Source: Microlunatus capsulatus (GTDB lineage: Bacteria > Actinomycetota > Actinomycetes > Propionibacteriales > Propionibacteriaceae). Taken from it: a stretch of 64,000 bases of DNA. Positions 1 to 64,000 of the stretch are shown here, one piece after another. A program made the translations under genes and the position numbers. The notes under the pieces are model-generated. The model worked only from the letters and a program-made list of their open reading frames with translations. It had not been told where the DNA came from and made no database searches. Each line of letters starts with the position of its first letter. Positions within the stretch are counted from its first letter, which is position 1. The stretch covers positions 3,534,001 through 3,598,000 of the forward strand of contig NZ_JAGIOB010000001.1 of NCBI RefSeq assembly GCF_017876495.1. The letters run 5' to 3'.

Positions 1-288
1 CAGCCAGGTGGTCGCGAGGTCGACCGCCGCCAGCAGGACGCCGCCGGTGGCGAGCACGGTCCACAGCGGCTGCACGGGCAGCGGCAGCGCCGTCCAGGCC
101 ACGGCGGCGGCGAGCCCGGAGGTGAGCCCCACCCCCAGCACGAAGCGCGGGGTCGGCAGCCGGGCGTAGCCGGGCGGGTCCGGGTCGGCCGGCTCGGGCA
201 GCCAGCGCAGCAGCGGTCCGGTGGCCAGCGCGGTCCCCAGCCCGGTGACGAGCACGACGGTGCAGACGAGCAGCTGCGCCGGGGTCAC
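1..288 (-). CDS. Prepilin peptidase-like (A24-type) membrane protein, N-terminal 96 residues
   Basis: The gene runs off the left edge of the window, so only the N-terminal part is visible. It starts with GTG at 288, fixed by a TAGGAT hexamer six bases upstream. The protein begins with a hydrophobic helix (residues 4-22), then a short polar loop rich in Asp and Pro, then two more hydrophobic segments. The last visible residues, LLAAVDLATTWL, resemble the AAxDxxxxxLP stretch of A24 prepilin peptidases, whose catalytic Asp lies there. This is a family-level guess from a short motif; the second catalytic motif lies outside the window. It could instead be another small polytopic membrane protein. 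Confidence 0.55.
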   Translation of the reverse strand, partial: MTPAQLLVCTVVLVTGLGTALATGPLLRWLPEPADPDPPGYARLPTPRFVLGVGLTSGLAAAVAWTALPLPVQPLWTVLATGGVLLAAVDLATTWL

Positions 289-294
289 CCGCCG

Positions 295-300
295 ATCCTA
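295..300 (-). promoter_or_regulatory. Leaderless -10 element (TAGGAT) of the gene at 288
   Basis: TAGGAT on the minus strand ends six bases before the GTG at 288. At this distance transcription would begin at or next to the start codon. Confidence 0.55.
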
Positions 301-343
301 CGGAGGCGGTGGGGAGGGGGTCGTCCGTCGGCCCGTCGAACGC

Positions 344-817
344 TCACGCCGCCGTCCGGAGCAGCTCGGGCGGGGCCTCGACCGCACCGGCCAGCGTCGT
401 CCGCGACGCCGTCAGCAGCCGGAGGGCGAGCAGCGCGCTGCACCAGGCCGTCCCCGGCCGGGCCAGCTCGGCGAGGGCCGACGCCGCCACCCCGAGCTCC
501 TCGGCCAGCGCCGCCGGGCCGCCGTGCCGGGCGAGCAGCCGTCGGAGCCGGGCCCGGGACTCCGTCGCCGGCACCTGCCGGGTCCGCAGCGACCGCACGT
601 CGGCCGCCCCCACCCGGATCAGGGCCCGCGCGTTCTCGGCGCTGATCCGGCGGACGGGCCGGCCGGCCCGGCCGCCGAGCAGCGACGTCGCCATCCGCGG
701 CGGGACACCGGCCAGCACGGCCACCTCCGTCGTGCTCAGGCCGCCGACGTCCATCAGGTGCCGCAGGTGGGCCCGGAACGGTCCGGCCTCCACCCAGGGC
801 GCTGCTCCTGCCACCAT
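344..817 (-). CDS. Helix-turn-helix DNA-binding protein
   Basis: A 157-residue soluble protein, starting at ATG 817 behind an AGGAGG ribosome site. Residues 15-60 read like a HTH unit (LSTTEVAVLAGVPPRMATSLL), followed by an Arg-rich stretch and a second HTH-like segment near residue 105 (GPAALAEELGVAASALAELA). Two HTH units in one small protein suggest a DNA-binding regulator, but I do not recognise a named family. It shares no operon with its neighbours: the prepilin peptidase-like gene downstream has its own promoter. Its target is unknown. Confidence 0.6.
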   Translation of the reverse strand: MVAGAAPWVEAGPFRAHLRHLMDVGGLSTTEVAVLAGVPPRMATSLLGGRAGRPVRRISAENARALIRVGAADVRSLRTRQVPATESRARLRRLLARHGGPAALAEELGVAASALAELARPGTAWCSALLALRLLTASRTTLAGAVEAPPELLRTAA

Positions 818-928
818 CTCGTCCTCCTGGTCGTGGTCCTCACCCGGGAGGGCCCGCGACGGGGTGGCGTTGTTAACGGCAGCGGCGGACGACGTGCGGC
901 CGGAGCGTGCGGACGGCTCCGGACGCGG

Positions 929-966
929 CGGAGGGCCGGCCCCGCGGGTGCGGGACCGGCCCTCCG
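929..966 (-). terminator. Strong hairpin terminator downstream of the sunset-domain gene
   Basis: Two 17-base arms (929-945 and 950-966) pair with one mismatch around a four-base loop, 27 bases past the stop of the minus-strand gene ending at 993. There is no T-run, as is common for intrinsic terminators in GC-rich actinobacteria. Confidence 0.7.
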
Positions 967-992
967 GTGGTGCAGGCGCTCGGTGGGGGTGC

Positions 993-2105
993 TCAGCCCT
1001 GGGCGCGGGTGAAGCCGGCGCGCTCCGCGGCCTCCTCGCTGTTGAACCAGACCTCCGCGACGGTCGGGCCGTAGCCGCCGCCGTCGGGGAGGTGGTACTT
1101 CATCGAGTTCTCGTTGCCCTTGATGACGAAGCCCTCCGGCGGCTCGTCGCCGACGTAGGAGCCCTCGCCGTACTGGCTGTCCGCCGGGGTGGTCCCGGTG
1201 GTCGTGGGCTCGTCGTCGACCACGGGCAGGTCGGCGGCGGCCACGCCCGGCTCCACCGTGGTGGCGGTGTCGGTCTCGGTGCTCACCGGGGCCGGCGCGG
1301 CGGGGGTCGCGGGGGCGGGGGTCGTGGGGGCGGGGGCCGGCGTCGACGGCCGGGCCGCCTGCCAGCCCGAGTCCTGGCTGGTGCCGAGGAGCTTGCGGAC
1401 GACCACGACCGCGACCCCGGCGAGGGCGGCGACGACGGCGATCCGCTTGACCCAGCTGCCGCCCTTCTTGTCCTCCGGCAGGCTCAGCTCGCCGCGGGCG
1501 GCGGCGGCGGTGGCCCGGCCGCGCTTGGCGACCTCGACGGCCAGCGGCGAGGCGGCAGCAGCGCTCAGCGCGGTACCCACCTTCGGCAGCAGGTCGTCGG
1601 AGATGTGGTCGCGCGCCGACCCGAGGGCCGGGCCGACCCGCTCGGCGGCCTCGTGCGCCAGGGCGGCGCCACCGGCGACGACGGGGGCGATGCGGTGCGA
1701 GGCGGCCTCGGTGAACGGCGCCACCTTGTCGGCGGCGGCGTGCGCGTAGGGGGCGACGGCCCCGACGGCCTGGCCGGCCAGGGGGGCGGCCTTCTCGTAG
1801 GCCTGGTGGGCCAGCGGGACGGCGGCGGCTGCGGCGCCGGCGGCGAGCGGGGCGGCCTTCTCGTAGGCCTGGTGGGCCAGCGGGACGGCGGCGGCCGCGG
1901 CGCCGGCGGCGAGCGGGGCCGCCTTCTCGTACGCCTGCTGGGCCAGCGGCACGGCCTTGGCGGCCACGCCCTGGGCGAGCGGGGCCACCCGCTCGGCGGC
2001 GGACTGGGCCAGCGGGACGATCTTCTCCGTCGTGGTGGTGGCGATGCTGTCGGCGACGGCCGGGACCTTGCTCCGAGCGGCGTCGACGCGGTTCTTTCGC
2101 TTCAC
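993..2105 (-). CDS. Sunset-domain membrane protein with alanine/proline repeats
   Basis: The start is the GTG at 2105, four bases after a GGAGG ribosome site; the open frame extends further upstream but nothing there looks coding. The 370-residue product has an N-terminal helical region (about residues 25-185) built of repeats of the type [22 protein letters not shown], one transmembrane helix (about 220-236, after a basic patch), a Pro/Thr/Ala-rich linker, and a C-terminal domain (about 325-370) carrying YHLPDGGGY...[17 protein letters not shown]. That ending is the sunset domain known from ArfC-type channel accessory proteins and many actinobacterial surface proteins, where it reads like a small metal- or nucleic-acid-binding fold. 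Function is unknown. A strong hairpin terminator follows at 929-966. Confidence 0.75.
1791..1988 (-). repeat. 66-bp tandem repeat inside the sunset-domain gene
   Basis: Three consecutive copies with a 66-base period begin at 1791, 1857 and 1923. The first two are almost identical (one silent change seen); the third has drifted. Each codes for 22 residues of the Ala/Pro helical repeat. Slippage could easily change the copy number. Confidence 0.8.
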
Positions 2106-2277
2106 GTTTCCTCCGTTGTGTGCACGGGCGACTACCGGTTCGCCGTGACGGGCAGCGTACCGCCGCTGCGGGTGCGGCCGGCCGGGCGGGGCGGCGTCGA
2201 CGCGGCCCCGGTTGGCGGCGTCTGGGAGGATGGCCGGCGGAAACGACCAGGAACGACGACACAGGAAAGGTGCTGAC

Positions 2278-2793
2278 GTGGCACAGACCGCCATCCTCCA
2301 CACCAACCGCGGCGACATCACGATCAACCTCTTCGGCGACCACGCCCCGAAGACCGTCGCCAACTTCGTGGGCCTCGCGACCGGCACCCAGGAGTACACC
2401 GACGCCCGCACCGGCGCCTCGACGACCGGCAAGTTCTACGACGGCGTCATCTTCCACCGGATCATCGAGGGCTTCATGATCCAGGGCGGCGACCCGCTCG
2501 GCACCGGCACCGGCGGCCCGGGCTACACCTTCGCCGACGAGTTCCACCCCGAGCTCGCCTTCTCCAAGCCCTACCTGCTGGCCATGGCGAACGCCGGCCC
2601 CGGCACCAACGGCTCGCAGTTCTTCATCACCCTCGGCCCGACGCCGCACCTGAACCGCCGCCACACGATCTTCGGCGAGGTGGCCGACCAGGCCAGCCGG
2701 GACGTCGTCGACGCCATCGGCGCCGTCCGCACCGGGCGCAACGACCGCCCCGTCGACGACGTCGTGATCGAGTCCGTCGACATCACCGGGTGA
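2278..2793 (+). CDS. ppiA: Cyclophilin-type peptidyl-prolyl cis-trans isomerase
   Basis: Cytoplasmic cyclophilin of 171 residues, the usual size for the short actinobacterial PpiA. It catalyses cis-trans isomerisation of Xaa-Pro bonds. The start GTG 2278 follows AGGAAAGG by seven bases; the open frame extends 66 bases further up without sense. Family motifs are present: [20 protein letters not shown] carries the active-site Arg and Phe, followed by [16 protein letters not shown] with the catalytic-site Gln and Phe. Its stop overlaps the start of the rhomboid gene by GTGA, so the two are translationally coupled. This pairing with a rhomboid is common in actinobacteria. Confidence 0.95.
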
Positions 2794-3638
2794 GCGCGAA
2801 CCCCACCGGGCCCGACTTCTCGCCGCCCGGCTTCGTCGGCTGCTACCGCCATCCCGAGCGGATGACCGGCATCAGCTGCCAGCGCTGCGGCAAGCCGATC
2901 TGCGGCGAGTGCATGGAGCCGGCCTCGGTGGGGTTCCAGTGCCCGAGGTGCATCGACCGGGGCCGGGCCTCCACCCGGCCGGCGCGGACGCGCTTCGGCG
3001 CTGCCGCCGGCGCGGGCGGCTCCGTCGTCACCAAGGTGCTGATGGGCGCCCTGGTCGTGGTCTGGCTGCTCGACTTCGTGTCCGGCAGCCTGGCCACGCG
3101 GCTGCTCGTCCTGGACAGCAGCGCGGTCGCCGGCGGCCAGGTCTGGCGCCTGGTGACCGCGTCGCTGACGTCCGGCAGCTTCTTCGGCGTGCTGATGAAC
3201 CTCGCCGTGCTGTGGCTGGCCGGTCGGGCGCTGGAGTCCGAGCTGGGCTCCTGGCGCTTCGCGGCGCTCTACCTCACCGCCGGGCTGGGCGGGACGACGC
3301 TCTACTTCGTCCTGGGGCCGCCCTACGGCGGCGCCTACGCGGCCTCGGCCGCCGTGGTGGGCCTGCTGGCCGCGAACGCGATCGGCAAGCGCAAGGCGGG
3401 CGAGGACGTCCGCGGCGACCTCGGGCTGCTCCTGCTGCTCGTGCTCTACGCCGTGCTGGTCGGCTTCAACGGCCTCGGCTGGCTGACCCTCGTCGGCGGC
3501 ATCCTCGTCGGCGCCCTGACCGGGTGGGTCCTGGCCCACGCCCCGCGCCGGCGCCGGTCGCTGCTGCAGGTCGCCGGCCTGGCGGGCGTGGTCGTGCTGT
3601 GCGCGGTGGCCGTGGCCCTGCGGCTCAGCCTCCTCTGA
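2790..3638 (+). CDS. Rhomboid-family membrane protein lacking the catalytic histidine (probable pseudoprotease)
   Basis: 282 residues. The N-terminus holds a B-box-like zinc site (Cys18, His21, Cys30, Cys33, Cys38, Cys41, Cys51, Cys54), followed by a rhomboid-like membrane domain from about residue 80 with six or seven helices. Active rhomboids use a Ser in GxSx and a His in WxxHxGG. Here the Ser survives (Ser186 in YAASA) but the His position is Leu234 in WLTLVGG. The HxxxN motif of the second helix is GVLMN, so its His is also lost. I infer a catalytically dead, client-binding protein. GTGA overlap with the cyclophilin gene indicates one operon. Confidence 0.85.
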   Translation: MSANPTGPDFSPPGFVGCYRHPERMTGISCQRCGKPICGECMEPASVGFQCPRCIDRGRASTRPARTRFGAAAGAGGSVVTKVLMGALVVVWLLDFVSGSLATRLLVLDSSAVAGGQVWRLVTASLTSGSFFGVLMNLAVLWLAGRALESELGSWRFAALYLTAGLGGTTLYFVLGPPYGGAYAASAAVVGLLAANAIGKRKAGEDVRGDLGLLLLLVLYAVLVGFNGLGWLTLVGGILVGALTGWVLAHAPRRRRSLLQVAGLAGVVVLCAVAVALRLSLL

Positions 3639-3659
3639 GGCGGGCTGCGGGCCGGGCTC

Positions 3660-3848
3660 TCAGGCCTGGCTGACCGAGGGCAGCGGGACCGGGTCCAGCC
3701 CGGGGGAGCGCAGCGTCAGCCAGCCCCCCACGAGGGTGGCCAGCAGCACCACCAGCAGGACGGCGACCAGCGCCGTGAGGGCCCGGTCGGACAGCCTCGG
3801 CCGGGTCCTCGCGCGTCGAGGGCCCGGCACCGGCTGCTCAGCCGCCAA
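3660..3848 (-). CDS. Small single-pass membrane protein
   Basis: 62 residues if it begins with the TTG at 3848, which overlaps the end of the Lrp-type gene by 11 bases; a GTG inside (starting at Pro-Gly-Pro) would give a slightly shorter form. The layout is an Arg-rich N-terminus, one hydrophobic helix (about residues 23-47, ALTALVAVLLVVLLATLVGG) and a short Pro-rich tail. It is probably co-transcribed with the Lrp-type ligand-domain gene. No family is recognised. Confidence 0.55.
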   Translation of the reverse strand: MAAEQPVPGPRRARTRPRLSDRALTALVAVLLVVLLATLVGGWLTLRSPGLDPVPLPSVSQA

Positions 3849-4113
3849 GGGAGAACGCCGCCTCGAGGTCGTGCGCGGAGTAGGCCCGGAAGGCGATGTG
3901 GGTCTCGGTGCTCAGCACCCCGGGCACCTTGTTGAGGCTGTCGGCCACGACGTCGGCCACCTGGTCGTGCTGCGCCACGCGGATCAGCGCGATGAGGTCG
4001 ATCGCCCCCGTCACCGAGTACACCTCGCTGACGCCGCTGAGGGCGGCGATGGCCTCGGCCACCTCGGGGATGCGGGCGACCTCGGCCTTGACGAACACGA
4101 TGGCGGTGACCAT
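3838..4113 (-). CDS. Stand-alone Lrp/AsnC ligand-binding (RAM) domain protein
   Basis: A 91-residue protein with only the RAM (effector-binding) domain of Lrp/AsnC regulators and no DNA-binding part. The pattern VTAIVFVKAEVARIPEVAEAI followed by GAIDLIALIRV and SLNKVPGVLSTETHIAF is typical. Such proteins oligomerise and bind amino acids. The start is ATG 4113 rather than the in-frame ATG at 4122, because a TAGGAT hexamer (4121-4126) overlaps the upstream ATG and lies seven bases before the second one, as in other leaderless genes here. The end overlaps the small membrane-protein gene. Confidence 0.85.
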   Translation of the reverse strand: MVTAIVFVKAEVARIPEVAEAIAALSGVSEVYSVTGAIDLIALIRVAQHDQVADVVADSLNKVPGVLSTETHIAFRAYSAHDLEAAFSLGG

Positions 4114-4120
4114 GGCGCTC

Positions 4121-4126
4121 ATCCTA
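4121..4126 (-). promoter_or_regulatory. Leaderless -10 element (TAGGAT) of the Lrp-type gene
   Basis: The hexamer ends seven bases before ATG 4113 on the minus strand and overlaps an alternative upstream ATG, which argues against that start. Confidence 0.55.
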
Positions 4127-4155
4127 GGGGCCGCCCCGCCACCGGCCGGGGCCGC

Positions 4156-4947
4156 TCAGCTGATGCCCGTCGCGACGACCTCCCGCAGCCCGGCGAGGAC
4201 CGCGACGTCGCCCGCCAGCTCCACGTCGCCGAGCGGCGGGCGCCCCCACAGCCAGCAGTCCAGGTCGCCGGCGCCCGCCGACACGGTGGCCGCCGTCGGG
4301 AGCCCGTGGTCCTCCGCCGCGACGTCGAGCGTCGGGCCGTCGGCCGCGGGGTCGTCGGCGTCGCTGACCCGGGCCAGCCGGACCAGCCAGCTGTCGCCGG
4401 TGTCGGTGCAGCGCAGCCGGACCGTCGCCGCCGCGTCGACCGCGAGCTCCGCGCCGGCCGGCGCACCGCCGAACATCACGCGCAGCGCCTCGTCGACCCC
4501 GTCGGCGGCCAGGGCCGGGTCCAGCGGGGTGCGGTCGCCGGCCGTGCACTCGGCGTCGACGCGGTGCACGAGGGCCTCGTGCGCCTGCCGGCGGAGGACG
4601 AACCCGGCGCTCTGGTCGTCGGCCCAGGTCCAGACCGGCGTGCCGGCGGGGGTGCGGCGCAAGGTCCGGGCCAGCGCGTCGGTGCTGTCCCGGGACAGGG
4701 CCAGCAGGGCGTCCCGGTCGGCGGGTCGGGCCGGGTCGGGACCCGTGAGCTGGTCGGGGTCGGTGCAGCGCTGCTGGACCACCCGGCCCCAGAAGGACTG
4801 GACCTCGGTGAGGTGCCACAGCAGGTCGTCGGCGTCCCAGCCCGGGCAGGTGGGGACGGGAGCGGCCGGGTCGACGCCGGCGAGCACCGCGCGGAACCGG
4901 GTGGTCTCGGCGGTGACGTGGCGGAGGTGGTCGAGCGAATCGGGCAC
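4156..4947 (-). CDS. Maleylpyruvate isomerase-family mycothiol-dependent protein
   Basis: 263 residues, starting at GTG 4947 six bases after TAGGGT. The N-terminal DinB-like four-helix part carries TCPGWDADDLLWHLTEVQSFW, with His and Asp positions used for metal binding in this superfamily, and a second conserved stretch EALVHRVDAECTAG supplies a further His. The C-terminal part is a small alpha/beta domain of the MDMPI C type. Members use mycothiol in thiol-transfer or isomerase reactions; the substrate here cannot be told. Confidence 0.85.
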   Translation of the reverse strand: MPDSLDHLRHVTAETTRFRAVLAGVDPAAPVPTCPGWDADDLLWHLTEVQSFWGRVVQQRCTDPDQLTGPDPARPADRDALLALSRDSTDALARTLRRTPAGTPVWTWADDQSAGFVLRRQAHEALVHRVDAECTAGDRTPLDPALAADGVDEALRVMFGGAPAGAELAVDAAATVRLRCTDTGDSWLVRLARVSDADDPAADGPTLDVAAEDHGLPTAATVSAGAGDLDCWLWGRPPLGDVELAGDVAVLAGLREVVATGIS

Positions 4948-4951
4948 GGGC

Positions 4952-6688
4952 TCACCCTAGGGCGAGCGCGGCCGGCGGCGCCGGGGTGCGCCGCGCGCCG
5001 AGCGCGTGCTCGACGAGGCTCGTGTGGTCGACCACCGCGTGCAGCGGCCACATCCAGTCCCCGGTCACCTCCATCAGCCGGACGCCGGGCCGCTCCAGCC
5101 AGTCGGCGATCCGCTCGGTCTCCTCGATCGTCGCCGCCGGCAGCGGCGCCGGCGCCGGGGTCACCGTCTCGGCGGTGGCGCGCAGGGCGCGGGCGACGGC
5201 CTGGGGCACGTCGTGCGGCCGGGCGACCCCCGCGGCAGCCAGCCGGCCGTACCGGATGACGTGGATCTCCCAGCCGGCCCCCTCGCGGCGGGCGGCGACG
5301 ATCTCGGGGCAGCCGGCCAGGGCGCGCACCCGGTGGTAGCGGGCCCCGGTCCGGGTCAGGGTCTCCAGCCGCCGGCGGATGGTGGCGGCCTCCTCGAAGC
5401 GCTCCTGGTCGACGAGCCGGACGAGCCGGTGGGACACCCCGGCCACGGCCGGCCGGGCGTCCCGGGCCAGCACGTCGCGCACCTGCTCGACCACCGCGCC
5501 GTACGCCTCGCGCGAGATGCTGCCGTCGCAGGGCGCGCAGCACCGGCCCATCCCGGCCAGCGCGCACGCCGTGCCGGTGCCGGCGAGGCTGAGCCGCGGC
5601 GTGCACTGGCGCAGCGGGAAGCTGTCGTAGACGGCGAGCAGCACGTCCTCGGCCGCCTGCCGCCGGGAGAAGGGGCCGAAGTAGGTGGCGCCGTCGTCCT
5701 TGACGGCCCGCACGACCGAGAGCCGGGGGAACGCCTCGTCGGTGACCTTCACCCACTGCACGCGCTCGGGGAACTTGGAGCGCCGGTTGTAGCGGGGGGC
5801 GTGGGCGGCGATCAGCCGCAGCTCGACCACCTCGGCCTGCAGCGGCGTGGCGCACGGCACCGGCTCCACGCCGGTGGCCACCCGCACCATCTCCTCCATC
5901 CGGGGCCGCTTCTCGGCCGCGGTGAAGTAGGTGCGCACCCGGGTGCGGATGTTCTTCGACTTGCCGACGTAGAGCACCTGCCGCTCGCCCTCGTGCTCGG
6001 AGACGAAGAGGTAGACGCCGGGCTCCTCCGGCAGGTCGGTCGCCCAGGTGCGCTTGGCGCGGCGCTGCGGGGAGACCTTCCGCTGGAACTCGTGGAGGTC
6101 CTCCAGGGTGTGCACGCCCAGGTTGCCGACGCGCTCCATCAGCCCGTGCAGCACGTCGACGGTGGCCCGGGCGTCGGTCAGCGCCCGGTGGTCGGGGGTG
6201 ACGGCGGCCCGGAAGTGGGCCGCGAGCGTGCCGAGCTTGCAGTTGCGCACCTCGTCGCGCAGCAGGATCTGCCGCGCGAGGGTGGCGGTGTCGACGACCG
6301 CCCAGCGGGGCGCCGGGTAGTCCAGGGAGGCGCAGGCCCGGCGCAGGAAGCCGGTGTCGAACGGGGCGTTGTGGGCGACGACCACGCAGCCCTCGGCGAA
6401 GGCCAGGAAGGCGGGCAGCACCTCGGGGAGCCCGGGGGCCGCGGCGACCATCGCGTTGGTGATGCCGGTGAGCACGGCGATCAGCGGCGGGATGTGCGCC
6501 CGCGGGTTCACCAGCGTCTGGAACTCGCCCAGCACCACCCCGCCGCGCACCTTGACGGCGCCGATCTCGGTGATCCGGTCGGTCTCGGCGCCGCCGGTGG
6601 TCTCCAGGTCCACGACGCAGAAGGTCACGTCGGCCAGGGGGGTGCCGAGGTCCTCGAAGGAGGCCTGCAGGGGGAGTCCGGGTGCCAC
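4952..6688 (-). CDS. DEDD 3'-5' exonuclease fused to a UvrC-like GIY-YIG domain
   Basis: 578 residues, starting at GTG 6688 seven bases after TAGGGT. The N-terminal 190 residues are a DnaQ/epsilon-type exonuclease (VVDLETTGG, then HNAPFDTGFL, then HRALTDARATVDVL). From about residue 215 comes a GIY-YIG nuclease domain (EPGVYLFV...VLYVGKSKNIRTRVRTYF) and a UvrC-like middle region with a Cys cluster (CALAGMGRCCAPCDG). The RNase H-like and HhH parts of true UvrC are missing. This fusion is widespread in actinobacteria and is often annotated as DNA polymerase III epsilon or UvrC-like. It probably acts in DNA repair. Confidence 0.92.
   Translation of the reverse strand: MAPGLPLQASFEDLGTPLADVTFCVVDLETTGGAETDRITEIGAVKVRGGVVLGEFQTLVNPRAHIPPLIAVLTGITNAMVAAAPGLPEVLPAFLAFAEGCVVVAHNAPFDTGFLRRACASLDYPAPRWAVVDTATLARQILLRDEVRNCKLGTLAAHFRAAVTPDHRALTDARATVDVLHGLMERVGNLGVHTLEDLHEFQRKVSPQRRAKRTWATDLPEEPGVYLFVSEHEGERQVLYVGKSKNIRTRVRTYFTAAEKRPRMEEMVRVATGVEPVPCATPLQAEVVELRLIAAHAPRYNRRSKFPERVQWVKVTDEAFPRLSVVRAVKDDGATYFGPFSRRQAAEDVLLAVYDSFPLRQCTPRLSLAGTGTACALAGMGRCCAPCDGSISREAYGAVVEQVRDVLARDARPAVAGVSHRLVRLVDQERFEEAATIRRRLETLTRTGARYHRVRALAGCPEIVAARREGAGWEIHVIRYGRLAAAGVARPHDVPQAVARALRATAETVTPAPAPLPAATIEETERIADWLERPGVRLMEVTGDWMWPLHAVVDHTSLVEHALGARRTPAPPAALALG
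4954..4959 (-). promoter_or_regulatory. Leaderless -10 element (TAGGGT) of the mycothiol-dependent enzyme gene
   Basis: The hexamer ends six bases before GTG 4947 and overlaps the stop codon of the upstream exonuclease gene. Confidence 0.6.
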
Positions 6689-6695
6689 GACGGGA

Positions 6696-6701
6696 ACCCT
6701 A
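6696..6701 (-). promoter_or_regulatory. Leaderless -10 element (TAGGGT) of the exonuclease/GIY-YIG gene
   Basis: The hexamer on the minus strand ends seven bases before GTG 6688. Confidence 0.55.
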
Positions 6702-6763
6702 GGGACGGCCGCTGACAGTTCTCCGTCGACGACCCGGCGGCACCGGCGCCCGGCGCGGCGGGG

Positions 6764-7465
6764 TCAGCAGCGGGGCGGGTCGTAGGCCCGCTCGGCCTCC
6801 TCGAAGGCCTCGATGGCCGGGGGAGCGGCCCGCCAGGCGTCCAGCCAGACCTGCTCGGCGTCGGGGACGTCCTCCATCCGCGAGCGCATCATGTCCTGCA
6901 GGTGGTCGCGCCAGGCGCCCATCGCCGGCCCGGCCGCCCGCACCAGCTCGCGCTGGGCGTCGTCGCGGTCCGCGCAGCGCTGCAGAGCGCTCGTCTGCGC
7001 CGGTGCCGCCCCGTCGACCGCCGCGCAGGCGCCGTCGGCGTCGTCGTGCGCCTCGCGGGCGTCGTCCCAGCGCTCCAGGTCGGCCGGGCCGGCCAGCCGG
7101 GTGCGGGCGAAGATGCCGTCCATCTCGGCGACGGAGACGCGCTGCTCGTCCGCGTCGGTCTGCGCCTGCACGTGCTCGGCCCAGTGCCCGACGCCGGTCC
7201 GGGCGGCCGCCACCACGGCGTCGCCGGCCGCGACGAGCGCGCGGCAGCCCTCCAGCGCCGCGGCGGCGGCGGGGTCGGCGGTCGGCGTCGCGCTGCGGGA
7301 CGGGGTCGGACCGGCGACGACGGGGGTGCTGGCGGCGGTGGGCCGGGCCGGCTGCGGGTCGGGGCGGAGCTGCCAGCCGACCACCCCCGCGGCGACCACC
7401 GCCACGGCCAGCACCGGGACCACCACCCGGCTGGGCCGGGCCTTCGCGCGACGTGCCTTGGCCAT
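6764..7465 (-). CDS. Membrane-anchored extracytoplasmic protein of unknown function
   Basis: 233 residues from ATG 7465, behind a GGGGGAGA ribosome site. A basic N-terminus precedes one transmembrane helix (about residues 14-31); then comes a Pro/Thr/Ser linker and a helical domain with four Cys (about 75-233), including GCRALVAAGD and a C-terminal DPPRC. An even number of Cys outside the membrane suggests disulphides. No family is recognised. A TAGGGT hexamer on the minus strand at 7559-7564 may be its promoter, giving a leader of about 85 bases. Confidence 0.65.
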   Translation of the reverse strand: MAKARRAKARPSRVVVPVLAVAVVAAGVVGWQLRPDPQPARPTAASTPVVAGPTPSRSATPTADPAAAAALEGCRALVAAGDAVVAAARTGVGHWAEHVQAQTDADEQRVSVAEMDGIFARTRLAGPADLERWDDAREAHDDADGACAAVDGAAPAQTSALQRCADRDDAQRELVRAAGPAMGAWRDHLQDMMRSRMEDVPDAEQVWLDAWRAAPPAIEAFEEAERAYDPPRC

Positions 7466-7639
7466 GTCTCCCCCGAGATCGGCTCTGCCTGGCCGCGGTG
7501 CCCTCCCCGGGGCGACGCGGACCGCGGGCGCGCCGGTGACCGGACGACCGCGGCGCGACCCTACCCGCCGGGGACCAGCACCGGCGGCGCCGGGAGCGGG
7601 CTGGTTCCGGGTCGGGCCCGGGGAGCGGGCGGCGCGGGA

Positions 7640-8512
7640 TCAGGGGCGGGCCAGCAGGTCGCCGTGCAGCACGGCGAACCAGGCGCCGTCGCGCTGCCCC
7701 CAGGCCCGCCAGGCCGCGGCCAGCCGGTCGAGCTCGCCGGCGTCGGTGAGGCCCAGCTCGACGCCCTGGCGGCCGAAGGCCGACGCCGTCAGCCGCTCGG
7801 CCCAGGTGGTGCTCCACCAGCCCAGGTCCTCGGGGGTGGCGAAGCACCAGACGGAGGCGGACGCGGACACGGTGCGCAGGCCGGCGTCCCGGGCCCAGCC
7901 GGCCAGCCGGCGGCCGGCGTCGGGCTCGCCGCCGTTGGCGCGGGCGACGGCGCGGTAGAGCTCGAGCCAGCGGCTCAGGCCGGCGTCCTCGGGGTACCAG
8001 GTCATGGCGGCGTAGTCGGCGTCGCGGACGGCGACCAGGCCGTCGGGCCCGCAGGCGGCGGCCATCGCCCGCAGCGCGACCACCGGGTCGGCCAGGTGCT
8101 GGAGCACCTGGTGGGCGTGGACGACGTCGAAGCCCCCGCCCGCGGCGGCCAGGTCGTAGGCGCTGCCCTGCACGGCGCGGAGGTTCGGGAGCCCGCGCTC
8201 GGCGGCCAGCGCCGTGGTCGCCTCGACGGCCGCGGCGGCGCTGTCCAGCCCGACGACCTCGCCGGGAGCCAGCAGGGCGGCCAGGTCGGCGGTGATGGTC
8301 CCGGCGCCCGAGCCGACGTCGAGGAGCCGCAGCCCGGGTCGCAGGTGGGGGAGCAGGTGGGCGGCCGAGTTCTCCGCGGTCCGCCAGCGGTGGGAGCGCA
8401 GCACCGAGGCGTGGTGGCCGTGGGAGTAGGTCGCGGCCGGCGGGTCCGGGGTGGTGTCCACGGGAAAAGTGTCAGACCCCTCCCGCACAGTTCTCGACGC
8501 GGGGGTGGACAT
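7640..8512 (-). CDS. Class I SAM-dependent methyltransferase
   Basis: 290 residues. The SAM-binding loop LLDVGSGAGTITADLA (about residues 62-78), the acidic end of strand 2 (VVGLDSA) and the FDVVHAHQVLQHLADP motif place it among UbiE/COQ5-like methyltransferases. The C-terminal part contains Trp-rich segments (DLGWWSTTWAERL). The first 25 residues are poorly conserved in character, so an internal start is possible. It is divergent from the small Cys-rich gene at 8577, with only about 65 bases between. The substrate is unknown. Confidence 0.85.
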   Translation of the reverse strand: MSTPASRTVREGSDTFPVDTTPDPPAATYSHGHHASVLRSHRWRTAENSAAHLLPHLRPGLRLLDVGSGAGTITADLAALLAPGEVVGLDSAAAAVEATTALAAERGLPNLRAVQGSAYDLAAAGGGFDVVHAHQVLQHLADPVVALRAMAAACGPDGLVAVRDADYAAMTWYPEDAGLSRWLELYRAVARANGGEPDAGRRLAGWARDAGLRTVSASASVWCFATPEDLGWWSTTWAERLTASAFGRQGVELGLTDAGELDRLAAAWRAWGQRDGAWFAVLHGDLLARP

Positions 8513-8576
8513 GAGCCCCCACGACGGGACGGCAGCCGCCGGACCGGCGCGGGGACCCGAGGCGGAGGAGAACGAG

Positions 8577-8816
8577 ATGGACGTGCTGCATGTGGACTGC
8601 GCGAGCTGCGTGGCCCGGGGCCCGGCGGCCTGCGGCGACTGCGTGATCAGCGTGCTGCTGGGGTCGCCGCCCCAGGGCGTCGACCTGGACGACGACGAGC
8701 AGGCCGCGCTCTCCGCGCTCGCCGACCAGGGGCTGGTGCCCCCGCTGCGGCTGGTGCCCGGCGCCCGTCGCGGCCAGGCCAGCCAGAGCCCGCTCCGCTG
8801 GCAGGACTACGCCTGA
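8577..8816 (+). CDS. Small cysteine-rich conserved actinobacterial protein
   Basis: 79 residues from ATG 8577, six bases after GGAGGAG. The N-terminus has four Cys in a C-x2-C-x7-C-x2-C arrangement (CASCVARGPAACGDCVISVLL), which looks like a metal site. The rest is acidic, then basic. The same open frame continues 126 bases upstream, but that part overlaps the divergent methyltransferase start and lacks a ribosome site. Similar short proteins are common in actinobacteria and have no known role. Confidence 0.7.
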   Translation: MDVLHVDCASCVARGPAACGDCVISVLLGSPPQGVDLDDDEQAALSALADQGLVPPLRLVPGARRGQASQSPLRWQDYA

Positions 8817-8829
8817 GCCGCCGAGCCGT

Positions 8830-8863
8830 TTGCCTGTGACCTGACCGTGACCTAAGGTGTCAC
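8830..8863 (+). promoter_or_regulatory. Promoter with operator-like dyad upstream of the NlpC/P60 gene
   Basis: TTGCCT (8830-8835) and TAAGGT (8853-8858) are 17 bases apart, a good primary-sigma promoter. The inverted repeat GTGAC-N7-GTCAC (8847-8863) covers the -10 element, where a bound regulator would block polymerase. A further GTGAC at 8836-8840 lies just upstream. The predicted transcript has a leader of about 150 bases with several possible hairpins. Confidence 0.55.
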
Positions 8864-9018
8864 CCGACTCCGGGACGAGTCGACGGGTCCGGTGGAAGCC
8901 GACCCGGCAGGTGCACCGTGACGTACACTTGAAGCTCTGACCGACTGGGGTCCGGGGCCGACGCCCGAGGGACGAGCCGTCGGGACACCGGCTGGTGACG
9001 ACACAAGGGAGAGCACGC

Positions 9019-10173
9019 TTGACCTCACGCCGCCGCGAGGCTGACCACGACGACCTGCGCTCCCGCGCCGTCCGGAGCTCCCGGACCGTGCGGAAGTCCG
9101 TCATCGGGCTGTCCACGCTGGCGCTGACGGTCGCGAGCTTCATCCCCGCGACCACGAGCGCGTCGGCCGCGCCGACGGCCGTGACGATCGCCGAGGCGAA
9201 GGCCCAGATCGAGCAGCTGGAGGTCGAGGCCTCCGCCATCGACCAGGAGTGGGTCGGGGTCAAGCAGGAGCTCGACGCCGGTCGCGCCAAGCTGGCCGCC
9301 AAGCAGGTCGACGTGAAGGTGCAGACGGCCAAGGTCGCGCAGGTCAAGCGCCAGGTCGGCCAGGTCGCGCTGGCGCAGTTCCAGAACCGGAACGTCGACA
9401 CCGCCGCGCAGATCTTCTTCAACTCCGACTCCGACAACTTCATGAGCCAGATCTCGACGGTCGAGAAAGTCAGCGAGAACCAGAACACCGTCCTCCAGGA
9501 CTTCCAGGAGCAGCAGGCCGCGCTGGCCGAGCTCCAGCACTCCAGCGAGACCGACCTCGCGACGCTGGCCGAGCAGGAGAAGCAGCTCGCCGCCCTGCGG
9601 GCCGAGTCCGACGCCAAGGTCGCCGAGTCCAAGAAGGTGCTGGCCCGGCTCACCGAGGCCGAGCGGGCCGCCATCGCCGCCGCCGAGAAGAAGGCGGCCG
9701 ACGAGGCCAGGGCCAAGGCCGAGGCGGCCGAGAAGGCGTCGAGCACGGGCTCGGGCACCACGGGCACGGGGACCACCAGCACCACCACCGACACGACGTC
9801 TGGCACCGCCGCCGTCAGCGGCAGCAGCCGCGGGGCCAAGGCGGTCGCCTTCGCGAAGTCCCAGCTGGGCAAGCCCTACCGCTTCGGCGCCACCGGCCCG
9901 GCCGCCTACGACTGCTCCGGGCTCACCGGGGCGGCGTGGAAGGCCGTCGGCGTCACGCTGCCGCGCACTTCGCAGACCCAGATCGGCGTCGGCCGGTCCG
10001 TCAGCCGCGACGCGCTGCAGCCCGGCGACCTCGTCTTCTACTACAGCGGCATCACCCACGTGGCCCTGTACGTCGGCGGCGGCCAGATCATCCACGCCCC
10101 GAACTCCCGCAGCAGCGTCAAGTACGCCGACGTCGACTCGATGCCGTGGGCCGGGGCTCGTCGCCCGGGCTGA
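9019..10173 (+). CDS. Secreted NlpC/P60 peptidoglycan endopeptidase (RipA/CwlO type)
   Basis: 384 residues. I chose TTG 9019 because AAGGGAG lies eight bases upstream; a GTG at 8995 in the same frame has no such site. The product has a signal peptide (about residues 30-53, ending SASAAP), a long coiled coil (about 60-230, rich in Glu, Gln, Ala and Lys), a Ser/Thr/Gly linker and a C-terminal NlpC/P60 domain. Catalytic residues are visible: Cys in YDCSGL, His in THVALYVG and a second His in IIHAPN. Such enzymes cleave D-Glu/DAP bonds in stem peptides and separate daughter cells; the coiled coil keeps them inactive until activated. Confidence 0.93.
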   Translation: MTSRRREADHDDLRSRAVRSSRTVRKSVIGLSTLALTVASFIPATTSASAAPTAVTIAEAKAQIEQLEVEASAIDQEWVGVKQELDAGRAKLAAKQVDVKVQTAKVAQVKRQVGQVALAQFQNRNVDTAAQIFFNSDSDNFMSQISTVEKVSENQNTVLQDFQEQQAALAELQHSSETDLATLAEQEKQLAALRAESDAKVAESKKVLARLTEAERAAIAAAEKKAADEARAKAEAAEKASSTGSGTTGTGTTSTTTDTTSGTAAVSGSSRGAKAVAFAKSQLGKPYRFGATGPAAYDCSGLTGAAWKAVGVTLPRTSQTQIGVGRSVSRDALQPGDLVFYYSGITHVALYVGGGQIIHAPNSRSSVKYADVDSMPWAGARRPG

Positions 10174-11456
10174 CCGTCCCCCGCACCGCCCCGCGCCGGT
10201 CGCGTCCCCTCGGGGCGCTGGCCGGCGCGTTCGCGTTGCTGCTGGCCGGCTGCGGCACCGGACCCGCCCCTGCGCCACCCCCCGCGGTCCCGACCGCGTC
10301 GGTCGCCGCCGACTCCGCCGCGCAGTCCCTGGTCGACGGCCTGCTGCGCGCCGGCCGGGCCGGTGACCGGGCCGGCTTCGACGCCGGCGTCAGCACGGCA
10401 GACCCCTCCTTCGCCGACCGGGCCCGGGCGCTCTACGGCAACCTGTCGGCCCTGCCCTGGGACCTCCTCGAGATCCGGCTCGACCCCCGTCGCGAGCCGG
10501 TGACCAGCCGGGTCGCGGCGGTGCTGGGCGCCGACGCCTGGCAGCAGCGGGCCGCTGTCCGCTGGCGGCTCACCGGCGAGACCGCGACCGCCGAGCACAC
10601 CGTCTGGCTCACCTTCGCCCCCGACGGCGGTCGTCCCCGGCTCGCCGGCACCGCCGCGCCGGCGGACCCCGACGACCCCGACGACGCGCACCGCCCGCAG
10701 CCGGTCTGGTGGACGGGTCCGGTGACCGCGGCCGCCCGCTCCGGCGTGACCGTCGTCGTCGGGTCCGGCCAGCCCGCTCCGGCCTGGCTGGACCGCGCGG
10801 TCGCCGCCGCCGCCGTGGTGCGGGAGCGGGTGGGCGCCGGTGCGGCCGCGGACTGGGACGGCGCTCTCGTCGTCGAGGTGCCGGCCAGCCGGGCCGCCTT
10901 CGAGGCGGTGCTGGGGGCCGAGCCGGGCAGCTACGCCGGCATCGCCGCCGTCGCGCTCGCGGAGGGACCGGCCGACGCGGCGCTGCGGGTGGTCGTCAAC
11001 CCCGAGGTCAGCCGCGCGCTGGCCCCGCTGGGCGTCGCCGTCGTGCTCACCCACGAGACGGTGCACGTCGCCACCCGGTCGGTCGACTCACCGGCCCCCA
11101 CCTGGCTCGTCGAGGGCCTCGCCGACGAGGTCGCGCTGGCCGCGCACCCCGACGCCGCTGCCGGGGTGGCCGGACCGCTGCTGGCCCGGGTCCGGGCCGG
11201 GGGAGCCCCGGACGCCCTGCCCGGCGACGAGGCGTTCCTCGCCGGGGCCGACGACCTCGCCGTCAGCTACGCCGAGGCCTGGACGGCGTGCCGGCACGTC
11301 GTCGACACCTGGTCGGCGGAGGACCTGCAGCGGCTCTACACCGCCGTCGACGGCGGGCAGGGCCTGGACGCGGCGCTGCAGGACGTGCTCGGCACCGACG
11401 AGCCGCGGTTCACCGCCGGCTGGCGCGCCGCCCTGGTGCGGCAGGCAGGGGGCTGA
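10146..11456 (+). CDS. Lipoprotein with gluzincin-type zinc peptidase motif
   Basis: The start is uncertain. GTG 10146 gives 436 residues and overlaps the NlpC/P60 gene by 28 bases; a CTG at 10170, whose CTGA overlaps the upstream stop, gives 428. Both include a lipoprotein signal with the lipobox LLAGC (Cys36 from the GTG). A Pro/Ala spacer leads to an alpha+beta region, then HETVH (residues 303-307) and Glu323 in WLVEGLADE. HExxH followed by a Glu about 16 residues on is the gluzincin arrangement of the peptidase MA superfamily. It is therefore probably a surface metalloprotease or a relic of one. It sits between a peptidoglycan hydrolase and a mannosyltransferase gene. Confidence 0.75.
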   Translation: MGRGSSPGLTVPRTAPRRSRPLGALAGAFALLLAGCGTGPAPAPPPAVPTASVAADSAAQSLVDGLLRAGRAGDRAGFDAGVSTADPSFADRARALYGNLSALPWDLLEIRLDPRREPVTSRVAAVLGADAWQQRAAVRWRLTGETATAEHTVWLTFAPDGGRPRLAGTAAPADPDDPDDAHRPQPVWWTGPVTAAARSGVTVVVGSGQPAPAWLDRAVAAAAVVRERVGAGAAADWDGALVVEVPASRAAFEAVLGAEPGSYAGIAAVALAEGPADAALRVVVNPEVSRALAPLGVAVVLTHETVHVATRSVDSPAPTWLVEGLADEVALAAHPDAAAGVAGPLLARVRAGGAPDALPGDEAFLAGADDLAVSYAEAWTACRHVVDTWSAEDLQRLYTAVDGGQGLDAALQDVLGTDEPRFTAGWRAALVRQAGG

Positions 11457-11457
11457 G

Positions 11458-12576
11458 GTGCCGCGCACCCTCGTCGTCACGAACGACTTCCCGCCGCGCA
11501 TCGGGGGCATCGAGTCCTTCGTCGCCGACCTCTGCACCCTGCTGGACGACGACGTCGTCGTGCTCACGTCCGGGCCGCCCGGCGCGGCCGCGACCGATGC
11601 CGGGCGGCCCTACCCGGTGGTCCGCCGGGGCGGGCTGCTGCTGCCCACCCCCGCCGTCGCTCGCGAGGCCGCCGAGCTGCTGCGGCGCTCCGGCGCCGAC
11701 CGGGTGCTGTTCGGGGCGGCCGCCCCGCTCGGGCTGCTCGCGCCGGCGCTGCGGCGGGCCGGCGCCCGGCACGTCGTCGCGCTCACGCACGGCCACGAGG
11801 TGTGGTGGTCGCTGGTCCCGGGCGCCCGAGCGGCGCTCCGGCGGGTCGGCGACGCGTGCGACCACCTGACGACGATCTCCGACTTCACGACGGCCGCGGT
11901 CGGCGCCGCCCTGAGCCCGGCCGCCCGCGCGCGGCTGCTGCGGCTGCCGCCCCCGGTCGACCTCGCCCGCTTCGGGCCAGCGCCGGGGCCGGCCCTGCGG
12001 CCCGAGGCGCTCCGCTGCGTCGCCGTCGGGCGCTTCGTCCGGCAGAAGGGCTTCGACACCCTGCTCCGGGCGTGGCGCGACGTGCTGGCCGGCTGGCCGG
12101 GGGGCCAGGCCCGGCCCGAGCTCGTCCTCGTGGGCGACGGGCCGCAGCGGCCGGCCCTCGAAGCGCTGGTGAGCGGGCTCGGGCTGGCGGGCACCGTCCG
12201 GCTGACCGGCGCGGTGCCGCGGGAGCAGGTCCTCGCCGAGCTCCGGGCGGCCCGGGTGTTCGCGCTGCCCGTGCGGAGCCGGTGGGGCGGGCTCTACGCC
12301 GAGGGGCTCGGGCTCGCCGCCGTGGAGGCGGCGGCCTGCGGCCTGGCTGTCGTCGTCGGGCGGTCCGGCGGCGCCCCGGAGACGGTGGTCGAGGGCCGGA
12401 CCGGCGCCGTCGTCGACCCCGACGACCCGGGTGCCCTCGCCGCGGTGCTGCTGCCGCTGCTCCAGGACCCGGACCGCGCCGCCGCCCTGGGCGCGGCGGG
12501 CCGGGAGCACGTCGCCGCCCGCTTCGGCGCCGACGCCGCCCGGGCCACCCTGCGCGCCGCGCTGGCCCTGGGCTGA
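11458..12576 (+). CDS. pimB: GT4 mannosyltransferase, PimB-like
   Basis: 372 residues from GTG 11458, one base after the lipoprotein stop. The N-terminal signature VVTNDFPPRIGGIESFV is that of the actinobacterial PimB branch, which adds the second mannose from GDP-mannose to phosphatidylinositol monomannoside at the inner membrane face. The GT-B C-domain shows the donor-site pattern GRFVRQKGFDTLL and the EGLGLAAVEAAACGLAVV block with the conserved Glu residues. Position after an NlpC/P60 gene and before an SRPBCC gene matches the Rv2190c-Rv2188c-Rv2185c order in M. tuberculosis (from memory). Family certain, exact acceptor inferred. Confidence 0.85.
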   Translation: MPRTLVVTNDFPPRIGGIESFVADLCTLLDDDVVVLTSGPPGAAATDAGRPYPVVRRGGLLLPTPAVAREAAELLRRSGADRVLFGAAAPLGLLAPALRRAGARHVVALTHGHEVWWSLVPGARAALRRVGDACDHLTTISDFTTAAVGAALSPAARARLLRLPPPVDLARFGPAPGPALRPEALRCVAVGRFVRQKGFDTLLRAWRDVLAGWPGGQARPELVLVGDGPQRPALEALVSGLGLAGTVRLTGAVPREQVLAELRAARVFALPVRSRWGGLYAEGLGLAAVEAAACGLAVVVGRSGGAPETVVEGRTGAVVDPDDPGALAAVLLPLLQDPDRAAALGAAGREHVAARFGADAARATLRAALALG

Positions 12577-12697
12577 CGCCGGTCCGGCCGTGCGCCGGCG
12601 AGGACCCCAGCCGGTATCCTCAGCAGCGCATCGTGGTCCCTCAGCAGGAGCGGTGCCGCCCATCGGGGCGGCCGACGGACCCGGGGAGAGGCTGGAC

Positions 12698-13123
12698 GTG
12701 GCCGACCAGACGAGCGGGTCCATCGACATCGCCGCACCGCCCGAGGCGGTGATGGCCGTCATCTCCGACGTCGAGCAGTACCCCGCCTGGGTCGACTCGA
12801 TGAGCAGCGCCGAGGTGCTGACCAGCGAGGACGGCCGGCCCGAGACGGTCCGGATGGTGCTCGACCACCCGGTGGTCAAGGACGACTACGTGCTCCGCTA
12901 CACGTGGGCCCCGGCGCTCGTCAGCTGGCGGCTCGTCGAGGGCCACCTGCTCAAGACGATGGACGGCTCCTACGCCGTCGAGCCCCGGGGCGCCGGCAGC
13001 ACGGTGACCTACCGGCTGACCGTCGACGCCAACCTGCCGATGATCGGGATGTTCCGCCGCAAGGCCGAGAAGACGATCATCGACGGCGCCCTGCGGGGCC
13101 TCAAGCGCCGGGTGGAGGGCTGA
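12698..13123 (+). CDS. SRPBCC (START-like) domain protein
   Basis: 141 residues from GTG 12698, eight bases after GGGGAGAGG. The whole protein is one SRPBCC fold (IDIAAPPEAVMAVISDVEQY...YAVEPRGAGSTVTYRL...MIGMFRRKAEKTI), a hydrophobic-pocket domain found in polyketide cyclases and lipid carriers. It is the counterpart of the TB16.3-type gene that follows pimB in mycobacteria. A possible -10 element (TATCCT, about 12613) would give a leader of some 70 bases. Ligand unknown, probably a lipid. Confidence 0.85.
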   Translation: MADQTSGSIDIAAPPEAVMAVISDVEQYPAWVDSMSSAEVLTSEDGRPETVRMVLDHPVVKDDYVLRYTWAPALVSWRLVEGHLLKTMDGSYAVEPRGAGSTVTYRLTVDANLPMIGMFRRKAEKTIIDGALRGLKRRVEG

Positions 13124-13176
13124 CCACCCCGCCGGGAGCCGGCCTGCGCCGCCCGGCTCCCCGGCCCGCGCCCCCG

Positions 13177-14223
13177 GTGCTGAGCATCGGCATCGACATC
13201 GGCGGCACCAAGGTCGCGGCCGGCGTCGTGGACGAGCAGGGCGGGATCCTCGAGCGGCTGCAGGAGCCCACCCCCTCGCACAGCCCGGTCGCCGTCGAGG
13301 ACGCCATCGTCCGGCTCGTCGGCCAGCTGCGGTCGCGGCACCGCGTCGAGTCGGTGGGCATCGGCGCCGCCGGCTGGGTCGACAACGAGCAGGCGGTCGT
13401 CCGCTTCTCCCCGCACCTGGCCTGGCGCTCGGAGCCGCTGAAGGCGCGGCTGGCCGAGCGCGTCGACCTGCCTCTCATCGTCGACAACGACGCCAACGCC
13501 GCCGCCTGGTCGGAGTACCGGTTCGGCGCCGGCCGCGGCTCGTCGGTGATGGTCTGCATCACCCTGGGCACCGGCATCGGCGGCGGCCTGGTCATCAACC
13601 GCCAGCTCTTCCGCGGCACCTACGGGATGGCGGGGGAGTGGGGGCACATGATCGCCGTCCCCGACGGCCACTGGTGCGAGTGCGGCAACCGCGGCTGCTG
13701 GGAGCAGTACGCGTCCGGCAACTCCCTGGTCCGCGAGGCGCGGGCGCTGGCCCGGACCAACTCCCCGACGGCCTACCGGCTGCTGGAGATGGTGGGCGGT
13801 GACCCGGACAAGATCACCGGACCCGACGTCACCGCCGCGGCCATCGCGGGCGAGCCCAACTCGATCGAGCTGCTGGCCGACGTCGGCACCTGGCTGGGCC
13901 GCGGGATCGCCAACCTCGCCGCCGCCCTCGACCCCGAGGTCGTCGTCATCGGCGGCGGGGTGAGCGCGGCCGGGGACCTGCTGCTGCTGCCCGCCCGGCA
14001 GGCGTTCAGCCGGACGCTGACCGGCCGCGGCTTCCGGGAGGAGGCCCGGCTGGAGCTGGCGCACTTCCGCAACGACGCCGGCCTCATCGGCGCCGCGGAC
14101 CTCGCCCGGCACGCCATGGTGGAGCCGCCCGACTCGGCCCGCTTCGGCTTCTGGCCGCGCCGCCGCAAGCTCAAGACCCGACGTCGTCGCGCCCGCCGGG
14201 AGCGCTGGGCCGCCCGGATCTGA
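13177..14223 (+). CDS. ROK-family glucokinase
   Basis: 348 residues from GTG 13177. A CTG at 13120, overlapping the previous stop as CTGA, would add 19 Pro/Arg-rich residues. The phosphate-1 motif GIDIGGTK starts the protein. DNDANAAAWSEYRFGAGRG includes the catalytic Asp, TLGTGIGGGLV is phosphate-2, and the ROK zinc motif is WCECGNRGCWEQYASG. It phosphorylates glucose with ATP or polyphosphate. The last 25 residues are very basic (RRRKLKTRRRRARRERW), unusual for the family and perhaps a nucleic-acid or polyphosphate contact. Confidence 0.92.
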   Translation: MLSIGIDIGGTKVAAGVVDEQGGILERLQEPTPSHSPVAVEDAIVRLVGQLRSRHRVESVGIGAAGWVDNEQAVVRFSPHLAWRSEPLKARLAERVDLPLIVDNDANAAAWSEYRFGAGRGSSVMVCITLGTGIGGGLVINRQLFRGTYGMAGEWGHMIAVPDGHWCECGNRGCWEQYASGNSLVREARALARTNSPTAYRLLEMVGGDPDKITGPDVTAAAIAGEPNSIELLADVGTWLGRGIANLAAALDPEVVVIGGGVSAAGDLLLLPARQAFSRTLTGRGFREEARLELAHFRNDAGLIGAADLARHAMVEPPDSARFGFWPRRRKLKTRRRRARRERWAARI

Positions 14224-14260
14224 CGCGTGCCCGCCGGCCGGGGCCCGGAGTGCGGGTGCG

Positions 14261-14758
14261 CTAGAGGACCGCGCCGTCGCCGGACCCGGGCGGACGGTTC
14301 CGCGGGAGCCGGGTGACCAGGACGGCGAAGCCGCCGAGGAAGCCGAGCACGGCGACCCAGCCGACCCAGCCGGGGAAGCGGGCGCCGAAGGCGGCGGCGA
14401 GGACCACGAGCGCGGCCCAGCCGATGCCCAGCCAGCCGAGCAGCGCCGGCAGCGCCGGCGGGTCGAGCGGCGGCATCGGCTCGGGCACGTAGGGCTCGGG
14501 CTCCTCCTCGACCGGCTCCGGCTCGGGCCGGGGCTCGTCCTCGACGGGGAACTGGAAGAGCGGGACCTGCTCCCATCGGCGGTCGGGCTCGTCGCCGGCC
14601 GGGGCGTCGGCGGGCGGCTCGGCGACGGTGGTCCCGCCACCCGTGCCGTCGCCGCTGGTGACGTCGGAGGGCCGCTCGGCGGTGAGGTGGTAGCCGGCCA
14701 TCATCTCCGCGAAGGCGCGGTCGATCTCGGCGCGGTCGTCCTCGCTCGGCCTGGTCAT
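14261..14758 (-). CDS. Two-helix membrane protein with long acidic N-terminus
   Basis: 165 residues from ATG 14758, which overlaps the hydrolase stop as ATGA. Residues 1-110 are soluble, acidic and Pro-rich (EPRPEPEPVEEEPEPY); two transmembrane helices follow (about 108-150). The N-terminal EDDRAEIDRAFAEMMAGYHL resembles small actinobacterial proteins found beside this type of hydrolase. Function unknown; coupling suggests it works with the hydrolase. Confidence 0.75.
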   Translation of the reverse strand: MTRPSEDDRAEIDRAFAEMMAGYHLTAERPSDVTSGDGTGGGTTVAEPPADAPAGDEPDRRWEQVPLFQFPVEDEPRPEPEPVEEEPEPYVPEPMPPLDPPALPALLGWLGIGWAALVVLAAAFGARFPGWVGWVAVLGFLGGFAVLVTRLPRNRPPGSGDGAVL

Positions 14759-15639
14759 GCTCGGTCCCCCACGTGTCGGCGGAAGAAGTCCGCGGAGCCG
14801 CGGAAGATGTCCTCCGCGTCGTAGTCCAGCGTGGCTACATGGTAGCTGCGCTCCAGCACGACGACCTCCAGCCCGGCGGTCCGCAGGCCGGCCCGCAGCA
14901 GCGCCAGCGAGGAGGGGTCGACGACGTGGTCCTGGCGCGACCAGTGCACCTGGGTCGGCGCGGTCACCCGGTCCAGGTGGTCGCGGACGTCGGCCCACAG
15001 GGCGGTCTGGGAGTGCAGCGCGCGGAGCGGGTTGCGGGTGTAGCCGAACTCGCCCTCGCCGGGCTTCGCGATGTCGTCGGCGATGCCCGGAAACGACGGG
15101 ACCACGCTGAGCAGCCGGGAGAAGCGGATCCGCGGGTCGGTGATGTTGATGCAGGGGTTCACCAGCGACAGCGCCGCCACCGCGTCCCCGTGCTGCTCGG
15201 CCAGCCGCAGGGCCAGCGCGCCGCCCATCGACAGCCCGGCGACGGCGACCCGCTCGCACCGCCGGCCGAGGTCGACGAAGGCCCGCTCGGCCGCGGCGTA
15301 CCAGTCGGTCCACGCCGTCCGGTTCAGCTCCTGCCAGCTGGTGCCGTGACCGGGCAGCCGGGGCACGGCGACGGCGAACCCCTCCGCCTCCAGGTGCGCG
15401 GCCCAGGGCCGCACGGAGTAGGGCGCCCCCGTGAACCCGTGCAGGAGCAGGACGCCGACGGCGCCCGAGCCGCCGACGTAGGGCGCGGCCTGCGGCTTGA
15501 CGGGGGCCGACGTCGGGGGCGGGCCGCCCGGCCGCCCGTAGCCGGTCAGCCGGGCGAGCAGGCCGCGCGCCGGGGACGACGCCGACGGGGTGGCGGCGGG
15601 TCCCGGGCCGCTCGGGCGCACCGGGGCGTCTGGGCTCAC
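14755..15639 (-). CDS. Alpha/beta hydrolase (carboxylesterase/monoacylglycerol lipase-like)
   Basis: 294 residues from GTG 15639; the frame extends further upstream without a plausible start. After a Pro/Ala-rich segment of about 60 residues come the oxyanion region LLLHGFTGAPYS, the nucleophile elbow GLSMGG, the acid in SRQDHVVDP and the His in SYHVATLD. The arrangement is that of Est30-type carboxylesterases and bacterial monoacylglycerol lipases. Close to two PlsC acyltransferase genes on the other strand, so a role in glycerolipid turnover is plausible but inferred. Confidence 0.9.
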   Translation of the reverse strand: MSPDAPVRPSGPGPAATPSASSPARGLLARLTGYGRPGGPPPTSAPVKPQAAPYVGGSGAVGVLLLHGFTGAPYSVRPWAAHLEAEGFAVAVPRLPGHGTSWQELNRTAWTDWYAAAERAFVDLGRRCERVAVAGLSMGGALALRLAEQHGDAVAALSLVNPCINITDPRIRFSRLLSVVPSFPGIADDIAKPGEGEFGYTRNPLRALHSQTALWADVRDHLDRVTAPTQVHWSRQDHVVDPSSLALLRAGLRTAGLEVVVLERSYHVATLDYDAEDIFRGSADFFRRHVGDRA

Positions 15640-15834
15640 GCGGGCATGCTGCCACGGAAGGGGCCGGTGGCGCGACGCCCCGGCCCCGCGCCCGCGGCGC
15701 GCACCAGGTCGGCGCGCGTCCGTGGCGCGCACCAGGTCGGCACCGCCGGGTGCGGACCACTAGGCTCAGCCCGTCTCCTCGACCGGCGGAGGGCCTCTCC
15801 CCGGCCACGGAGCGCTGGGAAAGCGGAGGTCGGG

Positions 15835-16617
15835 TTGCTCTACTGGGTGCTGAAGTGGTTCCTCTTCGTCCCCGTGATCAAGGTGGCCTTCCGGCCCTGG
15901 ATCGAGGGGAAGGAGAACGTCCCGTCGTCGGGTCCGGCGATCCTGGTGGCCAACCACATCTCGGCGGGCGACACCTACCTGATCCCCGCGCTGATCCCGC
16001 GGCGGCTCACCTTCCCGGCCAAGGCCGAGGCCTTCGCGGGCACCGGCCTGCGGGGGCGCGTGCTCAAGTGGTTCCTGGAGGGCGTCGGCATGCTGCCCCT
16101 CGACCGCTCCGGCGGCCGGGCCAGCGCCACGAGCATGACCGGCGTGCTGGGCGTGCTGGAGCGCGGCGACCTGCTGGGCATCTTCCCCGAGGGCACCCGC
16201 TCGCCCGACGGCCGGCTGCACAAGGGCAAGACGGGCGTCGCCCGGCTGGTGCTGCAGGCGCGCGTGCCGGTGCTCCCGATCGGCGTGGTGGACACGCAGT
16301 TCGTCCGCCTGCCGCTGCTCGGCATTCCGGTGATGCGCCGGCCCGGTGTCCGCATCGGCGAGCCGCTGGACTTCGACCGCTACGCCGGCGCGGGCAACGA
16401 CCGCGACGTGCTGCGGTACGTGACGGACGAGATCATGGCGGCGGTCCAGGAGCTCTCGGGCCAGACCTACGTCGACGCCTACGCCTCCTCGGTGAAGAGC
16501 GCGGCCGCCGAGGGCCGGGTCTTCGAGACCACCGTGCTGGAGCGGCCCGGCGCCGGCCGTCCCGTGCCGCCGGTCCCGGCCCCGCTGCCTCCGGTGGACG
16601 AGCAGGTCCACCCGTGA
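15835..16617 (+). CDS. PlsC-family 1-acylglycerol-3-phosphate acyltransferase
   Basis: 260 residues from TTG 15835, with GGAGG five bases upstream. The start is supported by how tightly the PlsC domain begins. The catalytic HX4D is NHISAGD, and the acyl-acceptor motif is FPEGTRS; GVARLVLQARVPVLPIGVV is the fourth conserved block. The enzyme acylates lysophosphatidic acid or a related lipid at the membrane. The C-terminus is a Pro-rich tail. It is the first of a tandem pair, 10 bases before the next acyltransferase. Confidence 0.93.
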   Translation: MLYWVLKWFLFVPVIKVAFRPWIEGKENVPSSGPAILVANHISAGDTYLIPALIPRRLTFPAKAEAFAGTGLRGRVLKWFLEGVGMLPLDRSGGRASATSMTGVLGVLERGDLLGIFPEGTRSPDGRLHKGKTGVARLVLQARVPVLPIGVVDTQFVRLPLLGIPVMRRPGVRIGEPLDFDRYAGAGNDRDVLRYVTDEIMAAVQELSGQTYVDAYASSVKSAAAEGRVFETTVLERPGAGRPVPPVPAPLPPVDEQVHP

Positions 16618-16627
16618 GCAGGACGCC

Positions 16628-17491
16628 GTGAGCCGCAGCGCCCGCGCGGACGGCCCCGCCGCCGGCGAGCCCGGCGGGGACGACCCGGCCGCGCCGCCGC
16701 CCACGGACCTGGTCTCGGTCTCGGCCGACGGCCGGGTGAGCCTGGAGCGCGGTCGCGGCGGCGGTCGCGGCATCTACTGGGTGCTGAAGAACGTCCTGCT
16801 CGGCCCCGCCATCGACAAGATCTTCCGGCCGGTGGCCGAGGGCGTGGAGAACGTCCCCAGCACGGGCCCGGCCATCCTGGCCAGCAACCACCTGTCCTTC
16901 GCCGACTGGCTGTTCATGCCGCTGGTCCTCGACCGCCGGGTGACCTTCGTGGCCAAGTCCGACTACTTCACCGGCGTCGGGGTCAAGGGCTGGGCGCAGC
17001 GCCGCTTCTTCGCCGGCACCGGCCAGGTGCCGATCGACCGCACCGGCGGTCGCGCCAGCGAGGGCGCCCTGCGGGCCGGGCTCAAGGTGCTGGAGCGCGG
17101 CGAGCTCTTCGGCATCTACCCCGAGGGCACCCGCAGCCACGACGGCCGGCTCTACAAGGGCCGGACCGGCGTCGCCCGGATGGCCCTGCTGGCCAAGGTG
17201 CCGGTGATCCCCACCGCGGTGATCGGCACCGACGTCATCGCGCCCCCGGGCAAGATCATCACCAAGATCGTCAGCCCGACCGTCCGGTTCGGCACGCCGC
17301 TGGACTTCTCGCGCTACGAGGGCATGGAGGGCGACCGCTTCATCCTGCGCTCGGTCACCGACGAGATCATGTACGCGATCATGGAGCTCTCCGGCCAGGA
17401 GTACGTCGACCTCTACGCCCCGGCGGCGAAGGAGGCCGCGGCCCGCGAGGCGGCGGCGGCGGAGCGGGACGAGATCTCCCCGCAGGCCTGA
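16628..17491 (+). CDS. PlsC-family acyltransferase, second of a tandem pair
   Basis: 287 residues from GTG 16628. A Gly/Pro/Ala-rich N-terminal extension of about 45 residues precedes the domain. HX4D is NHLSFAD and the second motif YPEGTRS. The two adjacent proteins are clearly paralogous (both have VENVPSxGPAILxxNH and LSGQxYVD patterns), so they arose by duplication but have diverged. The C-terminus is rich in Ala, Glu and Arg. Mycobacteria have a PlsC gene in the matching position (Rv2182c, from memory). Confidence 0.93.
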   Translation: MSRSARADGPAAGEPGGDDPAAPPPTDLVSVSADGRVSLERGRGGGRGIYWVLKNVLLGPAIDKIFRPVAEGVENVPSTGPAILASNHLSFADWLFMPLVLDRRVTFVAKSDYFTGVGVKGWAQRRFFAGTGQVPIDRTGGRASEGALRAGLKVLERGELFGIYPEGTRSHDGRLYKGRTGVARMALLAKVPVIPTAVIGTDVIAPPGKIITKIVSPTVRFGTPLDFSRYEGMEGDRFILRSVTDEIMYAIMELSGQEYVDLYAPAAKEAAAREAAAAERDEISPQA

Positions 17492-17533
17492 GCGTTCGCC
17501 CCGGCCGGGCCCCCGGGACGGCGACGCTGGCCG

Positions 17534-17539
17534 TAGGGT
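17534..17539 (+). promoter_or_regulatory. Leaderless -10 element (TAGGGT) of the stressosome operon
   Basis: The hexamer ends six bases before ATG 17546. No clear TTGACA-like -35 box is visible, so self-activation by the encoded sigma factor is possible. Confidence 0.55.
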
Positions 17540-17545
17540 GCGGCC

Positions 17546-18631
17546 ATGGGGGCGACGGAGGTGCTCGAGGCGCTGCCCGGCCCCGACGAGGGTCCGGGCG
17601 TCGCGGCGCTGCTCCCGCTGGTCCGACGGATCGTCCACGCCCGGGTGCAGGACAAGGCCGCGGCCGAGGACCTCGTCCAGGAGACCCTGGTCCGGGTGCT
17701 CGCCGCCGCCGACCGCGTGGAGCCCGGGATGCTCGAGCCGTACGCCATCGTCACGGCCCGCAACGTCGTCGCCTCGATGTGGAAGGAGCGGGACCGGCAC
17801 CGCCGCAACGTGCACCGGGTCGTCGACCTGGTGCCGGTGGAGGCCCCCGACGCCGACCTGCTGCGCGAGGAGGAGCGGGGCGCCGTCGCCGCCGCCCTGG
17901 ACCGGCTGAGCGAGCGCGAGCGGCGCACCCTGCTGGCCCACGAGGTGGCCGGCCAGGACACCCGTTCCCTCGGCTCCGAGCTGGGGCTCTCGGCCGGGGC
18001 CGTCGCGGCCCAGCTGAACCGCAGCCGCGCGAGGCTGCGGGTGGAGTACCTGCTGCAGCTGCAGGACGAGGAGCCGCCGACCGGGCGCTGCCGCCCGGTG
18101 CTGTTCGCGCTCTCCCTCGGCGACCGGCGGCGCCAGCGCGAGCTGGATGCCGCGCGCCACCTGCTGGAGTGCGTCTTCTGCGCCGGTCTGAGCGAGCCGC
18201 TGCTGGAGCGCTCGCCGGACGCCGGGACGGTCGTGACCGTCCGCATCGAGGCCGACCCGGACATCGTCGCGGCCCGCCGGGCGGCGCGCGAGCTGGCCGC
18301 CCGCATCGGGTTCTCCCGCACCGACCTCACCCTCGTCGCGACCGCGGTCTCGGAGATCGCCCGCAACATCGTGCGCTTCGCCGGCCGGGGCGAGGTCGTG
18401 GTAGAGCTCCTGGAGCAGCCGCGGCCGGGGGTGCGGGTGACGGCCCGTGACGTCGGGCCCGGCATCGCCGACGTCGAGCGGGCGCTCGCCGACGGCTACA
18501 GCACCTACCACGGGCTCGGCCTCGGACTGCCCGGCGCCCGCCGGCTGATGGACGAGTTCGCCGTCGTCTCCGAGGTCGACCGCGGCACCACGGTGACCAT
18601 GACCAAGTGGAAGAAGGAAGGGACCGCATGA
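17546..18631 (+). CDS. ECF-like sigma factor fused to an RsbT-type anti-sigma kinase
   Basis: 361 residues, three parts. Residues 22-87 are sigma region 2 (EDLVQETLVRVLAAAD...ARNVVASMWKERDRHRR) and 112-168 sigma region 4 (LSERERRTLLAHEV...SLGSELGLSAGAVAAQLNRSR). The linker holds His205-x3-Cys209-x2-Cys212, the zinc pattern of ZAS anti-sigma factors. Residues 227-355 are a complete RsbT-like HATPase: SEIARNIVRFAG (N box), DVGPGI (G1) and GLGLGLPGARRLMDEF (G2). RsbT is normally a separate kinase of about 133 residues that phosphorylates RsbR and RsbS. Here the stressosome would hold a sigma factor directly. ATGA overlap couples it to rsbR; a TAGGGT leaderless promoter lies six bases upstream. 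Confidence 0.92.
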   Translation: MGATEVLEALPGPDEGPGVAALLPLVRRIVHARVQDKAAAEDLVQETLVRVLAAADRVEPGMLEPYAIVTARNVVASMWKERDRHRRNVHRVVDLVPVEAPDADLLREEERGAVAAALDRLSERERRTLLAHEVAGQDTRSLGSELGLSAGAVAAQLNRSRARLRVEYLLQLQDEEPPTGRCRPVLFALSLGDRRRQRELDAARHLLECVFCAGLSEPLLERSPDAGTVVTVRIEADPDIVAARRAARELAARIGFSRTDLTLVATAVSEIARNIVRFAGRGEVVVELLEQPRPGVRVTARDVGPGIADVERALADGYSTYHGLGLGLPGARRLMDEFAVVSEVDRGTTVTMTKWKKEGTA

Positions 18632-19518
18632 ACGAGTCGGACACCGGAGCGGTGGAGTTCGCGGCCCTCGACCGGGAGGACGAGGAGCAGCTGCTGCCCC
18701 AGCTGGTCGCGCACCTGCGCGAGCACCGCAGCCGGCTCCGGCAGGAGTGGTCGGGCCGCATCCAGGACTCCCACCTGCTGAGCTCGATGACGCCGCAGGA
18801 GGTCGGGGCGGAGACCACCTCGGTCTACGACAACTACGTCGAGGTGCTCGAGACCGGCAGCGTCGAGGCCCTGCAGCACTACGCGCGCGACCTCTCGGAG
18901 CGGATCATCCCGCGCGGCGTCGAGACCCACGAGGTCGTCGGCATCGTGCTCCTGCTGCGCGACGTGCTGGCCCGCTCGCTGTTCGAGAAGTACCAGGACG
19001 ACTTCGACCTGCTCAACCGCGTCCTGGACGCCTACGAGCCCGCCGCCAACCGGATCGCCAACACCGTGGCGGTGAGCTTCGTCGACGAGCGCGAGCGGGT
19101 GATCCGCCAGCAGCAGGACTCGATCCGGGAGCTCTCGACGCCGGTGCTGCCGGTCCGCGAGCGGCTGCTGATCCTGCCGATCATCGGGGTGCTCGACACC
19201 GAGCGCGCCCGCCAGCTGACCGAGCAGCTGCTGCGGGGCATCCGCACCCACCGGGCGAAGGTCGTCGTCATCGACATCACCGGCGCCCCGGACGTGGACG
19301 AGGCGGTCGCCAACCACCTGGTGCGCACCGTGGACGCCTCCCGGCTGATGGGCGCCAGCGTCATCATCACCGGCCTGTCGCCCGAGATCGCGCAGACCCT
19401 GGTCACCATCGGCGTCGACCTCAGCAAGATGAACACGATCGGGGACCTGCAGGGCGGGCTCGAGGAGGCGGAGCGGCTGCTCGGCTTCACCGTGACCCGC
19501 GCGGACGGCTCGCCGTGA
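18628..19518 (+). CDS. rsbR: RsbR-type stressosome scaffold protein
   Basis: 296 residues. The N-terminal part (about 20-150) is an all-helical sensory domain of the RsbR/RsbRD kind. The joining helix VIRQQQDSIRELSTPVLPV leads into a C-terminal STAS domain (about 168-288). RsbR proteins form, with RsbS, the large cytoplasmic stressosome that sequesters RsbT. In the STAS domain the residue after Asp224, which aligns with Ser62 of the neighbouring RsbS, is Glu225, so this site cannot be phosphorylated and may mimic the phosphorylated state. Thr171 in ELSTPV remains. It overlaps the preceding and following genes by four bases each. Confidence 0.9.
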   Translation: MNESDTGAVEFAALDREDEEQLLPQLVAHLREHRSRLRQEWSGRIQDSHLLSSMTPQEVGAETTSVYDNYVEVLETGSVEALQHYARDLSERIIPRGVETHEVVGIVLLLRDVLARSLFEKYQDDFDLLNRVLDAYEPAANRIANTVAVSFVDERERVIRQQQDSIRELSTPVLPVRERLLILPIIGVLDTERARQLTEQLLRGIRTHRAKVVVIDITGAPDVDEAVANHLVRTVDASRLMGASVIITGLSPEIAQTLVTIGVDLSKMNTIGDLQGGLEEAERLLGFTVTRADGSP

Positions 19519-19928
19519 CCGACACCGGGCCGGCCCTGGTCTCGATCCTGCGCCAGGGCTCCCAGCTGATCGCCTCCATCCACACCGCCCTGGACGACAC
19601 CCAGATGGTGCGGTTCCAGCAGGACCTCGTCCACCAGATCGGGGAGCACCGGGCCCGCGGGGTCGTCATCGACGTCGCGGCCCTGGACGTGCTGGACTCC
19701 TTCGGCTCCCGGACCCTCCGCGACATCGCGGAGATGGCCCGGCTGCGGGGGGCGGCGACGGTGATCGTCGGGATCCAGCCGGAGGTGGCCTTCACGATGG
19801 TGACGCTCGGGATGGACACCGGGAGCGTGCACACCGCGCTCGACCTGGAGGAGGGCCTGGCCTACCTGGGCGGCGCGGGCGGCCAGCCCTCCACCGCGGC
19901 GCGGGCGCGCTCCGCGCAGCGTCGATGA
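19515..19928 (+). CDS. rsbS: RsbS-type STAS protein
   Basis: 137 residues from GTG 19515 (GTGA overlap with rsbR). A single STAS domain, with the phosphorylation site intact: DVLDSFGSRTL places Ser62 where B. subtilis RsbS has Ser59. The kinase domain encoded two genes upstream would phosphorylate this Ser to open the complex. The last 17 residues are a basic tail (about 121-137) beyond the usual RsbS length. Confidence 0.9.
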   Translation: MTDTGPALVSILRQGSQLIASIHTALDDTQMVRFQQDLVHQIGEHRARGVVIDVAALDVLDSFGSRTLRDIAEMARLRGAATVIVGIQPEVAFTMVTLGMDTGSVHTALDLEEGLAYLGGAGGQPSTAARARSAQRR

Positions 19929-20215
19929 CGGGTCTCGACGACCTCCGGCGCGACTACCGCGCGGCCTTCCTGCGCTACCTGCCCCGCCGCGAGGAGGCTC
20001 CGCTGCGCGCCGGCTACGAGATCGGCCGGGCGGCGGTGGTGGACGGGCTGAGCATCCTCGACCTCGCGCAGGTCCACCACGAGGTGCTGCTCGAGGTCAT
20101 CAGCACCACCCGGCGCGAGGAGCTCGGCGACGTCGCGTCGGCGGCCTCGGAGTTCCTCGTCGAGGTGCTGGCCACCTACGACATGGCCCAGCGGGGGCTG
20201 CGCCCCGGCCCCTGA
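19925..20215 (+). CDS. Stand-alone RsbU N-terminal domain protein
   Basis: 96 residues, coupled to rsbS by ATGA. The whole protein matches in style the N-terminal helical domain of the phosphatase RsbU (LRAGYEIGRAAVVDGLSILDLAQVHHEVL...FLVEVLATYDMAQRGLR), the part that docks on RsbT. There is no PP2C phosphatase domain in the gene or just downstream. In RsbU this domain receives free RsbT. Without the phosphatase, this protein may act as an alternative partner or anchor for the sigma-RsbT fusion. Family call is by eye. Confidence 0.75.
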   Translation: MTGLDDLRRDYRAAFLRYLPRREEAPLRAGYEIGRAAVVDGLSILDLAQVHHEVLLEVISTTRREELGDVASAASEFLVEVLATYDMAQRGLRPGP

Positions 20216-20574
20216 GAGCGCCGTCCGCCCGTCGTCCGGGCGTGCTCGGGGGGCCGGACGCCTCCGCACCCGGCGGATGACGCGGGCAGGACGCCCCGCA
20301 CGAGCGGCTCCCGGGCCCGGCCCGCGGCGCGCTCGCCGGACTGCTGCACCCGGCCCGCGTCATGCCGGACCGTCCGGGGCGTCTCCAGGGTGACGGCTCC
20401 ACCGCAGGGCGTGGTCCGGGGCGTGGGGAGCGTCCCCGTCGACCCGCCCGGCTGCGGTCCGGACCCGTCGACCCTGCGGCTGCGGGGCGCCGCGCGACCC
20501 CCTGACCGGCGCCCCGTGGCCGCAGCCAGCGAGCCGGCGCAGCCGCGTCGCCGCGACCCGAGAGAGAGACGCCG
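20216..20574 (+). other. 359-bp non-coding stretch with paired inverted repeats
   Basis: No gene is visible here. An 11-base perfect inverted repeat pairs 20277-20287 with 20353-20363, and a 9-base one pairs 20290-20298 with 20375-20383; the pairs cross, which would form a pseudoknot if transcribed. A 6-bp hairpin at 20226-20242, just after the stressosome operon, may end its transcript. The start of the next gene has GAGAGAGA just upstream. Confidence 0.4.
20226..20242 (+). terminator. Possible short hairpin terminator after the stressosome operon
   Basis: CGCCCG and CGGGCG pair around a five-base loop, 11 bases after the operon stop. No T-run follows, so this is only a candidate. Confidence 0.35.
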
Positions 20575-21429
20575 ATGTCCTGGTTCCCGGACGCCCTGCT
20601 GCCCGCGGGGCTCGACCGCTACGACGACGCCTGGCAGATGGTGCCCTTCTACCAGGGCCTCGTCGACCTGCCGCCCGACGTGCTGCTCGCGTCCTGGGCG
20701 GTGCCGCCCCGGCTGGACGACCCGCGCGCCGGCGCGGTGCAGGGTCCCGAGGCCTTCCAGGAGTACGTCCGCCGGACCCGGGACTGGCTCGCCCTCGTCG
20801 ACGCCGCCACCCGCCCGCTGGCCACCACGGCGACGGCGCTCCGCTCGGTGGAGGAGGTGATGCTCGACCCGGCGGCCGACGGCGGGCGGCAGGAGCTCGG
20901 CGCGGCGGTCGTCGCCGAGTGGGACGAGCAGCACCGGCTCACCGGCGTGCGGATCTACCACGGCGGGCCCCTGCGGCCGCCGGCCGAGCCGCACCTCCCG
21001 CAGCTGCCCGAGCCGCCGGCGCAGGAGCCGGACCTGCCGCTCTTCCTGCGGGAGCACCGCTGGGCGCTCGAGGGCGGCGAGGTGGACGACGTCCTCGACA
21101 CCTACGAGGACGACGCGGTGGTCGTCGTCCTCGACCGCGGCGTGGAGGTGCTGACGGGGCGCGAGGAGCTCCGCCGGCTGCACGCCGCGCCGGCGCTGCC
21201 CGGGGCACCGGCCCGGCCCCGGATCTGCACCGTCACCGACGACGGCCACAGCTGCGCGGTGGAGGACCGGCTCGCCCCCGACGGGGCCGGCCCGCCGACC
21301 CGGGCCCGGGTGGTCGTCTACGAGCGGGGTCGGCACGGCCGGATCGCCCACGAGCGCCGATACGTCATGTCGGCCCCGCTCGCCGGTCCGCTCGGCACCG
21401 CGGCCGGCGGAGGGCCGAGCGGTGGATGA
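20575..21429 (+). CDS. Double SnoaL-like (NTF2-fold) protein
   Basis: 284 residues from ATG 20575. Two NTF2-like halves can be seen. The N-terminal half (about 1-130) reads DAWQMVPFYQGLVDLP, with beta-rich VVAEWDEQHRLTGVRIYHG at its end. The C-terminal half (about 155-270) has the clearer SnoaL pattern FLREHRWALEGGEVDDVLDT, VLTGREELRRLH and RVVVYERGRHGRIAHERRY. A Pro-rich linker joins them. Such folds bind small hydrophobic molecules, often as isomerases or hydrolases; no catalytic set stands out. The stop overlaps the next start. Confidence 0.7.
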   Translation: MSWFPDALLPAGLDRYDDAWQMVPFYQGLVDLPPDVLLASWAVPPRLDDPRAGAVQGPEAFQEYVRRTRDWLALVDAATRPLATTATALRSVEEVMLDPAADGGRQELGAAVVAEWDEQHRLTGVRIYHGGPLRPPAEPHLPQLPEPPAQEPDLPLFLREHRWALEGGEVDDVLDTYEDDAVVVVLDRGVEVLTGREELRRLHAAPALPGAPARPRICTVTDDGHSCAVEDRLAPDGAGPPTRARVVVYERGRHGRIAHERRYVMSAPLAGPLGTAAGGGPSGG

Positions 21430-21778
21430 CGACGACCTGCGGACCGACCTCGTCCGCCTCTACGCCGCGGACGAGGGCGTCCGGTGCCCGCTCGTCCCGG
21501 CGCCGGGGACGACCCCGCCGCAGGACCTGCCCGCGCTCCGGGTCCGCTGCCGCGCGGCCGTGCAGACGCGGCTGGTGGCCGACGCGGCCGGGCTGCGGGT
21601 CTGGCTGGCCCGGACGGCGCGCGAGGTCTTCCTCAGCGAGCCGGCGCTCCGCCGCGGCCTCGGGGTGGAGGACGTCGCCGAGTTCTGGGGCTGGTTCGAC
21701 CGCGCGCTGTGGTCGGCCCCGGAAGGGGCCGGTGCCGGCCGTGACCAGCGCCCGGCCGCCTGGGCGCCCACCCCCTGA
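21422..21778 (+). CDS. Small soluble protein of unknown function
   Basis: 118 residues from GTG 21422, behind GGAGGG and overlapping the NTF2-like gene by eight bases, so the two are probably co-translated. Acidic start (DDDDLRTDLVRLYAADEG), then mixed helices with an aromatic patch FWGWFDRALW near residues 88-97. No family is recognised. The aroG promoter follows directly after its stop. Confidence 0.6.
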   Translation: MDDDDLRTDLVRLYAADEGVRCPLVPAPGTTPPQDLPALRVRCRAAVQTRLVADAAGLRVWLARTAREVFLSEPALRRGLGVEDVAEFWGWFDRALWSAPEGAGAGRDQRPAAWAPTP

Positions 21779-21808
21779 CAAAGGCGAGCCGGTCCCGCCC
21801 CCGGCGTC

Positions 21809-21814
21809 TAGAGT
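21809..21814 (+). promoter_or_regulatory. Leaderless -10 element (TAGAGT) of aroG
   Basis: The hexamer ends six bases before ATG 21821; it directly abuts the alternative GTG at 21815, which argues for the ATG. Confidence 0.6.
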
Positions 21815-21820
21815 GTGCGG

Positions 21821-23215
21821 ATGCTCGATGCGTCCCCGGTCCCCTCGCTGGACGAGCTGCATGCTCTGAACCCGCTCCAGCAGCCGACCTATGCCGACGA
21901 GGGCGCGCTCGCCGACGTCATCGCCAAGCTGCGCACGCTGCCCCCGCTGGTCTTCGCCGGCGAGTGCGACGACCTGCGCACCAAGATGGCCAGCGTCGCG
22001 GCGGGGGAGGCCTTCCTGCTGCAGGGCGGCGACTGCGCCGAGACCTTCGAGGGCGTGACGGCCGACAACATCCAGAACAAGCTGCGCACGCTGCTCTCCA
22101 TGGCCGTCGTGCTGACCTACGCCGCGCAGGTGCCGATCGTCAAGGTCGGCCGGATGGCCGGCCAGTACGCCAAGCCGCGCAGCTCCGGCACCGAGACCCG
22201 CGACGGCGTCAGCCTGCCGGCCTACCGCGGTGACGCCGTCAACGGCTTCGCCTTCAGCCCCGAGTCGCGCGAGCCGGACCCGCAGCGGCTGCTCGGGGTC
22301 TACAACGCCTCCTCGGCGACGCTGAACCTCACCCGCGCCTTCGTCACCGGCGGCTTCGCCCACCTGCGCCGGGTGCACAGCTGGAACGCCAACTTCGTCC
22401 TCAGCTCCGGCGCGGGAGTCCAGTACCAGAACCTGGCCGACGAGATCGACCGCGCGCTGGCCTTCATGGTGGCCTGCGGCATCGACGACGACGCCTTCCG
22501 CACCGTCGACTTCTACTCCAGCCACGAGGCGCTGGTCATGGAGTACGAGCACGCGCTGACCCGGATCGACTCCCGCACCCGGCAGCCCTACGGCACCTCC
22601 GGCCACTTCCTGTGGATCGGGGAGCGCACCCGCCAGCTGGACGGCGCCCACGTCGAGCTGATGCGGCACATCCGCAACCCGCTGGGGGTCAAGCTCGGCC
22701 CGACGACGACGGCCGACACCGCGCTGGAGCTGGCCGACCGGCTCGACCCCGACCACGAGCCCGGCCGGATCACCTTCATCACCCGGATGGGTGCGGGCAA
22801 GGTGCGGGAGGTGCTGCCCGAGGTCGTCGCCAAGGTGACGGCCAGCGGTCGCCAGGTGGCCTGGGTCTGCGACCCGATGCACGGCAACACCTTCGAGGCC
22901 CGCAACGGCTACAAGACCCGGGCGTTCTCCGACGTCGTCGAGGAGCTCAACGGCTTCTTCGACGTCCACGAGGAGCTGGGCACCTGGCCGGGCGGCGTGC
23001 ACGTCGAGCTCACCGGTGACGACGTCACCGAGTGCGTCGGCGGAAGCGACGACCTCGTCGAGGCCGACCTGGTGAACCGGTACGAGACGCTCTGCGACCC
23101 CCGGCTCAACCGCAACCAGTCCCTGGAGCTCGCGTTCCTGGTGGCCGAGCGGCTCACCACCGGCCGGATCCGCCGGGCCAAGGCCGTCCAGGCCTTCCCC
23201 GCCGTCCCGGTCTGA
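21821..23215 (+). CDS. aroG: Class II 3-deoxy-7-phosphoheptulonate (DAHP) synthase
   Basis: 464 residues, normal for class II enzymes. It joins phosphoenolpyruvate and erythrose 4-phosphate, the first step of the shikimate pathway. The class II hallmarks are present: LQGGDCAETFEG with the metal-binding Cys, GRMAGQYAKPRSS, HFLWIGERTRQLDGAHVE, and CDPMHGNTFE. The start is ATG 21821, six bases after TAGAGT; GTG 21815 is possible but overlaps the expected transcription start. M. tuberculosis has aroG (Rv2178c) in the same neighbourhood (from memory). Confidence 0.97.
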   Translation: MLDASPVPSLDELHALNPLQQPTYADEGALADVIAKLRTLPPLVFAGECDDLRTKMASVAAGEAFLLQGGDCAETFEGVTADNIQNKLRTLLSMAVVLTYAAQVPIVKVGRMAGQYAKPRSSGTETRDGVSLPAYRGDAVNGFAFSPESREPDPQRLLGVYNASSATLNLTRAFVTGGFAHLRRVHSWNANFVLSSGAGVQYQNLADEIDRALAFMVACGIDDDAFRTVDFYSSHEALVMEYEHALTRIDSRTRQPYGTSGHFLWIGERTRQLDGAHVELMRHIRNPLGVKLGPTTTADTALELADRLDPDHEPGRITFITRMGAGKVREVLPEVVAKVTASGRQVAWVCDPMHGNTFEARNGYKTRAFSDVVEELNGFFDVHEELGTWPGGVHVELTGDDVTECVGGSDDLVEADLVNRYETLCDPRLNRNQSLELAFLVAERLTTGRIRRAKAVQAFPAVPV

Positions 23216-23314
23216 GCCGCGGGCCGGGCGCCGCCCGGGCCCCGGCCCCACCGGGTATCAGCAGGCCCGCTCGCGGGTCCTCTCCGTCGACACCCCACGA
23301 CGGAAGGCACTCCC

Positions 23315-23770
23315 ATGGCGACGGACGTCCTGCTCGACCAGGGCTCGGACGGCAGCTGGGTGGCGGTCGACGCCCCCGTGCTGGCCGTGACCGGCCACGA
23401 CCTGATCCTCGACTCCCGCGACCGGCGCACCGACCCGACGGGCTTCCGCCGCGCGCTCGTCCACGACGGGGGCGACGGGCTGACGGTGAACTTCGGCGGC
23501 GACTACCCCGGCGGCGTCCGGCTGCACGACGCGCACGTCGAGGTGCACGTGCAGACCAGCGAGGCCGAGGTGCACCTGCCCCGCGACGGCGTCGCGGGCG
23601 AGCTGTTCGTGACCCACGTGACCGGCGGCCACGGCCGCATCACCGAGCGCGTCGACGGCGAGGTGACGCTGTGGCTCTGCCTCGGCGTCGGGGCCGCGCG
23701 CGTCGTCGGCGCGGGGAGCGCGACCTGGGTCCCGATCACCACAGGAGCGCCGGTGAGGGGCGATGCCTGA
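23315..23770 (+). CDS. Beta-rich protein of unknown function
   Basis: 151 residues from ATG 23315, behind GGAAGG. Strand-forming patterns run throughout ([57 protein letters not shown]), suggesting a beta-sandwich or beta-helix. No signal peptide. Its end overlaps the start of the next gene by eight bases, so the two unknown proteins probably act together. No known family. Confidence 0.6.
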
Positions 23771-24611
23771 GGGCCTGCGCAGCCTCGGCGAGCAGCTGGG
23801 CATCCCCGTCGACTCCGACGGCCTCGGCGGACCGCCGGCCGTCCGGTTGGCCCGGGCCGGCCGGATCATGGCCCCGGTCCTGCTGCCGGAGCAGCGGCCG
23901 TCGTTGGCGGCGATGCTGGCCAGGGCCCGCCTGCTGCCGGAGATCCGGCTCGAGGCGGAGCTGCTCAGCGGTCCGGGCGAGGCGCCCCTGCAGCTCCGCG
24001 TCCGGGTGTCGGCGCAGGACGGACTCGTCCTGTCCACCCGGCTGTTCCCCGTGCAGGGCGGACGCGGCTTCGGGCCCAGCCCGAACGCCCTCGGCGCGGG
24101 CGGTGACCTCCCCGGTCTGTCGCAGCTGGGACCGGGGGACTGGCAGCTGGTGGTCCGGCGCGACGGCGTGGGGCCCGGCGGGTTCGTCCGCCGGGAGCGG
24201 TCGTTCGCGCTCCGGGTGACGGCACCGCCCGCGCCCGCGCCGCCGCCCCCGCCGCCCGCACCACGCCCGGTGCCGCCGACGATCACCGCGCGGGCGGAGC
24301 CGACGGCCGAGGGGCTGATGGTGCGCGTCACCGGGACGGGGTTCCTGCCGCGCCTGCCGGCCGACGCCGCCGGGGTCGCGGTCCGGCTCGTCGACGCGGT
24401 CCGGCTGCAGGACAGCCGCCGGTTCTTCACGGGGTCGCGACCGGACGGCTCCGTCGACGCGCTCGTCGGGCCCGTGGTCGTGGACACGCTGCTGCGCAAC
24501 TCCCTCGGGCAGGCGCTGGTGGCCGTCTCGGCCGCCGACTCCCGCACCGACCCGGCCAGCACGCCGTCCGGCCAGCCGCTCTGGAGCAACACCGTGACCC
24601 TCGCCCTCTGA
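23763..24611 (+). CDS. Two-domain protein of unknown function with proline-rich hinge
   Basis: 282 residues from ATG 23763. An N-terminal region (about 1-155) contains [20 protein letters not shown]-type strands and [14 protein letters not shown] Pro-rich hinge of about 25 residues (156-182) follows, then a C-terminal beta domain (183-282: [22 protein letters not shown]...NTVTLAL) of immunoglobulin-like character. No signal peptide or membrane segment. Translationally coupled to the gene before it. No known family. Confidence 0.6.
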
Positions 24612-24614
24612 GCG

Positions 24615-24637
24615 CCGCCGCCCACCTGGCGGGCGGG
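24615..24637 (+). terminator. Possible hairpin terminator of the two-gene unknown operon
   Basis: CCGCCC (24618-24623) pairs with GGGCGG (24631-24636) a few bases after the stop at 24611. No T-run. Confidence 0.35.
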
Positions 24638-24662
24638 GCCGGCCGGGCCGGGCGCGGCCGGG

Positions 24663-24668
24663 TAGAAA
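24663..24668 (+). promoter_or_regulatory. Leaderless -10 element (TAGAAA) of the threonine aldolase gene
   Basis: TAGAAA, differing from TANNNT at the last base, ends six bases before GTG 24675. Confidence 0.45.
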
Positions 24669-24674
24669 GGCACG

Positions 24675-25700
24675 GTGATCGACCTCCGCTCCGACACCGT
24701 CACCCGCCCGACCCCCGCCATGCGCGCCGCGATGGCGGACGCCCCCGTCGGCGACGACGTGTACGGGGAGGACCCGACGGTCCTCGAGCTGGAGCGGCGG
24801 ACGGCGACCCTGCTGGGGCAGGAGGCCGGGCTCTACTGCGCGACCGGCTCGCTGGCGAACCTGCTGGGCGTCCGGATGCTCGTCGAGCCGGGCCAGGAGG
24901 TGCTCTGCGACGTCGGCGCGCACGTGGCCCGCGCCGAGATGGGCGCGCACGCCGCCGTCCACGGCCTGACCATGCGGACCTGGCCCTCCGACCACGGCCG
25001 GCTGGAGGTCGAGCGGGTGGCCGAGGTCATCTCCCCGTCCGCCGGCCCGTACCTCGTCTCCACCGCGGCCGTCGCCGTCGAGAACACGCACAACTTCGGC
25101 GGCGGCACCGTCCAGCCGCTGGAGCAGCTGGAGGCCGTCGGCGCCCTGTGCCGCGAGCACCGGCTCGGCTACCACCTCGACGGCGCCCGGCTCTGGAACG
25201 CGCACGTGGCCACCGGCGTCCCGCTGGAGGTCTACGGGCGGCTCTTCGACACCGTCAGCGTCTGCTTCTCCAAGGGCCTCGGCGCCCCGGTCGGCTCGGT
25301 GCTGGTCGGCAGCGCCGAGAACATCGCCCGCGCCCGGGTCCAGCGCAAGCGGCTGGGCGGCGGCTGGCGCCAGGCCGGGATGCTCGCGGCCGGCGCCCTG
25401 CACGCCCTCGACCACCACGTCGAGCGGCTGGCCGAGGACCACGCGGCCGCGCGCACGCTGGCCGAGGCCGTCGCCGAGCACGCCCCCGCCGCGGTCGACG
25501 TCGACGCCCTGGAGACCAACATCGTCGTGCTCTCGACGGGCGACCGTCCCGCCGCCCTGGTCGCCGCCGCGGCCGCCGAGCAGGGCGTGCTCGTCTCGGC
25601 GCTCGGACCGCGGATGGTGCGCGTCGTCACCCACCTCGACGTCAGCGCCGAGGAGTGCGCCGCCGCCGGGAAGGTGCTCGGCGCGCTGCTCGCGGGCTGA
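24675..25700 (+). CDS. ltaE: Low-specificity L-threonine aldolase
   Basis: 341 residues from GTG 24675. A fold-type I PLP enzyme that splits threonine or allo-threonine into glycine and acetaldehyde. It begins with the typical [19 protein letters not shown], and later shows [11 protein letters not shown] and the PLP-binding Lys in [12 protein letters not shown]; the [12 protein letters not shown] block follows. Length is normal (about 340). It has its own leaderless promoter. Confidence 0.95.
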
Positions 25701-25710
25701 CGGGGGTCCG

Positions 25711-26292
25711 CTAGGCGCCGCTGTCGACGCGGCGGTAGTCCCGGCCGGCGCCGCGCGTCAGCCGGCACTCCTCGACGAGGAAGCGGCGGACGGCGGCCAC
25801 GTCGTCGGCCACCGTGGCCAGCACGCCGTTGACCTCGGTCTCGGCCAGCGGCCGGCCGGCGGGCAGCAGCCGGACGAGCAGGTCGGCCAGCCGGGCCCGT
25901 TCCTCCACCCGCGCCAGCACCGGCAGCCCGGTCAGCCGGCCGTGCCGGAACAGCCGGTCCAGGGAGGGCTCCTGCGCCAGCAGGGCGGTCACGGGCAGCG
26001 CGGCCAGCAGGGCGGCCGCGGTCTCCTCGAGCGCCTCCAGCCGGGGCCGCACGCGGTGCTCCTGCACCGCCACCAGCCCGGCCGCCTCCAGGGCCGCGAG
26101 GTGCCGCGTCGTCGTCCGCAGGTCGGTGCCCAGGTCGTCCGCCAGCGCTGTCACGGCGCAGCCCGGCCCGGCCCCGGCCAGCCGCAGCACCGCGCCGAGC
26201 AGCGCGGTGCGCTGGAGGTCGGCCAGGGTCGACAGCTGCTGGGCGGCCCGGCACAGGAGCGCGGCGGACGGGGCGGGGAGGTGGTCGCTCAC
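25711..26292 (-). CDS. ArsR-like HTH regulator with DUF2087 domain
   Basis: 193 residues from GTG 26292. The N-terminal winged-helix part (about 20-75: CAVTALADDLGTDLRTTTRHLAALEAAGLV) resembles ArsR regulators. The C-terminal 90 residues match DUF2087 in pattern: FRHGRLTGLPV, then GRPLAETEVNGVLATVADDVAAVRRFLVEECRLTR and YRR at the end. DUF2087 is often fused to such DNA-binding domains. It ends 11 bases after the convergent aldolase gene. Target unknown. Confidence 0.8.
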   Translation of the reverse strand: MSDHLPAPSAALLCRAAQQLSTLADLQRTALLGAVLRLAGAGPGCAVTALADDLGTDLRTTTRHLAALEAAGLVAVQEHRVRPRLEALEETAAALLAALPVTALLAQEPSLDRLFRHGRLTGLPVLARVEERARLADLLVRLLPAGRPLAETEVNGVLATVADDVAAVRRFLVEECRLTRGAGRDYRRVDSGA

Positions 26293-26354
26293 CGCCGCAG
26301 TGTGCCGGGCCTGAGGCCGACGACGCCACCGGGTTCCGGCGCGGGGCGCTGCAC

Positions 26355-26360
26355 TAGGTT
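26355..26360 (+). promoter_or_regulatory. Leaderless -10 element (TAGGTT) of the MBL-fold gene
   Basis: The hexamer ends six bases before ATG 26367. Confidence 0.55.
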
Positions 26361-26366
26361 GGCGCC

Positions 26367-27023
26367 ATGCGCATCGCCCACCTCGGCCACGCCGCCGTCC
26401 TCGTCGAGACCGCCGGCGCCCGTGTCCTGATCGACCCCGGCAACCTCTCGTCCGACTGGCACGGCCTGACCGACCTGGACGCCGTCCTGGTCACCCACGG
26501 CCACCCGGACCACCTGGACCCCGAGCGGCTGCCCGCCCTGCTGGGCGCCAACCCCTCCGCCCGGGTGCTGCTGGAGCCGTCGGTCCTGCAGCAGGTGCAG
26601 TCCGGCGACCTGCCGCCGCTCGGCGAGGCGGCCGCGCTGGCGCCGGAGGAGCAGACGGCCGTCGGCGACCTGCTGATCACCGCCGTCGGCGGCCAGCACG
26701 CCGTCATCCACCGCGACATCCCGCGGATCGGCAACGTCGGGTTCGTGCTCCGGTCGGAGGGCGAGCCGACGTTCTTCCACCCCGGCGACTCCTACGAGAC
26801 CGCCCCGGGCGGGGTCGACATCGTCGCCGTGCCCGCCTACGGGCCGTGGGGCGCGCTCAAGGAGACCGTCGACTGGGTGCGCGCCGTCGGCGCCCTCGAG
26901 GGCTTCCCCATCCACGACGAGCTGCTCAACGACCGGGGCCGCGGGCTGATCTCCGGCCGGGTCGACGCCATGACCGGCACGCGGGTCGTCGACCTGCGCG
27001 GCGGCCACGTCCACGAGTTCTGA
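26367..27023 (+). CDS. Metallo-beta-lactamase-fold hydrolase (UlaG-like)
   Basis: 218 residues. A short MBL-fold protein of the UlaG/L-ascorbate-6-phosphate lactonase kind: LGHAAVLVETAGARVLIDPG at the start, the zinc motif THGHPDHLD (residues about 46-54), and later FHPGDSYE. Metal-dependent hydrolase of unknown substrate. Followed after 10 bases by an NAD(P)-binding protein with a clear ribosome site, so the two form an operon. Confidence 0.88.
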   Translation: MRIAHLGHAAVLVETAGARVLIDPGNLSSDWHGLTDLDAVLVTHGHPDHLDPERLPALLGANPSARVLLEPSVLQQVQSGDLPPLGEAAALAPEEQTAVGDLLITAVGGQHAVIHRDIPRIGNVGFVLRSEGEPTFFHPGDSYETAPGGVDIVAVPAYGPWGALKETVDWVRAVGALEGFPIHDELLNDRGRGLISGRVDAMTGTRVVDLRGGHVHEF

Positions 27024-27033
27024 GGAGCAGCAG

Positions 27034-27681
27034 ATGCGCGTCGTCATCGCCGGTGGTCACGGCCAGATCGCCCTGCTCGCCGCCCGGCTGCTGGCCGACG
27101 CCGGCCACCACCCCGTCGGGCTGATCCGCGACCCGGCCCAGGCCGGCGACCTGACGGCGGCGGGGGCGGAGCCGGCCGTCCTCGACCTCGAGCACAGCGA
27201 CGTCGAGGCCGTCGCGGCCGCCCTGGCGGGGGCCGACGCCGTCGTCTTCGCGGCCGGCTCCGGCCCGGGCAGCGGCGCCGCCCGCAAGCTCACCGTCGAC
27301 CGCGACGGCGCCGTCCTGCTGGCCGACGCCGCCGAGCGGGCCGGGGTGCGGCGCTACGTGATGGTCTCCTCGATGGGCGCCGACCAGTTCGACGCCGGCT
27401 CCGAGGACGTCTTCCAGGTCTACCAGCGCGCCAAGAGCGAGGCCGACGCCGACCTGCGCCGCCGCGACCTCGACTGGACCGTCGTCCGCCCGGGCGGGCT
27501 GACCGACGACCCGCCGAGCGGCCGGGTGCGGGTGGCGACCGAGACCGGCCGCGGCACCGTGCCGCGCGCGGACGTGGCCGCCGTCCTCGCCGAGCTGCTG
27601 GTCACCGGCGCCGGGGTCGGCGCGCAGTTCGAGCTGGTCAGCGGCGACACCCCGGTCGCGGAGGCCGTCGCCGGCCTCTGA
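27034..27681 (+). CDS. NAD(P)-binding SDR-like oxidoreductase (NmrA/HSCARG type)
   Basis: 215 residues from ATG 27034 with GAGGAG upstream. Atypical short-chain dehydrogenase: the dinucleotide motif is VVIAGGHGQIALLAARLL (GxxGxI variant), followed by FAAGSGPG, a VSSMGAD segment and YQRAKSEADADLRRRDLDWTVVRPGGL. The active-site Tyr/Lys spacing YQRAK is retained. Substrate unknown; second gene of the operon with the MBL-fold protein. Confidence 0.88.
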   Translation: MRVVIAGGHGQIALLAARLLADAGHHPVGLIRDPAQAGDLTAAGAEPAVLDLEHSDVEAVAAALAGADAVVFAAGSGPGSGAARKLTVDRDGAVLLADAAERAGVRRYVMVSSMGADQFDAGSEDVFQVYQRAKSEADADLRRRDLDWTVVRPGGLTDDPPSGRVRVATETGRGTVPRADVAAVLAELLVTGAGVGAQFELVSGDTPVAEAVAGL

Positions 27682-27687
27682 GCCGGG

Positions 27688-28419
27688 TCAGGGGACGTCG
27701 GCCCGGTTGGCGGTGACGCAGAAGAGGCGACCCGCCGGGTCGCGGTGGGCGACGAAGCCGCCGCCCTCGTGCACGGGGACGGCGCCGAGGTCCTGCACCA
27801 GCGCGACGCCGTCGGCCAGCGCGTCGGCGCCGAGGTCGAGGTGCACCCGCGCGGGTCCGTCGCCGTCGTCGCCGAGGCGCTGCAGCAGGACCTGGAGCGG
27901 ATGACCGGCCGGGGGGACCCGGCGGCCGAGGAACTCGGGGTCGTCGATGACGACCTCGTCCCAGGGCAGCACCGCGCGCCAGAAGGCGGCCTCGGCGTCG
28001 ACGAGCCGCGGCGGCAGGTCCAGGCACACCTGCTCGAGCCGGCGCGCGGTCCCGGTCGGCCCGGTCACCGGCCCGGGACGGGTGCGCGGCCGGGCGGTGA
28101 GCAGGCAGAGCGGCAGCCCGCCGGGGGAGCGCAGGGTCAGCCAGTCCGCGGTCCGGCGCACCCGTGCCGCGCCCAGGCCCACCAGCCGGTCGGCCTCGGC
28201 GTCGACGTCGTCGACCTCCAGGTCGAGGTGGGCGCCGACCGGGCCGTCCACCTGCTGCAGGTGCACGTAGGCGTCGCCGTCCGGCGGCACGAAGCTGCGC
28301 AGCTCCGGGTGGTCGGGCCACGGCGCACCCAGCGGCCAGCCCAGCACCGCCGACCAGAAGGCGCCGGTCGGCTCCACCGCCGGCGTGTCCAGCACGACGT
28401 GCAGCCAGCCGGCGCTCAC
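27688..28419 (-). CDS. VOC-family (glyoxalase-like) protein
   Basis: 243 residues, two glyoxalase/bleomycin-resistance-like modules (about 1-115 and 125-243). The first has HVVLDTPAVEPTGAFWSAVLGWPLG and HLDLEVDDVDAEADRLVGLGA; the second repeats the layout (DAEAAFWRAVLPW, VHLDLGADALADGVALV). Metal-binding or carrier function is possible; no substrate can be named. GTG 28419 overlaps the preceding gene by GTGA: third gene of a coupled minus-strand operon. Confidence 0.88.
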   Translation of the reverse strand: MSAGWLHVVLDTPAVEPTGAFWSAVLGWPLGAPWPDHPELRSFVPPDGDAYVHLQQVDGPVGAHLDLEVDDVDAEADRLVGLGAARVRRTADWLTLRSPGGLPLCLLTARPRTRPGPVTGPTGTARRLEQVCLDLPPRLVDAEAAFWRAVLPWDEVVIDDPEFLGRRVPPAGHPLQVLLQRLGDDGDGPARVHLDLGADALADGVALVQDLGAVPVHEGGGFVAHRDPAGRLFCVTANRADVP

Positions 28420-29714
28420 CGCAGCTCCTGCACCGGCTGGCCGGCCGGCAGCGGCGGCGCGACCGGGGCGGACAACGCCCCCGCGCGGAAGGCCGGCGGC
28501 GTCACCCCCAGGTCAGCCCACACGAACGAGGGCACCCGGGCCAGGAAGTCCTGGGCGAAGTCGGCGCAGAAGCCGAGCGTCTCGGTGTCGTGGGAGGAGA
28601 CGAGGAACCGCACGAGGTCGCCCTCGAACTGGATCCCCGGCGGCCGGACCGCCATCAGGAACTCCATCGTGCGCGGGTGGATCACGTCGTAGGCCAGCTT
28701 GGGACTCGCGGAGCGGACCTTGAACCGGTCGTTGAACTCCTCGCTCTCGAACCTGACCCGCTCGCCGCCCCAGCCGCCGTCGATGCTCAGCTGCGGGAGG
28801 ACGAAGGGCAGCCAGACCCCGGCGACGACCTCGTCGTGGTGGTCGGTGACCGTCCGCGTCCGGGTCCGGCCCTCGCCGTCGGTCGTGGTCTCCGTGCGCG
28901 TGGTCTTCCAGCGGTGCACCAGCCCCTCGACCACCAGCCCGTGGTCCTCGCCGCGGACGACCTGCTCGGTGCTGTGCCCGAAGCCGGCCGTCGTCAGCCC
29001 GAACCGGGCGATCGCGGAGTCGTCGGAGCCCACGAGCACCCATGAGGGCCGGCCGTGGAACGTGAAGCCGGGCGCCACGGGCGGCTGGGACCACGGGGCG
29101 AGGGCCGTCGCGTCGACGGCCAGCACGACGGCGGCGAGCGCCTCCAGGTAGCCGGCGAGCTGGTCGGGGTCCTTCGGCGCGCCGACGGCGACCAGCTGGG
29201 CCCCGTCGACGCTGACGTCGACCGGGTACCCGGCCTGGCCGAACGCCGCCAGCGCGGCCAGCACCGCGGGGCTCAGCAGCGCACGGGCGTAGCCGGGGTC
29301 GGCCGCGTGCACCTGCAGCGCCGGCTCGAGGGGCAGGGCCGGCAGCCGGACCCCGGGCCGCACCGGCCCCGCGCTGACGAAGAGGTCGGGCAGGGTCAGG
29401 GGCAGCCGCAGGCTGGCCAGCCGGGCGTCGGACCGGGGTCCGCCGCCCTTCACCGCGTACTCGAACACCCGGAAGGGCACACCGCCGGCGGTGGTGCCGG
29501 CGATCCCCTCGTCGACGGCGCGCTCGAGGCCGAGGCCGAACGGCGGCGCGTGGTGGTCGAGCACCCACTCGAGCCGGGGCGCCGACTCGAAGCTCCAGCC
29601 GCGCTCGCGCAGGCTCGTCACGTAGCGGTGCCGGCGGACCAGGAGCGCCACGCCGACGGCGACGCCGACGAGCACGACCGCGAGGACGACCCAGCCCAGC
29701 ACCTGCCCGTTCAC
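28416..29714 (-). CDS. Membrane-anchored protein of unknown function (DUF3137-like)
   Basis: 432 residues from GTG 29714, overlapping the transporter gene stop as GTGA. One N-terminal transmembrane helix (about residues 5-28) and a large soluble part. The segment RGWSFESAPRLEWVLDHHAPP followed by VPFRVFEYAVKGGG is like proteins grouped as DUF3137 (surface or cytoplasmic beta-rich domains), but I would not press this. A run of TRTETTTDGEGRTRTRTVTD near residue 265 is a charged low-complexity loop. It lies between a DMT exporter and a VOC protein. Confidence 0.6.
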   Translation of the reverse strand: MNGQVLGWVVLAVVLVGVAVGVALLVRRHRYVTSLRERGWSFESAPRLEWVLDHHAPPFGLGLERAVDEGIAGTTAGGVPFRVFEYAVKGGGPRSDARLASLRLPLTLPDLFVSAGPVRPGVRLPALPLEPALQVHAADPGYARALLSPAVLAALAAFGQAGYPVDVSVDGAQLVAVGAPKDPDQLAGYLEALAAVVLAVDATALAPWSQPPVAPGFTFHGRPSWVLVGSDDSAIARFGLTTAGFGHSTEQVVRGEDHGLVVEGLVHRWKTTRTETTTDGEGRTRTRTVTDHHDEVVAGVWLPFVLPQLSIDGGWGGERVRFESEEFNDRFKVRSASPKLAYDVIHPRTMEFLMAVRPPGIQFEGDLVRFLVSSHDTETLGFCADFAQDFLARVPSFVWADLGVTPPAFRAGALSAPVAPPLPAGQPVQELR

Positions 29715-30649
29715 GGCTGGTCCCGGACGGCGTCGACGGGGGCGGCCGGCCCGGCCACCGGGACCCGGCGGCGGCGCCGCGGGGCGAGCTCCACGAGGTA
29801 CATGGCGGCGAGGATAGCGATCCCCCCGGCCACCATCCGGAGCGTCAGCCGCTCCCCGCCGAGGGCGACGGCGAAGGCCGCGGCCCACACCGGCTCCATG
29901 GCCATCACCACCGCGGCGCGGGCCGCCTCGACCCGGGCCTGCGCCCAGGTCTGCAGGACCATCGTGAGCGCCCCGGCGACGACGGCGAGGTAGAGCACGG
30001 CCAGCCAGTCCCCGCTCGTGGCCGGCAGCTGCAGGCCGGCGCCGCCGGCACCGGGCCAGACGGCGGCCACCGTGCAGACCACGGTGATGACGACCATCTG
30101 GACCAGGCTCAGCGGGAGCGCCTCGCCGGGGGTGGAGAGCCGCCCCATGGCGATGATGTGGCCCGCGTAGACCAGGGCGGAGGCCAGCGTGAGCAGCTCG
30201 CCGGCGCCGAGGGCGAAGCCGTTCAGGCTCAGCACCCCGAGCCCGACGGTGGCGAGCGACGCGGCGGCCCAGGTGGTGCCGCTGACCCGGGTGCGCAGCA
30301 GCAGGGCGGCCAGCAGCGGGGTCGCCACCACGTAGAGGCCGGTGATGAAGCCGGACACGCTGGCCGAGGTGTGGGCCAGCCCCGCCGTCTGCAGGATCTG
30401 GGCGACGCCGTAGAGCAGGCCCAGCAGGACGCCCGAGCGCAGCGTCGAGCGGCTCATCCGCAGCCGCCGGCCCGCGAGCAGCACGAGCGCGAGGCTGCCG
30501 ATCCCGAAGCGCAGCGCCAGCATGTCCGCCACGGGCAGCCGGACCAGCAGGTCCTTGATGAGGAAGAAGGTGGACCCCCAGGCCGCCGTCATCGCCAGCA
30601 GGGCCAGCAGCGGGGCGAGGTCGGAGCGGGTCCGGGACGGGGGCGGCAC
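29711..30649 (-). CDS. EamA/DMT-family transporter
   Basis: 312 residues, ten predicted transmembrane helices in two EamA repeats. Start at GTG 30649, six bases after TAGGCT. Typical sequences: MTAAWGSTFFLIKDLLVRLP in the first repeat and MAMEPVWAAAFAVALGGERLTLRMVAGGIAI in the second. Members export amino acids or other metabolites. First gene of a three-gene coupled operon with a membrane-anchored protein and a VOC protein. Confidence 0.93.
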   Translation of the reverse strand: MPPPSRTRSDLAPLLALLAMTAAWGSTFFLIKDLLVRLPVADMLALRFGIGSLALVLLAGRRLRMSRSTLRSGVLLGLLYGVAQILQTAGLAHTSASVSGFITGLYVVATPLLAALLLRTRVSGTTWAAASLATVGLGVLSLNGFALGAGELLTLASALVYAGHIIAMGRLSTPGEALPLSLVQMVVITVVCTVAAVWPGAGGAGLQLPATSGDWLAVLYLAVVAGALTMVLQTWAQARVEAARAAVVMAMEPVWAAAFAVALGGERLTLRMVAGGIAILAAMYLVELAPRRRRRVPVAGPAAPVDAVRDQP

Positions 30650-30655
30650 CGGCTC

Positions 30656-30661
30656 AGCCTA
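30656..30661 (-). promoter_or_regulatory. Leaderless -10 element (TAGGCT) of the DMT transporter operon
   Basis: The hexamer on the minus strand ends six bases before GTG 30649. Confidence 0.6.
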
Positions 30662-30681
30662 GGCCCGGCGGCGCCGTCGGC

Positions 30682-32724
30682 TCAGACGACGTAGAGGGTG
30701 ATCGTCGAGCCCTTGGGGGCCTGCGAGCGGATCTTCGGCCCGGTGGAGACGACGAAGCCGACGCCGATGTAGTTGACGGCCGCCGCCTGCACGCGGGTCC
30801 GGAACCCGGCCTCCCGCATGACCTTCTCGGCCGCCCGGACCCCCATCGCCCGGACGTTGGGCACGGTCACCAGGACGGGCCCGAGCGAGCGGACGACCTC
30901 GACCTCGTCCCCCTTCTGCCCGCTGCCCTTCGCCGGGGACTGGCTGAGCACCCGGTCCGCGGGGACCTCGTCGGAGTTCGCCGTGCTGACCGCCACGGCG
31001 AAGCCGGCCTTGCGCAGCGCGGCCACGGCGTCGTCGGCCGGCTTGCCGGTCCAGTCGGCGATCTTCACCGGCTTCGGGCCCTTGGAGACGGTGAGCGCCA
31101 CGACGGTCTCGGCCTTCACCCGGGCGCCGGGCTCGCTCGACGCCGCGGTCACCGTGCCCACCGGGACGGACGCGCTCCACTCCTCGGTGACCTCGCCGGG
31201 GCTGAGCCGGGCGTTCGTCAGCGCGGCCACGGCGGCGGCGCGGGACAGCCCGACCAGCGTGGGCACCGGGTAGCGCTCGGGACCGCGGGAGACGACGGCG
31301 TCGATCTGCCCGCCGTCGACGACCTTGGCCCCGGGCCCGGGCTGGGTGGAGATGACGGCGCCCGAGGGCACCGACTCGCTGTAGGCCTCGTCGACGCGCA
31401 GGTCCAGCCCCGCCTGGGACGCCACCCGCTCGGCGTCGGCGCGGCTCATCCGGGTCAGCGCGGGCGCCGTGGTGAACCGGCCCTCGGTGAGGTACCAGCC
31501 GGCCAGCAGCGCCAGCGTCGTCAGCAGCAGCACCAGCAGGACGGCAAGCCAGCCGCGCCGCCGCTTGCGGGCCTGCCGCTCCCGCTGCACCGCCGCGCGC
31601 TCGGCGGCCGAGGGGCGGGGGGCGACCGGCACGACCGGCGGCGGGGCGAAGGCGGCGGTGGGGCGGACCGGCTCGGCATGGGCCGGTCCCGGACCGGCCG
31701 TGGCCGGCGCGTCGGCCCGGGGGAGCGTCTCGTCCGGGCGCGGGAGCGCCGGGGCGCTGACGAGCTGGGTCGGCTCGGCGTCGGCGTCCACGGGCTGCGT
31801 CCGCAGCACGCTGAGGTCCTGGGTGAGCTCCGGGTCGTCGACGACGCCGTCCCGCAGCGCGGCGCGGACCCGGCGCACCTGGGTCAGCAGCACCCGGGCG
31901 TCGTGCGGCCGGTGGTCGGCGTCGCGGGCGGTGGCCCCGGTGACCAGGGCGTCGAGGTAGGGCGGGATGCGGCCGGAGCGGTTCACCGTCGAGGGCGCCG
32001 GCACGTCGTTGTGGACGTGGGCGTAGGCGACCTGGATGGGCGTCTCGCCGGTGTGCGGCTTGCGGCCGGTGAGCAGCTCGAAGAGCACCACGCCCGCGCT
32101 GTAGACGTCGGAGCGGGCGTCGGCGCGGCCCGAGAGGACGAGCTCGGGGGGCAGGTAGGAGACGGTCCCGATCAGCAGGCCCTGCGTCGCCGTCGACGTC
32201 TGCGACGACACCGCCTTGGCCAGCCCGAAGTCGGCGACCTTGACCTGGCCGCGGTCGCTGAACAGGACGTTCTCGGGCTTGACGTCGCGGTGCACCAGCC
32301 CGGCGTCGTGCGCGGCGGCCAGCGCGGAGAGCACCGGCTCGAAGATCTCCAGCGCCCGGGCCGGGGCCATCGGCGCCTCGCGCAGGATGACGTCGCGCAG
32401 GGTCGGGCCGCCGACGTGCTCCATGACGATGTAGGGCCGGACCGTGTGGCCGTCGAGGACGGCCTGGCCCTGGTCGAAGACCGAGACCACGCAGGGGTGG
32501 GAGAGCCGGGCCGCCGCCCGCGCCTCGCGGTCGAACTTGCGGGCGAACTCGGCGTCGTCGCCCAGCCCGACGTGCATCACCTTGACGGCGACGGTGCGGG
32601 TGAGCCGGGTGTCGACGGCCTCGTAGACGGTGGCCATCCCGCCGCGGGCGAGGCGGGAGGTGATCTGGTAGCGACCGTCGAGGACCTGGCCGACCAGGGG
32701 GTCGCCGACGCTCGTCATGGTCAC
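30682..32724 (-). CDS. PASTA-domain Ser/Thr protein kinase (PknB/PknL type)
   Basis: 680 residues from GTG 32724, five bases after GGAG; ATG 32718 is the alternative. The kinase domain (about 15-280) is complete: glycine loop RLARGGMATVYEA, Lys in VAVKVMH, catalytic HRDVKPEN, DFG in KVADFGLAK, and the SYLPPEL activation-segment end. A long Pro/Ala linker is followed by one transmembrane helix (about 390-412) and four PASTA repeats outside the cell. PASTA domains sense muropeptides or lipid II. The gene sits where mycobacteria carry pknL, but the PASTA tail is PknB-like. A TAGGGT at 32774-32779 (minus) could be its promoter. Confidence 0.94.
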   Translation of the reverse strand: MTMTSVGDPLVGQVLDGRYQITSRLARGGMATVYEAVDTRLTRTVAVKVMHVGLGDDAEFARKFDREARAAARLSHPCVVSVFDQGQAVLDGHTVRPYIVMEHVGGPTLRDVILREAPMAPARALEIFEPVLSALAAAHDAGLVHRDVKPENVLFSDRGQVKVADFGLAKAVSSQTSTATQGLLIGTVSYLPPELVLSGRADARSDVYSAGVVLFELLTGRKPHTGETPIQVAYAHVHNDVPAPSTVNRSGRIPPYLDALVTGATARDADHRPHDARVLLTQVRRVRAALRDGVVDDPELTQDLSVLRTQPVDADAEPTQLVSAPALPRPDETLPRADAPATAGPGPAHAEPVRPTAAFAPPPVVPVAPRPSAAERAAVQRERQARKRRRGWLAVLLVLLLTTLALLAGWYLTEGRFTTAPALTRMSRADAERVASQAGLDLRVDEAYSESVPSGAVISTQPGPGAKVVDGGQIDAVVSRGPERYPVPTLVGLSRAAAVAALTNARLSPGEVTEEWSASVPVGTVTAASSEPGARVKAETVVALTVSKGPKPVKIADWTGKPADDAVAALRKAGFAVAVSTANSDEVPADRVLSQSPAKGSGQKGDEVEVVRSLGPVLVTVPNVRAMGVRAAEKVMREAGFRTRVQAAAVNYIGVGFVVSTGPKIRSQAPKGSTITLYVV

Positions 32725-32945
32725 GCCTGCTCCAGACACGGTGGGGACGATGGCCGTGTGGGCCTCGGCGGCCACCCTAGGCCGGTCCGGGGGCTCGACC
32801 GGGGAGGGCACGCCGTCCGTCCTCCACCCGTCGCCGTCCACCGGTCGAGGATGCCCGACGCGCCTGTGCGCGCCCGGGATCCCGGGGACCGGCCGGGGGC
32901 GCACCCGGGTCCTCCCGGAGGCCGGGCCCGCTCCGACGTCCCCGC

Positions 32946-33809
32946 TCAGCCCTCCCCGCGCAGCGCGGTGACGACGGCGGCGATGTCCTCCCCGCCGTGA
33001 CCGCCGGCCGACGCCGTGGCGTAGCAGTCGCGGACCGCGGTCAGCAGCCGGTCGGGCAGGCCCTGCGTCCGGACCGCCGCCAGGATCAGCTCGAGGTCCT
33101 TGAGCCCGCCGTCCAGGCCGAAGGCGGGGGCGAACGCGCCCTGCAGCATCGCCGGACCCTTCGTCTGGGCGTAGGCGCTGTCGGTGGCGGTGCCCGCGAT
33201 GGCCTCCAGGAAGAGGGTGGGGTCGACGCCCTGGGCCTGGGCGAGCACGAGGGCCTGCGCCGTCGCGGCCGTCAGGCTCAGCACCCAGCTGTTGGCCGCC
33301 AGCTTCAGCGCGGAGGCGGCGCCGGCGGTGTCCCCGGCCCAGACCACCCGGGCGGCCACCGCGTCCAGCACCGGCTGCACGCGCGGCCGCAGGGCGGGGT
33401 CACCGCTGAGCAGGGCCACCAGGGTGCCGTCCTCGGCCGGCTTGCGGGTGCCCAGCACCGGGGCGTCGAGGAACCCCGTGCCGTGCTCCGCGGCCAGGGC
33501 GGCGAGCTCGGCCGTGCCGACCGGCCCGACGGTGCCGGTCTGCAGCCAGACGGCGCCGGGCCCCGCGCTGCCGAGCGCGGCCGTGGCCACCTCCCGGGCG
33601 GCGTCGAGGTCGAAGAGCATGGTCAGGACGACGTCGGCCCCCGCGACCGCCTCGGCGGGGGAGGAGGCGTCCACCGCGCCGGCCTCGACGAGCGCTCCGG
33701 TCCGGCCCGGCGAACGGTTCCAGACCCGGACGGCGTGCCCCGCCGCCAGCAGGTTCGCGGCCATCGGGCCGCCCATCGTCCCGGTCCCCAGCACGGCCAC
33801 GTCTGTCAT
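32946..33809 (-). CDS. NAD(P)-dependent 3-hydroxyisobutyrate dehydrogenase-family protein
   Basis: 287 residues from ATG 33809, seven bases after TAGAAC. Rossmann motif VAVLGTGTMGGPMAANLL at the N-terminus, then the substrate-site block FLDAPVLGTRKPAEDGTL and the catalytic-Lys helix ALKLAANSWVLSLTAATAQAL. It belongs to beta-hydroxyacid dehydrogenases and related imine reductases, which oxidise a hydroxyl or reduce an imine with NAD(P). The exact substrate is open. Confidence 0.92.
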   Translation of the reverse strand: MTDVAVLGTGTMGGPMAANLLAAGHAVRVWNRSPGRTGALVEAGAVDASSPAEAVAGADVVLTMLFDLDAAREVATAALGSAGPGAVWLQTGTVGPVGTAELAALAAEHGTGFLDAPVLGTRKPAEDGTLVALLSGDPALRPRVQPVLDAVAARVVWAGDTAGAASALKLAANSWVLSLTAATAQALVLAQAQGVDPTLFLEAIAGTATDSAYAQTKGPAMLQGAFAPAFGLDGGLKDLELILAAVRTQGLPDRLLTAVRDCYATASAGGHGGEDIAAVVTALRGEG

Positions 33810-33816
33810 GGTGTCT

Positions 33817-33822
33817 GTTCTA
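33817..33822 (-). promoter_or_regulatory. Leaderless -10 element (TAGAAC) of the hydroxyacid dehydrogenase gene
   Basis: The hexamer on the minus strand ends seven bases before ATG 33809. The last base deviates from TANNNT. Confidence 0.4.
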
Positions 33823-33865
33823 CCCGGCCCGCAGCGGTGCCCGGCACGGGGCCGGTGCCGGAATA

Positions 33866-33879
33866 ATTGAATCCTCAAT
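33866..33879. promoter_or_regulatory. AT-rich operator-like dyad between two oxidoreductase genes
   Basis: ATTGA-ATCC-TCAAT, a perfect 5-bp inverted repeat in a strikingly AT-rich spot of an otherwise GC-rich region. It lies 34 bases before ATG 33914 and about 57 before the divergent start at 33809, so a regulator bound there could act on both genes. MarR-type operators often look like this. Confidence 0.5.
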
Positions 33880-33913
33880 CGTCGTTGGGGCGACCAACCC
33901 CGAGGAGACAGAC

Positions 33914-34939
33914 ATGGAGTTCGGACTCACCACCTTCGCCGAGATCGACGACCCGGCGGTCAGCCCCGGCGAGCGGCTGCGGCAGGTCGTCGAGGAGGCC
34001 GTGCTGGCCGACCAGCTGGGCCTGGACGTCTACGGCATCGGCGAGCACCACCGCCCCGACATGGCGGTGTCAGCCCCCGAGGTCGTGCTGGCCACCATCG
34101 CCGGCCGCACCCAGGACATCCACCTGAGCAGCGCCGTCACCGTGCTGAGCTCGGCGGACCCGGTGCGTGCCTTCCAGAACTTCGCCACCCTCGACCTGCT
34201 CTCCAGCGGCCGCGCGGAGCTGATGGCCGGCCGGGGCTCGTTCACCGAGTCCTTCCCGCTCTTCGGCTACTCCCTGGGCGACTACGACGAGCTGTTCGCC
34301 GAGAAGCTCGACCTGCTGCTGGCCCTGCGCGAGGAGGGCCCGACCACCTGGTCCGGCCGGTTCCGCGCGCCGCTGGACGGCGTCGTCGTCCACCCCCGGC
34401 CCGAGGGCCGGCCGCTGCCGGTCTGGGTCGCCGTCGGCGGGACCCCGAGCTCGATCGTCCGCGCCGGCACCCTCGGGCTGCCGCTGGCCCTGGCGGTCAT
34501 CGGCGGGCAGCCGGCCGCGTTCGCGCCGCACGCCGACCTCTACCGCCGGGCGCTGGAGCACGGCGGGCACCCGGTCAGCACCCCGCTGGCGGTGCACGCG
34601 CACGGCTACGTCGCCACCGACGAGGGGGCTGCCCGCGCGGACTTCCTGCCCCGCTACAAGGCCACCTTCGACAAGCTCGGCCGCGAGCGGGGCTGGGCGC
34701 CGATGTCGCGGGCGCAGATCGAGGGCCTGATCGGCGCCGAGGGCGCGCTGTTCTTCGGCCACCCCGAGCGGGTCGCGGACAAGATCGTCGCCCTGCACGG
34801 GCTGCTGGGCGTCGACCGGTTCGAGATGCACGTCAGCCACGTCGACCACGCCCGGACGATGCACTCGATCGAGCTCTTCGCCACCGAGGTCGCCCCGCTG
34901 GTCCGCGAGCGGCTGGCCGCGGAGCCCGCGACCGTCTGA
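33914..34939 (+). CDS. LLM-class flavin-dependent oxidoreductase
   Basis: 341 residues from ATG 33914 behind GAGGAG. Luciferase-like TIM barrel: MEFGLTTFAEIDDP, GIGEHHRPDMAVSAPEVVLATIA, VLSSADPVRAFQNFATLDLLSSGRAELMAGRGSF are all typical of the FMN/F420 class with the EHH motif. It probably oxidises an alkyl or other small substrate. A dyad at 33866-33879 may control it. Confidence 0.93.
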   Translation: MEFGLTTFAEIDDPAVSPGERLRQVVEEAVLADQLGLDVYGIGEHHRPDMAVSAPEVVLATIAGRTQDIHLSSAVTVLSSADPVRAFQNFATLDLLSSGRAELMAGRGSFTESFPLFGYSLGDYDELFAEKLDLLLALREEGPTTWSGRFRAPLDGVVVHPRPEGRPLPVWVAVGGTPSSIVRAGTLGLPLALAVIGGQPAAFAPHADLYRRALEHGGHPVSTPLAVHAHGYVATDEGAARADFLPRYKATFDKLGRERGWAPMSRAQIEGLIGAEGALFFGHPERVADKIVALHGLLGVDRFEMHVSHVDHARTMHSIELFATEVAPLVRERLAAEPATV

Positions 34940-34978
34940 GCGGTCCCGCGACGGGCCGCCCGCCGGCCCACCGGTCGC

Positions 34979-34984
34979 TAGGGT
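34979..34984 (+). promoter_or_regulatory. Leaderless -10 element (TAGGGT) of the thiE-RNase-barstar operon
   Basis: The hexamer ends six bases before GTG 34991. Confidence 0.6.
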
Positions 34985-34990
34985 GAGCGC

Positions 34991-35677
34991 GTGACGGCAC
35001 TCATGGGCCTGGCGGCCCGCCTGCGGCTGGCCCGGCTGGTCCTGCGCACCGACGCCCGCCGTCGGCAGGGCGACCTGGCCGCCTTCCTCACCGCGGCCCT
35101 GGCCGGCGGTGTCGACGTGGTGCAGGTGCGCCAGGACGACCTCGACGCCGCCACCGGACGCGCGGTGCTCGAGGAGGTCCGCGCCGTCGCCGCGACCTCC
35201 GGGGCCGTCGTCGGCGTCGCGGGTGACCCGGCCTGGGCCGGCGCCGTCGGGGCCGACCTGCTGCACCTGCGCCCGGGCGACGACGCGTCCGCGGCCCGTG
35301 CGGCGCTGCACCCCGACGCCCTGCTCGGCCGCTCGGCCCACGACGGCGACCAGCTCGACGCCGCCCTGGCCGACGAGGCGCTCGACTTCGTCGCCGTCGG
35401 CCCGGGCCTGGTCGCGCGCGCCGCCCGCACCGCCCCCGTGTTCGCCGTGGCCAGCACCCCCTGGTTCGTCGGCGGCGGGGTCGGCGCTGCCACCCTCGAC
35501 GACCTGCTGGCGGCCGGCGCGCGCCGGGTGCTGGTCGGCAGCGCGCTGGCCGACGCCGACGACCCGCAGGACGCGGCCGCCCGGCTCACCCGCTCCCTGG
35601 CCGACGCCTGGCGCGCCGACCCCGGCGCCGAGCGCTACCGCTTCGCCGCCGCGGCCACCCCCGGCCGGGCCCGGTGA
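34991..35677 (+). CDS. ThiE-like protein (thiamine phosphate synthase family), divergent
   Basis: 228 residues from GTG 34991. The fold-level pattern is ThiE: LVLRTDARRRQGDLAAFLTAALAGGVDVVQ, LGRSAHDGDQ, DFVAVGPG and the phosphate-site GARRVLVGSAL. Yet active ThiE has VQxRxK, where the Lys binds pyrophosphate, and here it is VQVRQDD. The GPxxxTxTK loop after VGPG is also gone (VGPGLVARAARTAPVF). I infer an altered or lost synthase activity. No other thi gene is nearby. Coupled by GTGA to an RNase gene. Confidence 0.75.
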   Translation: MTALMGLAARLRLARLVLRTDARRRQGDLAAFLTAALAGGVDVVQVRQDDLDAATGRAVLEEVRAVAATSGAVVGVAGDPAWAGAVGADLLHLRPGDDASAARAALHPDALLGRSAHDGDQLDAALADEALDFVAVGPGLVARAARTAPVFAVASTPWFVGGGVGAATLDDLLAAGARRVLVGSALADADDPQDAAARLTRSLADAWRADPGAERYRFAAAATPGRAR

Positions 35678-36141
35678 GCGCGCGGCTCAAGGCCGTCGCG
35701 GCGGTCGCCGCGCTGCTGGTCCTCGGGCTGCTCGCCCTGTGGGGCGGGACGGGCACCGACACCGCCGCGCCGCCCGCGGCCCCCGGGGCGTCCACGAGCG
35801 CCCCCGCGGGCGCGGGCGGTCGCAGCACCACCGCCGACGGCGGCACCGACCCGGAGTCGGGGCTGCCGCTGGTCGCCCTGGCCTCGCTGCCGCGCGAGGC
35901 GCAGCAGACCGTGCGGCTGATCGAGCGTGGCGGTCCCTTCCCCTACGACCGCGACGGCGTCACCTTCGGCAACCGCGAGCGGCTGCTGCCCGCCCGGCCC
36001 GGCGGCTACTACCGCGAGTACACCGTCCGCACGCCGGGCGAGGACGACCGCGGCGCGCGGCGCATCGTCACCGGCGACGACGACCGCGAGCTGTTCTGGA
36101 CCGACGACCACTACGCCTCGTTCGCCCGGGTCCAGCGGTGA
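35674..36141 (+). CDS. Secreted guanyl-specific ribonuclease (RNase Sa/barnase family)
   Basis: 155 residues from GTG 35674, overlapping the ThiE-like gene by GTGA. An N-terminal signal or anchor helix (about 8-25) and a low-complexity linker precede a microbial RNase domain of about 95 residues. The catalytic set of RNase Sa can be placed: Glu115 in YREYTV, Arg129/130 in GARRIVTG, His146 in DDHYASF. It would cleave RNA after G outside the cell or in competitors. The partner inhibitor is the next gene. Confidence 0.9.
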   Translation: MSARLKAVAAVAALLVLGLLALWGGTGTDTAAPPAAPGASTSAPAGAGGRSTTADGGTDPESGLPLVALASLPREAQQTVRLIERGGPFPYDRDGVTFGNRERLLPARPGGYYREYTVRTPGEDDRGARRIVTGDDDRELFWTDDHYASFARVQR

Positions 36142-36494
36142 GCGCGGGCCGCCCGCCGCTCACCCCGGGCGTCTACCGCGCCGGCGGCGCCGGCCCGACG
36201 GCGGCCGCCCTGCGCGGGTCCGGCTGGGACGCGCGGGTGGTCGCCCCGGCCCGCTCGACGCCGGACCTCTACGCCGCGCTCGCCGCCGCGCTGGACCTGC
36301 CGGACTGGTTCGGCGCCAACCTCGACGCCCTCTGGGACTGCCTCGCCGAGCTCCGGGCGCCGACGGCGCTGGTGCTGGCGGGCTGGGACGCCTTCGCCCG
36401 GGCCGAGCCCGTCGACGCGCGCCGGGTCGCGGACCTGCTCGCCGAGCGGGCCCGCGAGGACCCGCCCCTCGTCGCCGTCCTCGTCCGCGGCTGA
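36138..36494 (+). CDS. Barstar-family ribonuclease inhibitor
   Basis: 118 residues from GTG 36138, overlapping the RNase gene by GTGA. The barstar core is clear: LYAALAAALDLPDWFGANLDALWDCLAEL, with the Asp/Glu helix that plugs the RNase active site, and the C-terminal strand VAVLVRG. It lacks a signal peptide, as expected of a cytoplasmic inhibitor that protects against leaked or imported RNase. The tight coupling makes this a toxin-immunity pair. Confidence 0.92.
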   Translation: MSAGRPPLTPGVYRAGGAGPTAAALRGSGWDARVVAPARSTPDLYAALAAALDLPDWFGANLDALWDCLAELRAPTALVLAGWDAFARAEPVDARRVADLLAERAREDPPLVAVLVRG

Positions 36495-36520
36495 CCTGCG
36501 GGAGGACCGCGCGGGCGGGC

Positions 36521-37681
36521 TCAGAACTGCCGGCGGACGGCGGCCTCGGCCAGCGCGGTGAGCCCGCGCCGGCCCTCGTCGGTGACCGGCGCGGCGTCCA
36601 GCGCGGCGAGCGCCTGCGCGTGCCCCTCCGCGATCATCGCCTCGACGGCGTCGACCGCGCCCGAGCTGACGATGACGTCCTGCAGGGCCGCCACGCCGTC
36701 GGCGTCCAGGTCGGGGTCGCCCAGCCGGGCCTCCAGCAGCGCCCGGCCCGCGTCGTCGGTCCCCGCGTGCGCGTGGGCCACCAGCACCGTCCGCTTGCCC
36801 TCGCGGAGGTCGTCCCCGGCCGGCTTGCCGGTCACGGCGCTGTCGCCGAACACGCCGAGGACGTCGTCGCGGAACTGGAAGGCCCGCCCGGCCGGGGAGC
36901 CGAAGGCGGCCAGCGCCGTCTGCAGGTCCGGGTCGTCGCCGCCGAGGGCCGCCCCCAGCTGGCAGGGCCGCTGGACCGTGTACCGCGCGCTCTTGAACTC
37001 CACGACGCGGCCGGCCTCGGCCAGCGCGACGCCGGCGTCGCCGCCCAGCGGCCGGGCCTGGGCCACGATGTCGAGGAACTGCCCGCCGGTGACCTCGGTG
37101 CGCATCGTCTCGGCCACCGGCGTCGCCCGGGCCAGCGCCGCGGGCTCCATCCCCGAGCGCAGCAGCAGCTCGGCCGACCACATGAGCAGCAGGTCGCCCA
37201 GCAGGATGGCCCCCGCACGGCCGAAGGCCGCCGCGTCGCCCAGCCGGCCGGCGACGACGTGCTGGGCCTCGAGCTGGCGGTGCGCCGCGGGCCGGCCGCG
37301 GCGCAGGTCGGAGGAGTCCATGACGTCGTCGTGCACGAGCGCCGAGACGTGCAGCAGGTCCAGGCTGGCCGCGGCGCGCAGCAGCGGCGCCAGGGCGGCG
37401 GCGTCCGGCATCCCGGCGGCGGCCACGTAGCCCCAGACGCAGAAGGCCGGGCGCAGCCGCTTGCCGCCGTCCAGCAGCTCGGCCGCCAGGACGCTGAGCG
37501 GCTCGAGCTCAGGCCCCAGCGCGGCCAGCACGGGCTGCTGGGAGTCGAGGAACGCGGTCACCGTGGCGCCGACGGCGTCCCGGAAGCCGGGGCCGAGCGG
37601 GGCGTCGGGGTCCAGCACCGGCGCCGGGCCCGATCGCTCGGGCGCGGGGACGGCGGACCGGGGCAGGGGACGGGTGACCAC
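36521..37681 (-). CDS. Polyprenyl (geranylgeranyl-type) diphosphate synthase
   Basis: 386 residues from GTG 37681, six bases after TAGGCT. Trans-isoprenyl diphosphate synthase that condenses allylic diphosphate with IPP. First Asp-rich motif VHDDVMDSSDLRRGRP, second FRDDVLGVFGD, where the final Asp of DDxxD is replaced as in other actinobacterial IdsA-type enzymes. Conserved KTVL-like block AGDDLREGKRTVLVA. Product length cannot be read from sequence. Divergent from metF, as idsA2 and Rv2172c are in M. tuberculosis (from memory). Confidence 0.93.
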   Translation of the reverse strand: MVTRPLPRSAVPAPERSGPAPVLDPDAPLGPGFRDAVGATVTAFLDSQQPVLAALGPELEPLSVLAAELLDGGKRLRPAFCVWGYVAAAGMPDAAALAPLLRAAASLDLLHVSALVHDDVMDSSDLRRGRPAAHRQLEAQHVVAGRLGDAAAFGRAGAILLGDLLLMWSAELLLRSGMEPAALARATPVAETMRTEVTGGQFLDIVAQARPLGGDAGVALAEAGRVVEFKSARYTVQRPCQLGAALGGDDPDLQTALAAFGSPAGRAFQFRDDVLGVFGDSAVTGKPAGDDLREGKRTVLVAHAHAGTDDAGRALLEARLGDPDLDADGVAALQDVIVSSGAVDAVEAMIAEGHAQALAALDAAPVTDEGRRGLTALAEAAVRRQF

Positions 37682-37687
37682 ATGCTG

Positions 37688-37693
37688 AGCCTA
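37688..37693 (-). promoter_or_regulatory. Leaderless -10 element (TAGGCT) of the polyprenyl synthase gene
   Basis: The hexamer on the minus strand ends six bases before GTG 37681; only 24 bases separate it from the divergent metF -10 element. Confidence 0.6.
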
Positions 37694-37717
37694 CGGAGGG
37701 GCTGCGGGGGCCCCACA

Positions 37718-37723
37718 TACAGT
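37718..37723 (+). promoter_or_regulatory. Leaderless -10 element (TACAGT) of metF
   Basis: The hexamer ends six bases before ATG 37730. Confidence 0.6.
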
Positions 37724-37729
37724 GTTCGC

Positions 37730-38659
37730 ATGCCGGGCCGGACTGCGTCACCGCCGCGTCCGCGGACCCCCACCATCCCCGAGCTGCTCGCCACCGCCGG
37801 GCGGCCCCTGTTCTCCTTCGAGCTGTTCCCCCCGCGCGACGAGGCGGGCTCGCGGCAGCTGTGGCAGACGGTCCGCGAGCTCGAGGCCCTGGGCGCCGAC
37901 TTCGTCTCGGTCACCTACGGCGCCAGCGGCTCGACCCGCGAGCGCACCATCGGCGCGACCGAGCAGATCGCCCTCACCACCACGCTGCGCACCGTGGCCC
38001 ACCTGACCTGCGCCAGCCAGAGCCGCGAGCAGCTGCGCCGGGTCGTCGGCGCCTACGCGGCCGCCGGCGTCAAGCACGTGCTGGCCATCCGCGGCGACAT
38101 GCCCGGCGGTCCGCGGGAGCCCTGGGTCCGCCACCCGGACGGCCTCGACAACGCCACCGAGCTGGTCGCGCTGGTCCGCGAGCTGGGGGACTTCTGCGTC
38201 GGCGTCGGTGCCTTCCCCGACCCGCACCCGTCCTCCCTCGACGCCGACCTCGACGCGCGCATCCTCGTCGCCAAGGCCCGGGCCGGGGCGAGCTACGCGA
38301 TCACCCAGCTGTTCTTCCGGCCCGAGGACTACTTCGCGCTGGTCGCCCGCGTCCGCGCGCTGGGCTGCGACCTCCCGGTCATCCCGGGCATCATGCCCAT
38401 CACGAACGTCCGCCAGGTCACCCGGTTCGCCGAGCTGTCCGGCGCCGCCCTGCCCGACGCCGTCGTCGACCGCGTGCAGGCGGTGGCCGGCGACGAGGAT
38501 GCCGTCCGCCGGGTGGGCACCGCGATCGGCACCGAGCTCTCCGAGGCGCTGCTCGACGGCGGCGCGCCCGGCCTGCACTTCTACACCCAGAACCGCTCGC
38601 GGGCTACCCGCGAGATCTACGCCAACCTGCGGAGCCGTCTCCTGCCGCGTCGAGGGTGA
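37730..38659 (+). CDS. metF: 5,10-methylenetetrahydrofolate reductase
   Basis: 309 residues, normal for bacterial MetF. FAD-dependent TIM barrel that makes 5-methyl-THF for methionine synthesis. FSFELFPPRDEAG holds the catalytic Glu; DFVSVTYGASGSTRERTI, LAIRGDMPGGPREPW and ITQLFFRPEDYF are family blocks. Start ATG 37730 has a leaderless promoter. Its last 56 bases overlap the end of the convergent helicase gene. Confidence 0.95.
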   Translation: MPGRTASPPRPRTPTIPELLATAGRPLFSFELFPPRDEAGSRQLWQTVRELEALGADFVSVTYGASGSTRERTIGATEQIALTTTLRTVAHLTCASQSREQLRRVVGAYAAAGVKHVLAIRGDMPGGPREPWVRHPDGLDNATELVALVRELGDFCVGVGAFPDPHPSSLDADLDARILVAKARAGASYAITQLFFRPEDYFALVARVRALGCDLPVIPGIMPITNVRQVTRFAELSGAALPDAVVDRVQAVAGDEDAVRRVGTAIGTELSEALLDGGAPGLHFYTQNRSRATREIYANLRSRLLPRRG

Positions 38660-40871
38660 CCAGCCGCTGCGTCGGGCGCGTCAGCGCCACGTAGAGCGAG
38701 CGCACCCCGCCCGGGGACTCGGCGACGATGCGGTCGGGGTCGACGACCAGCACCCCGTCGTACTCCAGGCCCTTGGACTCCAGCGAGGTCACCACGGCCA
38801 GCCGCTCGGCGCCGGGCAGCGCGGCCGCGTCGAGGGCGGCGCGCACCTCGTCCCGGCCGGTCGGGGCGCAGATGACGCCGACGGTGCCCTCGACCTCGCC
38901 CAGCAGGTCGACGACCGCGTCCACGGCCCCGGCCGCGACGCCGCGCTCGTCGGCGACGAGCAGCAGCGGCTCGACGCCGGTCGAGCGGACGGCGCGGGGC
39001 AGGTCGGCCTCGGGGTAGGCCCGGACGACGACGGAGGCGGCCAGGTCGAACACCTCGGCCGGGCTGCGGTAGTTGGTGCTCATCCGGAACCGCCGCACGG
39101 GCGCGGTGCCGACGAGCTCCTTGAGCGCGCGGTCGGTCTCGGCGGCGTCGGGCCAGGAGCTCTGCGCCGGGTCGCCGACGATCGTCCAGGACGCCCCCGC
39201 GCCGCGCCGGCGGAGCATCCGCCACTGCATCGGGGTGATGTCCTGCGCCTCGTCGACCAGCACGTGGCTGTAGGTCTGGTGCGGCTCGGCGAAGGGGTCG
39301 ACCTCACGGGTGGGGGTCAGCCGGTCGGCCGTGGTCACCACCTCGGCGTACTCGGCGTCGTCGGGCAGGAACAGCGGCTCGTCGCGCTCCTCGCTCTCGG
39401 GCACCGGTCCCAGCAGGCTGACCAGCTCGTCCAGCAGGGCGCCGTCGGCGACGGTCCAGTCGGCGGTCCGCGGCAGGTCGGCGGTCCGGGGGTAGGAGGC
39501 GGCCAGCAGGTCCTGCTCGGCGCTGCTCAGCGTCGACCCGGCGAGCCGGGCCAGCAGCCCGCGGTCCCCGAGCCGGGCCAGCGCCGTCGGGGCGCTGACG
39601 CCGGGCCACCAGGCCAGCAGGAACATCGTGAAGGCGGCGGTGTCGGTGACGGCGTCGTCGAACTCGTCGCGCTCCATGTCCAGCTCGGCGGCCGGGCGGC
39701 CGCGCCACAGCGCCTGCAGCAGCGCCTTCTCGGCGGCCTCGCGGCCGGCGTTGAGCTTGTGGTGGGCCAGCACCTCGGCGCGGATCCGCTCCAGGGCCTC
39801 GACCCGCAGCACCAGCACGTGGCCGCGCAGGGTGAGCCGGAGCTCCAGCGGCACCGCCTGCGGCGGCTCCTGGACCAGCCGGCGCAGCACGCGCACCATC
39901 CGCAGGCTGCCCTTGACGGCCGCGGTCGGGGCGTCGTCCACCCGCTCGCCGGCCAGCCGGACGACGTCGCCGGCGACCGTGCCGACGGGCCGCAGCGTCA
40001 CCGACTCCTCGCCGAGGGAGGGCAGCACCCGCTCGATGTAGTTCATGAACACCCGGCTGGGGCCGACGACGAGGACGCCGCCGGAGGTGAAGCGCCGCCG
40101 GTTGGAGTAGAGCAGGTAGGCCGCGCGGTGCAGGGCGACGACGGTCTTGCCGGTGCCCGGCCCGCCGGAGATCAGGGTGAAGCCCTGGTACGGCGCGCGG
40201 ATCGCCTCGTCCTGCTCGCCCTGGATGGTGGCGACGATGTCGCGCATCGTGTGCCCGCGGGCCCGGGTGAGCGCGGCCATCAGCGCGCCCTCGCCGACGA
40301 CGGCCAGGTCGTCGCGCGCGTGCTCGCCGTCCAGCAGGTCGTCCTCGATGCCGATCACCTGCTGGCCCTGGCAGCGCAGCACCCGGCGGCGGACCACCTG
40401 CATGGGGTCGTGCGGGGTGGCCCGGTAGAAGGGCTCGGCCGCCCGGGCGCGCCAGTCGATCACCAGCGGCTCGTAGTCGGCGTCGCGGACGCCGATCCGG
40501 CCGACGTAGCGGACCTCGCCGTCGGTGCGGTCCAGCCGGCCGAAGACCAGGCCCTCGTGCTCGGCGTCCAGCACGGCCAGCCGCTTCGCGGCCTGGAAGG
40601 CGAAGACGTCGCGCTCGTAGAGCCCGGTGCCGTCCTCCTCGCGGACGTAGGAGCCGCGGTCGGACTGGAAGAGCGAGCGGCCGGCCGTCGCGACCTCCTG
40701 CGCGGTGCGGGTGGCCTCGGCCAGCCGCCCGTAGACGAGGTCGACGTGGGCCTGCTCGACGGCGATCTCACGCTCGACGAGGTCCGGGGTGGCGGGGCCG
40801 CCCGGCTGGTCGGCGGGCGTGCCGTCGTCGTCGGGCTCGTCGGGAGCGGTCACCCGGTGCGCGGAAGTCAA
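38604..40871 (-). CDS. HelD/HelR-like superfamily 1 helicase (RNA polymerase-recycling type)
   Basis: 755 residues. An N-terminal coiled coil (about 32-65: REIAVEQAHVDLVYGRLAEA) as in HelD, then a UvrD-like motor with Walker A GGPGTGKT, Walker B LVDEAQDITPMQW and motif III GDPAQSSWPDA. The FMLLAWWPGVS stretch mid-protein resembles the insert of actinobacterial HelR. HelD/HelR proteins pull stalled RNA polymerase off DNA; HelR can also displace rifampicin. Start TTG 40871 lies nine bases after GAGGGA, with a TATAGT -10 on the minus strand at 40907-40912; GTG 40853 is an alternative. A tail-to-tail overlap with metF is notable. Confidence 0.88.
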   Translation of the reverse strand: MTSAHRVTAPDEPDDDGTPADQPGGPATPDLVEREIAVEQAHVDLVYGRLAEATRTAQEVATAGRSLFQSDRGSYVREEDGTGLYERDVFAFQAAKRLAVLDAEHEGLVFGRLDRTDGEVRYVGRIGVRDADYEPLVIDWRARAAEPFYRATPHDPMQVVRRRVLRCQGQQVIGIEDDLLDGEHARDDLAVVGEGALMAALTRARGHTMRDIVATIQGEQDEAIRAPYQGFTLISGGPGTGKTVVALHRAAYLLYSNRRRFTSGGVLVVGPSRVFMNYIERVLPSLGEESVTLRPVGTVAGDVVRLAGERVDDAPTAAVKGSLRMVRVLRRLVQEPPQAVPLELRLTLRGHVLVLRVEALERIRAEVLAHHKLNAGREAAEKALLQALWRGRPAAELDMERDEFDDAVTDTAAFTMFLLAWWPGVSAPTALARLGDRGLLARLAGSTLSSAEQDLLAASYPRTADLPRTADWTVADGALLDELVSLLGPVPESEERDEPLFLPDDAEYAEVVTTADRLTPTREVDPFAEPHQTYSHVLVDEAQDITPMQWRMLRRRGAGASWTIVGDPAQSSWPDAAETDRALKELVGTAPVRRFRMSTNYRSPAEVFDLAASVVVRAYPEADLPRAVRSTGVEPLLLVADERGVAAGAVDAVVDLLGEVEGTVGVICAPTGRDEVRAALDAAALPGAERLAVVTSLESKGLEYDGVLVVDPDRIVAESPGGVRSLYVALTRPTQRLVTLDAAGDGSAGWRRSRG

Positions 40872-40906
40872 AGAGTCTCGTCCCTCGGTCAGAAAGCGAA
40901 CGACTC

Positions 40907-40912
40907 ACTATA
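40907..40912 (-). promoter_or_regulatory. -10 element (TATAGT) of the HelR-like helicase gene
   Basis: TATAGT on the minus strand sits at the very end of the upstream reading frame and would give a leader of about 30 bases that includes the ribosome site. Confidence 0.5.
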
Positions 40913-42257
40913 CGGGGGCCGGGGCGGCCCCGGAGGCGTCTCCGCGGGAGGCGTCGGGCGCCCGGTCGAGCGCGTCGTGGCAGGCGTAGGAGGCGAGGGC
41001 GCCGGAGAGCACGACCTGGGAGGGCCCGTCCCCGCCGGCGGACGCGGCGCTGGCCAGGTGGAGCCCGGCCGGTCCCGGCGTCACCGGCGGGCGCAGCAGC
41101 CAGCTGCGCCAGCCGCGCCAGGCCGCTCCCGCCCCCGGGTCGGGCCGGCTCCGGCCGTGGTCGTGCCGGCTCACCACCGTCCGCTCGCCGACGGGGCGCG
41201 CCCAGCTGACCACCGGCGTGCCGTCGGCCGCGAGCTCGACGGTCTCGGTGACGGCGAGGGCGGGCCGGTCCAGGGCGGTGTGCTCGACGGCGGGCGCCGC
41301 CGCGGGCCGGAGCCGGTGGGTGCGGCGGCGCAGGGCCGGGTCCGCGTCGCGGGGGAGCAGCGCGTCGACCAGCTGCCACGGGTCGGTGGTGACGACGACG
41401 GCCGCCGCCCGGCGGGGGCCGTCCGCCGTCACGACGCCGACCACCCGGCCGTCGACGACCTCGAGGCCGGTGACGGCCGAGCCGAGGTGGACCGCGACCC
41501 GGCGGGTGGCCAGCCGGCCGGCCAGCGCCTCGGCCAGCACCGACGAGCGCCCGGTGTCGGCGGGACGGGCGGCCGGGTCGGCCGCGGCCAGGTGCCAGTG
41601 GCCGAACCGGCGGCTGACGCTGAGGTCGACGGCGACGAAGGCGGGCGTCCGCTCCGGGTGCGAGCCGTGCCGGTGGGCCAGGCTGCGGACCAGGGCCTCC
41701 AGCCGCGGCTCGTCGAGGCGGGCGGCCAGCCAGGCGAGGCTGCGGCGGGCGTGCAGCCGGGCCAGCACCGGACGGGTGAGCTGCCGGCGGCCCAGCAGCG
41801 GGTACTCCAGGCCCAGAGGCCGCAGGGCCAGCCAGACCTCGTCCAGCTCGTCGAGCAGGTGCTGCCAGCGGGCCGCCGCCGCGGCCCCGACGACGGGCCG
41901 CAGGGCGGCCTGCTGGGCGCCGCGCTCGGTGGGCAGGCTCAGCGCCGTCCCGTCGGCGAAGCGGTAACGGACCGGCGGCGCGGGCACCAGGGCGTGCCCG
42001 GACCGGGCCAGCTCGGCCTCCAGGGGCCGACCGCTCTTGCGGAACAGGTCGCGCCACGGGGCCGGGAAGGGCAGCACGCCGCGGGCGTCGTCGACCAGCC
42101 CCACCCCGGGCAGCTCCCGGGCGGCCCAGCGCCCGCCGAGGACGTCGGCCCGCTCGTGCAGCTCGACGGCGTGCCCGGCCTTGGCCAGCCGGGCCGCGGC
42201 GGCCATCCCGGCCACCCCGCCGCCGACGACGACCACCGGGTCGGGGGAGGCGGGCAT
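40908..42257 (-). CDS. FAD-dependent phytoene desaturase-like (CrtI family) oxidoreductase
   Basis: 449 residues from ATG 42257, seven bases after TACGCT. Dinucleotide motif VVVVGGGVAGMAAAARLAKAGHAVELHE and the adjacent GGRW; C-terminal FAD segment GLHLASAASAGGDGPSQVVLSGALAS. It belongs to CrtI/amine oxidase-type flavoproteins. No carotenoid cluster is nearby, so a role in carotenoid synthesis is uncertain; the polyprenyl synthase 5 kb away might supply substrate. Confidence 0.88.
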   Translation of the reverse strand: MPASPDPVVVVGGGVAGMAAAARLAKAGHAVELHERADVLGGRWAARELPGVGLVDDARGVLPFPAPWRDLFRKSGRPLEAELARSGHALVPAPPVRYRFADGTALSLPTERGAQQAALRPVVGAAAAARWQHLLDELDEVWLALRPLGLEYPLLGRRQLTRPVLARLHARRSLAWLAARLDEPRLEALVRSLAHRHGSHPERTPAFVAVDLSVSRRFGHWHLAAADPAARPADTGRSSVLAEALAGRLATRRVAVHLGSAVTGLEVVDGRVVGVVTADGPRRAAAVVVTTDPWQLVDALLPRDADPALRRRTHRLRPAAAPAVEHTALDRPALAVTETVELAADGTPVVSWARPVGERTVVSRHDHGRSRPDPGAGAAWRGWRSWLLRPPVTPGPAGLHLASAASAGGDGPSQVVLSGALASYACHDALDRAPDASRGDASGAAPAPV

Positions 42258-42264
42258 GGTCACG

Positions 42265-42270
42265 AGCGTA
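42265..42270 (-). promoter_or_regulatory. Leaderless -10 element (TACGCT) of the CrtI-like gene
   Basis: The hexamer on the minus strand ends seven bases before ATG 42257. Confidence 0.5.
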
Positions 42271-42299
42271 GGCGAGCCGCCGGCTGCCAGGCTGGGGGC

Positions 42300-42647
42300 A
42301 TGGACGCCGCCACCCCGCCCGCCGCCCCCGCCGCGACGCCCGCGTCCGCGCGGGTGGAGATCACCTACTGCACCCAGTGCCGCTGGCTGCTCCGGGCGAC
42401 CTGGGTGGCCTCGGAGCTGCTGACGACGTTCGGCACCGACCTCGCCGAGGTGGCCCTGGTCCCCGGCACGGGCGGGGTCTTCCGCGTCCGGCTCGGCGAG
42501 GACGTCGTCTGGGACCGCTCCGTCGACGGCGGCTTCCCCGAGCTCGCCGACCTCAAGCGCGTGGTCCGCGACCGGGTCGCCCCCGGCCGCAGCCTCGGGC
42601 ACACCGACCGGGCCGCGGCGGCCCGGACCGCCCCGCCCGCCGGCTGA
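42300..42647 (+). CDS. SelT/SelW/SelH (Rdx) family thioredoxin-like protein
   Basis: 115 residues from ATG 42300. Rdx core: VEITYCTQCRWLLRATWVASELL with the CxxC motif that replaces Cys-Sec of selenoproteins, then VALVPGTGGVFRVRLGEDVVWDRSVDGGFPELADLKRVVRD. A redox role is likely. A CAGGCT six bases before the start may act as its -10 element. Divergent from the CrtI-like gene, 42 bases apart. Confidence 0.9.
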   Translation: MDAATPPAAPAATPASARVEITYCTQCRWLLRATWVASELLTTFGTDLAEVALVPGTGGVFRVRLGEDVVWDRSVDGGFPELADLKRVVRDRVAPGRSLGHTDRAAAARTAPPAG

Positions 42648-42668
42648 GCTCGGGCCCGCCGTCGGGCC

Positions 42669-42722
42669 TTGACGTGTCAGCGGGGCGGTGTAGATTGGTC
42701 CGCAGATCGAACAGGCGTTCGA
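42669..42722 (+). promoter_or_regulatory. LexA-controlled promoter (SOS box) of the dinB operon
   Basis: TTGACG (42669-42674) and TAGATT (42691-42696) are 16 bases apart. Ten bases on lies TCGAACAGGCGTTCGA (42707-42722), a perfect 6-bp palindrome of the actinobacterial LexA type (TCGAAC-N4-GTTCGA), covering the expected transcription start. It should silence the operon until DNA damage. A leader of about 220 bases with no clear gene follows. Confidence 0.85.
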
Positions 42723-42945
42723 TTACCACCTCCGCTCTTGGGGAAGCAGCGGGGGAACGGGGACGGACGCCTGCAGGATGCGGCGTCGTGTTCGCGGCAC
42801 GCGCTCCTGGCTCGCCCCGGCGCGCACGGACCTCGACCCCCGTCCGCGCCGGGGTGGCCCGTCCTCCCGCGACACCCCTGACCGTGCTCCCGGCCGCGCG
42901 CCGGCGTCCGGTCACGCCCTCGTCCCACCTGCCCTGAGGAGTGCC

Positions 42946-43266
42946 GTGCCCGTCCGCAGGAGCGCCAGCGCGCTCGGTCCGTCGTCCGCCCACCCGCCCG
43001 AGCGTCCGGTCGCCGGCGTCGAGCCCGTCCACGTCCGGACCGAGACCGTCGACGGCGTCGAGACGCCGGCCCAGCTGCTGCGCGGCGACCGGCTCTGGCT
43101 GGTCCGCGCGGCCGAGCTGCTCGCCGGGCCCGGCCGGCGGTGGCGGGTCGCCGCCGCTCCGGGCCCCGGGGTGGCGCCGGTGCCGCTGGAGCTGGCGCTC
43201 GCCGACGGCCGCTGGACCCTCGCCGAGCCGTCCCGCGCCGGCGCCGGGGAGCCGGCGTGGGCGTGA
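42946..43266 (+). CDS. DUF6504-family protein of the SOS operon
   Basis: 106 residues from GTG 42946, four bases after GAGGAG. The segment VHVRTETVDGVETPAQLLRGDRLWLVRA is the pattern of DUF6504 proteins, which are often encoded beside translesion polymerase genes in actinobacteria. First gene after the LexA box. It overlaps the HEPN gene by GTGA. Function unknown; its position suggests a part in damage tolerance. Confidence 0.75.
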   Translation: MPVRRSASALGPSSAHPPERPVAGVEPVHVRTETVDGVETPAQLLRGDRLWLVRAAELLAGPGRRWRVAAAPGPGVAPVPLELALADGRWTLAEPSRAGAGEPAWA

Positions 43267-43718
43267 GCACGGTCGAGCCCGTCCGGCTGGCCGAGCGGCA
43301 GGCGTCGCGGGAGCGCGGCCGCCGCGCGGTGGCGGCCGACCTGGCCCGGGCCCGCGCGGCCCTGGACGAGGCCGCGGACCTGACGACGGCGGCCGAGCGC
43401 TACCTCGCGACCCAGGCGGCGGCGCTCCGCGTCGCGGCCGTCGTCCTCGCCGTCCGGGCCCGCCCGGCCCCGGGCGCCCGACCCCGCAACGCCTGGCGGC
43501 TGCTGGCCGAGGTCGCCCCCGAGCTGGCGGAGTGGGCCGCCTTCTACGCCGCCACCGAGCACCGGCGCGACGCGCTGCGCGGTGGCGCGACCGGGCTGGT
43601 CAGCGCCCGGGAGGCCGACGACCTGCTCCGCGACACCGAGGAGTTCCTCGCGCTGGTCGAGCACGCCGTGGCGCCGCCGGGCCCGGCCGCCCACCGGCCA
43701 CGGCGGGGGACCACGTGA
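43263..43718 (+). CDS. HEPN-domain protein (SAV_6107 type)
   Basis: 151 residues from GTG 43263. All helical: ADLARARAALDEAADLTTAAERYLATQAAALRVAAVVLAVRARP and RPRNAWRLLAEVAPELAEWAAFYAA, the pattern of SAV_6107-type HEPN proteins. HEPN domains in other settings are RNases or nucleotide-binding units; the RxxxxH motif of active RNases is not obvious. Second gene of the SOS operon. Confidence 0.8.
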   Translation: MSTVEPVRLAERQASRERGRRAVAADLARARAALDEAADLTTAAERYLATQAAALRVAAVVLAVRARPAPGARPRNAWRLLAEVAPELAEWAAFYAATEHRRDALRGGATGLVSAREADDLLRDTEEFLALVEHAVAPPGPAAHRPRRGTT

Positions 43719-43742
43719 GGGCCGCGACGGCGCCGGCCCGGC

Positions 43743-43748
43743 TAGGCT
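43743..43748 (+). promoter_or_regulatory. Possible internal -10 element (TAGGCT) of the SOS operon
   Basis: It lies 56 bases before the methyltransferase ATG, so the last two genes might also be transcribed without LexA control. No matching -35 box is clear. Confidence 0.35.
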
Positions 43749-43804
43749 GCGGCTCGACGGCGGGCCCTCCCGGGCCGCGCCCGCCCGGCACGCAGGAGGA
43801 GACG

Positions 43805-44542
43805 ATGGTCGAGGCCCGACGCCGGCGGTCGGTCTCGGCGACCTTCCTGCTGGACCTGCTGGCCGGCCAGCTGCGCGGGCTCGACCCCGCGGGCGCACCG
43901 CTCGACGTCGTCGACCTCGGCGGCGGCACGGGTGGCGTGGCCACCGCTCTCGCCGGGCACGGCCACCGCGTCACCGTCATCGACCCCAGCCCGGACGCCC
44001 TCGCCTCCCTCGAGCGGCGGACGGCCGAGGCGGGCCTCGAGGGGCGCATCGTCGGCCGGCAGGGCGACGCGGCCGACCTCGTCGACGTCGTGGGCGAGCG
44101 CTCCGTCGACGTCGTCGTCTGCCACCGGGTGCTGGAGGTCGTGGAGTCCCCGGCCGAGGCCCTGACGGCGGTCGCGGCGGTGCTGCGCCCGGGCGGCGCG
44201 CTCAGCCTGCTCGCCTCCCAGCGCCGCGCGGCCGTGCTCGGCCACGCCCTGGCCGGGCACCTCGGCCTGGCCCGCCGGGCCTGGGCCGACCCCCGCCGCT
44301 TCGACCACGAGGGCCTCGTCGACCTGCTCGCCGGCGCCGGCTTCGACGTCCAGGCCAGCCACGGCATCGGCGCGCTGGCCGACCACGTCGCGGAGCAGGT
44401 GCTGGAGGCCGAGCCCGGGGCGCTCGCGGACCTGACGGCGCTCGAGGCCGAGGTGAGCACCGACCCGGCCTTCCGCGCCCTGGCCCCGCAGGTGCACCTC
44501 TTCGCCCGGGTCGGCCTGACGACCCCGGCCGCCGTCGACTGA
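43805..44542 (+). CDS. Class I SAM-dependent methyltransferase of the SOS operon
   Basis: 245 residues from ATG 43805 behind AGGAGGAG. SAM loop VVDLGGGTGGVATALAGHGH, acidic residue in VIDPSPD, then VVVCHRVLEVVESP. It resembles the CmoA/SmtA/UbiE type. Genes of this kind lie directly before dinB in many actinobacteria. Substrate unknown; it may methylate a small molecule or tRNA base. Confidence 0.85.
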   Translation: MVEARRRRSVSATFLLDLLAGQLRGLDPAGAPLDVVDLGGGTGGVATALAGHGHRVTVIDPSPDALASLERRTAEAGLEGRIVGRQGDAADLVDVVGERSVDVVVCHRVLEVVESPAEALTAVAAVLRPGGALSLLASQRRAAVLGHALAGHLGLARRAWADPRRFDHEGLVDLLAGAGFDVQASHGIGALADHVAEQVLEAEPGALADLTALEAEVSTDPAFRALAPQVHLFARVGLTTPAAVD

Positions 44543-44555
44543 GCCGGGGCAGGCC

Positions 44556-45755
44556 GTGAGCAGCGGGGGACCGCCGGGCCGGGACCGGCCGACCGGCCCG
44601 ATCATCATGCACGTCGACATGGACGCCTTCTACGCCTCGGTGGCCCTGCGGGAGCGGCCCGAGCTGCACGGGACGCCCGTCGTCGTCGGCGGCGAGCACC
44701 GCGGTGTCGTGCTCTCGGCGACCTACGAGGCGCGGGCGCTGGGCGTCCGGTCCGGGATGTCCTCGGGCCAGGCCCGCCGGCTGGCGCCCTCGGCCACGTT
44801 CGTGCCGCCCGACTTCGACGCCTACGCCGAGGTGTCGCGCGCCATCGTCGCCGTGTTCGGCACCGTCTCCGCCGTCGTGGAGTCGGCCTCGATCGACGAG
44901 GCGTTCCTCGACCTGACCGGGTCGGTGCGGATGTTCGGCCCGCCGGCCGGGATCGGCGAGCACGTCCGCGCCGTCGTCGCCGACGAGCAGGGCATCACCT
45001 GCTCGGTGGGCATCGGGCCCACCAAGTTCGTCGCCAAGATGGCCAGCCGCGCCGCCAAGCCCGACGGCCTCGTCGAGGTCCCGCCGGGCCGGGTCGAGGC
45101 CTTCCTCCACCCGCACCCGGTGGAGGCCATGTGGGGGGTCGGCCCCGCCACGGCCCGCCGGCTGCACGGCCTCGGCCTGGAGACGGTCGCCGACCTCGCC
45201 GCCACCCCGGTCGCCACCCTGCGGCAGACCTTCGGCCCGCACAGCGGCCGGGCGCTGCACGAGCTGGCCCACGGCCGGGACCGCCGGCGGGTGGTGCCCA
45301 CCGAGCCCGAGCGCAGCGTCGGCTCCCAGGAGACGTTGGGCCGCGACACCGACGACCCGGACGTCGTCCGCCGCGAGCTGCTCCGGATGGCCGACCGGAC
45401 AGCGGGCCGGATGCGCCGCGCGGGACTGGTCGGTCGGACGGTGGCGGTGGCGCTGCGCTTCTCCGACTTCACCGAGGTCACCCGCTCGGCCACCCTGACC
45501 ACGCCCACCGACGTCACCGAGGAGATCTACGCCGCCGCGGTCGCGCTCTACGAGAAGCTGGGCCTGGAGCGGGCGCGGATCCGCCGCGTCGGGGTCCGGG
45601 TGGAGGGCGTCACCCCGGCCCGCCAGGCCTACCGGCAGCCCTCGCTCACCGACCCGGAGCACGGCTGGCAGGAGGCCGACCAGGCCGTCGACGCCGCCGT
45701 GCGCAAGTTCGGCCCGGCCGCGGTCCAGCGGCTGGCGCTCACCCGTCGACACTGA
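44556..45755 (+). CDS. dinB: DNA polymerase IV (Y-family translesion polymerase)
   Basis: 399 residues from GTG 44556. Y-family palm and catalytic acids: IMHVDMDAFYASVALRERP and SASIDEAFLDLTGS. YEARALGVRSGM is the finger contact, and KFVAKMASRAAKPDGL leads to the HhH thumb (VGPATARRLHGLGLETVADLA) and little finger. No C-terminal beta-clamp motif stands out (TRRH end). It copies damaged DNA with low fidelity. Last gene of the LexA-box operon; the link to SOS is supported by the box at 42707. Confidence 0.95.
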   Translation: MSSGGPPGRDRPTGPIIMHVDMDAFYASVALRERPELHGTPVVVGGEHRGVVLSATYEARALGVRSGMSSGQARRLAPSATFVPPDFDAYAEVSRAIVAVFGTVSAVVESASIDEAFLDLTGSVRMFGPPAGIGEHVRAVVADEQGITCSVGIGPTKFVAKMASRAAKPDGLVEVPPGRVEAFLHPHPVEAMWGVGPATARRLHGLGLETVADLAATPVATLRQTFGPHSGRALHELAHGRDRRRVVPTEPERSVGSQETLGRDTDDPDVVRRELLRMADRTAGRMRRAGLVGRTVAVALRFSDFTEVTRSATLTTPTDVTEEIYAAAVALYEKLGLERARIRRVGVRVEGVTPARQAYRQPSLTDPEHGWQEADQAVDAAVRKFGPAAVQRLALTRRH

Positions 45756-45887
45756 TCGGTGGATTCCGTTTCCTCTAGCCGATATGCCACCTAAACTGAA
45801 CTCGACTCGCCCAGCAGGGCGGCGCTGGATGGACGAGACCTCCGCGAGCTCGGCCAGGGACCCCCTGGCCGGTGACCGGTAGCGACG

Positions 45888-45893
45888 TACGAT
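45888..45893 (+). promoter_or_regulatory. -10 element (TACGAT) of the DUF3040 gene
   Basis: It lies 40 bases before GTG 45934, which gives a short leader with the GGAGG ribosome site. No clear -35 box. The 178-bp gap before it (45756-45933) shows an AT-rich spot around 45765-45800 but no other element I can name. Confidence 0.4.
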
Positions 45894-45933
45894 GGCGGGG
45901 AGTCAACGACGAGACCGGCGGGAGGTGGGTCAA

Positions 45934-46350
45934 GTGGCCCTCTCGGACGAGGAGCAGCGGCTCCTGGCGCAGATGGAGGCCGCTCTGGCGGCTGAGGACC
46001 CGAAGCTGGTCAACGCCTTGCGCGGGACCGGCGTGCGACGGGTCCACCGGCGTCGAGCGGCGGTCGCCGGGGTCGGGTTCTTCCTGGGTCTGGCCCTGCT
46101 GGTGGCCGGCATCTCCCTCAAGAACGACGTCGTCAGCATCGTGGTGAGCGTCCTCGGCTTCGTGGTGATGGTGGCCGCGTCGGTGGTGGCGATCTACTCC
46201 TGGCAGCACGTCGGCGGCCCGGGGGCCGAGTCCGCGCAGACGCCCGACCGGGCCACCAGCGCCCAGGGCTCGCGCGGCGGCGGCGACCAGGGCTTCATGA
46301 ACAAGATGGAGGAGCGCTGGCGCAAGCGCCGCGACGAGTCGGGCTTCTGA
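45934..46350 (+). CDS. DUF3040 membrane protein
   Basis: 138 residues from GTG 45934, eight bases after GGAGG. The family start VALSDEEQRLLAQMEAALAAEDPK is unmistakable. Two transmembrane helices (about 54-72 and 78-100) and a charged C-terminal tail ending MEERWRKRRDESGF. DUF3040 genes usually sit near mraZ in actinobacteria; here an esterase gene and the moxR operon lie between. Role unknown, perhaps in division or cell wall growth. A strong terminator follows. Confidence 0.9.
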   Translation: MALSDEEQRLLAQMEAALAAEDPKLVNALRGTGVRRVHRRRAAVAGVGFFLGLALLVAGISLKNDVVSIVVSVLGFVVMVAASVVAIYSWQHVGGPGAESAQTPDRATSAQGSRGGGDQGFMNKMEERWRKRRDESGF

Positions 46351-46365
46351 CTCCCACCTCCACCC

Positions 46366-46402
46366 CCACGACGCATCTGCTCACCGAGCAGGTGCGTCGT
46401 GG
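46366..46402 (+). terminator. Strong hairpin terminator after the DUF3040 gene
   Basis: Arms of 17 bases (46366-46382 and 46386-46402) pair completely, with one G-T wobble, around a three-base loop. It begins 16 bases after the stop. Confidence 0.8.
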
Positions 46403-46438
46403 CGTCTCCGGGCCCGTGCGCACCGGCTCGGGTGCCCG

Positions 46439-47338
46439 CTGACCACCCGCCGCCGGCTGCTCGCCCTCGCGCCGCCCGCCCTCGGCGCCCTCGGCCTCGG
46501 CCTGCTCACCGGCTGCCGGACCGGTCCCGCCCCGACCCCGCAGGAGAGCCCCGTGCCGCGCTACCGCTACGGCGACCACCCCAGCCAGTACGCCGAGCTG
46601 AGCCTGCCCGCCGGCTCCGGCCCGGTGCCCGTCGTCGTCGTGGTGCACGGCGGGTTCTGGCGGGACGCCTACGACGCCGACCTCGCCCGTCCGCTGGCCG
46701 CCGACCTGGTGCCGCGCGGCTGGGCGGCGCTGGTCGTCGAGTACCGCCGCGTCGGCCGCAGCCGCACCGACGGCGGGGGCGGCTGGCCGGGGACCGCGCT
46801 CGACGTCGCGGCCGCCGTGGACGGCCTGGCCGGGCCGGGGCAGGAGCTGGCCGGCGGCCGGCTCGACCTCGACCACGTCGTCGCCCTCGGGCACTCCGCC
46901 GGCGGGCACCTGGCCGGCTGGCTCGCCGCCCGACCGGGGCTGCCGGCCGGCGCTCCCGGTGCCGGCCCGGCCGTCCGGCTGAGCGGGTTCGTCTCCCAGG
47001 CCGGCGTCCTCGACCTGGTGAGCGCCGCGCGCGAGCAGGTGGGCGGCGACGCGGTGCCCGACCTGATGGGCGGCGGCCCCGACGAGCAGCCGGAGGCCTA
47101 CGCGCTGGCCTCGCCGACGGCGCGGCTGCCGCTGGGCGTCGCCTCGGTCTGCGTGCACGGCGCCGCGGACACCAACGTCCCGTTCCGCCAGTCCGAGGCG
47201 TTCGTGGCCGCGTCCCGCGCGGCGGGGGACCGCAGCGAGCTCCGGCGGTTCGACGGCGACCACTTCGCGCCGATCACCGTCGGCACCCCGGCCTGGGCGC
47301 TCTGCGTCGAGGCGCTCGACGCCCTGCGCGCCGGCTGA
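46439..47338 (+). CDS. Alpha/beta hydrolase lipoprotein (esterase, BD-FAE-like)
   Basis: A GTG at 46553 would give a 261-residue protein, but in the same frame the upstream 38 codons encode a convincing lipoprotein signal: Arg-rich start TTRRRLL, a hydrophobic core and the lipobox LLTGC. The only possible start for that version is CTG 46439; no ATG or GTG is in frame nearby. The mature part has VVVVVHGGFWRDAYDADLA (oxyanion hole HGGFW), the nucleophile GHSAGGHLA, an Asp in VHGAADTNVPF and a His in GDHFAPI. It is an esterase of the BD-FAE or kynurenine formamidase type. Start uncertain. Confidence 0.82.
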   Translation: MTTRRRLLALAPPALGALGLGLLTGCRTGPAPTPQESPVPRYRYGDHPSQYAELSLPAGSGPVPVVVVVHGGFWRDAYDADLARPLAADLVPRGWAALVVEYRRVGRSRTDGGGGWPGTALDVAAAVDGLAGPGQELAGGRLDLDHVVALGHSAGGHLAGWLAARPGLPAGAPGAGPAVRLSGFVSQAGVLDLVSAAREQVGGDAVPDLMGGGPDEQPEAYALASPTARLPLGVASVCVHGAADTNVPFRQSEAFVAASRAAGDRSELRRFDGDHFAPITVGTPAWALCVEALDALRAG

Positions 47339-47341
47339 GGC

Positions 47342-49558
47342 CTAGACGCCGGGGTCACCGCCGCCGCGCCGGAACAGCGAGCGCGGGACCAGCAGCCCCA
47401 GCAGCCGGCGGCGCCGGGTCAGGGGTGCCACGATCCCGCGTCGGATCTCCTGGGTCAGCGCGGGCAGCGCCGCGGTGTCGGCGTCGAGGCTCCGCGCGTA
47501 GCGCGAGCGCTCCACCAGGGTGGCCACCTGCCCCATCGCCGCCGACTCCCCGGCGTCGAGGCGGTCGCCGACCTGGCGCCCGATCACCTGCGGGGACCCC
47601 TCGGGCCAGCGGCCGCCGTGGTCGAGGACGGTGTCGCGGATCTCGGCCCACGCCGCCTCGACCTGCTCGTCGCCGAGCTGGTCGCCGGACAGCCGGGCGG
47701 TGCGCCGCCGGATCCGGAGCGTCGCCGGCGCGGCCAGCACCAGGAGCAGCACCAGGCCCGCCCCCGTGCCCAGCAGCGTGCGCGCCCACGGGAAGGCGCC
47801 GTCCGTGCCGTCGGCCGTCTGCTGGTCGGCGGGCACGTCCTCCGGGGCGGTCGAGGGGGCGTCCGCGCTGGCGCTCGGGGCGGCCGTCGGCTCCTCGCTC
47901 GCGTTGTCGGAGGGGTCCTCGGCGCCCTGCAGGGTCCAGGGCGGGGCCGAGCCGGTGACGCTGCCCGGCGTCGGCTCGAAGCGGACCCAGCCGTAGCCGG
48001 AGAAGTACAGCTCCGGCCAGGCGTGCATGTCGCGGATGGAGACCCGGTAGGTGTCGCCGTCGCGCTCGCCCGGCAGGAAGCCGACCGAGACCCGCGAGGG
48101 GATGCCGACGACGCGGGCCATCATCGCCATGGCCCCGGCGAACTGCTCGCAGTAGCCGCGGCGGTCGCGGAGCAGGAAGTTCTCCAGCGCCCGGTAGCCG
48201 CTGCCGGGCAGCGGCTCGGTGCTGTAGGTGAACCGGCTGCCCCGCAGGTAGGCCTGGATCGCCGCGGCCTTGTCGGCCGAGCCGTCGGCGTCCTTGGTGA
48301 CCTCCTGCGCCAGCCGGACGAGGTCCTCGGGCAGGTCCTCGGGGATGGCGCCCGTGACCGAGTCGTCCAGCGGGGTGCCCGCGACGGCGCCGCGGAGGTC
48401 GCTGGCGTCGGGGGCCAGGTCGAGGCTCTGCACCGAGTAGCTGAGATCGGTGAGGGCCTGCGCCTCGTTCTCGCCGTTCACCACGGTGAGGGAGTTGGCG
48501 TCGTAGCGCCAGTCGCCGGCGGCCTCGAAGCTGCGCGGGGCGTAGGGCAGCGGCAGGTACTGCGAGCGGAAGTTCTTGACGGTGATCCGGGTGGTGCGCT
48601 GCTCGTCCGGGACGTCGGTGAGCCCGGGCACCGCGGGGAGCTGGTTGCCGGTGTTGAGCCGGATCTGGACGTTGCTCCAGCCGTCGGCGTCGAACCGCGG
48701 CAGGGAGGCCAGCCGGAGGTAGACCCCGCCGGGCTCGGAGGTCCGGTAGTCGATGACCTCCTGGTCCTGCGGCTGGTTGAGGTTGCGGCGCAGGTCGAGG
48801 CTGGGGTCGGTGAGCTGGAGCGGTCCGCTGCCGCCCGGGCCGTTGCCGAAGCCGACGCCGGGCAGCGAGAGCGTCGGCAGCAGGCCGCCGAGCACGAGGG
48901 TGCCCACCAGGGCGGGGACGCCGATGAGCGCGGCCGCGCGCCAGACCACGGGGGCGGCGCCGACCGACTCGGCGCTGTCGCGGGACAGCCCGCGCGTCCA
49001 GCGGTCGGAGCCGTTCAGCCCGTCCGCGACGAGGACCCCGACGTAGCCGAGGGCCACCAGCAGGAAGCTGGTGACGCCGGTGTCGGTGCCCAGCGTGAGC
49101 GCGGGCACGAGGAAGAGGGTGGCGGTCGGCGCGATGGCCCAGGCCGGCCGGGCCAGGCCGGCGGCGAGCAGGTCGGTGATGACCAGCAGGCCCGCGACCA
49201 GCGTCGCGAAGATCAGCGTCACGCCGTCGTCGGGGTCCATCGGGGTGCCCTGGGACTGCATGTGCAGCACGCCGCCCTGCCAGAGGCCGGCGTAGTGCTG
49301 GTACCAGGGCAGGCCGAGGCCCGGCATCGTGAGGCTGAGGCCGACGCTGAGCAGCACGGTCGTCAGCAGCTGGGCCGCCAGCACGAGGCCGCCGCCCAGC
49401 CGCGCCCGGCGCAGGAGCGCGGTGAGCACCCCGAGGACGGCGAGGAAGAACCAGGACGCCCCGAGGTAGGAGAGGTCCGAGGTCAGCGGCACCAGGGTGA
49501 AGCCGGCCAGGAACAGGGCGAGGACGACGGCAGCCGTCATCCGGTCGGTGGCGCGCAT
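47342..49558 (-). CDS. Transglutaminase-domain membrane protein (TgpA/DUF3488 type)
   Basis: 738 residues from ATG 49558, overlapping the DUF58 stop as TGATG. About six transmembrane helices occupy residues 8-240, then an outside domain with the transglutaminase core: catalytic Cys in RRGYCEQFAGAMAMMARVVGIPSRV, His in DMHAWPELYF and Asp or Glu in GWVRFEPTPG. A Ser/Ala/Pro linker, one further helix (about 620-640) and a cytoplasmic tail follow. The operon moxR - DUF58 - transglutaminase is widespread; its role is unknown, perhaps protein maturation at the cell surface. Confidence 0.93.
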   Translation of the reverse strand: MRATDRMTAAVVLALFLAGFTLVPLTSDLSYLGASWFFLAVLGVLTALLRRARLGGGLVLAAQLLTTVLLSVGLSLTMPGLGLPWYQHYAGLWQGGVLHMQSQGTPMDPDDGVTLIFATLVAGLLVITDLLAAGLARPAWAIAPTATLFLVPALTLGTDTGVTSFLLVALGYVGVLVADGLNGSDRWTRGLSRDSAESVGAAPVVWRAAALIGVPALVGTLVLGGLLPTLSLPGVGFGNGPGGSGPLQLTDPSLDLRRNLNQPQDQEVIDYRTSEPGGVYLRLASLPRFDADGWSNVQIRLNTGNQLPAVPGLTDVPDEQRTTRITVKNFRSQYLPLPYAPRSFEAAGDWRYDANSLTVVNGENEAQALTDLSYSVQSLDLAPDASDLRGAVAGTPLDDSVTGAIPEDLPEDLVRLAQEVTKDADGSADKAAAIQAYLRGSRFTYSTEPLPGSGYRALENFLLRDRRGYCEQFAGAMAMMARVVGIPSRVSVGFLPGERDGDTYRVSIRDMHAWPELYFSGYGWVRFEPTPGSVTGSAPPWTLQGAEDPSDNASEEPTAAPSASADAPSTAPEDVPADQQTADGTDGAFPWARTLLGTGAGLVLLLVLAAPATLRIRRRTARLSGDQLGDEQVEAAWAEIRDTVLDHGGRWPEGSPQVIGRQVGDRLDAGESAAMGQVATLVERSRYARSLDADTAALPALTQEIRRGIVAPLTRRRRLLGLLVPRSLFRRGGGDPGV

Positions 49559-50820
49559 CAGACCCCCACGGGTGCGTTCTCGAGCGCGGCCCAGGCGTCG
49601 GCGACGCCCATCCCGCGCGGGACCTCGACGACCCGCCACTGGTTCTCGCGGAGGATCCGGGTGGCCAGCTCCTGCTCCGCGCGGCGGCGCGGGCTGGCCG
49701 GGGTGTCGGCGAAGGTGTCGACGTCGAGCAGCAGGGCCAGACCCTGCGCCCGGTTGCGCTGCAGCCGCAGCAGCGCGTTCGCGTCCTCGGCGTCCAGTCG
49801 GCCGAGGACCGCGACCACCAGCTGGCCGGGCCGGTCGGCGGCGGCGGACTCGACCGCGTAGTGCAGGCTCGACGTCACCTTGGGCACGAGGTCGGTGAGC
49901 CGGCTGACGACGACCTCGGCCGACGCCGCGCTGTGCTGGCCGAGGACGCTGCTGACGTGCAGCGGGCCGTCGGCCTCGAACACCTCGACGGTGTAGCCCT
50001 CGTCGAGGAAGTGCAGGGCGACCGAGGCGGCGGCGGAGACGGCCCACTCCAGCGAGCTCTGCAGCCCGGCGCCGGCGTGCGCGGCCGAGCGCGAGTCGAG
50101 GATGACGCTGGCGCTGGGATCCCAGGCCTGCTCCTCCCGGCGCACCATCAGCTGGCCGCGGTGGGCGGTGGAGCGCCAGTGGATGCGGCGCACCTCGTCG
50201 CCCTGGCGGTACTCCCGCACCAGGGCGTCGTCCTGGCCGACCACGCCGATCCGGTGGGGCCGGGCCTCACCGGTGCTGCCGCCCCCGCCCGTCGAGCGGA
50301 CCGGGGGCAGCGGGACCACCTGCGGGGTGACCATCACCTCGCTGGTGGCGACGAACTGGCGGTCCAGCTGGACCAGCCCGAAGGGGTCGGTGGTGCGGAC
50401 CAGCAGCGGGCCGGTGCGGAACCGGCCCCGGACGCGGCCGAGCAGCGGGTACTCGACCTCGCGGCGCCAGCTCAGCCCCGCCTTGTCGACGAGGAAGCGG
50501 GGGCGCGGCCCCAGCTCGGGGGGCACCTCGTCCTCCAGCCGGAGGATGCCCGCCGGCAGCCGGCCGTCCTGGCCCAGGGTGATCCGGCCGCGCATGGGCG
50601 AGCCGAGCGGCACCCGGGACGGCTCGACCGAGCGCTCGCAGGACAGCCGCAGCCGCGCCCGCGAGACGAGCAGGGCGGCGACGACCGGCAGCGCCAGCAC
50701 CAGCAGGGCCAGCCGCATGACGTCGCGCTGGCCGGCGAACATCGCGACCAGCAGGCCCACCAGGCCGACGACGACGAACAGCCGGCCGCGGGTGGTCAGC
50801 AGCCGCCAGGGTCGGGTCAC
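49558..50820 (-). CDS. DUF58 domain protein
   Basis: 420 residues from GTG 50820, two bases after the moxR stop. Two N-terminal transmembrane helices (about 13-50), then the DUF58 domain with its signature VREYRQGDEVRRIHWRSTAH (about residues 200-220) and a von Willebrand A-like segment SASVILDSRSAAHAGAG. It normally partners the MoxR ATPase encoded before it. Confidence 0.93.
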   Translation of the reverse strand: MTRPWRLLTTRGRLFVVVGLVGLLVAMFAGQRDVMRLALLVLALPVVAALLVSRARLRLSCERSVEPSRVPLGSPMRGRITLGQDGRLPAGILRLEDEVPPELGPRPRFLVDKAGLSWRREVEYPLLGRVRGRFRTGPLLVRTTDPFGLVQLDRQFVATSEVMVTPQVVPLPPVRSTGGGGSTGEARPHRIGVVGQDDALVREYRQGDEVRRIHWRSTAHRGQLMVRREEQAWDPSASVILDSRSAAHAGAGLQSSLEWAVSAAASVALHFLDEGYTVEVFEADGPLHVSSVLGQHSAASAEVVVSRLTDLVPKVTSSLHYAVESAAADRPGQLVVAVLGRLDAEDANALLRLQRNRAQGLALLLDVDTFADTPASPRRRAEQELATRILRENQWRVVEVPRGMGVADAWAALENAPVGV

Positions 50821-50822
50821 GC

Positions 50823-51818
50823 TCAGCGCCGATCGGGCAGGTGCACCGAGCTGATCGCCTGGGCGATGATGTCGGTGACCGTGCGCCGGGCGAGCTGGGC
50901 GTCGGTCGAGGGCAGCACCCGGTGCGCCAGCACGGCGACGCCGAGGGTCGCCACGTCGTCCGGGCTCACGTAGTCCCGGCCCGCGAGGGCCGCGTGGGCG
51001 CGGCTGGCGCGGAGCAGCTGCAGGGTGGCGCGCGGCGAGGCGCCGAGCCGCAGCTCGCGCGAGCTCCGGGTCGCGCCGACGACCTGCACCAGGTACTGCT
51101 TCACCGCGGGGCTCACGTAGACCGTCTTCACGGCGTCGATCAGCCCGCGCAGGGTGGCGGCGTCGGTGACGGGGGTGAGCGCGGCCAGCGGGTCCGACGT
51201 CCCGTGGGAGTCGAGCATGTCGAGCTCGGCGGCAGGGGTGGGGTAGCCCATCTGGATGCGGGCCATGAAGCGGTCGCGCTGCGCCTCGGGGAGGGGGTAG
51301 GTGCCCTCCATCTCGATGGGGTTCTGGGTGGCCACCACCATGAAGGGGGCCTCCAGCAGGTAGGTCGTGCCGTCGACGCTGACCTGGCGCTCCTCCATCG
51401 ACTCGAGCAGCGCCGACTGCGTCTTCGGGGAGGCGCGGTTGATCTCGTCGCCCACCACGATGTTGGCGAAGATGCCGCCGGGCTTGAACTCGAAGTCGCG
51501 GGTCTCCTGGTTGAAGATCGAGACGCCGGTGATGTCGGAGGGCAGCAGGTCCGGGGTGAACTGCACCCGGCGGACCGAGCAGGCGATCGAGCGCCCGAGA
51601 GCCTTGGCCAGCATCGTCTTGCCGACCCCGGGCACGTCCTCGACGAGGAGGTGGCCCTCGGCCAGCAGCACGACGAGGGCCAGGTCGACCGAGGCGCGCT
51701 TGCCCTCGATCACGCCCTCGATCGCCGACCGGACCTCGCCCATGACGTCGACGACGTCACCGAGTGAGTAGGTCGTCGTCACCTCGTCGAGGTCGGTGTT
51801 CTCGTAGCTCAGACTCAC
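50823..51818 (-). CDS. MoxR-family AAA+ ATPase
   Basis: 331 residues from GTG 51818, behind GGAGG six bases up. Walker A DVPGVGKTMLAKALG, Walker B VVGDEINRASPKTQSALLE, sensor FMVVATQNPIEMEGTYPLPEAQRDRF and a C-terminal lid with GASPRAT. MoxR ATPases act as chaperones for DUF58/VWA proteins. First gene of the minus-strand operon; a TACGAT at 51919-51924 (minus) may be its -10, divergent from mraZ. Confidence 0.95.
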   Translation of the reverse strand: MSLSYENTDLDEVTTTYSLGDVVDVMGEVRSAIEGVIEGKRASVDLALVVLLAEGHLLVEDVPGVGKTMLAKALGRSIACSVRRVQFTPDLLPSDITGVSIFNQETRDFEFKPGGIFANIVVGDEINRASPKTQSALLESMEERQVSVDGTTYLLEAPFMVVATQNPIEMEGTYPLPEAQRDRFMARIQMGYPTPAAELDMLDSHGTSDPLAALTPVTDAATLRGLIDAVKTVYVSPAVKQYLVQVVGATRSSRELRLGASPRATLQLLRASRAHAALAGRDYVSPDDVATLGVAVLAHRVLPSTDAQLARRTVTDIIAQAISSVHLPDRR

Positions 51819-52030
51819 GCTGCCTCCGTCCTGGGCGCGCCTGGCCGGGGGTGGTCCCCTGCGGCGTCGCCGTCCCCGCACCCGCGCACGGCCCGTGGTC
51901 GTGTCGCGGTCGTCCGTCATCGTATGCGCCGCCGTGAAGGGCCACCGCGATTCCTGGCGTGCCCTGCTGGTACCCCCGCGACGGCCCGGGACACGCCCCG
52001 GGGTTGCCAGGGGAGCGCGGGGCGGTCAAA

Positions 52031-52066
52031 GTGGAGGGAAGTGGAGTAAGGTGGCGGAAAGTGGAG
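52031..52066 (+). promoter_or_regulatory. MraZ operator: four direct repeats with 10-bp period
   Basis: GTGGAG or GTGGCG at 52031, 52041, 52051 and 52061, each followed by NNAA-like spacers, stands just before mraZ; a fifth, out-of-phase GTGG lies at 52073. MraZ of other bacteria binds three or four TGG-containing repeats one helical turn apart upstream of its own gene, so this is very probably the autoregulatory site. Confidence 0.8.
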
Positions 52067-52079
52067 CGAAGGGTGGTGA

Positions 52080-52511
52080 GTGGCCGTGTTCCTGGGCACG
52101 CACACCCCGAAGCTCGACGAGAAAGGACGGCTGATCCTCCCGGCGAAGTTCCGAGACGAGCTGGCGGCCGGCCTGGTCATCACGCGCTTCCAGGAGCGCT
52201 GTCTGGCCATCTGGCCGATCGCGACGTTCGTCGAGGTGGCGCAGTCGGTGCGGGGGACGTCGTCCAGCCAGCAGGTCCGGGACTACCAGCGCATGCTCGC
52301 GTCGGGAGCCTCGGACGAGACGCCGGACAAGCAGGGGCGGATCACCATCCCGCCGCACCTGCGGACCTACGCATCGCTGGAGAAGGACTGCGTGGTGGTG
52401 GGGGCCATCAACCGGGTGGAGGTGTGGGACGCCACCGCCTGGGAGCAGTACGCGGAGGCCAAGGAGTCCGCGTTCTCCGACCTCGACGAGGGCGTCTTCC
52501 CCGGCGCCTGA
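52080..52511 (+). CDS. mraZ: Transcriptional regulator MraZ
   Basis: 143 residues from GTG 52080 (GTG 52086 is the alternative). Two SpoVT/AbrB-like halves, each with the DxxGRxxxP motif: DEKGRLILP (about 13-21) and DKQGRITIP (about 83-91). It forms ring-shaped oligomers and regulates the division and cell wall cluster by binding the direct repeats just upstream. Confidence 0.96.
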   Translation: MAVFLGTHTPKLDEKGRLILPAKFRDELAAGLVITRFQERCLAIWPIATFVEVAQSVRGTSSSQQVRDYQRMLASGASDETPDKQGRITIPPHLRTYASLEKDCVVVGAINRVEVWDATAWEQYAEAKESAFSDLDEGVFPGA

Positions 52512-52522
52512 GACCAGGTACC

Positions 52523-52558
52523 CAGCACGGCAGGCACGACCAGCACGGCAGGCAGGAC
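52523..52558 (+). repeat. 18-bp tandem repeat after mraZ
   Basis: Two copies of an 18-base unit (52523-52540 and 52541-52558) differ at one position; degenerate CACGGCAG-like pieces continue to about 52600. It is the low-complexity start of the mraZ-rsmH spacer. Confidence 0.6.
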
Positions 52559-52610
52559 CCGCACGACGCACGACAGGCAGCACCGCACGGCAGCACCGAG
52601 CACGCAGCGC

Positions 52611-52707
52611 GTGCGCAGAGGCTTCAACCCGAGCGTCCGACTCCCTGGCGCACCTTCCCCGGTGCCAGGTAGTGACGCTCGGACCTCGGGTTGGAACCCC
52701 TGCGCAC
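52611..52707 (+). ncRNA. Large hairpin upstream of rsmH, candidate mraW RNA motif
   Basis: The arms GTGCGCAG (52611) and CTGCGCAC (ending 52707) close a 97-base structure. Further pairs are AACCCGAG with CTCGGGTT, and an inner hairpin CTGGCGCACC with GGTGCCAG. Compensating the two sides leaves small bulges. A conserved RNA called the mraW motif is known from actinobacterial mraW leaders; the position fits, but I matched structure and location only, not the consensus. Confidence 0.55.
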
Positions 52708-52732
52708 GAGCAGCGCGAACTGAAGGGTCGAG

Positions 52733-52882
52733 ATGGCGCACTCCGAGATCGAGGACGCCCCGAGCACGGACCGGCGGGTCCGGCACGTGGCCCGGGACGG
52801 CTTGTCGGCGGCCGCCGTCTCCCTCGGCGGCTCGGTCGCCCTCACCCTCGCGCTCTACCTCCTCCTGCGGTGGCTCGGATGA
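52733..52882 (+). CDS. Small single-helix membrane protein between mraZ and rsmH
   Basis: 49 residues from ATG 52733, five bases after AAGGG. The N-terminal half is charged ([18 protein letters not shown]), the C-terminal half one hydrophobic helix (about 24-46, ending [11 protein letters not shown]). It ends 13 bases before rsmH, so it is part of the operon. A short protein of this kind is easily missed. Function unknown; perhaps a division-related membrane peptide. Confidence 0.6.
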
Positions 52883-52895
52883 GCGGCGGTCGCGG

Positions 52896-53888
52896 GTGAG
52901 CGCCCCCGTCCACGTCCCGGTGATGCTGGCCGAGATCCTCGAGCTGCTGACGCCGGCCCTGCAGCCCACCCCTGAGCACCCGCACCCCGTGCTCGTCGAC
53001 GGCACCCTCGGCCTCGCGGGCCACGCCTCCGCCCTGCTGGAGGCCTGCCCGCAGGCCCACCTCGTCGGCCTCGACCGCGACCCGGAGGCCCTGGCGCGGG
53101 CACGCGAGCGGCTGGCCCCGTTCGGCGACCGGGTGACCCTGGTCGAGGCGGTCTACGACGAGCTCCCGGAGGTGCTGGCCGAGCTCGGCCGCCCGCGGGT
53201 GCAGGCCGTCCTGCTGGACCTCGGGCTCTCCTCGCTCCAGATCGACGACACCACCCGCGGCTTCGCCTACGCCCAGGACGCCCCGCTGGACATGCGGATG
53301 GGCCGCCAGGAGCTGACGGCCGCGGAGGTGCTGAACACCTACAGCGCGCCCGCCCTCGCCTCGGTGCTGCGCCGCTACGGCGAGGAGCGCTTCGCCGACC
53401 GGATCGCCCGCCGGGTGGTCAGCGAGCGGGAGCGCGAGCCCTTCACGACGTCGGCGCGGCTGGTCGAGCTGCTCTACAGCGCGATCCCGGCCGCCACCCG
53501 CAAGACCGGCGGGCACCCCGCCAAGCGGACCTTCCAGGCGCTGCGGATCGAGGTCAACGCCGAGCTGGAGGCGCTGGAGCACGTGCTGCCGAGCGCCGTC
53601 GCCGCCCTCGCGGTGGGCGGCCGGATCGCGGTGCTGGCCTACCACTCGCTGGAGGACCGGCTGGTCAAGCAGGTGCTGGCCGCCGGGGCCGCGGACCGCG
53701 CGCCGCGCGACCTGCCCGTGGTCCCGGCCGGCTACGGGCCCGAGCTCCGGCTGCTCACCCGCGGCGCCGGCCGGCCCGGCGAGGCCGAGTCCGAGATCAA
53801 CCCGCGGGCCGCCTCGGCGCGGCTCCGCGCCGCCGTACGCATCGACGAGCCCGGCCCCCGCCGGGCCCGACAGGAGGTAGGCGCATGA
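52896..53888 (+). CDS. rsmH: 16S rRNA (cytosine-1402 N4)-methyltransferase
   Basis: 330 residues from GTG 52896. SAM-binding pattern [20 protein letters not shown] and [16 protein letters not shown]; family blocks [40 protein letters not shown] and the [21 protein letters not shown] stretch. It methylates C1402 in the ribosomal P site. GTG start is followed directly by the conserved [17 protein letters not shown] overlap with the ftsL-like gene. Confidence 0.96.
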
Positions 53889-54547
53889 GCGCGTTGTGGG
53901 CACCCGTTCCCGGCACCCGGGAGACGACCGGGCCGGACCGTCGTGGCGCGGGGCTGCGAGCCGTCGGCCGACCGGCGCCGCGGCTCTCCCGCGCGCCTTT
54001 CCTGCTCGTCCTCGTCGCCGTGTTCGGCTTGGGCATGGCCGGGCTGCTGATGCTGAACACGACCCTGCAGAACCAGGCGTTCTCCTCCCGCGCGCTGGAC
54101 CGGCAGGCGACCGAGCTGGCCTACACCCAGGCCGACCTGGAGAGCCAGATCGCCGTGCTGTCCGCCCCGCCCGAGCTCGCCCGTCGCGCCTCGGCCCTGG
54201 GCATGCGGCCCAACCCGTACCCGGCGATGCTCGAGCTGCCCAGCGGCGACGTGGTCGGCGACCCGAAGCCGGTCACCGGTAGCGAGGTGCCGAGCATGGT
54301 CGTCAAGACCCCGGCCGAGGTCGCCGCCGAGAAGGCCGCAGCCAAGGCGAAGGCGGAGCGGGTGGCGGCCGAGAAGAAGGCCGAGGCCGAGGCCGAGAAG
54401 AAGGCGGCGGAGAAGAAGGCGGCGGCCGAGAAGAAGGCCGAGGCCGACAAGAAGGCTGCGGCGGAGAAGAAGGCCGAGGCCGACAAGAAGGCTGCGGCGG
54501 AGAAGAAGGACAGGGATCCCGGGCAGGGCGAGGAGGGGCAGGGCTGA
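53885..54547 (+). CDS. FtsL-like septum protein with Lys/Ala-rich tail
   Basis: 220 residues, coupled to rsmH by ATGA. Bitopic: short cytoplasmic start, one transmembrane helix (about 39-57), then an outside coiled coil ([32 protein letters not shown]) and ALGMRPNP, the layout of FtsL in actinobacteria (Rv2164c position). The last 90 residues are an unusual Lys/Ala/Glu repeat ([12 protein letters not shown]), coded in part by two perfect 36-bp repeats. Such a tail could bind acidic wall polymers. Divisome role inferred from position. Confidence 0.82.
54428..54499 (+). repeat. Two perfect 36-bp tandem repeats in the ftsL-like gene
   Basis: The units 54428-54463 and 54464-54499 are identical in all 36 bases, followed by nine more bases of a third. 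They encode [12 protein letters not shown]-type residues. Identity at third codon positions shows a recent duplication. Confidence 0.85.
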
Positions 54548-56541
54548 TGGCCGAGCGCCGACCGCACCCGACCGCAGCCGGGCGGAAGCCCCGGCACCCG
54601 GCCACCGGCCAGCGACCTGCCGCCGGTACCCGGACGGGCCAGCCCGCGCGCCCCGCACCGCGCGCCGACGCCCGCGCCGAGCGCGCGACGCGCCGGCCCC
54701 AGGACGAGCGCCGCGCCCCCGGCTCGCGCCGACCGGCGGCGGCCCGCTCCGGCGCCCGGACGGGCGGCCGCCCCGGCGGGCCGAGCGCGCCGCCGCGGCC
54801 GCCCCTGCGGATGCCGCTGGCGTCCTCCCCGCGCCGGCTGCACGCCGTGCTCATCGTCATCGCCGTCGGGTTGTCGCTGTGCGGCGGCCGGCTCCTGCAG
54901 CTGCAGGGCTTCGACTCCGCGGCCTACGCGGCCACCTCGGCCGACCTGCTCACCCGCAAGCTCCCGCTGCTGCCCTCGCGTGGCACCATCACCGACCGGA
55001 ACGGCCAGGTGCTGGCCTCCACCCAGCCCGCCGTGGCGGTGACGGCCGACCCGACGCTCACCGGCCCCCGCGCCGCCGAGATCGCCGACGTCCTCAGCGG
55101 CTACCTCGAGATGCCGGCGGCCGACCTCGTGCCGCTGCTGACCAAGCCCGACACCCACTTCGTCTACCTCAAGAAGAAGGTCCCGGCGCTCACCTACAGC
55201 GCCCTGTCCGCGGCCCTGGCCGAGAAGGGCGTCTACGGCGTCTTCCGCGAGAGCGACCCGATCCGCACCTACCCGGGCGGCACCGTGGGCTCGTCGGTCG
55301 TCGGCTTCGTCGGGGCCGACGGCAAGGGCCTCGCCGGCATGGAGCTCGAGCTGGACCGCGAGCTGGCCGGCGTCGAGGGCACCGAGACCTACGAGAGCGC
55401 GCCGAACGGCAGCCGAATCCCGCTGGGGGAGAGCTCGACCACCCCGGCGCAGAACGGGGTCGACGTGCAGCTGACCCTCGACTCCGAGCTGCAGTTCATG
55501 GCCGAGCAGCGGCTCGCGGCGCAGGTGCAGAAGATGGGGGCCGACTCGGGCTTCGCCATCACCATCGACGTGAAGACCGGCCAGGTCCTGGTGCTGGCCA
55601 ACGCGCCGACCTTCGACTCCTCGGCCCCGCAGAAGGCCGACGCGGAGGACCGCGGCAACCGCGCCGTGCTGGCCCCCTACGAGCCGGGCAGCGTGGAGAA
55701 GGTCCTCACCTCGGCGGCGCTCATCGACGCGGGCACGGCGAACCCCGGCACCAAGGTCGAGATCCCGGCGCGGCTCTCCTCGGGCGGGGCGTACATCAAG
55801 GACCACTTCAGCCACGGCACGATCCGGCTCAACATGCGCGGCGTCATCGCCAACTCCTCCAACATCGGCACCGCGCTGCTGACCCGCCAGCTCGACAAGA
55901 AGACGCTGCACGACTACCTCGCGAACTTCGGGCTGGGCGCGCCCACCGGCATCGAGGTGCCGGGGGAGGCGGCCGGCATCCTGCCGGACGCCGACATGAG
56001 CGACTCCCAGCGCGACCAGATCGCCTTCGGCCAGGCGCTGTCGGTCTCGGGGATCCAGGAGGCGGCGGCCATCGCGGGCATCGTCAACGACGGGGTCTAC
56101 AACCCGCCCACCCTGGTCAAGCAGAAGACCGACGCCGACGGCACGGTGCTGCCGAACCCGCAGGAGAACCCGCGCCGTGTCATCTCCAGCGAGAGCTCGG
56201 CCGCCGTCCGCGACCTGATGGCCGCGGTCACCGACAGCCCGAACGGGGTCCAGAACCTGCGGCTGGACGCCTACACCAGCGGCGGCAAGACCGGCACCGC
56301 GCAGCGCGCCGACCCGACCTGCGGCTGCTACCGCGGCTACGTGACGTCCTACGTGGGCTTCGCGCCGCTGGACGACCCGCGGCTGCTGACCTACGTCGTG
56401 CTCACCAACCCCCGCAAGGGCGACACCGGCACCAGCGTGGCCACCCCGGTCTACCGCGACATCATGAACCAGGCGCTGCCGCGCTACTCGGTGGCGCCGG
56501 ACGCCGACGAGGAGCGCAAGGCGCTGCCGACGGAATGGTGA
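54547..56541 (+). CDS. ftsI: Penicillin-binding protein 2/FtsI septal transpeptidase
   Basis: 664 residues from ATG 54547, overlapping the ftsL-like stop by one base. Cytoplasmic N-terminus of about 100 residues, very rich in Arg, Pro and Ala; one transmembrane helix (about 99-117); dimerisation domain (about 140-290); transpeptidase (about 300-640). Active-site motifs are complete: SxxK in YEPGSVEKVLT, SxN in ANSSNIGT, and KTGT in GGKTGTAQR. It cross-links septal peptidoglycan. The long Arg-rich N-terminus is typical of actinobacterial PbpB. Confidence 0.95.
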   Translation: MAERRPHPTAAGRKPRHPATGQRPAAGTRTGQPARPAPRADARAERATRRPQDERRAPGSRRPAAARSGARTGGRPGGPSAPPRPPLRMPLASSPRRLHAVLIVIAVGLSLCGGRLLQLQGFDSAAYAATSADLLTRKLPLLPSRGTITDRNGQVLASTQPAVAVTADPTLTGPRAAEIADVLSGYLEMPAADLVPLLTKPDTHFVYLKKKVPALTYSALSAALAEKGVYGVFRESDPIRTYPGGTVGSSVVGFVGADGKGLAGMELELDRELAGVEGTETYESAPNGSRIPLGESSTTPAQNGVDVQLTLDSELQFMAEQRLAAQVQKMGADSGFAITIDVKTGQVLVLANAPTFDSSAPQKADAEDRGNRAVLAPYEPGSVEKVLTSAALIDAGTANPGTKVEIPARLSSGGAYIKDHFSHGTIRLNMRGVIANSSNIGTALLTRQLDKKTLHDYLANFGLGAPTGIEVPGEAAGILPDADMSDSQRDQIAFGQALSVSGIQEAAAIAGIVNDGVYNPPTLVKQKTDADGTVLPNPQENPRRVISSESSAAVRDLMAAVTDSPNGVQNLRLDAYTSGGKTGTAQRADPTCGCYRGYVTSYVGFAPLDDPRLLTYVVLTNPRKGDTGTSVATPVYRDIMNQALPRYSVAPDADEERKALPTEW

Positions 56542-56560
56542 GGGACGCCGCCGGGCTCGG

Positions 56561-56566
56561 TAGCGT
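56561..56566 (+). promoter_or_regulatory. Possible internal leaderless -10 element (TAGCGT) of murE
   Basis: The hexamer ends seven bases before GTG 56574 in the gap after ftsI, so a second, leaderless transcript may start the mur genes. Confidence 0.45.
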
Positions 56567-56573
56567 CGGGGCC

Positions 56574-58127
56574 GTGAGCCCCGTCCCGACCCTGCGACCC
56601 CGCCCGGGGCCGCCGCTGCCGCTGCTGGAGCTGGCCGCGGGCCTGCGCGACCCGGACCTGACGGCCACGGGCGCCGGCGATCCCGATGTCACCGGCGTCA
56701 CCCTCGACTCGCGCCAGGTGCAGCCGGGTGACCTCTACGTCGCGCTCCCCGGCCGGCACCACCACGGCGCGGCCTTCACCGCCGCCGCCGCCGCGGCCGG
56801 GGCCGTCGCGGTGCTCACCGACCCGGCCGGGCGCGACGACGCCGCCGCCACGGGGCTCCCCGTGCTGGTGACCGAGCGGCCGCGGCCGGTGATGGCCCGG
56901 GCCGCTGCCGCGGTCTACGGCCGGCCCGCCGAGCGGCTCACCATGCACGCCGTGACCGGGACCAACGGCAAGACGACCACGACGTTCCTGCTGGACGCGG
57001 CGCTGCGCGCGGCCGGCCACCACGTCGGCACCGTCGGCACGATCGGCTTCCTGCTGGACGGCCAGCCGCTGCCCGCGTCCCGGACCACCATCACGACACC
57101 GGAGTCGCCCGACCTCCAGGCGCTGCTCGCGCACCTGCTGGAGGCGGGCGCCGACACGGTGGCCATGGAGGTCTCCTCGCACGCCCTGGTGCTGGGCCGG
57201 GCCGACGCCATCACCTTCGACGTGGCCGCCTTCACCAACCTCGGCCGCGACCACCTCGACTTCCACGGCGACGAGGAGTCCTACTTCGCCGCGAAGGCCC
57301 AGCTGTTCACCCCCGAGCGGACCCGGCAGGTGGTGCTCAGCGTCGACGACGACGCCGGCCGCCGGCTGCTGGAGCAGGTCCGCCGCACCCCGGAGCTCAC
57401 CCTGCGCACCGTCAGCCTCTCCGACCCGGCCGCCGACCACCGGCTGCTGGACGCCCGCCCCGCACCCGGGGGCGGGACCGCCGCCACCGTGTCGGTGGAC
57501 GGCCGCCGGCTCGAGCTGCGGCTGCCGCTGCCCGGTGACTTCAACGTCCGCAACGCCCTCACCGCGCTGGCCATGGTCTCCCTCACCGGGGGCGACGTCG
57601 AGGCGGCCGCCGCCGGGCTCGCCGACGTCGTGGTCCCCGGCCGGATGCAGCCGGTCCCGCTCGGCCCGGGCGCCCCGGCCGTCGTCGTCGACTTCGCCCA
57701 CACCCCGCAGGCCGTGGCCGCCGCCCTGGGCGCCCTGCGCGACCGGCGCGTGGTCGTCGTGCTGGGCTGCGGCGGCGACCGCGACCCGCAGAAGCGGCGC
57801 CCGATGGGCGAGGCGGCGGCCCGGGCGGCCGCCGTCGTCGTCGTGACCGACGACAACCCGCGCAGCGAGGACCCGGCCGCCATCCGCGCCGCGGTGCTGG
57901 CCGGCGCCCGGGCGGCCGGCGGGGCCGAGGTGCACGACGGCGGTGACCGCGCCGCGGCCATCGCGCTGGCCCTGGAGCTCGCCGGCCCCGACGACGTGGT
58001 CGCCGTCCTCGGCAAGGGCCACGAGACCGGCCAGGAGGTGGCCGGCACCGTGCTGCCCTTCGCCGACGCCGACGTGGTCCGCGCCGCGTGGGCCGCCCGC
58101 ACCGCGACCGCCGGGAGCCCGCGGTGA
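56574..58127 (+). CDS. murE: UDP-MurNAc-tripeptide synthetase (meso-DAP type)
   Basis: 517 residues from GTG 56574, seven bases after TAGCGT; the ATG at 56535, overlapping the end of ftsI, would add 13 residues. P-loop [13 protein letters not shown] (about residues 125-137), VAMEVSSHAL, the substrate-Lys region LGRDHLDFHG, and DNPRSEDP. The DNPR box marks enzymes that add meso-diaminopimelate, so the wall has meso-DAP. ATP-dependent, cytoplasmic. Confidence 0.97.
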   Translation: MSPVPTLRPRPGPPLPLLELAAGLRDPDLTATGAGDPDVTGVTLDSRQVQPGDLYVALPGRHHHGAAFTAAAAAAGAVAVLTDPAGRDDAAATGLPVLVTERPRPVMARAAAAVYGRPAERLTMHAVTGTNGKTTTTFLLDAALRAAGHHVGTVGTIGFLLDGQPLPASRTTITTPESPDLQALLAHLLEAGADTVAMEVSSHALVLGRADAITFDVAAFTNLGRDHLDFHGDEESYFAAKAQLFTPERTRQVVLSVDDDAGRRLLEQVRRTPELTLRTVSLSDPAADHRLLDARPAPGGGTAATVSVDGRRLELRLPLPGDFNVRNALTALAMVSLTGGDVEAAAAGLADVVVPGRMQPVPLGPGAPAVVVDFAHTPQAVAAALGALRDRRVVVVLGCGGDRDPQKRRPMGEAAARAAAVVVVTDDNPRSEDPAAIRAAVLAGARAAGGAEVHDGGDRAAAIALALELAGPDDVVAVLGKGHETGQEVAGTVLPFADADVVRAAWAARTATAGSPR

Positions 58128-59599
58128 TCGGGCTGCGGGTGGGCGAGGTCGCCGCGGTCGTCGGCGCCGACCTGACCGCCGGTGACCCCGACGCCGTCGT
58201 CACCTCCGTCGTCGCGGACTCCCGCGCCGTCGGGCCGGGGGCGCTCTTCGTGGCGCTCGCGGGCTCCCGCGTCGACGGCCACGACCTCGTCGTCGGCTGC
58301 TGGGAGGCCGGCGCGGTCGCGGCGCTGACCGCCCGCGACGTCCCGCCCGCCCCCTGCCTGCCCGTCCCCGACCAGGTGACCGCGCTGGGCCGGGTGGCCC
58401 GCCGCGTCGTCGACCGCGCCGTCGAGGGCGGCCTGCAGGTCGTCGGCATCACCGGCTCCCAGGGCAAGACCTCCACGAAGGACCTGCTGGCCCAGGTGCT
58501 GGAGGCGGTCGGGCCCACCGTCGCCCCGGTCGGGAACCTCAACAACGAGCTCGGCGTCCCGCTCACCGCCTGCCGCCTGGAGCCGACGACCCGCTTCCTG
58601 GTCGCCGAGCTGGGCGCCCGGGGGATCGGCCACATCGCCTACCTCTGCTCCATCACGCCGCCGCACGTCGGGGTGGTGCTCAACGTCGGCCAGGCGCACG
58701 TGGGGGAGTTCGGCGGCCAGGACGCCATCACCGTCGCCAAGGGCGAGCTGGTCGAGGCCCTGCCCGCCTCCGGGGTGGCCGTGCTCAACGCCGAGGACCC
58801 GCGGGTCTGGGGGATGCGCTCCCGGACCGCCGCGCCGGTGCTCGCCTTCGCCGGGTCCGGCGGCCCGCCGCCGCCCGAGGGGCCCGCGCTGTGGGCCGAG
58901 GACCTCCGGGCCGACCGGCTCGGCCGGCACGCCTTCCGGCTGCACGCCCGCGACGCGGCCGGCACCACGCAGGTCGCCGACGTCGCGCTGCGGACGACCG
59001 GGCGCCACCAGGTGCCCAACGCCGTCGCCGCCGCGGCCGCCGCCGTCGCGCTCGGGCTGCCGCTCGACGTCGTGGCCGCCGCCCTCAGCGCCGCCGGCCC
59101 GCGCTCGCGCTGGCGGATGGAGCTGCACGAGCGCGCCGACGGGGTCGTCGTCGTCAACGACAGCTACAACGCCAACCCCGACTCGATGCGCGCCGCGGTC
59201 GGCACGCTGGCCGAGCTGGGCCGCTCGAGCGGCGGCCGGACCGTCGCCGTGCTGGGGGACATGCTCGAGCTGGGGGCGACCGCCGAGCGGGAGCACGCCG
59301 ACCTCGGCCGCGACGTCGCCGCGGCGGGCGTCGACCGCCTGCTGGCCCTCGGCGAGCACGCCGCGACGCTGGCCGCCGGGGCCCGCGACGCCGGCCTGCC
59401 CGCGGCCGCCGCGACGCCGGTGCCCAGCAAGGAGGAGGCCCTCGCGCTGCTCCGCGCCGAGCTGCGCCCGGGCGACGTGGTGCTGGTCAAGGCGTCCCGT
59501 GGCTTAGCCTTGGACACCGTGGCCGAGGCCCTCGTCGCTCCCGACGCGGTCCCCGGCCGGCCCGATGACCCGTCCGCCGCCAGTGAGGAACCCGCGTGA
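58124..59599 (+). CDS. murF: UDP-MurNAc-pentapeptide synthetase (D-Ala-D-Ala-adding)
   Basis: 491 residues from GTG 58124, overlapping murE by GTGA. P-loop [17 protein letters not shown] (about 107-123), [37 protein letters not shown] and VLGDMLELG are all MurF blocks. It completes the UDP-MurNAc-pentapeptide. Coupled by GTGA to mraY. Confidence 0.97.
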
Positions 59600-60684
59600 A
59601 GACCATCGTTTTCGCGGGGTCCCTCGCCCTGCTGGGCACCCTGCTGGGCACCCGCCTGGCCATCACCCTGCTGGTCAAGCGCGGCTACGGCCAGCTGATC
59701 CGCGACGACGGCCCGACGACCCACCACGTCAAGCGCGGCACCCCGACGATGGGCGGGCTGGTGGTCATCGCCGCCGTCCTCGTCGCCTACTTCGGCGCCC
59801 ACCTGCTGACCTGGACGCTGCCGTCGGCGTCGGCCCTGCTCGTGCTGTTCCTCTTCACCGGCCTCGGCGTCGTCGGCTTCCTCGACGACTACATCAAGAT
59901 CAGCAAGCAGCGCTCGCTCGGCCTGCGCAGCGGGGCCAAGATCGCGGGCCAGTCGGTCGTCGCCATCATCTTCGCCCTGCTGGCGCTGCAGTTCCCCGAC
60001 GAGCGGGGGATCACCCCCGCGTCGTCGGCCATCTCGTTCCTGCGCGACATCGCCTGGCTGGACGCGCTGCCGGTCGTGGTCGTCGTGGTCTGGGTGATGC
60101 TGCTGATCGCCGCGGCCAGCAACGGCGTGAACCTCACCGACGGCCTCGACGGCCTGGCCGCGGGCACCTGCGTGATGATCTTCGGCGCCTACGCGCTGAT
60201 CAACATCTGGCAGTACAACCAGTCCTGCGCCTACACGGCCTCGGCCGGGCCCAAGTGCTACGAGGTGCGCGACCCCTACGACCTCGCGGTGGTCGCCATC
60301 GCGCTGGCCGGGGCCTGCTTCGGCTTCCTGTGGTGGAACGCCGAGCCCGCCAAGATCTTCATGGGCGACACCGGCTCGCTCTCCCTCGGCGGGGCGCTGG
60401 CCGGGATGGCGATCTTCACCCGCACCGAGCTGCTGCTGCTCATCCTCGGGGGCCTGCTGGTCATCGAGGTCGGCTCGGTCATCCTGCAGACGAGCTACTT
60501 CAAGCTCACCCGGCGGATCTACGGGACGCCGCGCCGGCTGTTCAAGATGACGCCGTTCCACCACCACTTCGAGCTGCTCAACTGGGCGCAGGTGACGATC
60601 GTCATGCGCTTCTGGATCATCGCCGGGCTCTTCGTGTCCGCCGGGCTCGGCATCTTCTACGCGGAGTGGGTGGCGGGCACCTAG
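59596..60684 (+). CDS. mraY: Phospho-MurNAc-pentapeptide translocase
   Basis: 362 residues, ten transmembrane helices. It moves phospho-MurNAc-pentapeptide to undecaprenyl phosphate to give lipid I. Conserved pieces: [16 protein letters not shown], the Asp pair [20 protein letters not shown] (about 96-115), [15 protein letters not shown] and the HHH box [15 protein letters not shown] start coupled to murF. Confidence 0.97.
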
Positions 60685-60831
60685 TTTGTCTGCCCTCGCT
60701 CCGCTCGGGCGGGTCCGGCGCTCTGGTCCGCCGGCTTCGTCGCTCGTCGCGGGACGGAGAACGTGTCCCGCTCCTCGTTCCTCACTCCGGCGGCGCGCCA
60801 GACCGCGCCGGTTCAGAAAGGGTCTGCCGTC
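60685..60831 (+). repeat. 147-bp spacer with palindromes between mraY and murD
   Basis: All the neighbouring mur genes overlap, but here 147 bases intervene. They contain GCCC...GGGC and CGGGAC...GTCCCG hairpins, and stretches such as CTCGCTCCGCTCGGGC that look like a small dispersed palindromic element of actinobacteria. The murD ribosome site AAAGGG lies at its end. Copy number elsewhere cannot be judged from this window. Confidence 0.4.
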
Positions 60832-62331
60832 ATGAGTCGTCCGTCCTGGATCGCCGCTGCTGACGGGGCCTCGCCCTGGGAGCAGGCGCACGTCGTCGTC
60901 GCCGGGATCGGGGTGTCCGGGTTCGCGGCGGCCGACGGGCTGCTGCAGTTCGGCGCCCGCGTCACCGTCCTCGACGAGCGGGCCGACGAGGTCAACGCCG
61001 ACAAGGGCGCGCTGCTCGAGGTGCTCGGCGGCACCGTCCGGCTGGGACCGGGCTCGACCGCCGTGCTGCCCGAGGACGCCGACCTCGTCATCACCACCGG
61101 CTGGTCGCCGGCCAACCCGCTGCTGGCCGCCGCGGCCACCCGCGACGTGCCGATCTGGAGCGAGGTCGAGCTGGCCTGGCGGCTCAGCCGGCCGGCGAAG
61201 GTCATCCCCTGGCTGGGGGTGACGGGCACCAACGGCAAGACCACCACCACTCAGATGCTCGAGGCGATGCTCTCGGCGTCGGGGCTGCGGACCGCGGCCG
61301 TCGGCAACATCGGCCGGCCGGTGATGGAGATCGTGCTCGACCCCGAGCCCTACGACGTGCTGGCCGTCGAGCTCTCCAGCCACCAGCTGCACTGGTCGAG
61401 CTCCCTGGCCCTGCACTCCGCGGCCGTGCTCAACCTGCAGCCCGACCACCTGGAGTGGCACGGCTCCTTCGAGGCCTACGGCGCGGCGAAGGCCTCCATC
61501 TACGAGCGGGTCTCCACCAGCTGCGTCTACAACGTGCAGGACCCGGCCACCGAGGCGATGGTCGAGCAGGCCGAGGTGGTCGAGGGCGCCCGCGCCATCG
61601 GCTTCACCCTCGGCACCCCGGCCCCCTCGATGCTCGGGGTCGTCGACGACCTGCTGGTCGACCGCGCCTTCATCGAGCAGCGCCGCGACTCCGCGCTGGA
61701 GCTGGCCAAGCTCTCCGACATCTCCCCGCTCGCGCCGCACAACGTCGCCAACGCCCTCGCCGCCGCCGCCCTGGCCCGCTCGTTCGGGGTCCTGCCGCTG
61801 GCCGTCCGCGACGGCCTGCGCAGCGTCACGGTGGGCTCGCACAAGATCCAGACCGTCACCGAGCGGGACGGCGTCCGCTGGGTCGACGACTCCAAGGCCA
61901 CCAACCCGCACGCGGCCGACGCCGCCCTGCGGGCCTTCGGCTCCACCACTCCCGACGACCCGGCCGGCAAGGTCGTCTGGATCGCCGGCGGCCAGGCCAA
62001 GGGCACCCGCTTCGACGACCTCGTCACCGCCCACGCCGGCCGGCTGCGCGCCGTCGTGCTGCTGGGCGTCGACCGCGAGGTGATCGCCGGGGCGCTGGCT
62101 CGACACGCGCCGGATGTCCCGGTCCAGGTGATCGAGGCCACCGACACTGGAGCCATGGTGCAGGCCGTCGCGGCGGCTGCCTCGTCGGCCCGCCCCGGTG
62201 ACACGGTGCTGCTGGCCCCGGGGTGCGCCAGCTTGGACATGTACACCGACTACGCCGCACGTGGCCACGCGTTCGTCCGGGCGATCCGGGACCTGACCTC
62301 CGGGTCGGGCGGGACGGGTGGCACGGCGTAG
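60832..62331 (+). CDS. murD: UDP-MurNAc-L-alanine:D-glutamate ligase
   Basis: 499 residues from ATG 60832, behind AAAGGG. N-terminal Rossmann-like domain [19 protein letters not shown]-loop [18 protein letters not shown] (about 128-145), [23 protein letters not shown], and the C-terminal [15 protein letters not shown] and [22 protein letters not shown] blocks. Adds D-Glu to UDP-MurNAc-L-Ala. Slightly longer than the usual 440-490 residues. Confidence 0.97.
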
Positions 62332-62354
62332 GCGAGCACGAAGGAGCAGCAGGC

Positions 62355-63677
62355 GTGACCACAACGGTTCCCTCCCGGGGCGGTGCCCCGGCCCCCGGGC
62401 CGACGACCACCCGGCGCCGCTCCGACAAGCGCGAGCAGCTGGCGGCGGGCCCCCGCGGCGGGGCCCTGCACGAGACGCTCGGCTGGCTCCGCGCCGCGCT
62501 GGACCGGCCGCTGACCAGCTACCACCTGGTGCTGGCCTCGGTCTCGCTGCTGCTCGTGCTCGGGCTGATGATGGTGCTCTCGGCCTCCAGCGTCAGCGCC
62601 TACGTCAACTTCGACGACTCGTACTACTACGTGAAGCGCCAGGCCCTCTTCCTCGTCGCCGGGGTGGTCGGCGCGCTGGTTCTGTCCCGGGTGCCCGTCA
62701 GCACGCTGCGCGCCCTCAGCTGGGCCGCGGTCGGGCTGGCCGTCGTGCTGCTGACGCTGACCTACACCCCGCTGGGCATCGAGCGCGGCGGCAACCGGAA
62801 CTGGCTCTACCTCGGCTCGGAGGCCTTCTCGATCCAGCCGGCCGAGTTCGCCAAGCTGGCCATGATCGTCTGGGGCGCCGACGTGCTGGCCCGCAAGCAG
62901 CGGCTGCTCGACCAGCCCAAGCACCTGCTCGTGCCCTACCTGCCGGTCTGCGGCCTGCTGATCCTGCTCGTGGTCTTCCAGGGCGACGCCGGCACCGCCG
63001 TCGTGATGGCCGGGATCGTCGCCGGCGTGCTGTGGATCGTCGGGGCGCCGCTGCGGGTGCTCGGGGCCCTGGTCGGCGTCGGCGCGCTCGGGGTGGTCGG
63101 GCTCTTCGCCTCCAGCCCCAACCGGATGCGCCGGCTCGCCGCCTTCCTCGACCCGACGGCCGACCTCAACGGCGCCAACGACCAGTCCCAGGCCGGCATG
63201 TACGCCATCGCCTCGGGCGGCTGGTGGGGCGTCGGGCTGGGCGCCAGCCGGCAGAAGTGGGGGAGCCTGCCGGAGGCGCACACCGACTTCATCTTCGCGG
63301 TGCTGGGCGAGGAGTTCGGGCTGTTCGGCAGCCTCGTCGTGCTGGGGCTGTTCCTCGTCCTCGGCTACGCCGGCATCCGGATCGCCACCCGCTCCGACGA
63401 GCCCTTCGCCCGCTACGCCGCCGGCGGCGTCACCGCCTGGTTCATGATCCAGGCCCTCATCAACCTGGCCGTCGTGCTGAGGCTCGTCCCGATCGCCGGC
63501 GTGCCGCTGCCGCTGGTCTCCTACGGCGGCTCGGCGCTGCTGGCCAACCTGCTGGCCGTCGGGGTGCTGCTCGCCTGCGCCCGCCGCGAGCCGCAGGCCC
63601 GGGCCCTGCTGGCCCAGCGCCCCGACCGGCACCGCCCCCGCGTCAGCACCGTCGTCGGCTCCCGGGCCCCGCGGTGA
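62355..63677 (+). CDS. ftsW: Septal peptidoglycan glycosyltransferase FtsW (SEDS family)
   Basis: 440 residues from GTG 62355, eight bases after AAGGAG. Cytoplasmic N-terminus of about 55 residues, then ten transmembrane helices. SEDS signatures: [57 protein letters not shown] with the catalytic-site Glu/Asp, and [17 protein letters not shown]. It polymerises lipid II at the septum with FtsI. GTGA overlap with murG. Confidence 0.96.
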
Positions 63678-64000
63678 GCGGCCCCTCGGTCGTCCTCGCC
63701 GGCGGCGGCACCACCGGCCACACCGCGCCGCTGATCGCCACCGCCGCCGAGCTGCAGCGGCTGCGGCCCGACGTCCGCGTCACCGCCGTCGGCACCGCCC
63801 GCGGCCTGGAGACCCGGGTCGTCCCCGCGGCCGGGCTCACCCTCGAGCTCATCCCGCCGGTCCCGCTGCCGCGCCGTCCCGGGCTGGACCAGGCCCTCGT
63901 CGGGGTCCGGCTCTGGCAGGCGGTGGCCGCGGCCACCGCGCTGCTCCGCCGCGTCGAGGCCGACGTCGTGCTCGGCTTCGGCGGCTACGTCTCCACCCCC
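63674..64000 (+). CDS. murG: UDP-GlcNAc:lipid I N-acetylglucosaminyltransferase, N-terminal 109 residues
   Basis: Cut by the right edge. Begins at GTG 63674, overlapping ftsW by GTGA. The N-terminal glycine loop reads [19 protein letters not shown] (family: GGGTGGHxxP, with Thr for Gly here), then [24 protein letters not shown] and [11 protein letters not shown]. It adds GlcNAc to lipid I to form lipid II at the inner membrane face. Confidence 0.95.

Follow-up and report, generated by a model that had tools for sequence, protein, structure and literature searches.

A locus in the genome of Microlunatus capsulatus raises the question of whether a stressosome can control a sigma factor directly. 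Known stressosomes reach their sigma factor via RsbU, RsbV and RsbW, or act on phosphatases, cyclases or histidine kinases driven through RsbU_N. In the window (the whole stretch of 64,000 nucleotides analysed), a four-gene operon at positions 17546..20215 of the forward strand encodes a 361-aa fusion of an ECF sigma factor, a middle ZAS-like domain and RsbT (17546..18631, a single open frame kept as one protein), followed by RsbR (18628..19518), RsbS (19515..19928) and an RsbU_N-only protein (19925..20215). The coordinates, frames and three four-base overlaps, one at each gene junction, reported in the first-pass annotation all checked out. RsbR, RsbS and RsbT are thus encoded together as in an RsbRST module, with RsbT forming one part of the fusion protein. 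The operon is flanked by forward-strand genes outside the system, plsC (acyltransferase, 16628..17491) and a class-II DAHP synthase gene (21815..23215; annotated earlier as aroG), both confirmed by Pfam. The earlier impression that it had been inserted there is supported, because only 40-174 bp separate the two flanking genes in 9 of 14 congeners examined. No relative was found at E 1e-20 among 72,556 plasmid records, and an Rfam scan of 16600-21900 gave a single match, a sub-threshold CRISPR-repeat.

The reading that we favour, with a probability of about 0.6, is that the sigma factor itself is what this stressosome stores and releases, with RsbU, RsbV and RsbW bypassed. RsbR and RsbS would make up the sensing core, to which the fusion would be bound through its RsbT domain, so that sigma would be stored there; by analogy with the Bacillus system, stress would cause the RsbT domain to phosphorylate S62 of RsbS, and the whole fusion would leave the core. 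The released fusion could then bind the RsbU_N protein (in Bacillus RsbU, this domain is the dimeric RsbT receptor), which is probably a non-enzymatic partner competing with RsbS and might either assist the release of sigma from the middle domain or buffer sigma. The middle domain may be a second lock on sigma, probably an intramolecular one. Free sigma would guide RNA polymerase to CGTCAT-N14-GGNSTCTYC promoters (the motif is observed beside the operon) and would switch on a gene for a small secreted protein and probably, in four genomes belonging to one genus, also the operon itself via a diverged motif copy; RsbU phosphatase, RsbV and RsbW would be dispensable. Direct control of sigma had been proposed in the first-pass annotation, and that part is favoured by the grouping of the HATPase domain with RsbT, the truncation of RsbU to its RsbT-binding domain and the lack of the usual phosphatase target, but the proposal left out a Cys/His domain, an altered RsbR phosphosite and the retained RsbU_N protein. 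Simple hold-and-release has no need of an RsbU_N protein, and its retention therefore falls outside that earlier model.

RsbR and RsbS, the second and third proteins, both match STAS above the Pfam cut-off. The N-terminal region of RsbR approaches RsbRD_N (E 0.003, below cut-off), and the RsbR homologue of genome G071 passes that cut-off (27.8 versus 24.3 bits). RsbR is about 80% identical, RsbS 56-59% and RsbT 55-57% to their counterparts in ordinary operons (genomes G491, G726, G692, G211) of the mycobacterial/Bacillus type, which combine RsbRST with RsbX and an RsbU_N phosphatase and encode a stand-alone RsbT and a full RsbU; the RsbU_N domain is a further likeness. Unlike those systems, the M. 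capsulatus operon has RsbT fused behind sigma, as in all aligned homologues, with its gene in first position; there is no gene for an RsbX-kind phosphatase in the operon, RsbU has neither the SpoIIE part nor the PAS and HATPase parts found in G726, and the first phosphosite of RsbR is replaced. The residue there is E225, at what we take, from the alignment of RsbR with RsbS and from the phosphosite motif, to be the T171 position; the equivalent site of B. subtilis RsbR is phosphorylated before stress. Among 19 fusion operons in which the site is readable (L135 is cut, and L138 lacks RsbR), it is Glu in 16 and Gln, His and Ala in one each, versus Ser or Thr in 34 of 35 stand-alone systems. Two operons have Ala or His, so the site does not require a fixed negative charge; and since RsbR lacks a phosphorylatable residue of the T171 type, the stressosome is classed as a variant rather than an ordinary member. 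RsbS retains its phosphosite, S62, and the D-S pair is kept in all fusion loci with a readable RsbS (19/19) and in all stand-alone loci (35/35).

The fourth protein, annotated at first pass as RsbU N-terminal-like, matches Pfam RsbU_N with an E value of 2.8e-14 and, being only 96 aa long, has no PP2C domain; RsbU_N is likewise without a phosphatase in 15/15 fusion operons aligned. A search of the rest of the M. capsulatus genome found no RsbU_N-type phosphatase, and the freed RsbT domain would therefore be without its usual phosphatase target. Only one SpoIIE-type phosphatase turned up in the genome, a PAS-SpoIIE-HATPase-STAS protein that has no RsbU_N; with this separate protein present, cross-talk with an RsbW-like domain is possible. 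Might the RsbU_N protein instead be a true inhibitor, a stoichiometric anti-sigma factor that captures the released fusion and imposes a threshold, with sigma held alternately by the stressosome and by RsbU_N? We consider this unlikely, though the strongest of the alternatives. It would suit a protein that is encoded last in the operon in 13/13 relatives examined and has no effector domain, and that in G412 (where the contig begins inside the fusion) directly adjoins the fusion with no RsbR or RsbS between; in B. subtilis, RsbT is bound by the N-terminal domain of RsbU, and the complex is predicted to be 2:2 (PMC12143880). In known systems, however, binding of RsbT to RsbU_N activates the output, and there is no sign of inhibition here.

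The RsbT domain (residues 229-357; 18230..18616, forward strand) was identified by Pfam HATPase_c_2 (residues 236-354, E 6e-14) and by a tree, drawn without B. subtilis RsbW and SpoIIAB, in which it clusters with the RsbT proteins of RsbR-RsbS-RsbT operons, separate from the second HATPases encoded nearby (99/99). Its ATP-site residues E270, N274, D302, G304 and G306 are invariant in all 13 rows of an alignment of the fusion with 12 homologues, which includes the one-contig assemblies G000, G088, G059 and G071. A HATPase domain in cis could also be an RsbW/SpoIIAB-like anti-sigma clamp, pulled off sigma by RsbS and RsbR in the role of anti-anti-sigma factors, in which case the stressosome would be an activator and not a store. 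This is improbable, somewhat more so than an inhibitory RsbU_N, given that the domain falls with RsbT in the tree (within the set of HATPases that it covers), that RsbS and RsbR are of the stressosome type, that the RsbT receptor RsbU_N is retained, and that the middle region may already supply a separate anti-sigma-like domain.

That middle region (residues 173-228; 18062..18229, forward strand), which the first-pass annotation overlooked, is a third domain between sigma and RsbT, recognised by alignment and hhalign as putatively zinc-binding and anti-sigma-like. The pattern C182-x22-H205-x3-C209-x2-C212 is invariant in 13/13 rows and fits the ZAS motif H-x3-C-x2-C plus an upstream ligand. 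A homologous domain makes up the middle of ECF proteins P0005-P0007 (hhalign E 9e-25), where it lies between the ECF sigma domain and a segment that, judged by eye, resembles a membrane anchor. Its likeness to zf-HC2 is weak, with no Pfam match; in hhalign comparisons with seven zf-HC2 stretches of the same genome, the fusion set gave 17%, both sets joined 45%, and the three ECF-TM proteins P0005-P0007 alone 80%. PMC8999054 describes groups ECF48, ECF52 and ECF53, whose ECF sigma factors carry at the C terminus a zinc-finger anti-sigma domain and a membrane anchor; SCO4117 is of this kind. In architecture the fusion resembles these proteins in having sigma2 and sigma4 followed by a Cys/His domain in cis, and differs in that the RsbT kinase domain replaces the anchor and C-terminal part.

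The promoter-like motif CGTCAT-N14-GGNSTCTYC flanks many fusion operons, often ahead of a gene for a small secreted protein; the flanks where it is enriched are also those that served to define it, and its reading as -35 and -10 elements comes from spacing and gene orientation. In the window, a motif scan placed one promoter-like site, CGTCAT-N14-GGCGTCTCC, at 20358..20386 on the forward strand, facing downstream, and a second copy in the opposite orientation at 20257..20284 on the reverse strand. With at most one mismatch allowed, the second form of the motif matches the 4.4-Mb genome at the former site only, and this site precedes a SnoaL_2-like open frame (Pfam; 20575..21429, forward strand), a possible target gene. 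In the sister genome G088, just a short N-terminal remnant of this frame is present. All eight exact matches to the 14-base motif in 17 genomes are at operon loci, and none was found in eight fusion-less congeners. Exact CGTCAT-N14-GGNSTCTYC occurs five times in 14 genomes, three times beside the operon (G000, G059, G071), once elsewhere in G071 and once in a coding frame of G098, a genome without the fusion; G412, which was left out of the motif definition, has an exact copy ahead of a secreted-protein gene. Under a strict version of the motif, sites lie beside 11 of 19 operons, and the eight that fail (G144, G312, G319, G335, G377, L006, L008, L013) all show diverged or distant copies, except L006; a significance value for this count would be circular, the motif having come from those sites, and is disregarded. 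A site with one mismatch in G319, like the corresponding one in G377, stands ahead of a gene whose product has a likely membrane segment. A large regulon is not supported: matches with one mismatch are at background level, and the loose form GACGCC-N13-16-ATGACG is about equally common in genomes with and without the fusion.

At many loci one motif copy points into the operon and has no evident gene of its own. Helical phasing of the two copies is suggested by a set of 12 values (a fraction of 0.003 of random sets being as extreme) but not by eight less redundant ones (0.09), and is not claimed. A speculative elaboration, to which we give little credence, would have the stressosome act as a direct anti-sigma factor storing many sigma copies, and an RsbU_N dimer bridge two released sigma-RsbT proteins and load RNA polymerase on both opposed promoter copies at once, making a paired, dimer-controlled switch.

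The sigma part has an ECF-type build, with sigma2 and sigma4 and no sigma3 according to Pfam and predicted folds. Region 2 (residues 20-84; 17603..17797, forward strand) matches Sigma70_r2 (PF04542, E 7e-13) and has a fold like those of M. tuberculosis ECF sigma factors; region 4 (residues 113-164; 17882..18037, forward strand) matches Sigma70_r4_2 (E 1e-7); and the whole protein matches TIGR02937 above cut-off (E 2.5e-20). The Pfam matches to both sigma regions and to HATPase_c_2 exceed the curated cut-offs, bearing out the original description of sigma regions and an RsbT-like HATPase in one protein. The first Asp of the DAED motif is missing in 12/13 aligned rows, and sigma mimics fused to signalling domains are known (PhyR; PMC8999054), so that the sigma part could be imagined as a decoy, titrating an anti-sigma factor without ever joining RNA polymerase. 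This is very unlikely: the Sigma70_r2 match is far better than that to PhyR_sigma2 (0.009, below cut-off), the Pfam matches include no receiver domain, region 4 is intact and strongly constrained (dN/dS 0.03 versus G088), and many of the operons come with a promoter-like motif. The PhyR-NepR-EcfG system is alike in joining an ECF-like region to a signalling domain, but PhyR is a sigma mimic that carries a receiver domain, whereas here the sigma part looks functional and its partner is an RsbT kinase.

The fusion itself is conserved. Whole homologues are present on at least eight named contigs, with further ones in one-contig genomes, and the sigma-RsbT junction is kept in 13/13 aligned rows, with neither a frameshift nor consistently separate halves. 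An intact fusion followed by RsbR, RsbS and RsbU_N was found in 12 of 13 relatives examined; in the thirteenth (L022 of G152) the fusion frame is interrupted, yet RsbR, RsbS and RsbU_N still follow. All domains are under purifying selection, with dN/dS by domain of 0.03-0.15 versus G088 and 0.11-0.19 versus G059. Predicted structure models were of moderate quality (pLDDT 65, pTM 0.35; pLDDT 77, pTM 0.51). That two genes were joined by a frameshift or misassembly can be dismissed, the interrupted frame being that of a poor-quality genome (G152, 83% complete), whereas the 12 uninterrupted homologues aligned come from different contigs and families, some in one-contig assemblies, and the junction region is itself a conserved domain.

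Outputs coupled to RsbU_N, as listed in PMC12143880, include the RsbU phosphatase, a Moorella GGDEF enzyme and histidine kinases of some Proteobacteria. These share with the present system an RsbT released from a stressosome (release being proposed here) and an RsbU_N receptor; there it is RsbU_N that carries the output enzyme, with RsbT free, whereas here RsbT carries the output, sigma, and RsbU_N is free. No description of an RsbT-sigma fusion was found among the listed titles and opening lines of abstracts in the open PMC literature, although an earlier entry in the main ECF classification is possible, and a term search of two ECF reviews found no mention of RsbT, stressosome or HATPase. 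If the favoured reading is true, placing sigma on the protein that the stressosome holds would shrink the relay to one binding event, and the quantitative effect of RsbT release, a long-standing question, would be readable directly as transcription. An RsbU_N protein with no enzyme attached would isolate what RsbU_N does by itself, and in the stressosomes of these operons a fixed residue, mostly Glu, takes the place that is phosphorylated before stress in B. subtilis RsbR.

The first gene of the operon encodes a 361-residue protein (17546-18631, + strand) in which the first-pass annotation had recognized sigma regions 2 and 4 followed by an ATPase domain, and a Pfam search placed all three (Sigma70_r2, Sigma70_r4_2, HATPase_c_2) above cut-off. 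It is followed on the same strand by genes for RsbR (18628-19518; STAS), RsbS (19515-19928; STAS) and an RsbU_N-only protein (19925-20215; RsbU_N), these matches also being above cut-off. The four-base overlaps said to join the four genes (17546-20215, + strand) are indeed present, in a genome assembled as one contig of 4.4 Mb. By eye, many fusion genes have a TANNNT hexamer a few bases 5' of the start codon, exemplified in the window by CGTAGGGT (17532-17539), which suggests leaderless transcripts.

Whole fusions recur in genomes of both the order and the class. A scan of genome contigs returned at least 13 loci, with the whole fusion in at least 8 and the ECF-like part alone in 5 of those listed; the listed carriers of whole fusions belong to Terrabacter, Terracoccus, an Intrasporangiaceae, Marmoricola, Nocardioides and Modestobacter. 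At the level of the order (391 genomes, E 1e-25), 24 genomes matched: 10 with the whole fusion (M. capsulatus included), 12 with the RsbT part alone, one in which the fusion frame is interrupted (G152, L022/L075, a draft 83% complete) and one with the fusion at a contig edge (G412). At the level of the class (393 genomes), 75 matched, comprising 3 whole fusions (M. capsulatus included), 3 proteins with the sigma and middle domains, and 69 with the RsbT part alone. Genes for RsbR, RsbS and RsbU_N lie downstream in all 13 relatives examined, preceded by an intact fusion in 12, and the gene order is identical in six further loci (G319, G312, G335, G377, G336, G459), with overlaps of differing length between relatives; the contig of G421 ends just past the start of RsbR. 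The exception is G412 (L138:1-960), where the contig starts inside the fusion, RsbU_N is directly 3' of it, and neither RsbR nor RsbS was found within 8 kb. In a Nocardioides MAG, a second RsbS-like frame (L013:9301-9783), 72% identical to the RsbS of the window, lies 3' of the operon. The dN/dS ratios of the fusion against the sister genome G088 (sigma2, 0.15; sigma4, 0.03; middle, 0.12; RsbT, 0.07) and against G059 (0.11-0.19 by domain) indicate purifying selection across its whole length; judged from these comparisons, the fusion is real and conserved.

Phylogenetic analysis of 80 HATPase sequences (21 from fusions, including two fragments, 35 from stand-alone RsbT and 24 from second HATPases), a set without B. 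subtilis RsbW, SpoIIAB or the other HATPases of M. capsulatus, placed the fusions and stand-alone RsbT in a single clade (99/99), separate from the second HATPases beside stand-alone RsbT. By this placement, the fused domain is RsbT, not RsbW. The tree accommodates the fusion with one or two changes, so that it may have arisen once or twice. The RsbR proteins of the fusion operons form one clade (100/99) with that of G211 and those of family f7, within which they split into two parts. The four stand-alone loci that were read further have RsbR, RsbS, RsbT and one extra frame, then an RsbU_N protein. Pfam identified SpoIIE in the extra frame of G726, which is in the position of RsbX, and RsbU_N, PAS, SpoIIE and HATPase domains in its RsbU; that of G211 has RsbU_N and SpoIIE. 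This arrangement agrees with the mycobacterial gene set given in PMC8115616.

Between sigma factor and RsbT is a third domain (residues 173-228) with the pattern C182-x22-H205-x3-C209-x2-C212 invariant in 13 of 13 sequences. This stretch recurs in P0005-P0007, three further ECF proteins from the class (L098:958-2586, - strand; L110:1477-2709; L095:1036-2700), which by eye have a hydrophobic, membrane-anchor-like segment and another C-terminal part in place of RsbT; hhalign matched the two sets at E 9e-25. Pfam did not call zf-HC2 in the middle domain, and hhalign to zf-HC2 stretches reached 80% only with the three other proteins alone, against 45% with the two sets pooled and 17% with the fusions. 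According to PMC8999054, ECF sigma factors of groups ECF48, ECF52 and ECF53 are joined to Cys/His domains and membrane anchors; the fusion likewise has a Cys/His domain after the sigma factor, but RsbT instead of an anchor. Because the middle domain is common to the fusion and the three other proteins, the fusion looks like such an ECF protein whose anchor and tail may have been exchanged for RsbT.

RsbU is reduced to its N-terminal domain in all 15 fusion operons aligned, and the M. capsulatus genome yielded a single SpoIIE phosphatase, a 661-residue PAS-SpoIIE-HATPase-STAS protein without RsbU_N (L176:718-2703, - strand), a separate partner-switching circuit within one chain. The D-S of RsbS is retained in 19/19 fusion and 35/35 stand-alone loci. 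Where RsbS has its phosphoserine, the aligned RsbR residue is Ser or Thr in 34 and Gln in one of 35 stand-alone systems; in the 19 readable fusion operons it is Glu in 16 and Gln, His and Ala in one each (two loci were unreadable). According to PMC3944199, unstressed B. subtilis already has phosphorylated T171, and this modification is considered a prerequisite. By analogy, a fixed acidic residue would suit a permanently primed core; the presence of Ala or His at this site in two genomes argues that charge is not essential.

The operon had also been described as apparently inserted between plsC and the DAHP synthase gene, and comparison of relatives supports this. Two acyltransferase genes and the DAHP synthase gene are neighbours in the genus; in the 14 of 20 genomes from which the junction was fetched, the plsC-DAHP synthase gap between alignment ends is 40-174 bp in nine and 0.9-4.5 kb in five. 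The location is shared only with G088 among the loci of 20 relatives compared, and G059 has the operon elsewhere and a junction of 141 bp here. No plasmid relatives were found at E 1e-20.

The 8-mer CATGACGC or its complement is found no more than 300 bp from an operon end at 14 of 18 loci (1.3 expected). It extends to GACGCC-N14-ATGACGCG, with an identical spacer in well-kept copies, and is best read on the opposite strand as CGTCAT-N14-GG(N)(G/C)TC(T/A)(T/C)C. Exact 14-base matches in 17 genomes number eight (two each in G000 and G088; one each in G059, G071, G459 and G144), all at operon loci, the G144 copy being ~2.5 kb 3' of the operon within one contig; there are none in G336, G421, G152 or eight congeners without the fusion. 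The second form has one match in the M. capsulatus genome with up to one mismatch, at 20358, and under the strict definition 8 of 19 operons have no site. Two promoter-like sites in opposite orientation (20257-20284, - strand; 20358-20386, + strand) lie beside the operon. In relatives such pairs are spaced by 85-128 bp, a hint of helical phasing that is not significant in less redundant data.

Copies of the motif precede a gene for a small secreted protein in G059, G071, G459 and Terrabacter/Terracoccus; in G421 they precede a divergent gene with weak similarity to it. G412, a genome outside the set that defined the motif, has an exact copy ~50 bp 5' of the same kind of gene. Diverged copies lie ~85 bp 5' of the operon itself in G312, G319, G335 and G377. 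The ~180-residue, likely secreted proteins are encoded directly 3' of operon and site (L130:10151-10705, L138:1042-1608, L127:10828-11358, L009:8887-9441); the two scanned (G071, G059) had no Pfam match above cut-off. This gene is probably the output gene. It was not found in the 64-kb window or in 20 kb of G088, where the next frames after the operon are a SnoaL_2-like gene, of which G088 retains a remnant, and a frame only weakly like DUF7162. Away from the operon, G319 and G377, of one genus, share a site 5' of a gene whose product probably has a membrane segment (L180, L181), possibly a second target.

The sequences themselves show that the fusion exists and is conserved, that it heads an operon inserted at this junction, that the phosphatase has been lost and the phosphosite changed, and that the motif is associated with many of the operons. 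We propose that RsbS and RsbR would hold the fusion until phosphorylation releases it, and that an intramolecular lock, a role for the RsbU_N protein and promoter recognition may also be involved. According to PMC12143880, the N-terminal domain of B. subtilis RsbU is an RsbT-binding dimer, and RsbU_N and RsbT also control a GGDEF enzyme and occur with histidine kinases. In the systems described there the output is attached to RsbU_N, whereas here it is attached to RsbT, an arrangement of which no description was found in open-licence literature. What is new in the fusion operons is the reversal, with the output carried on RsbT rather than on RsbU_N.
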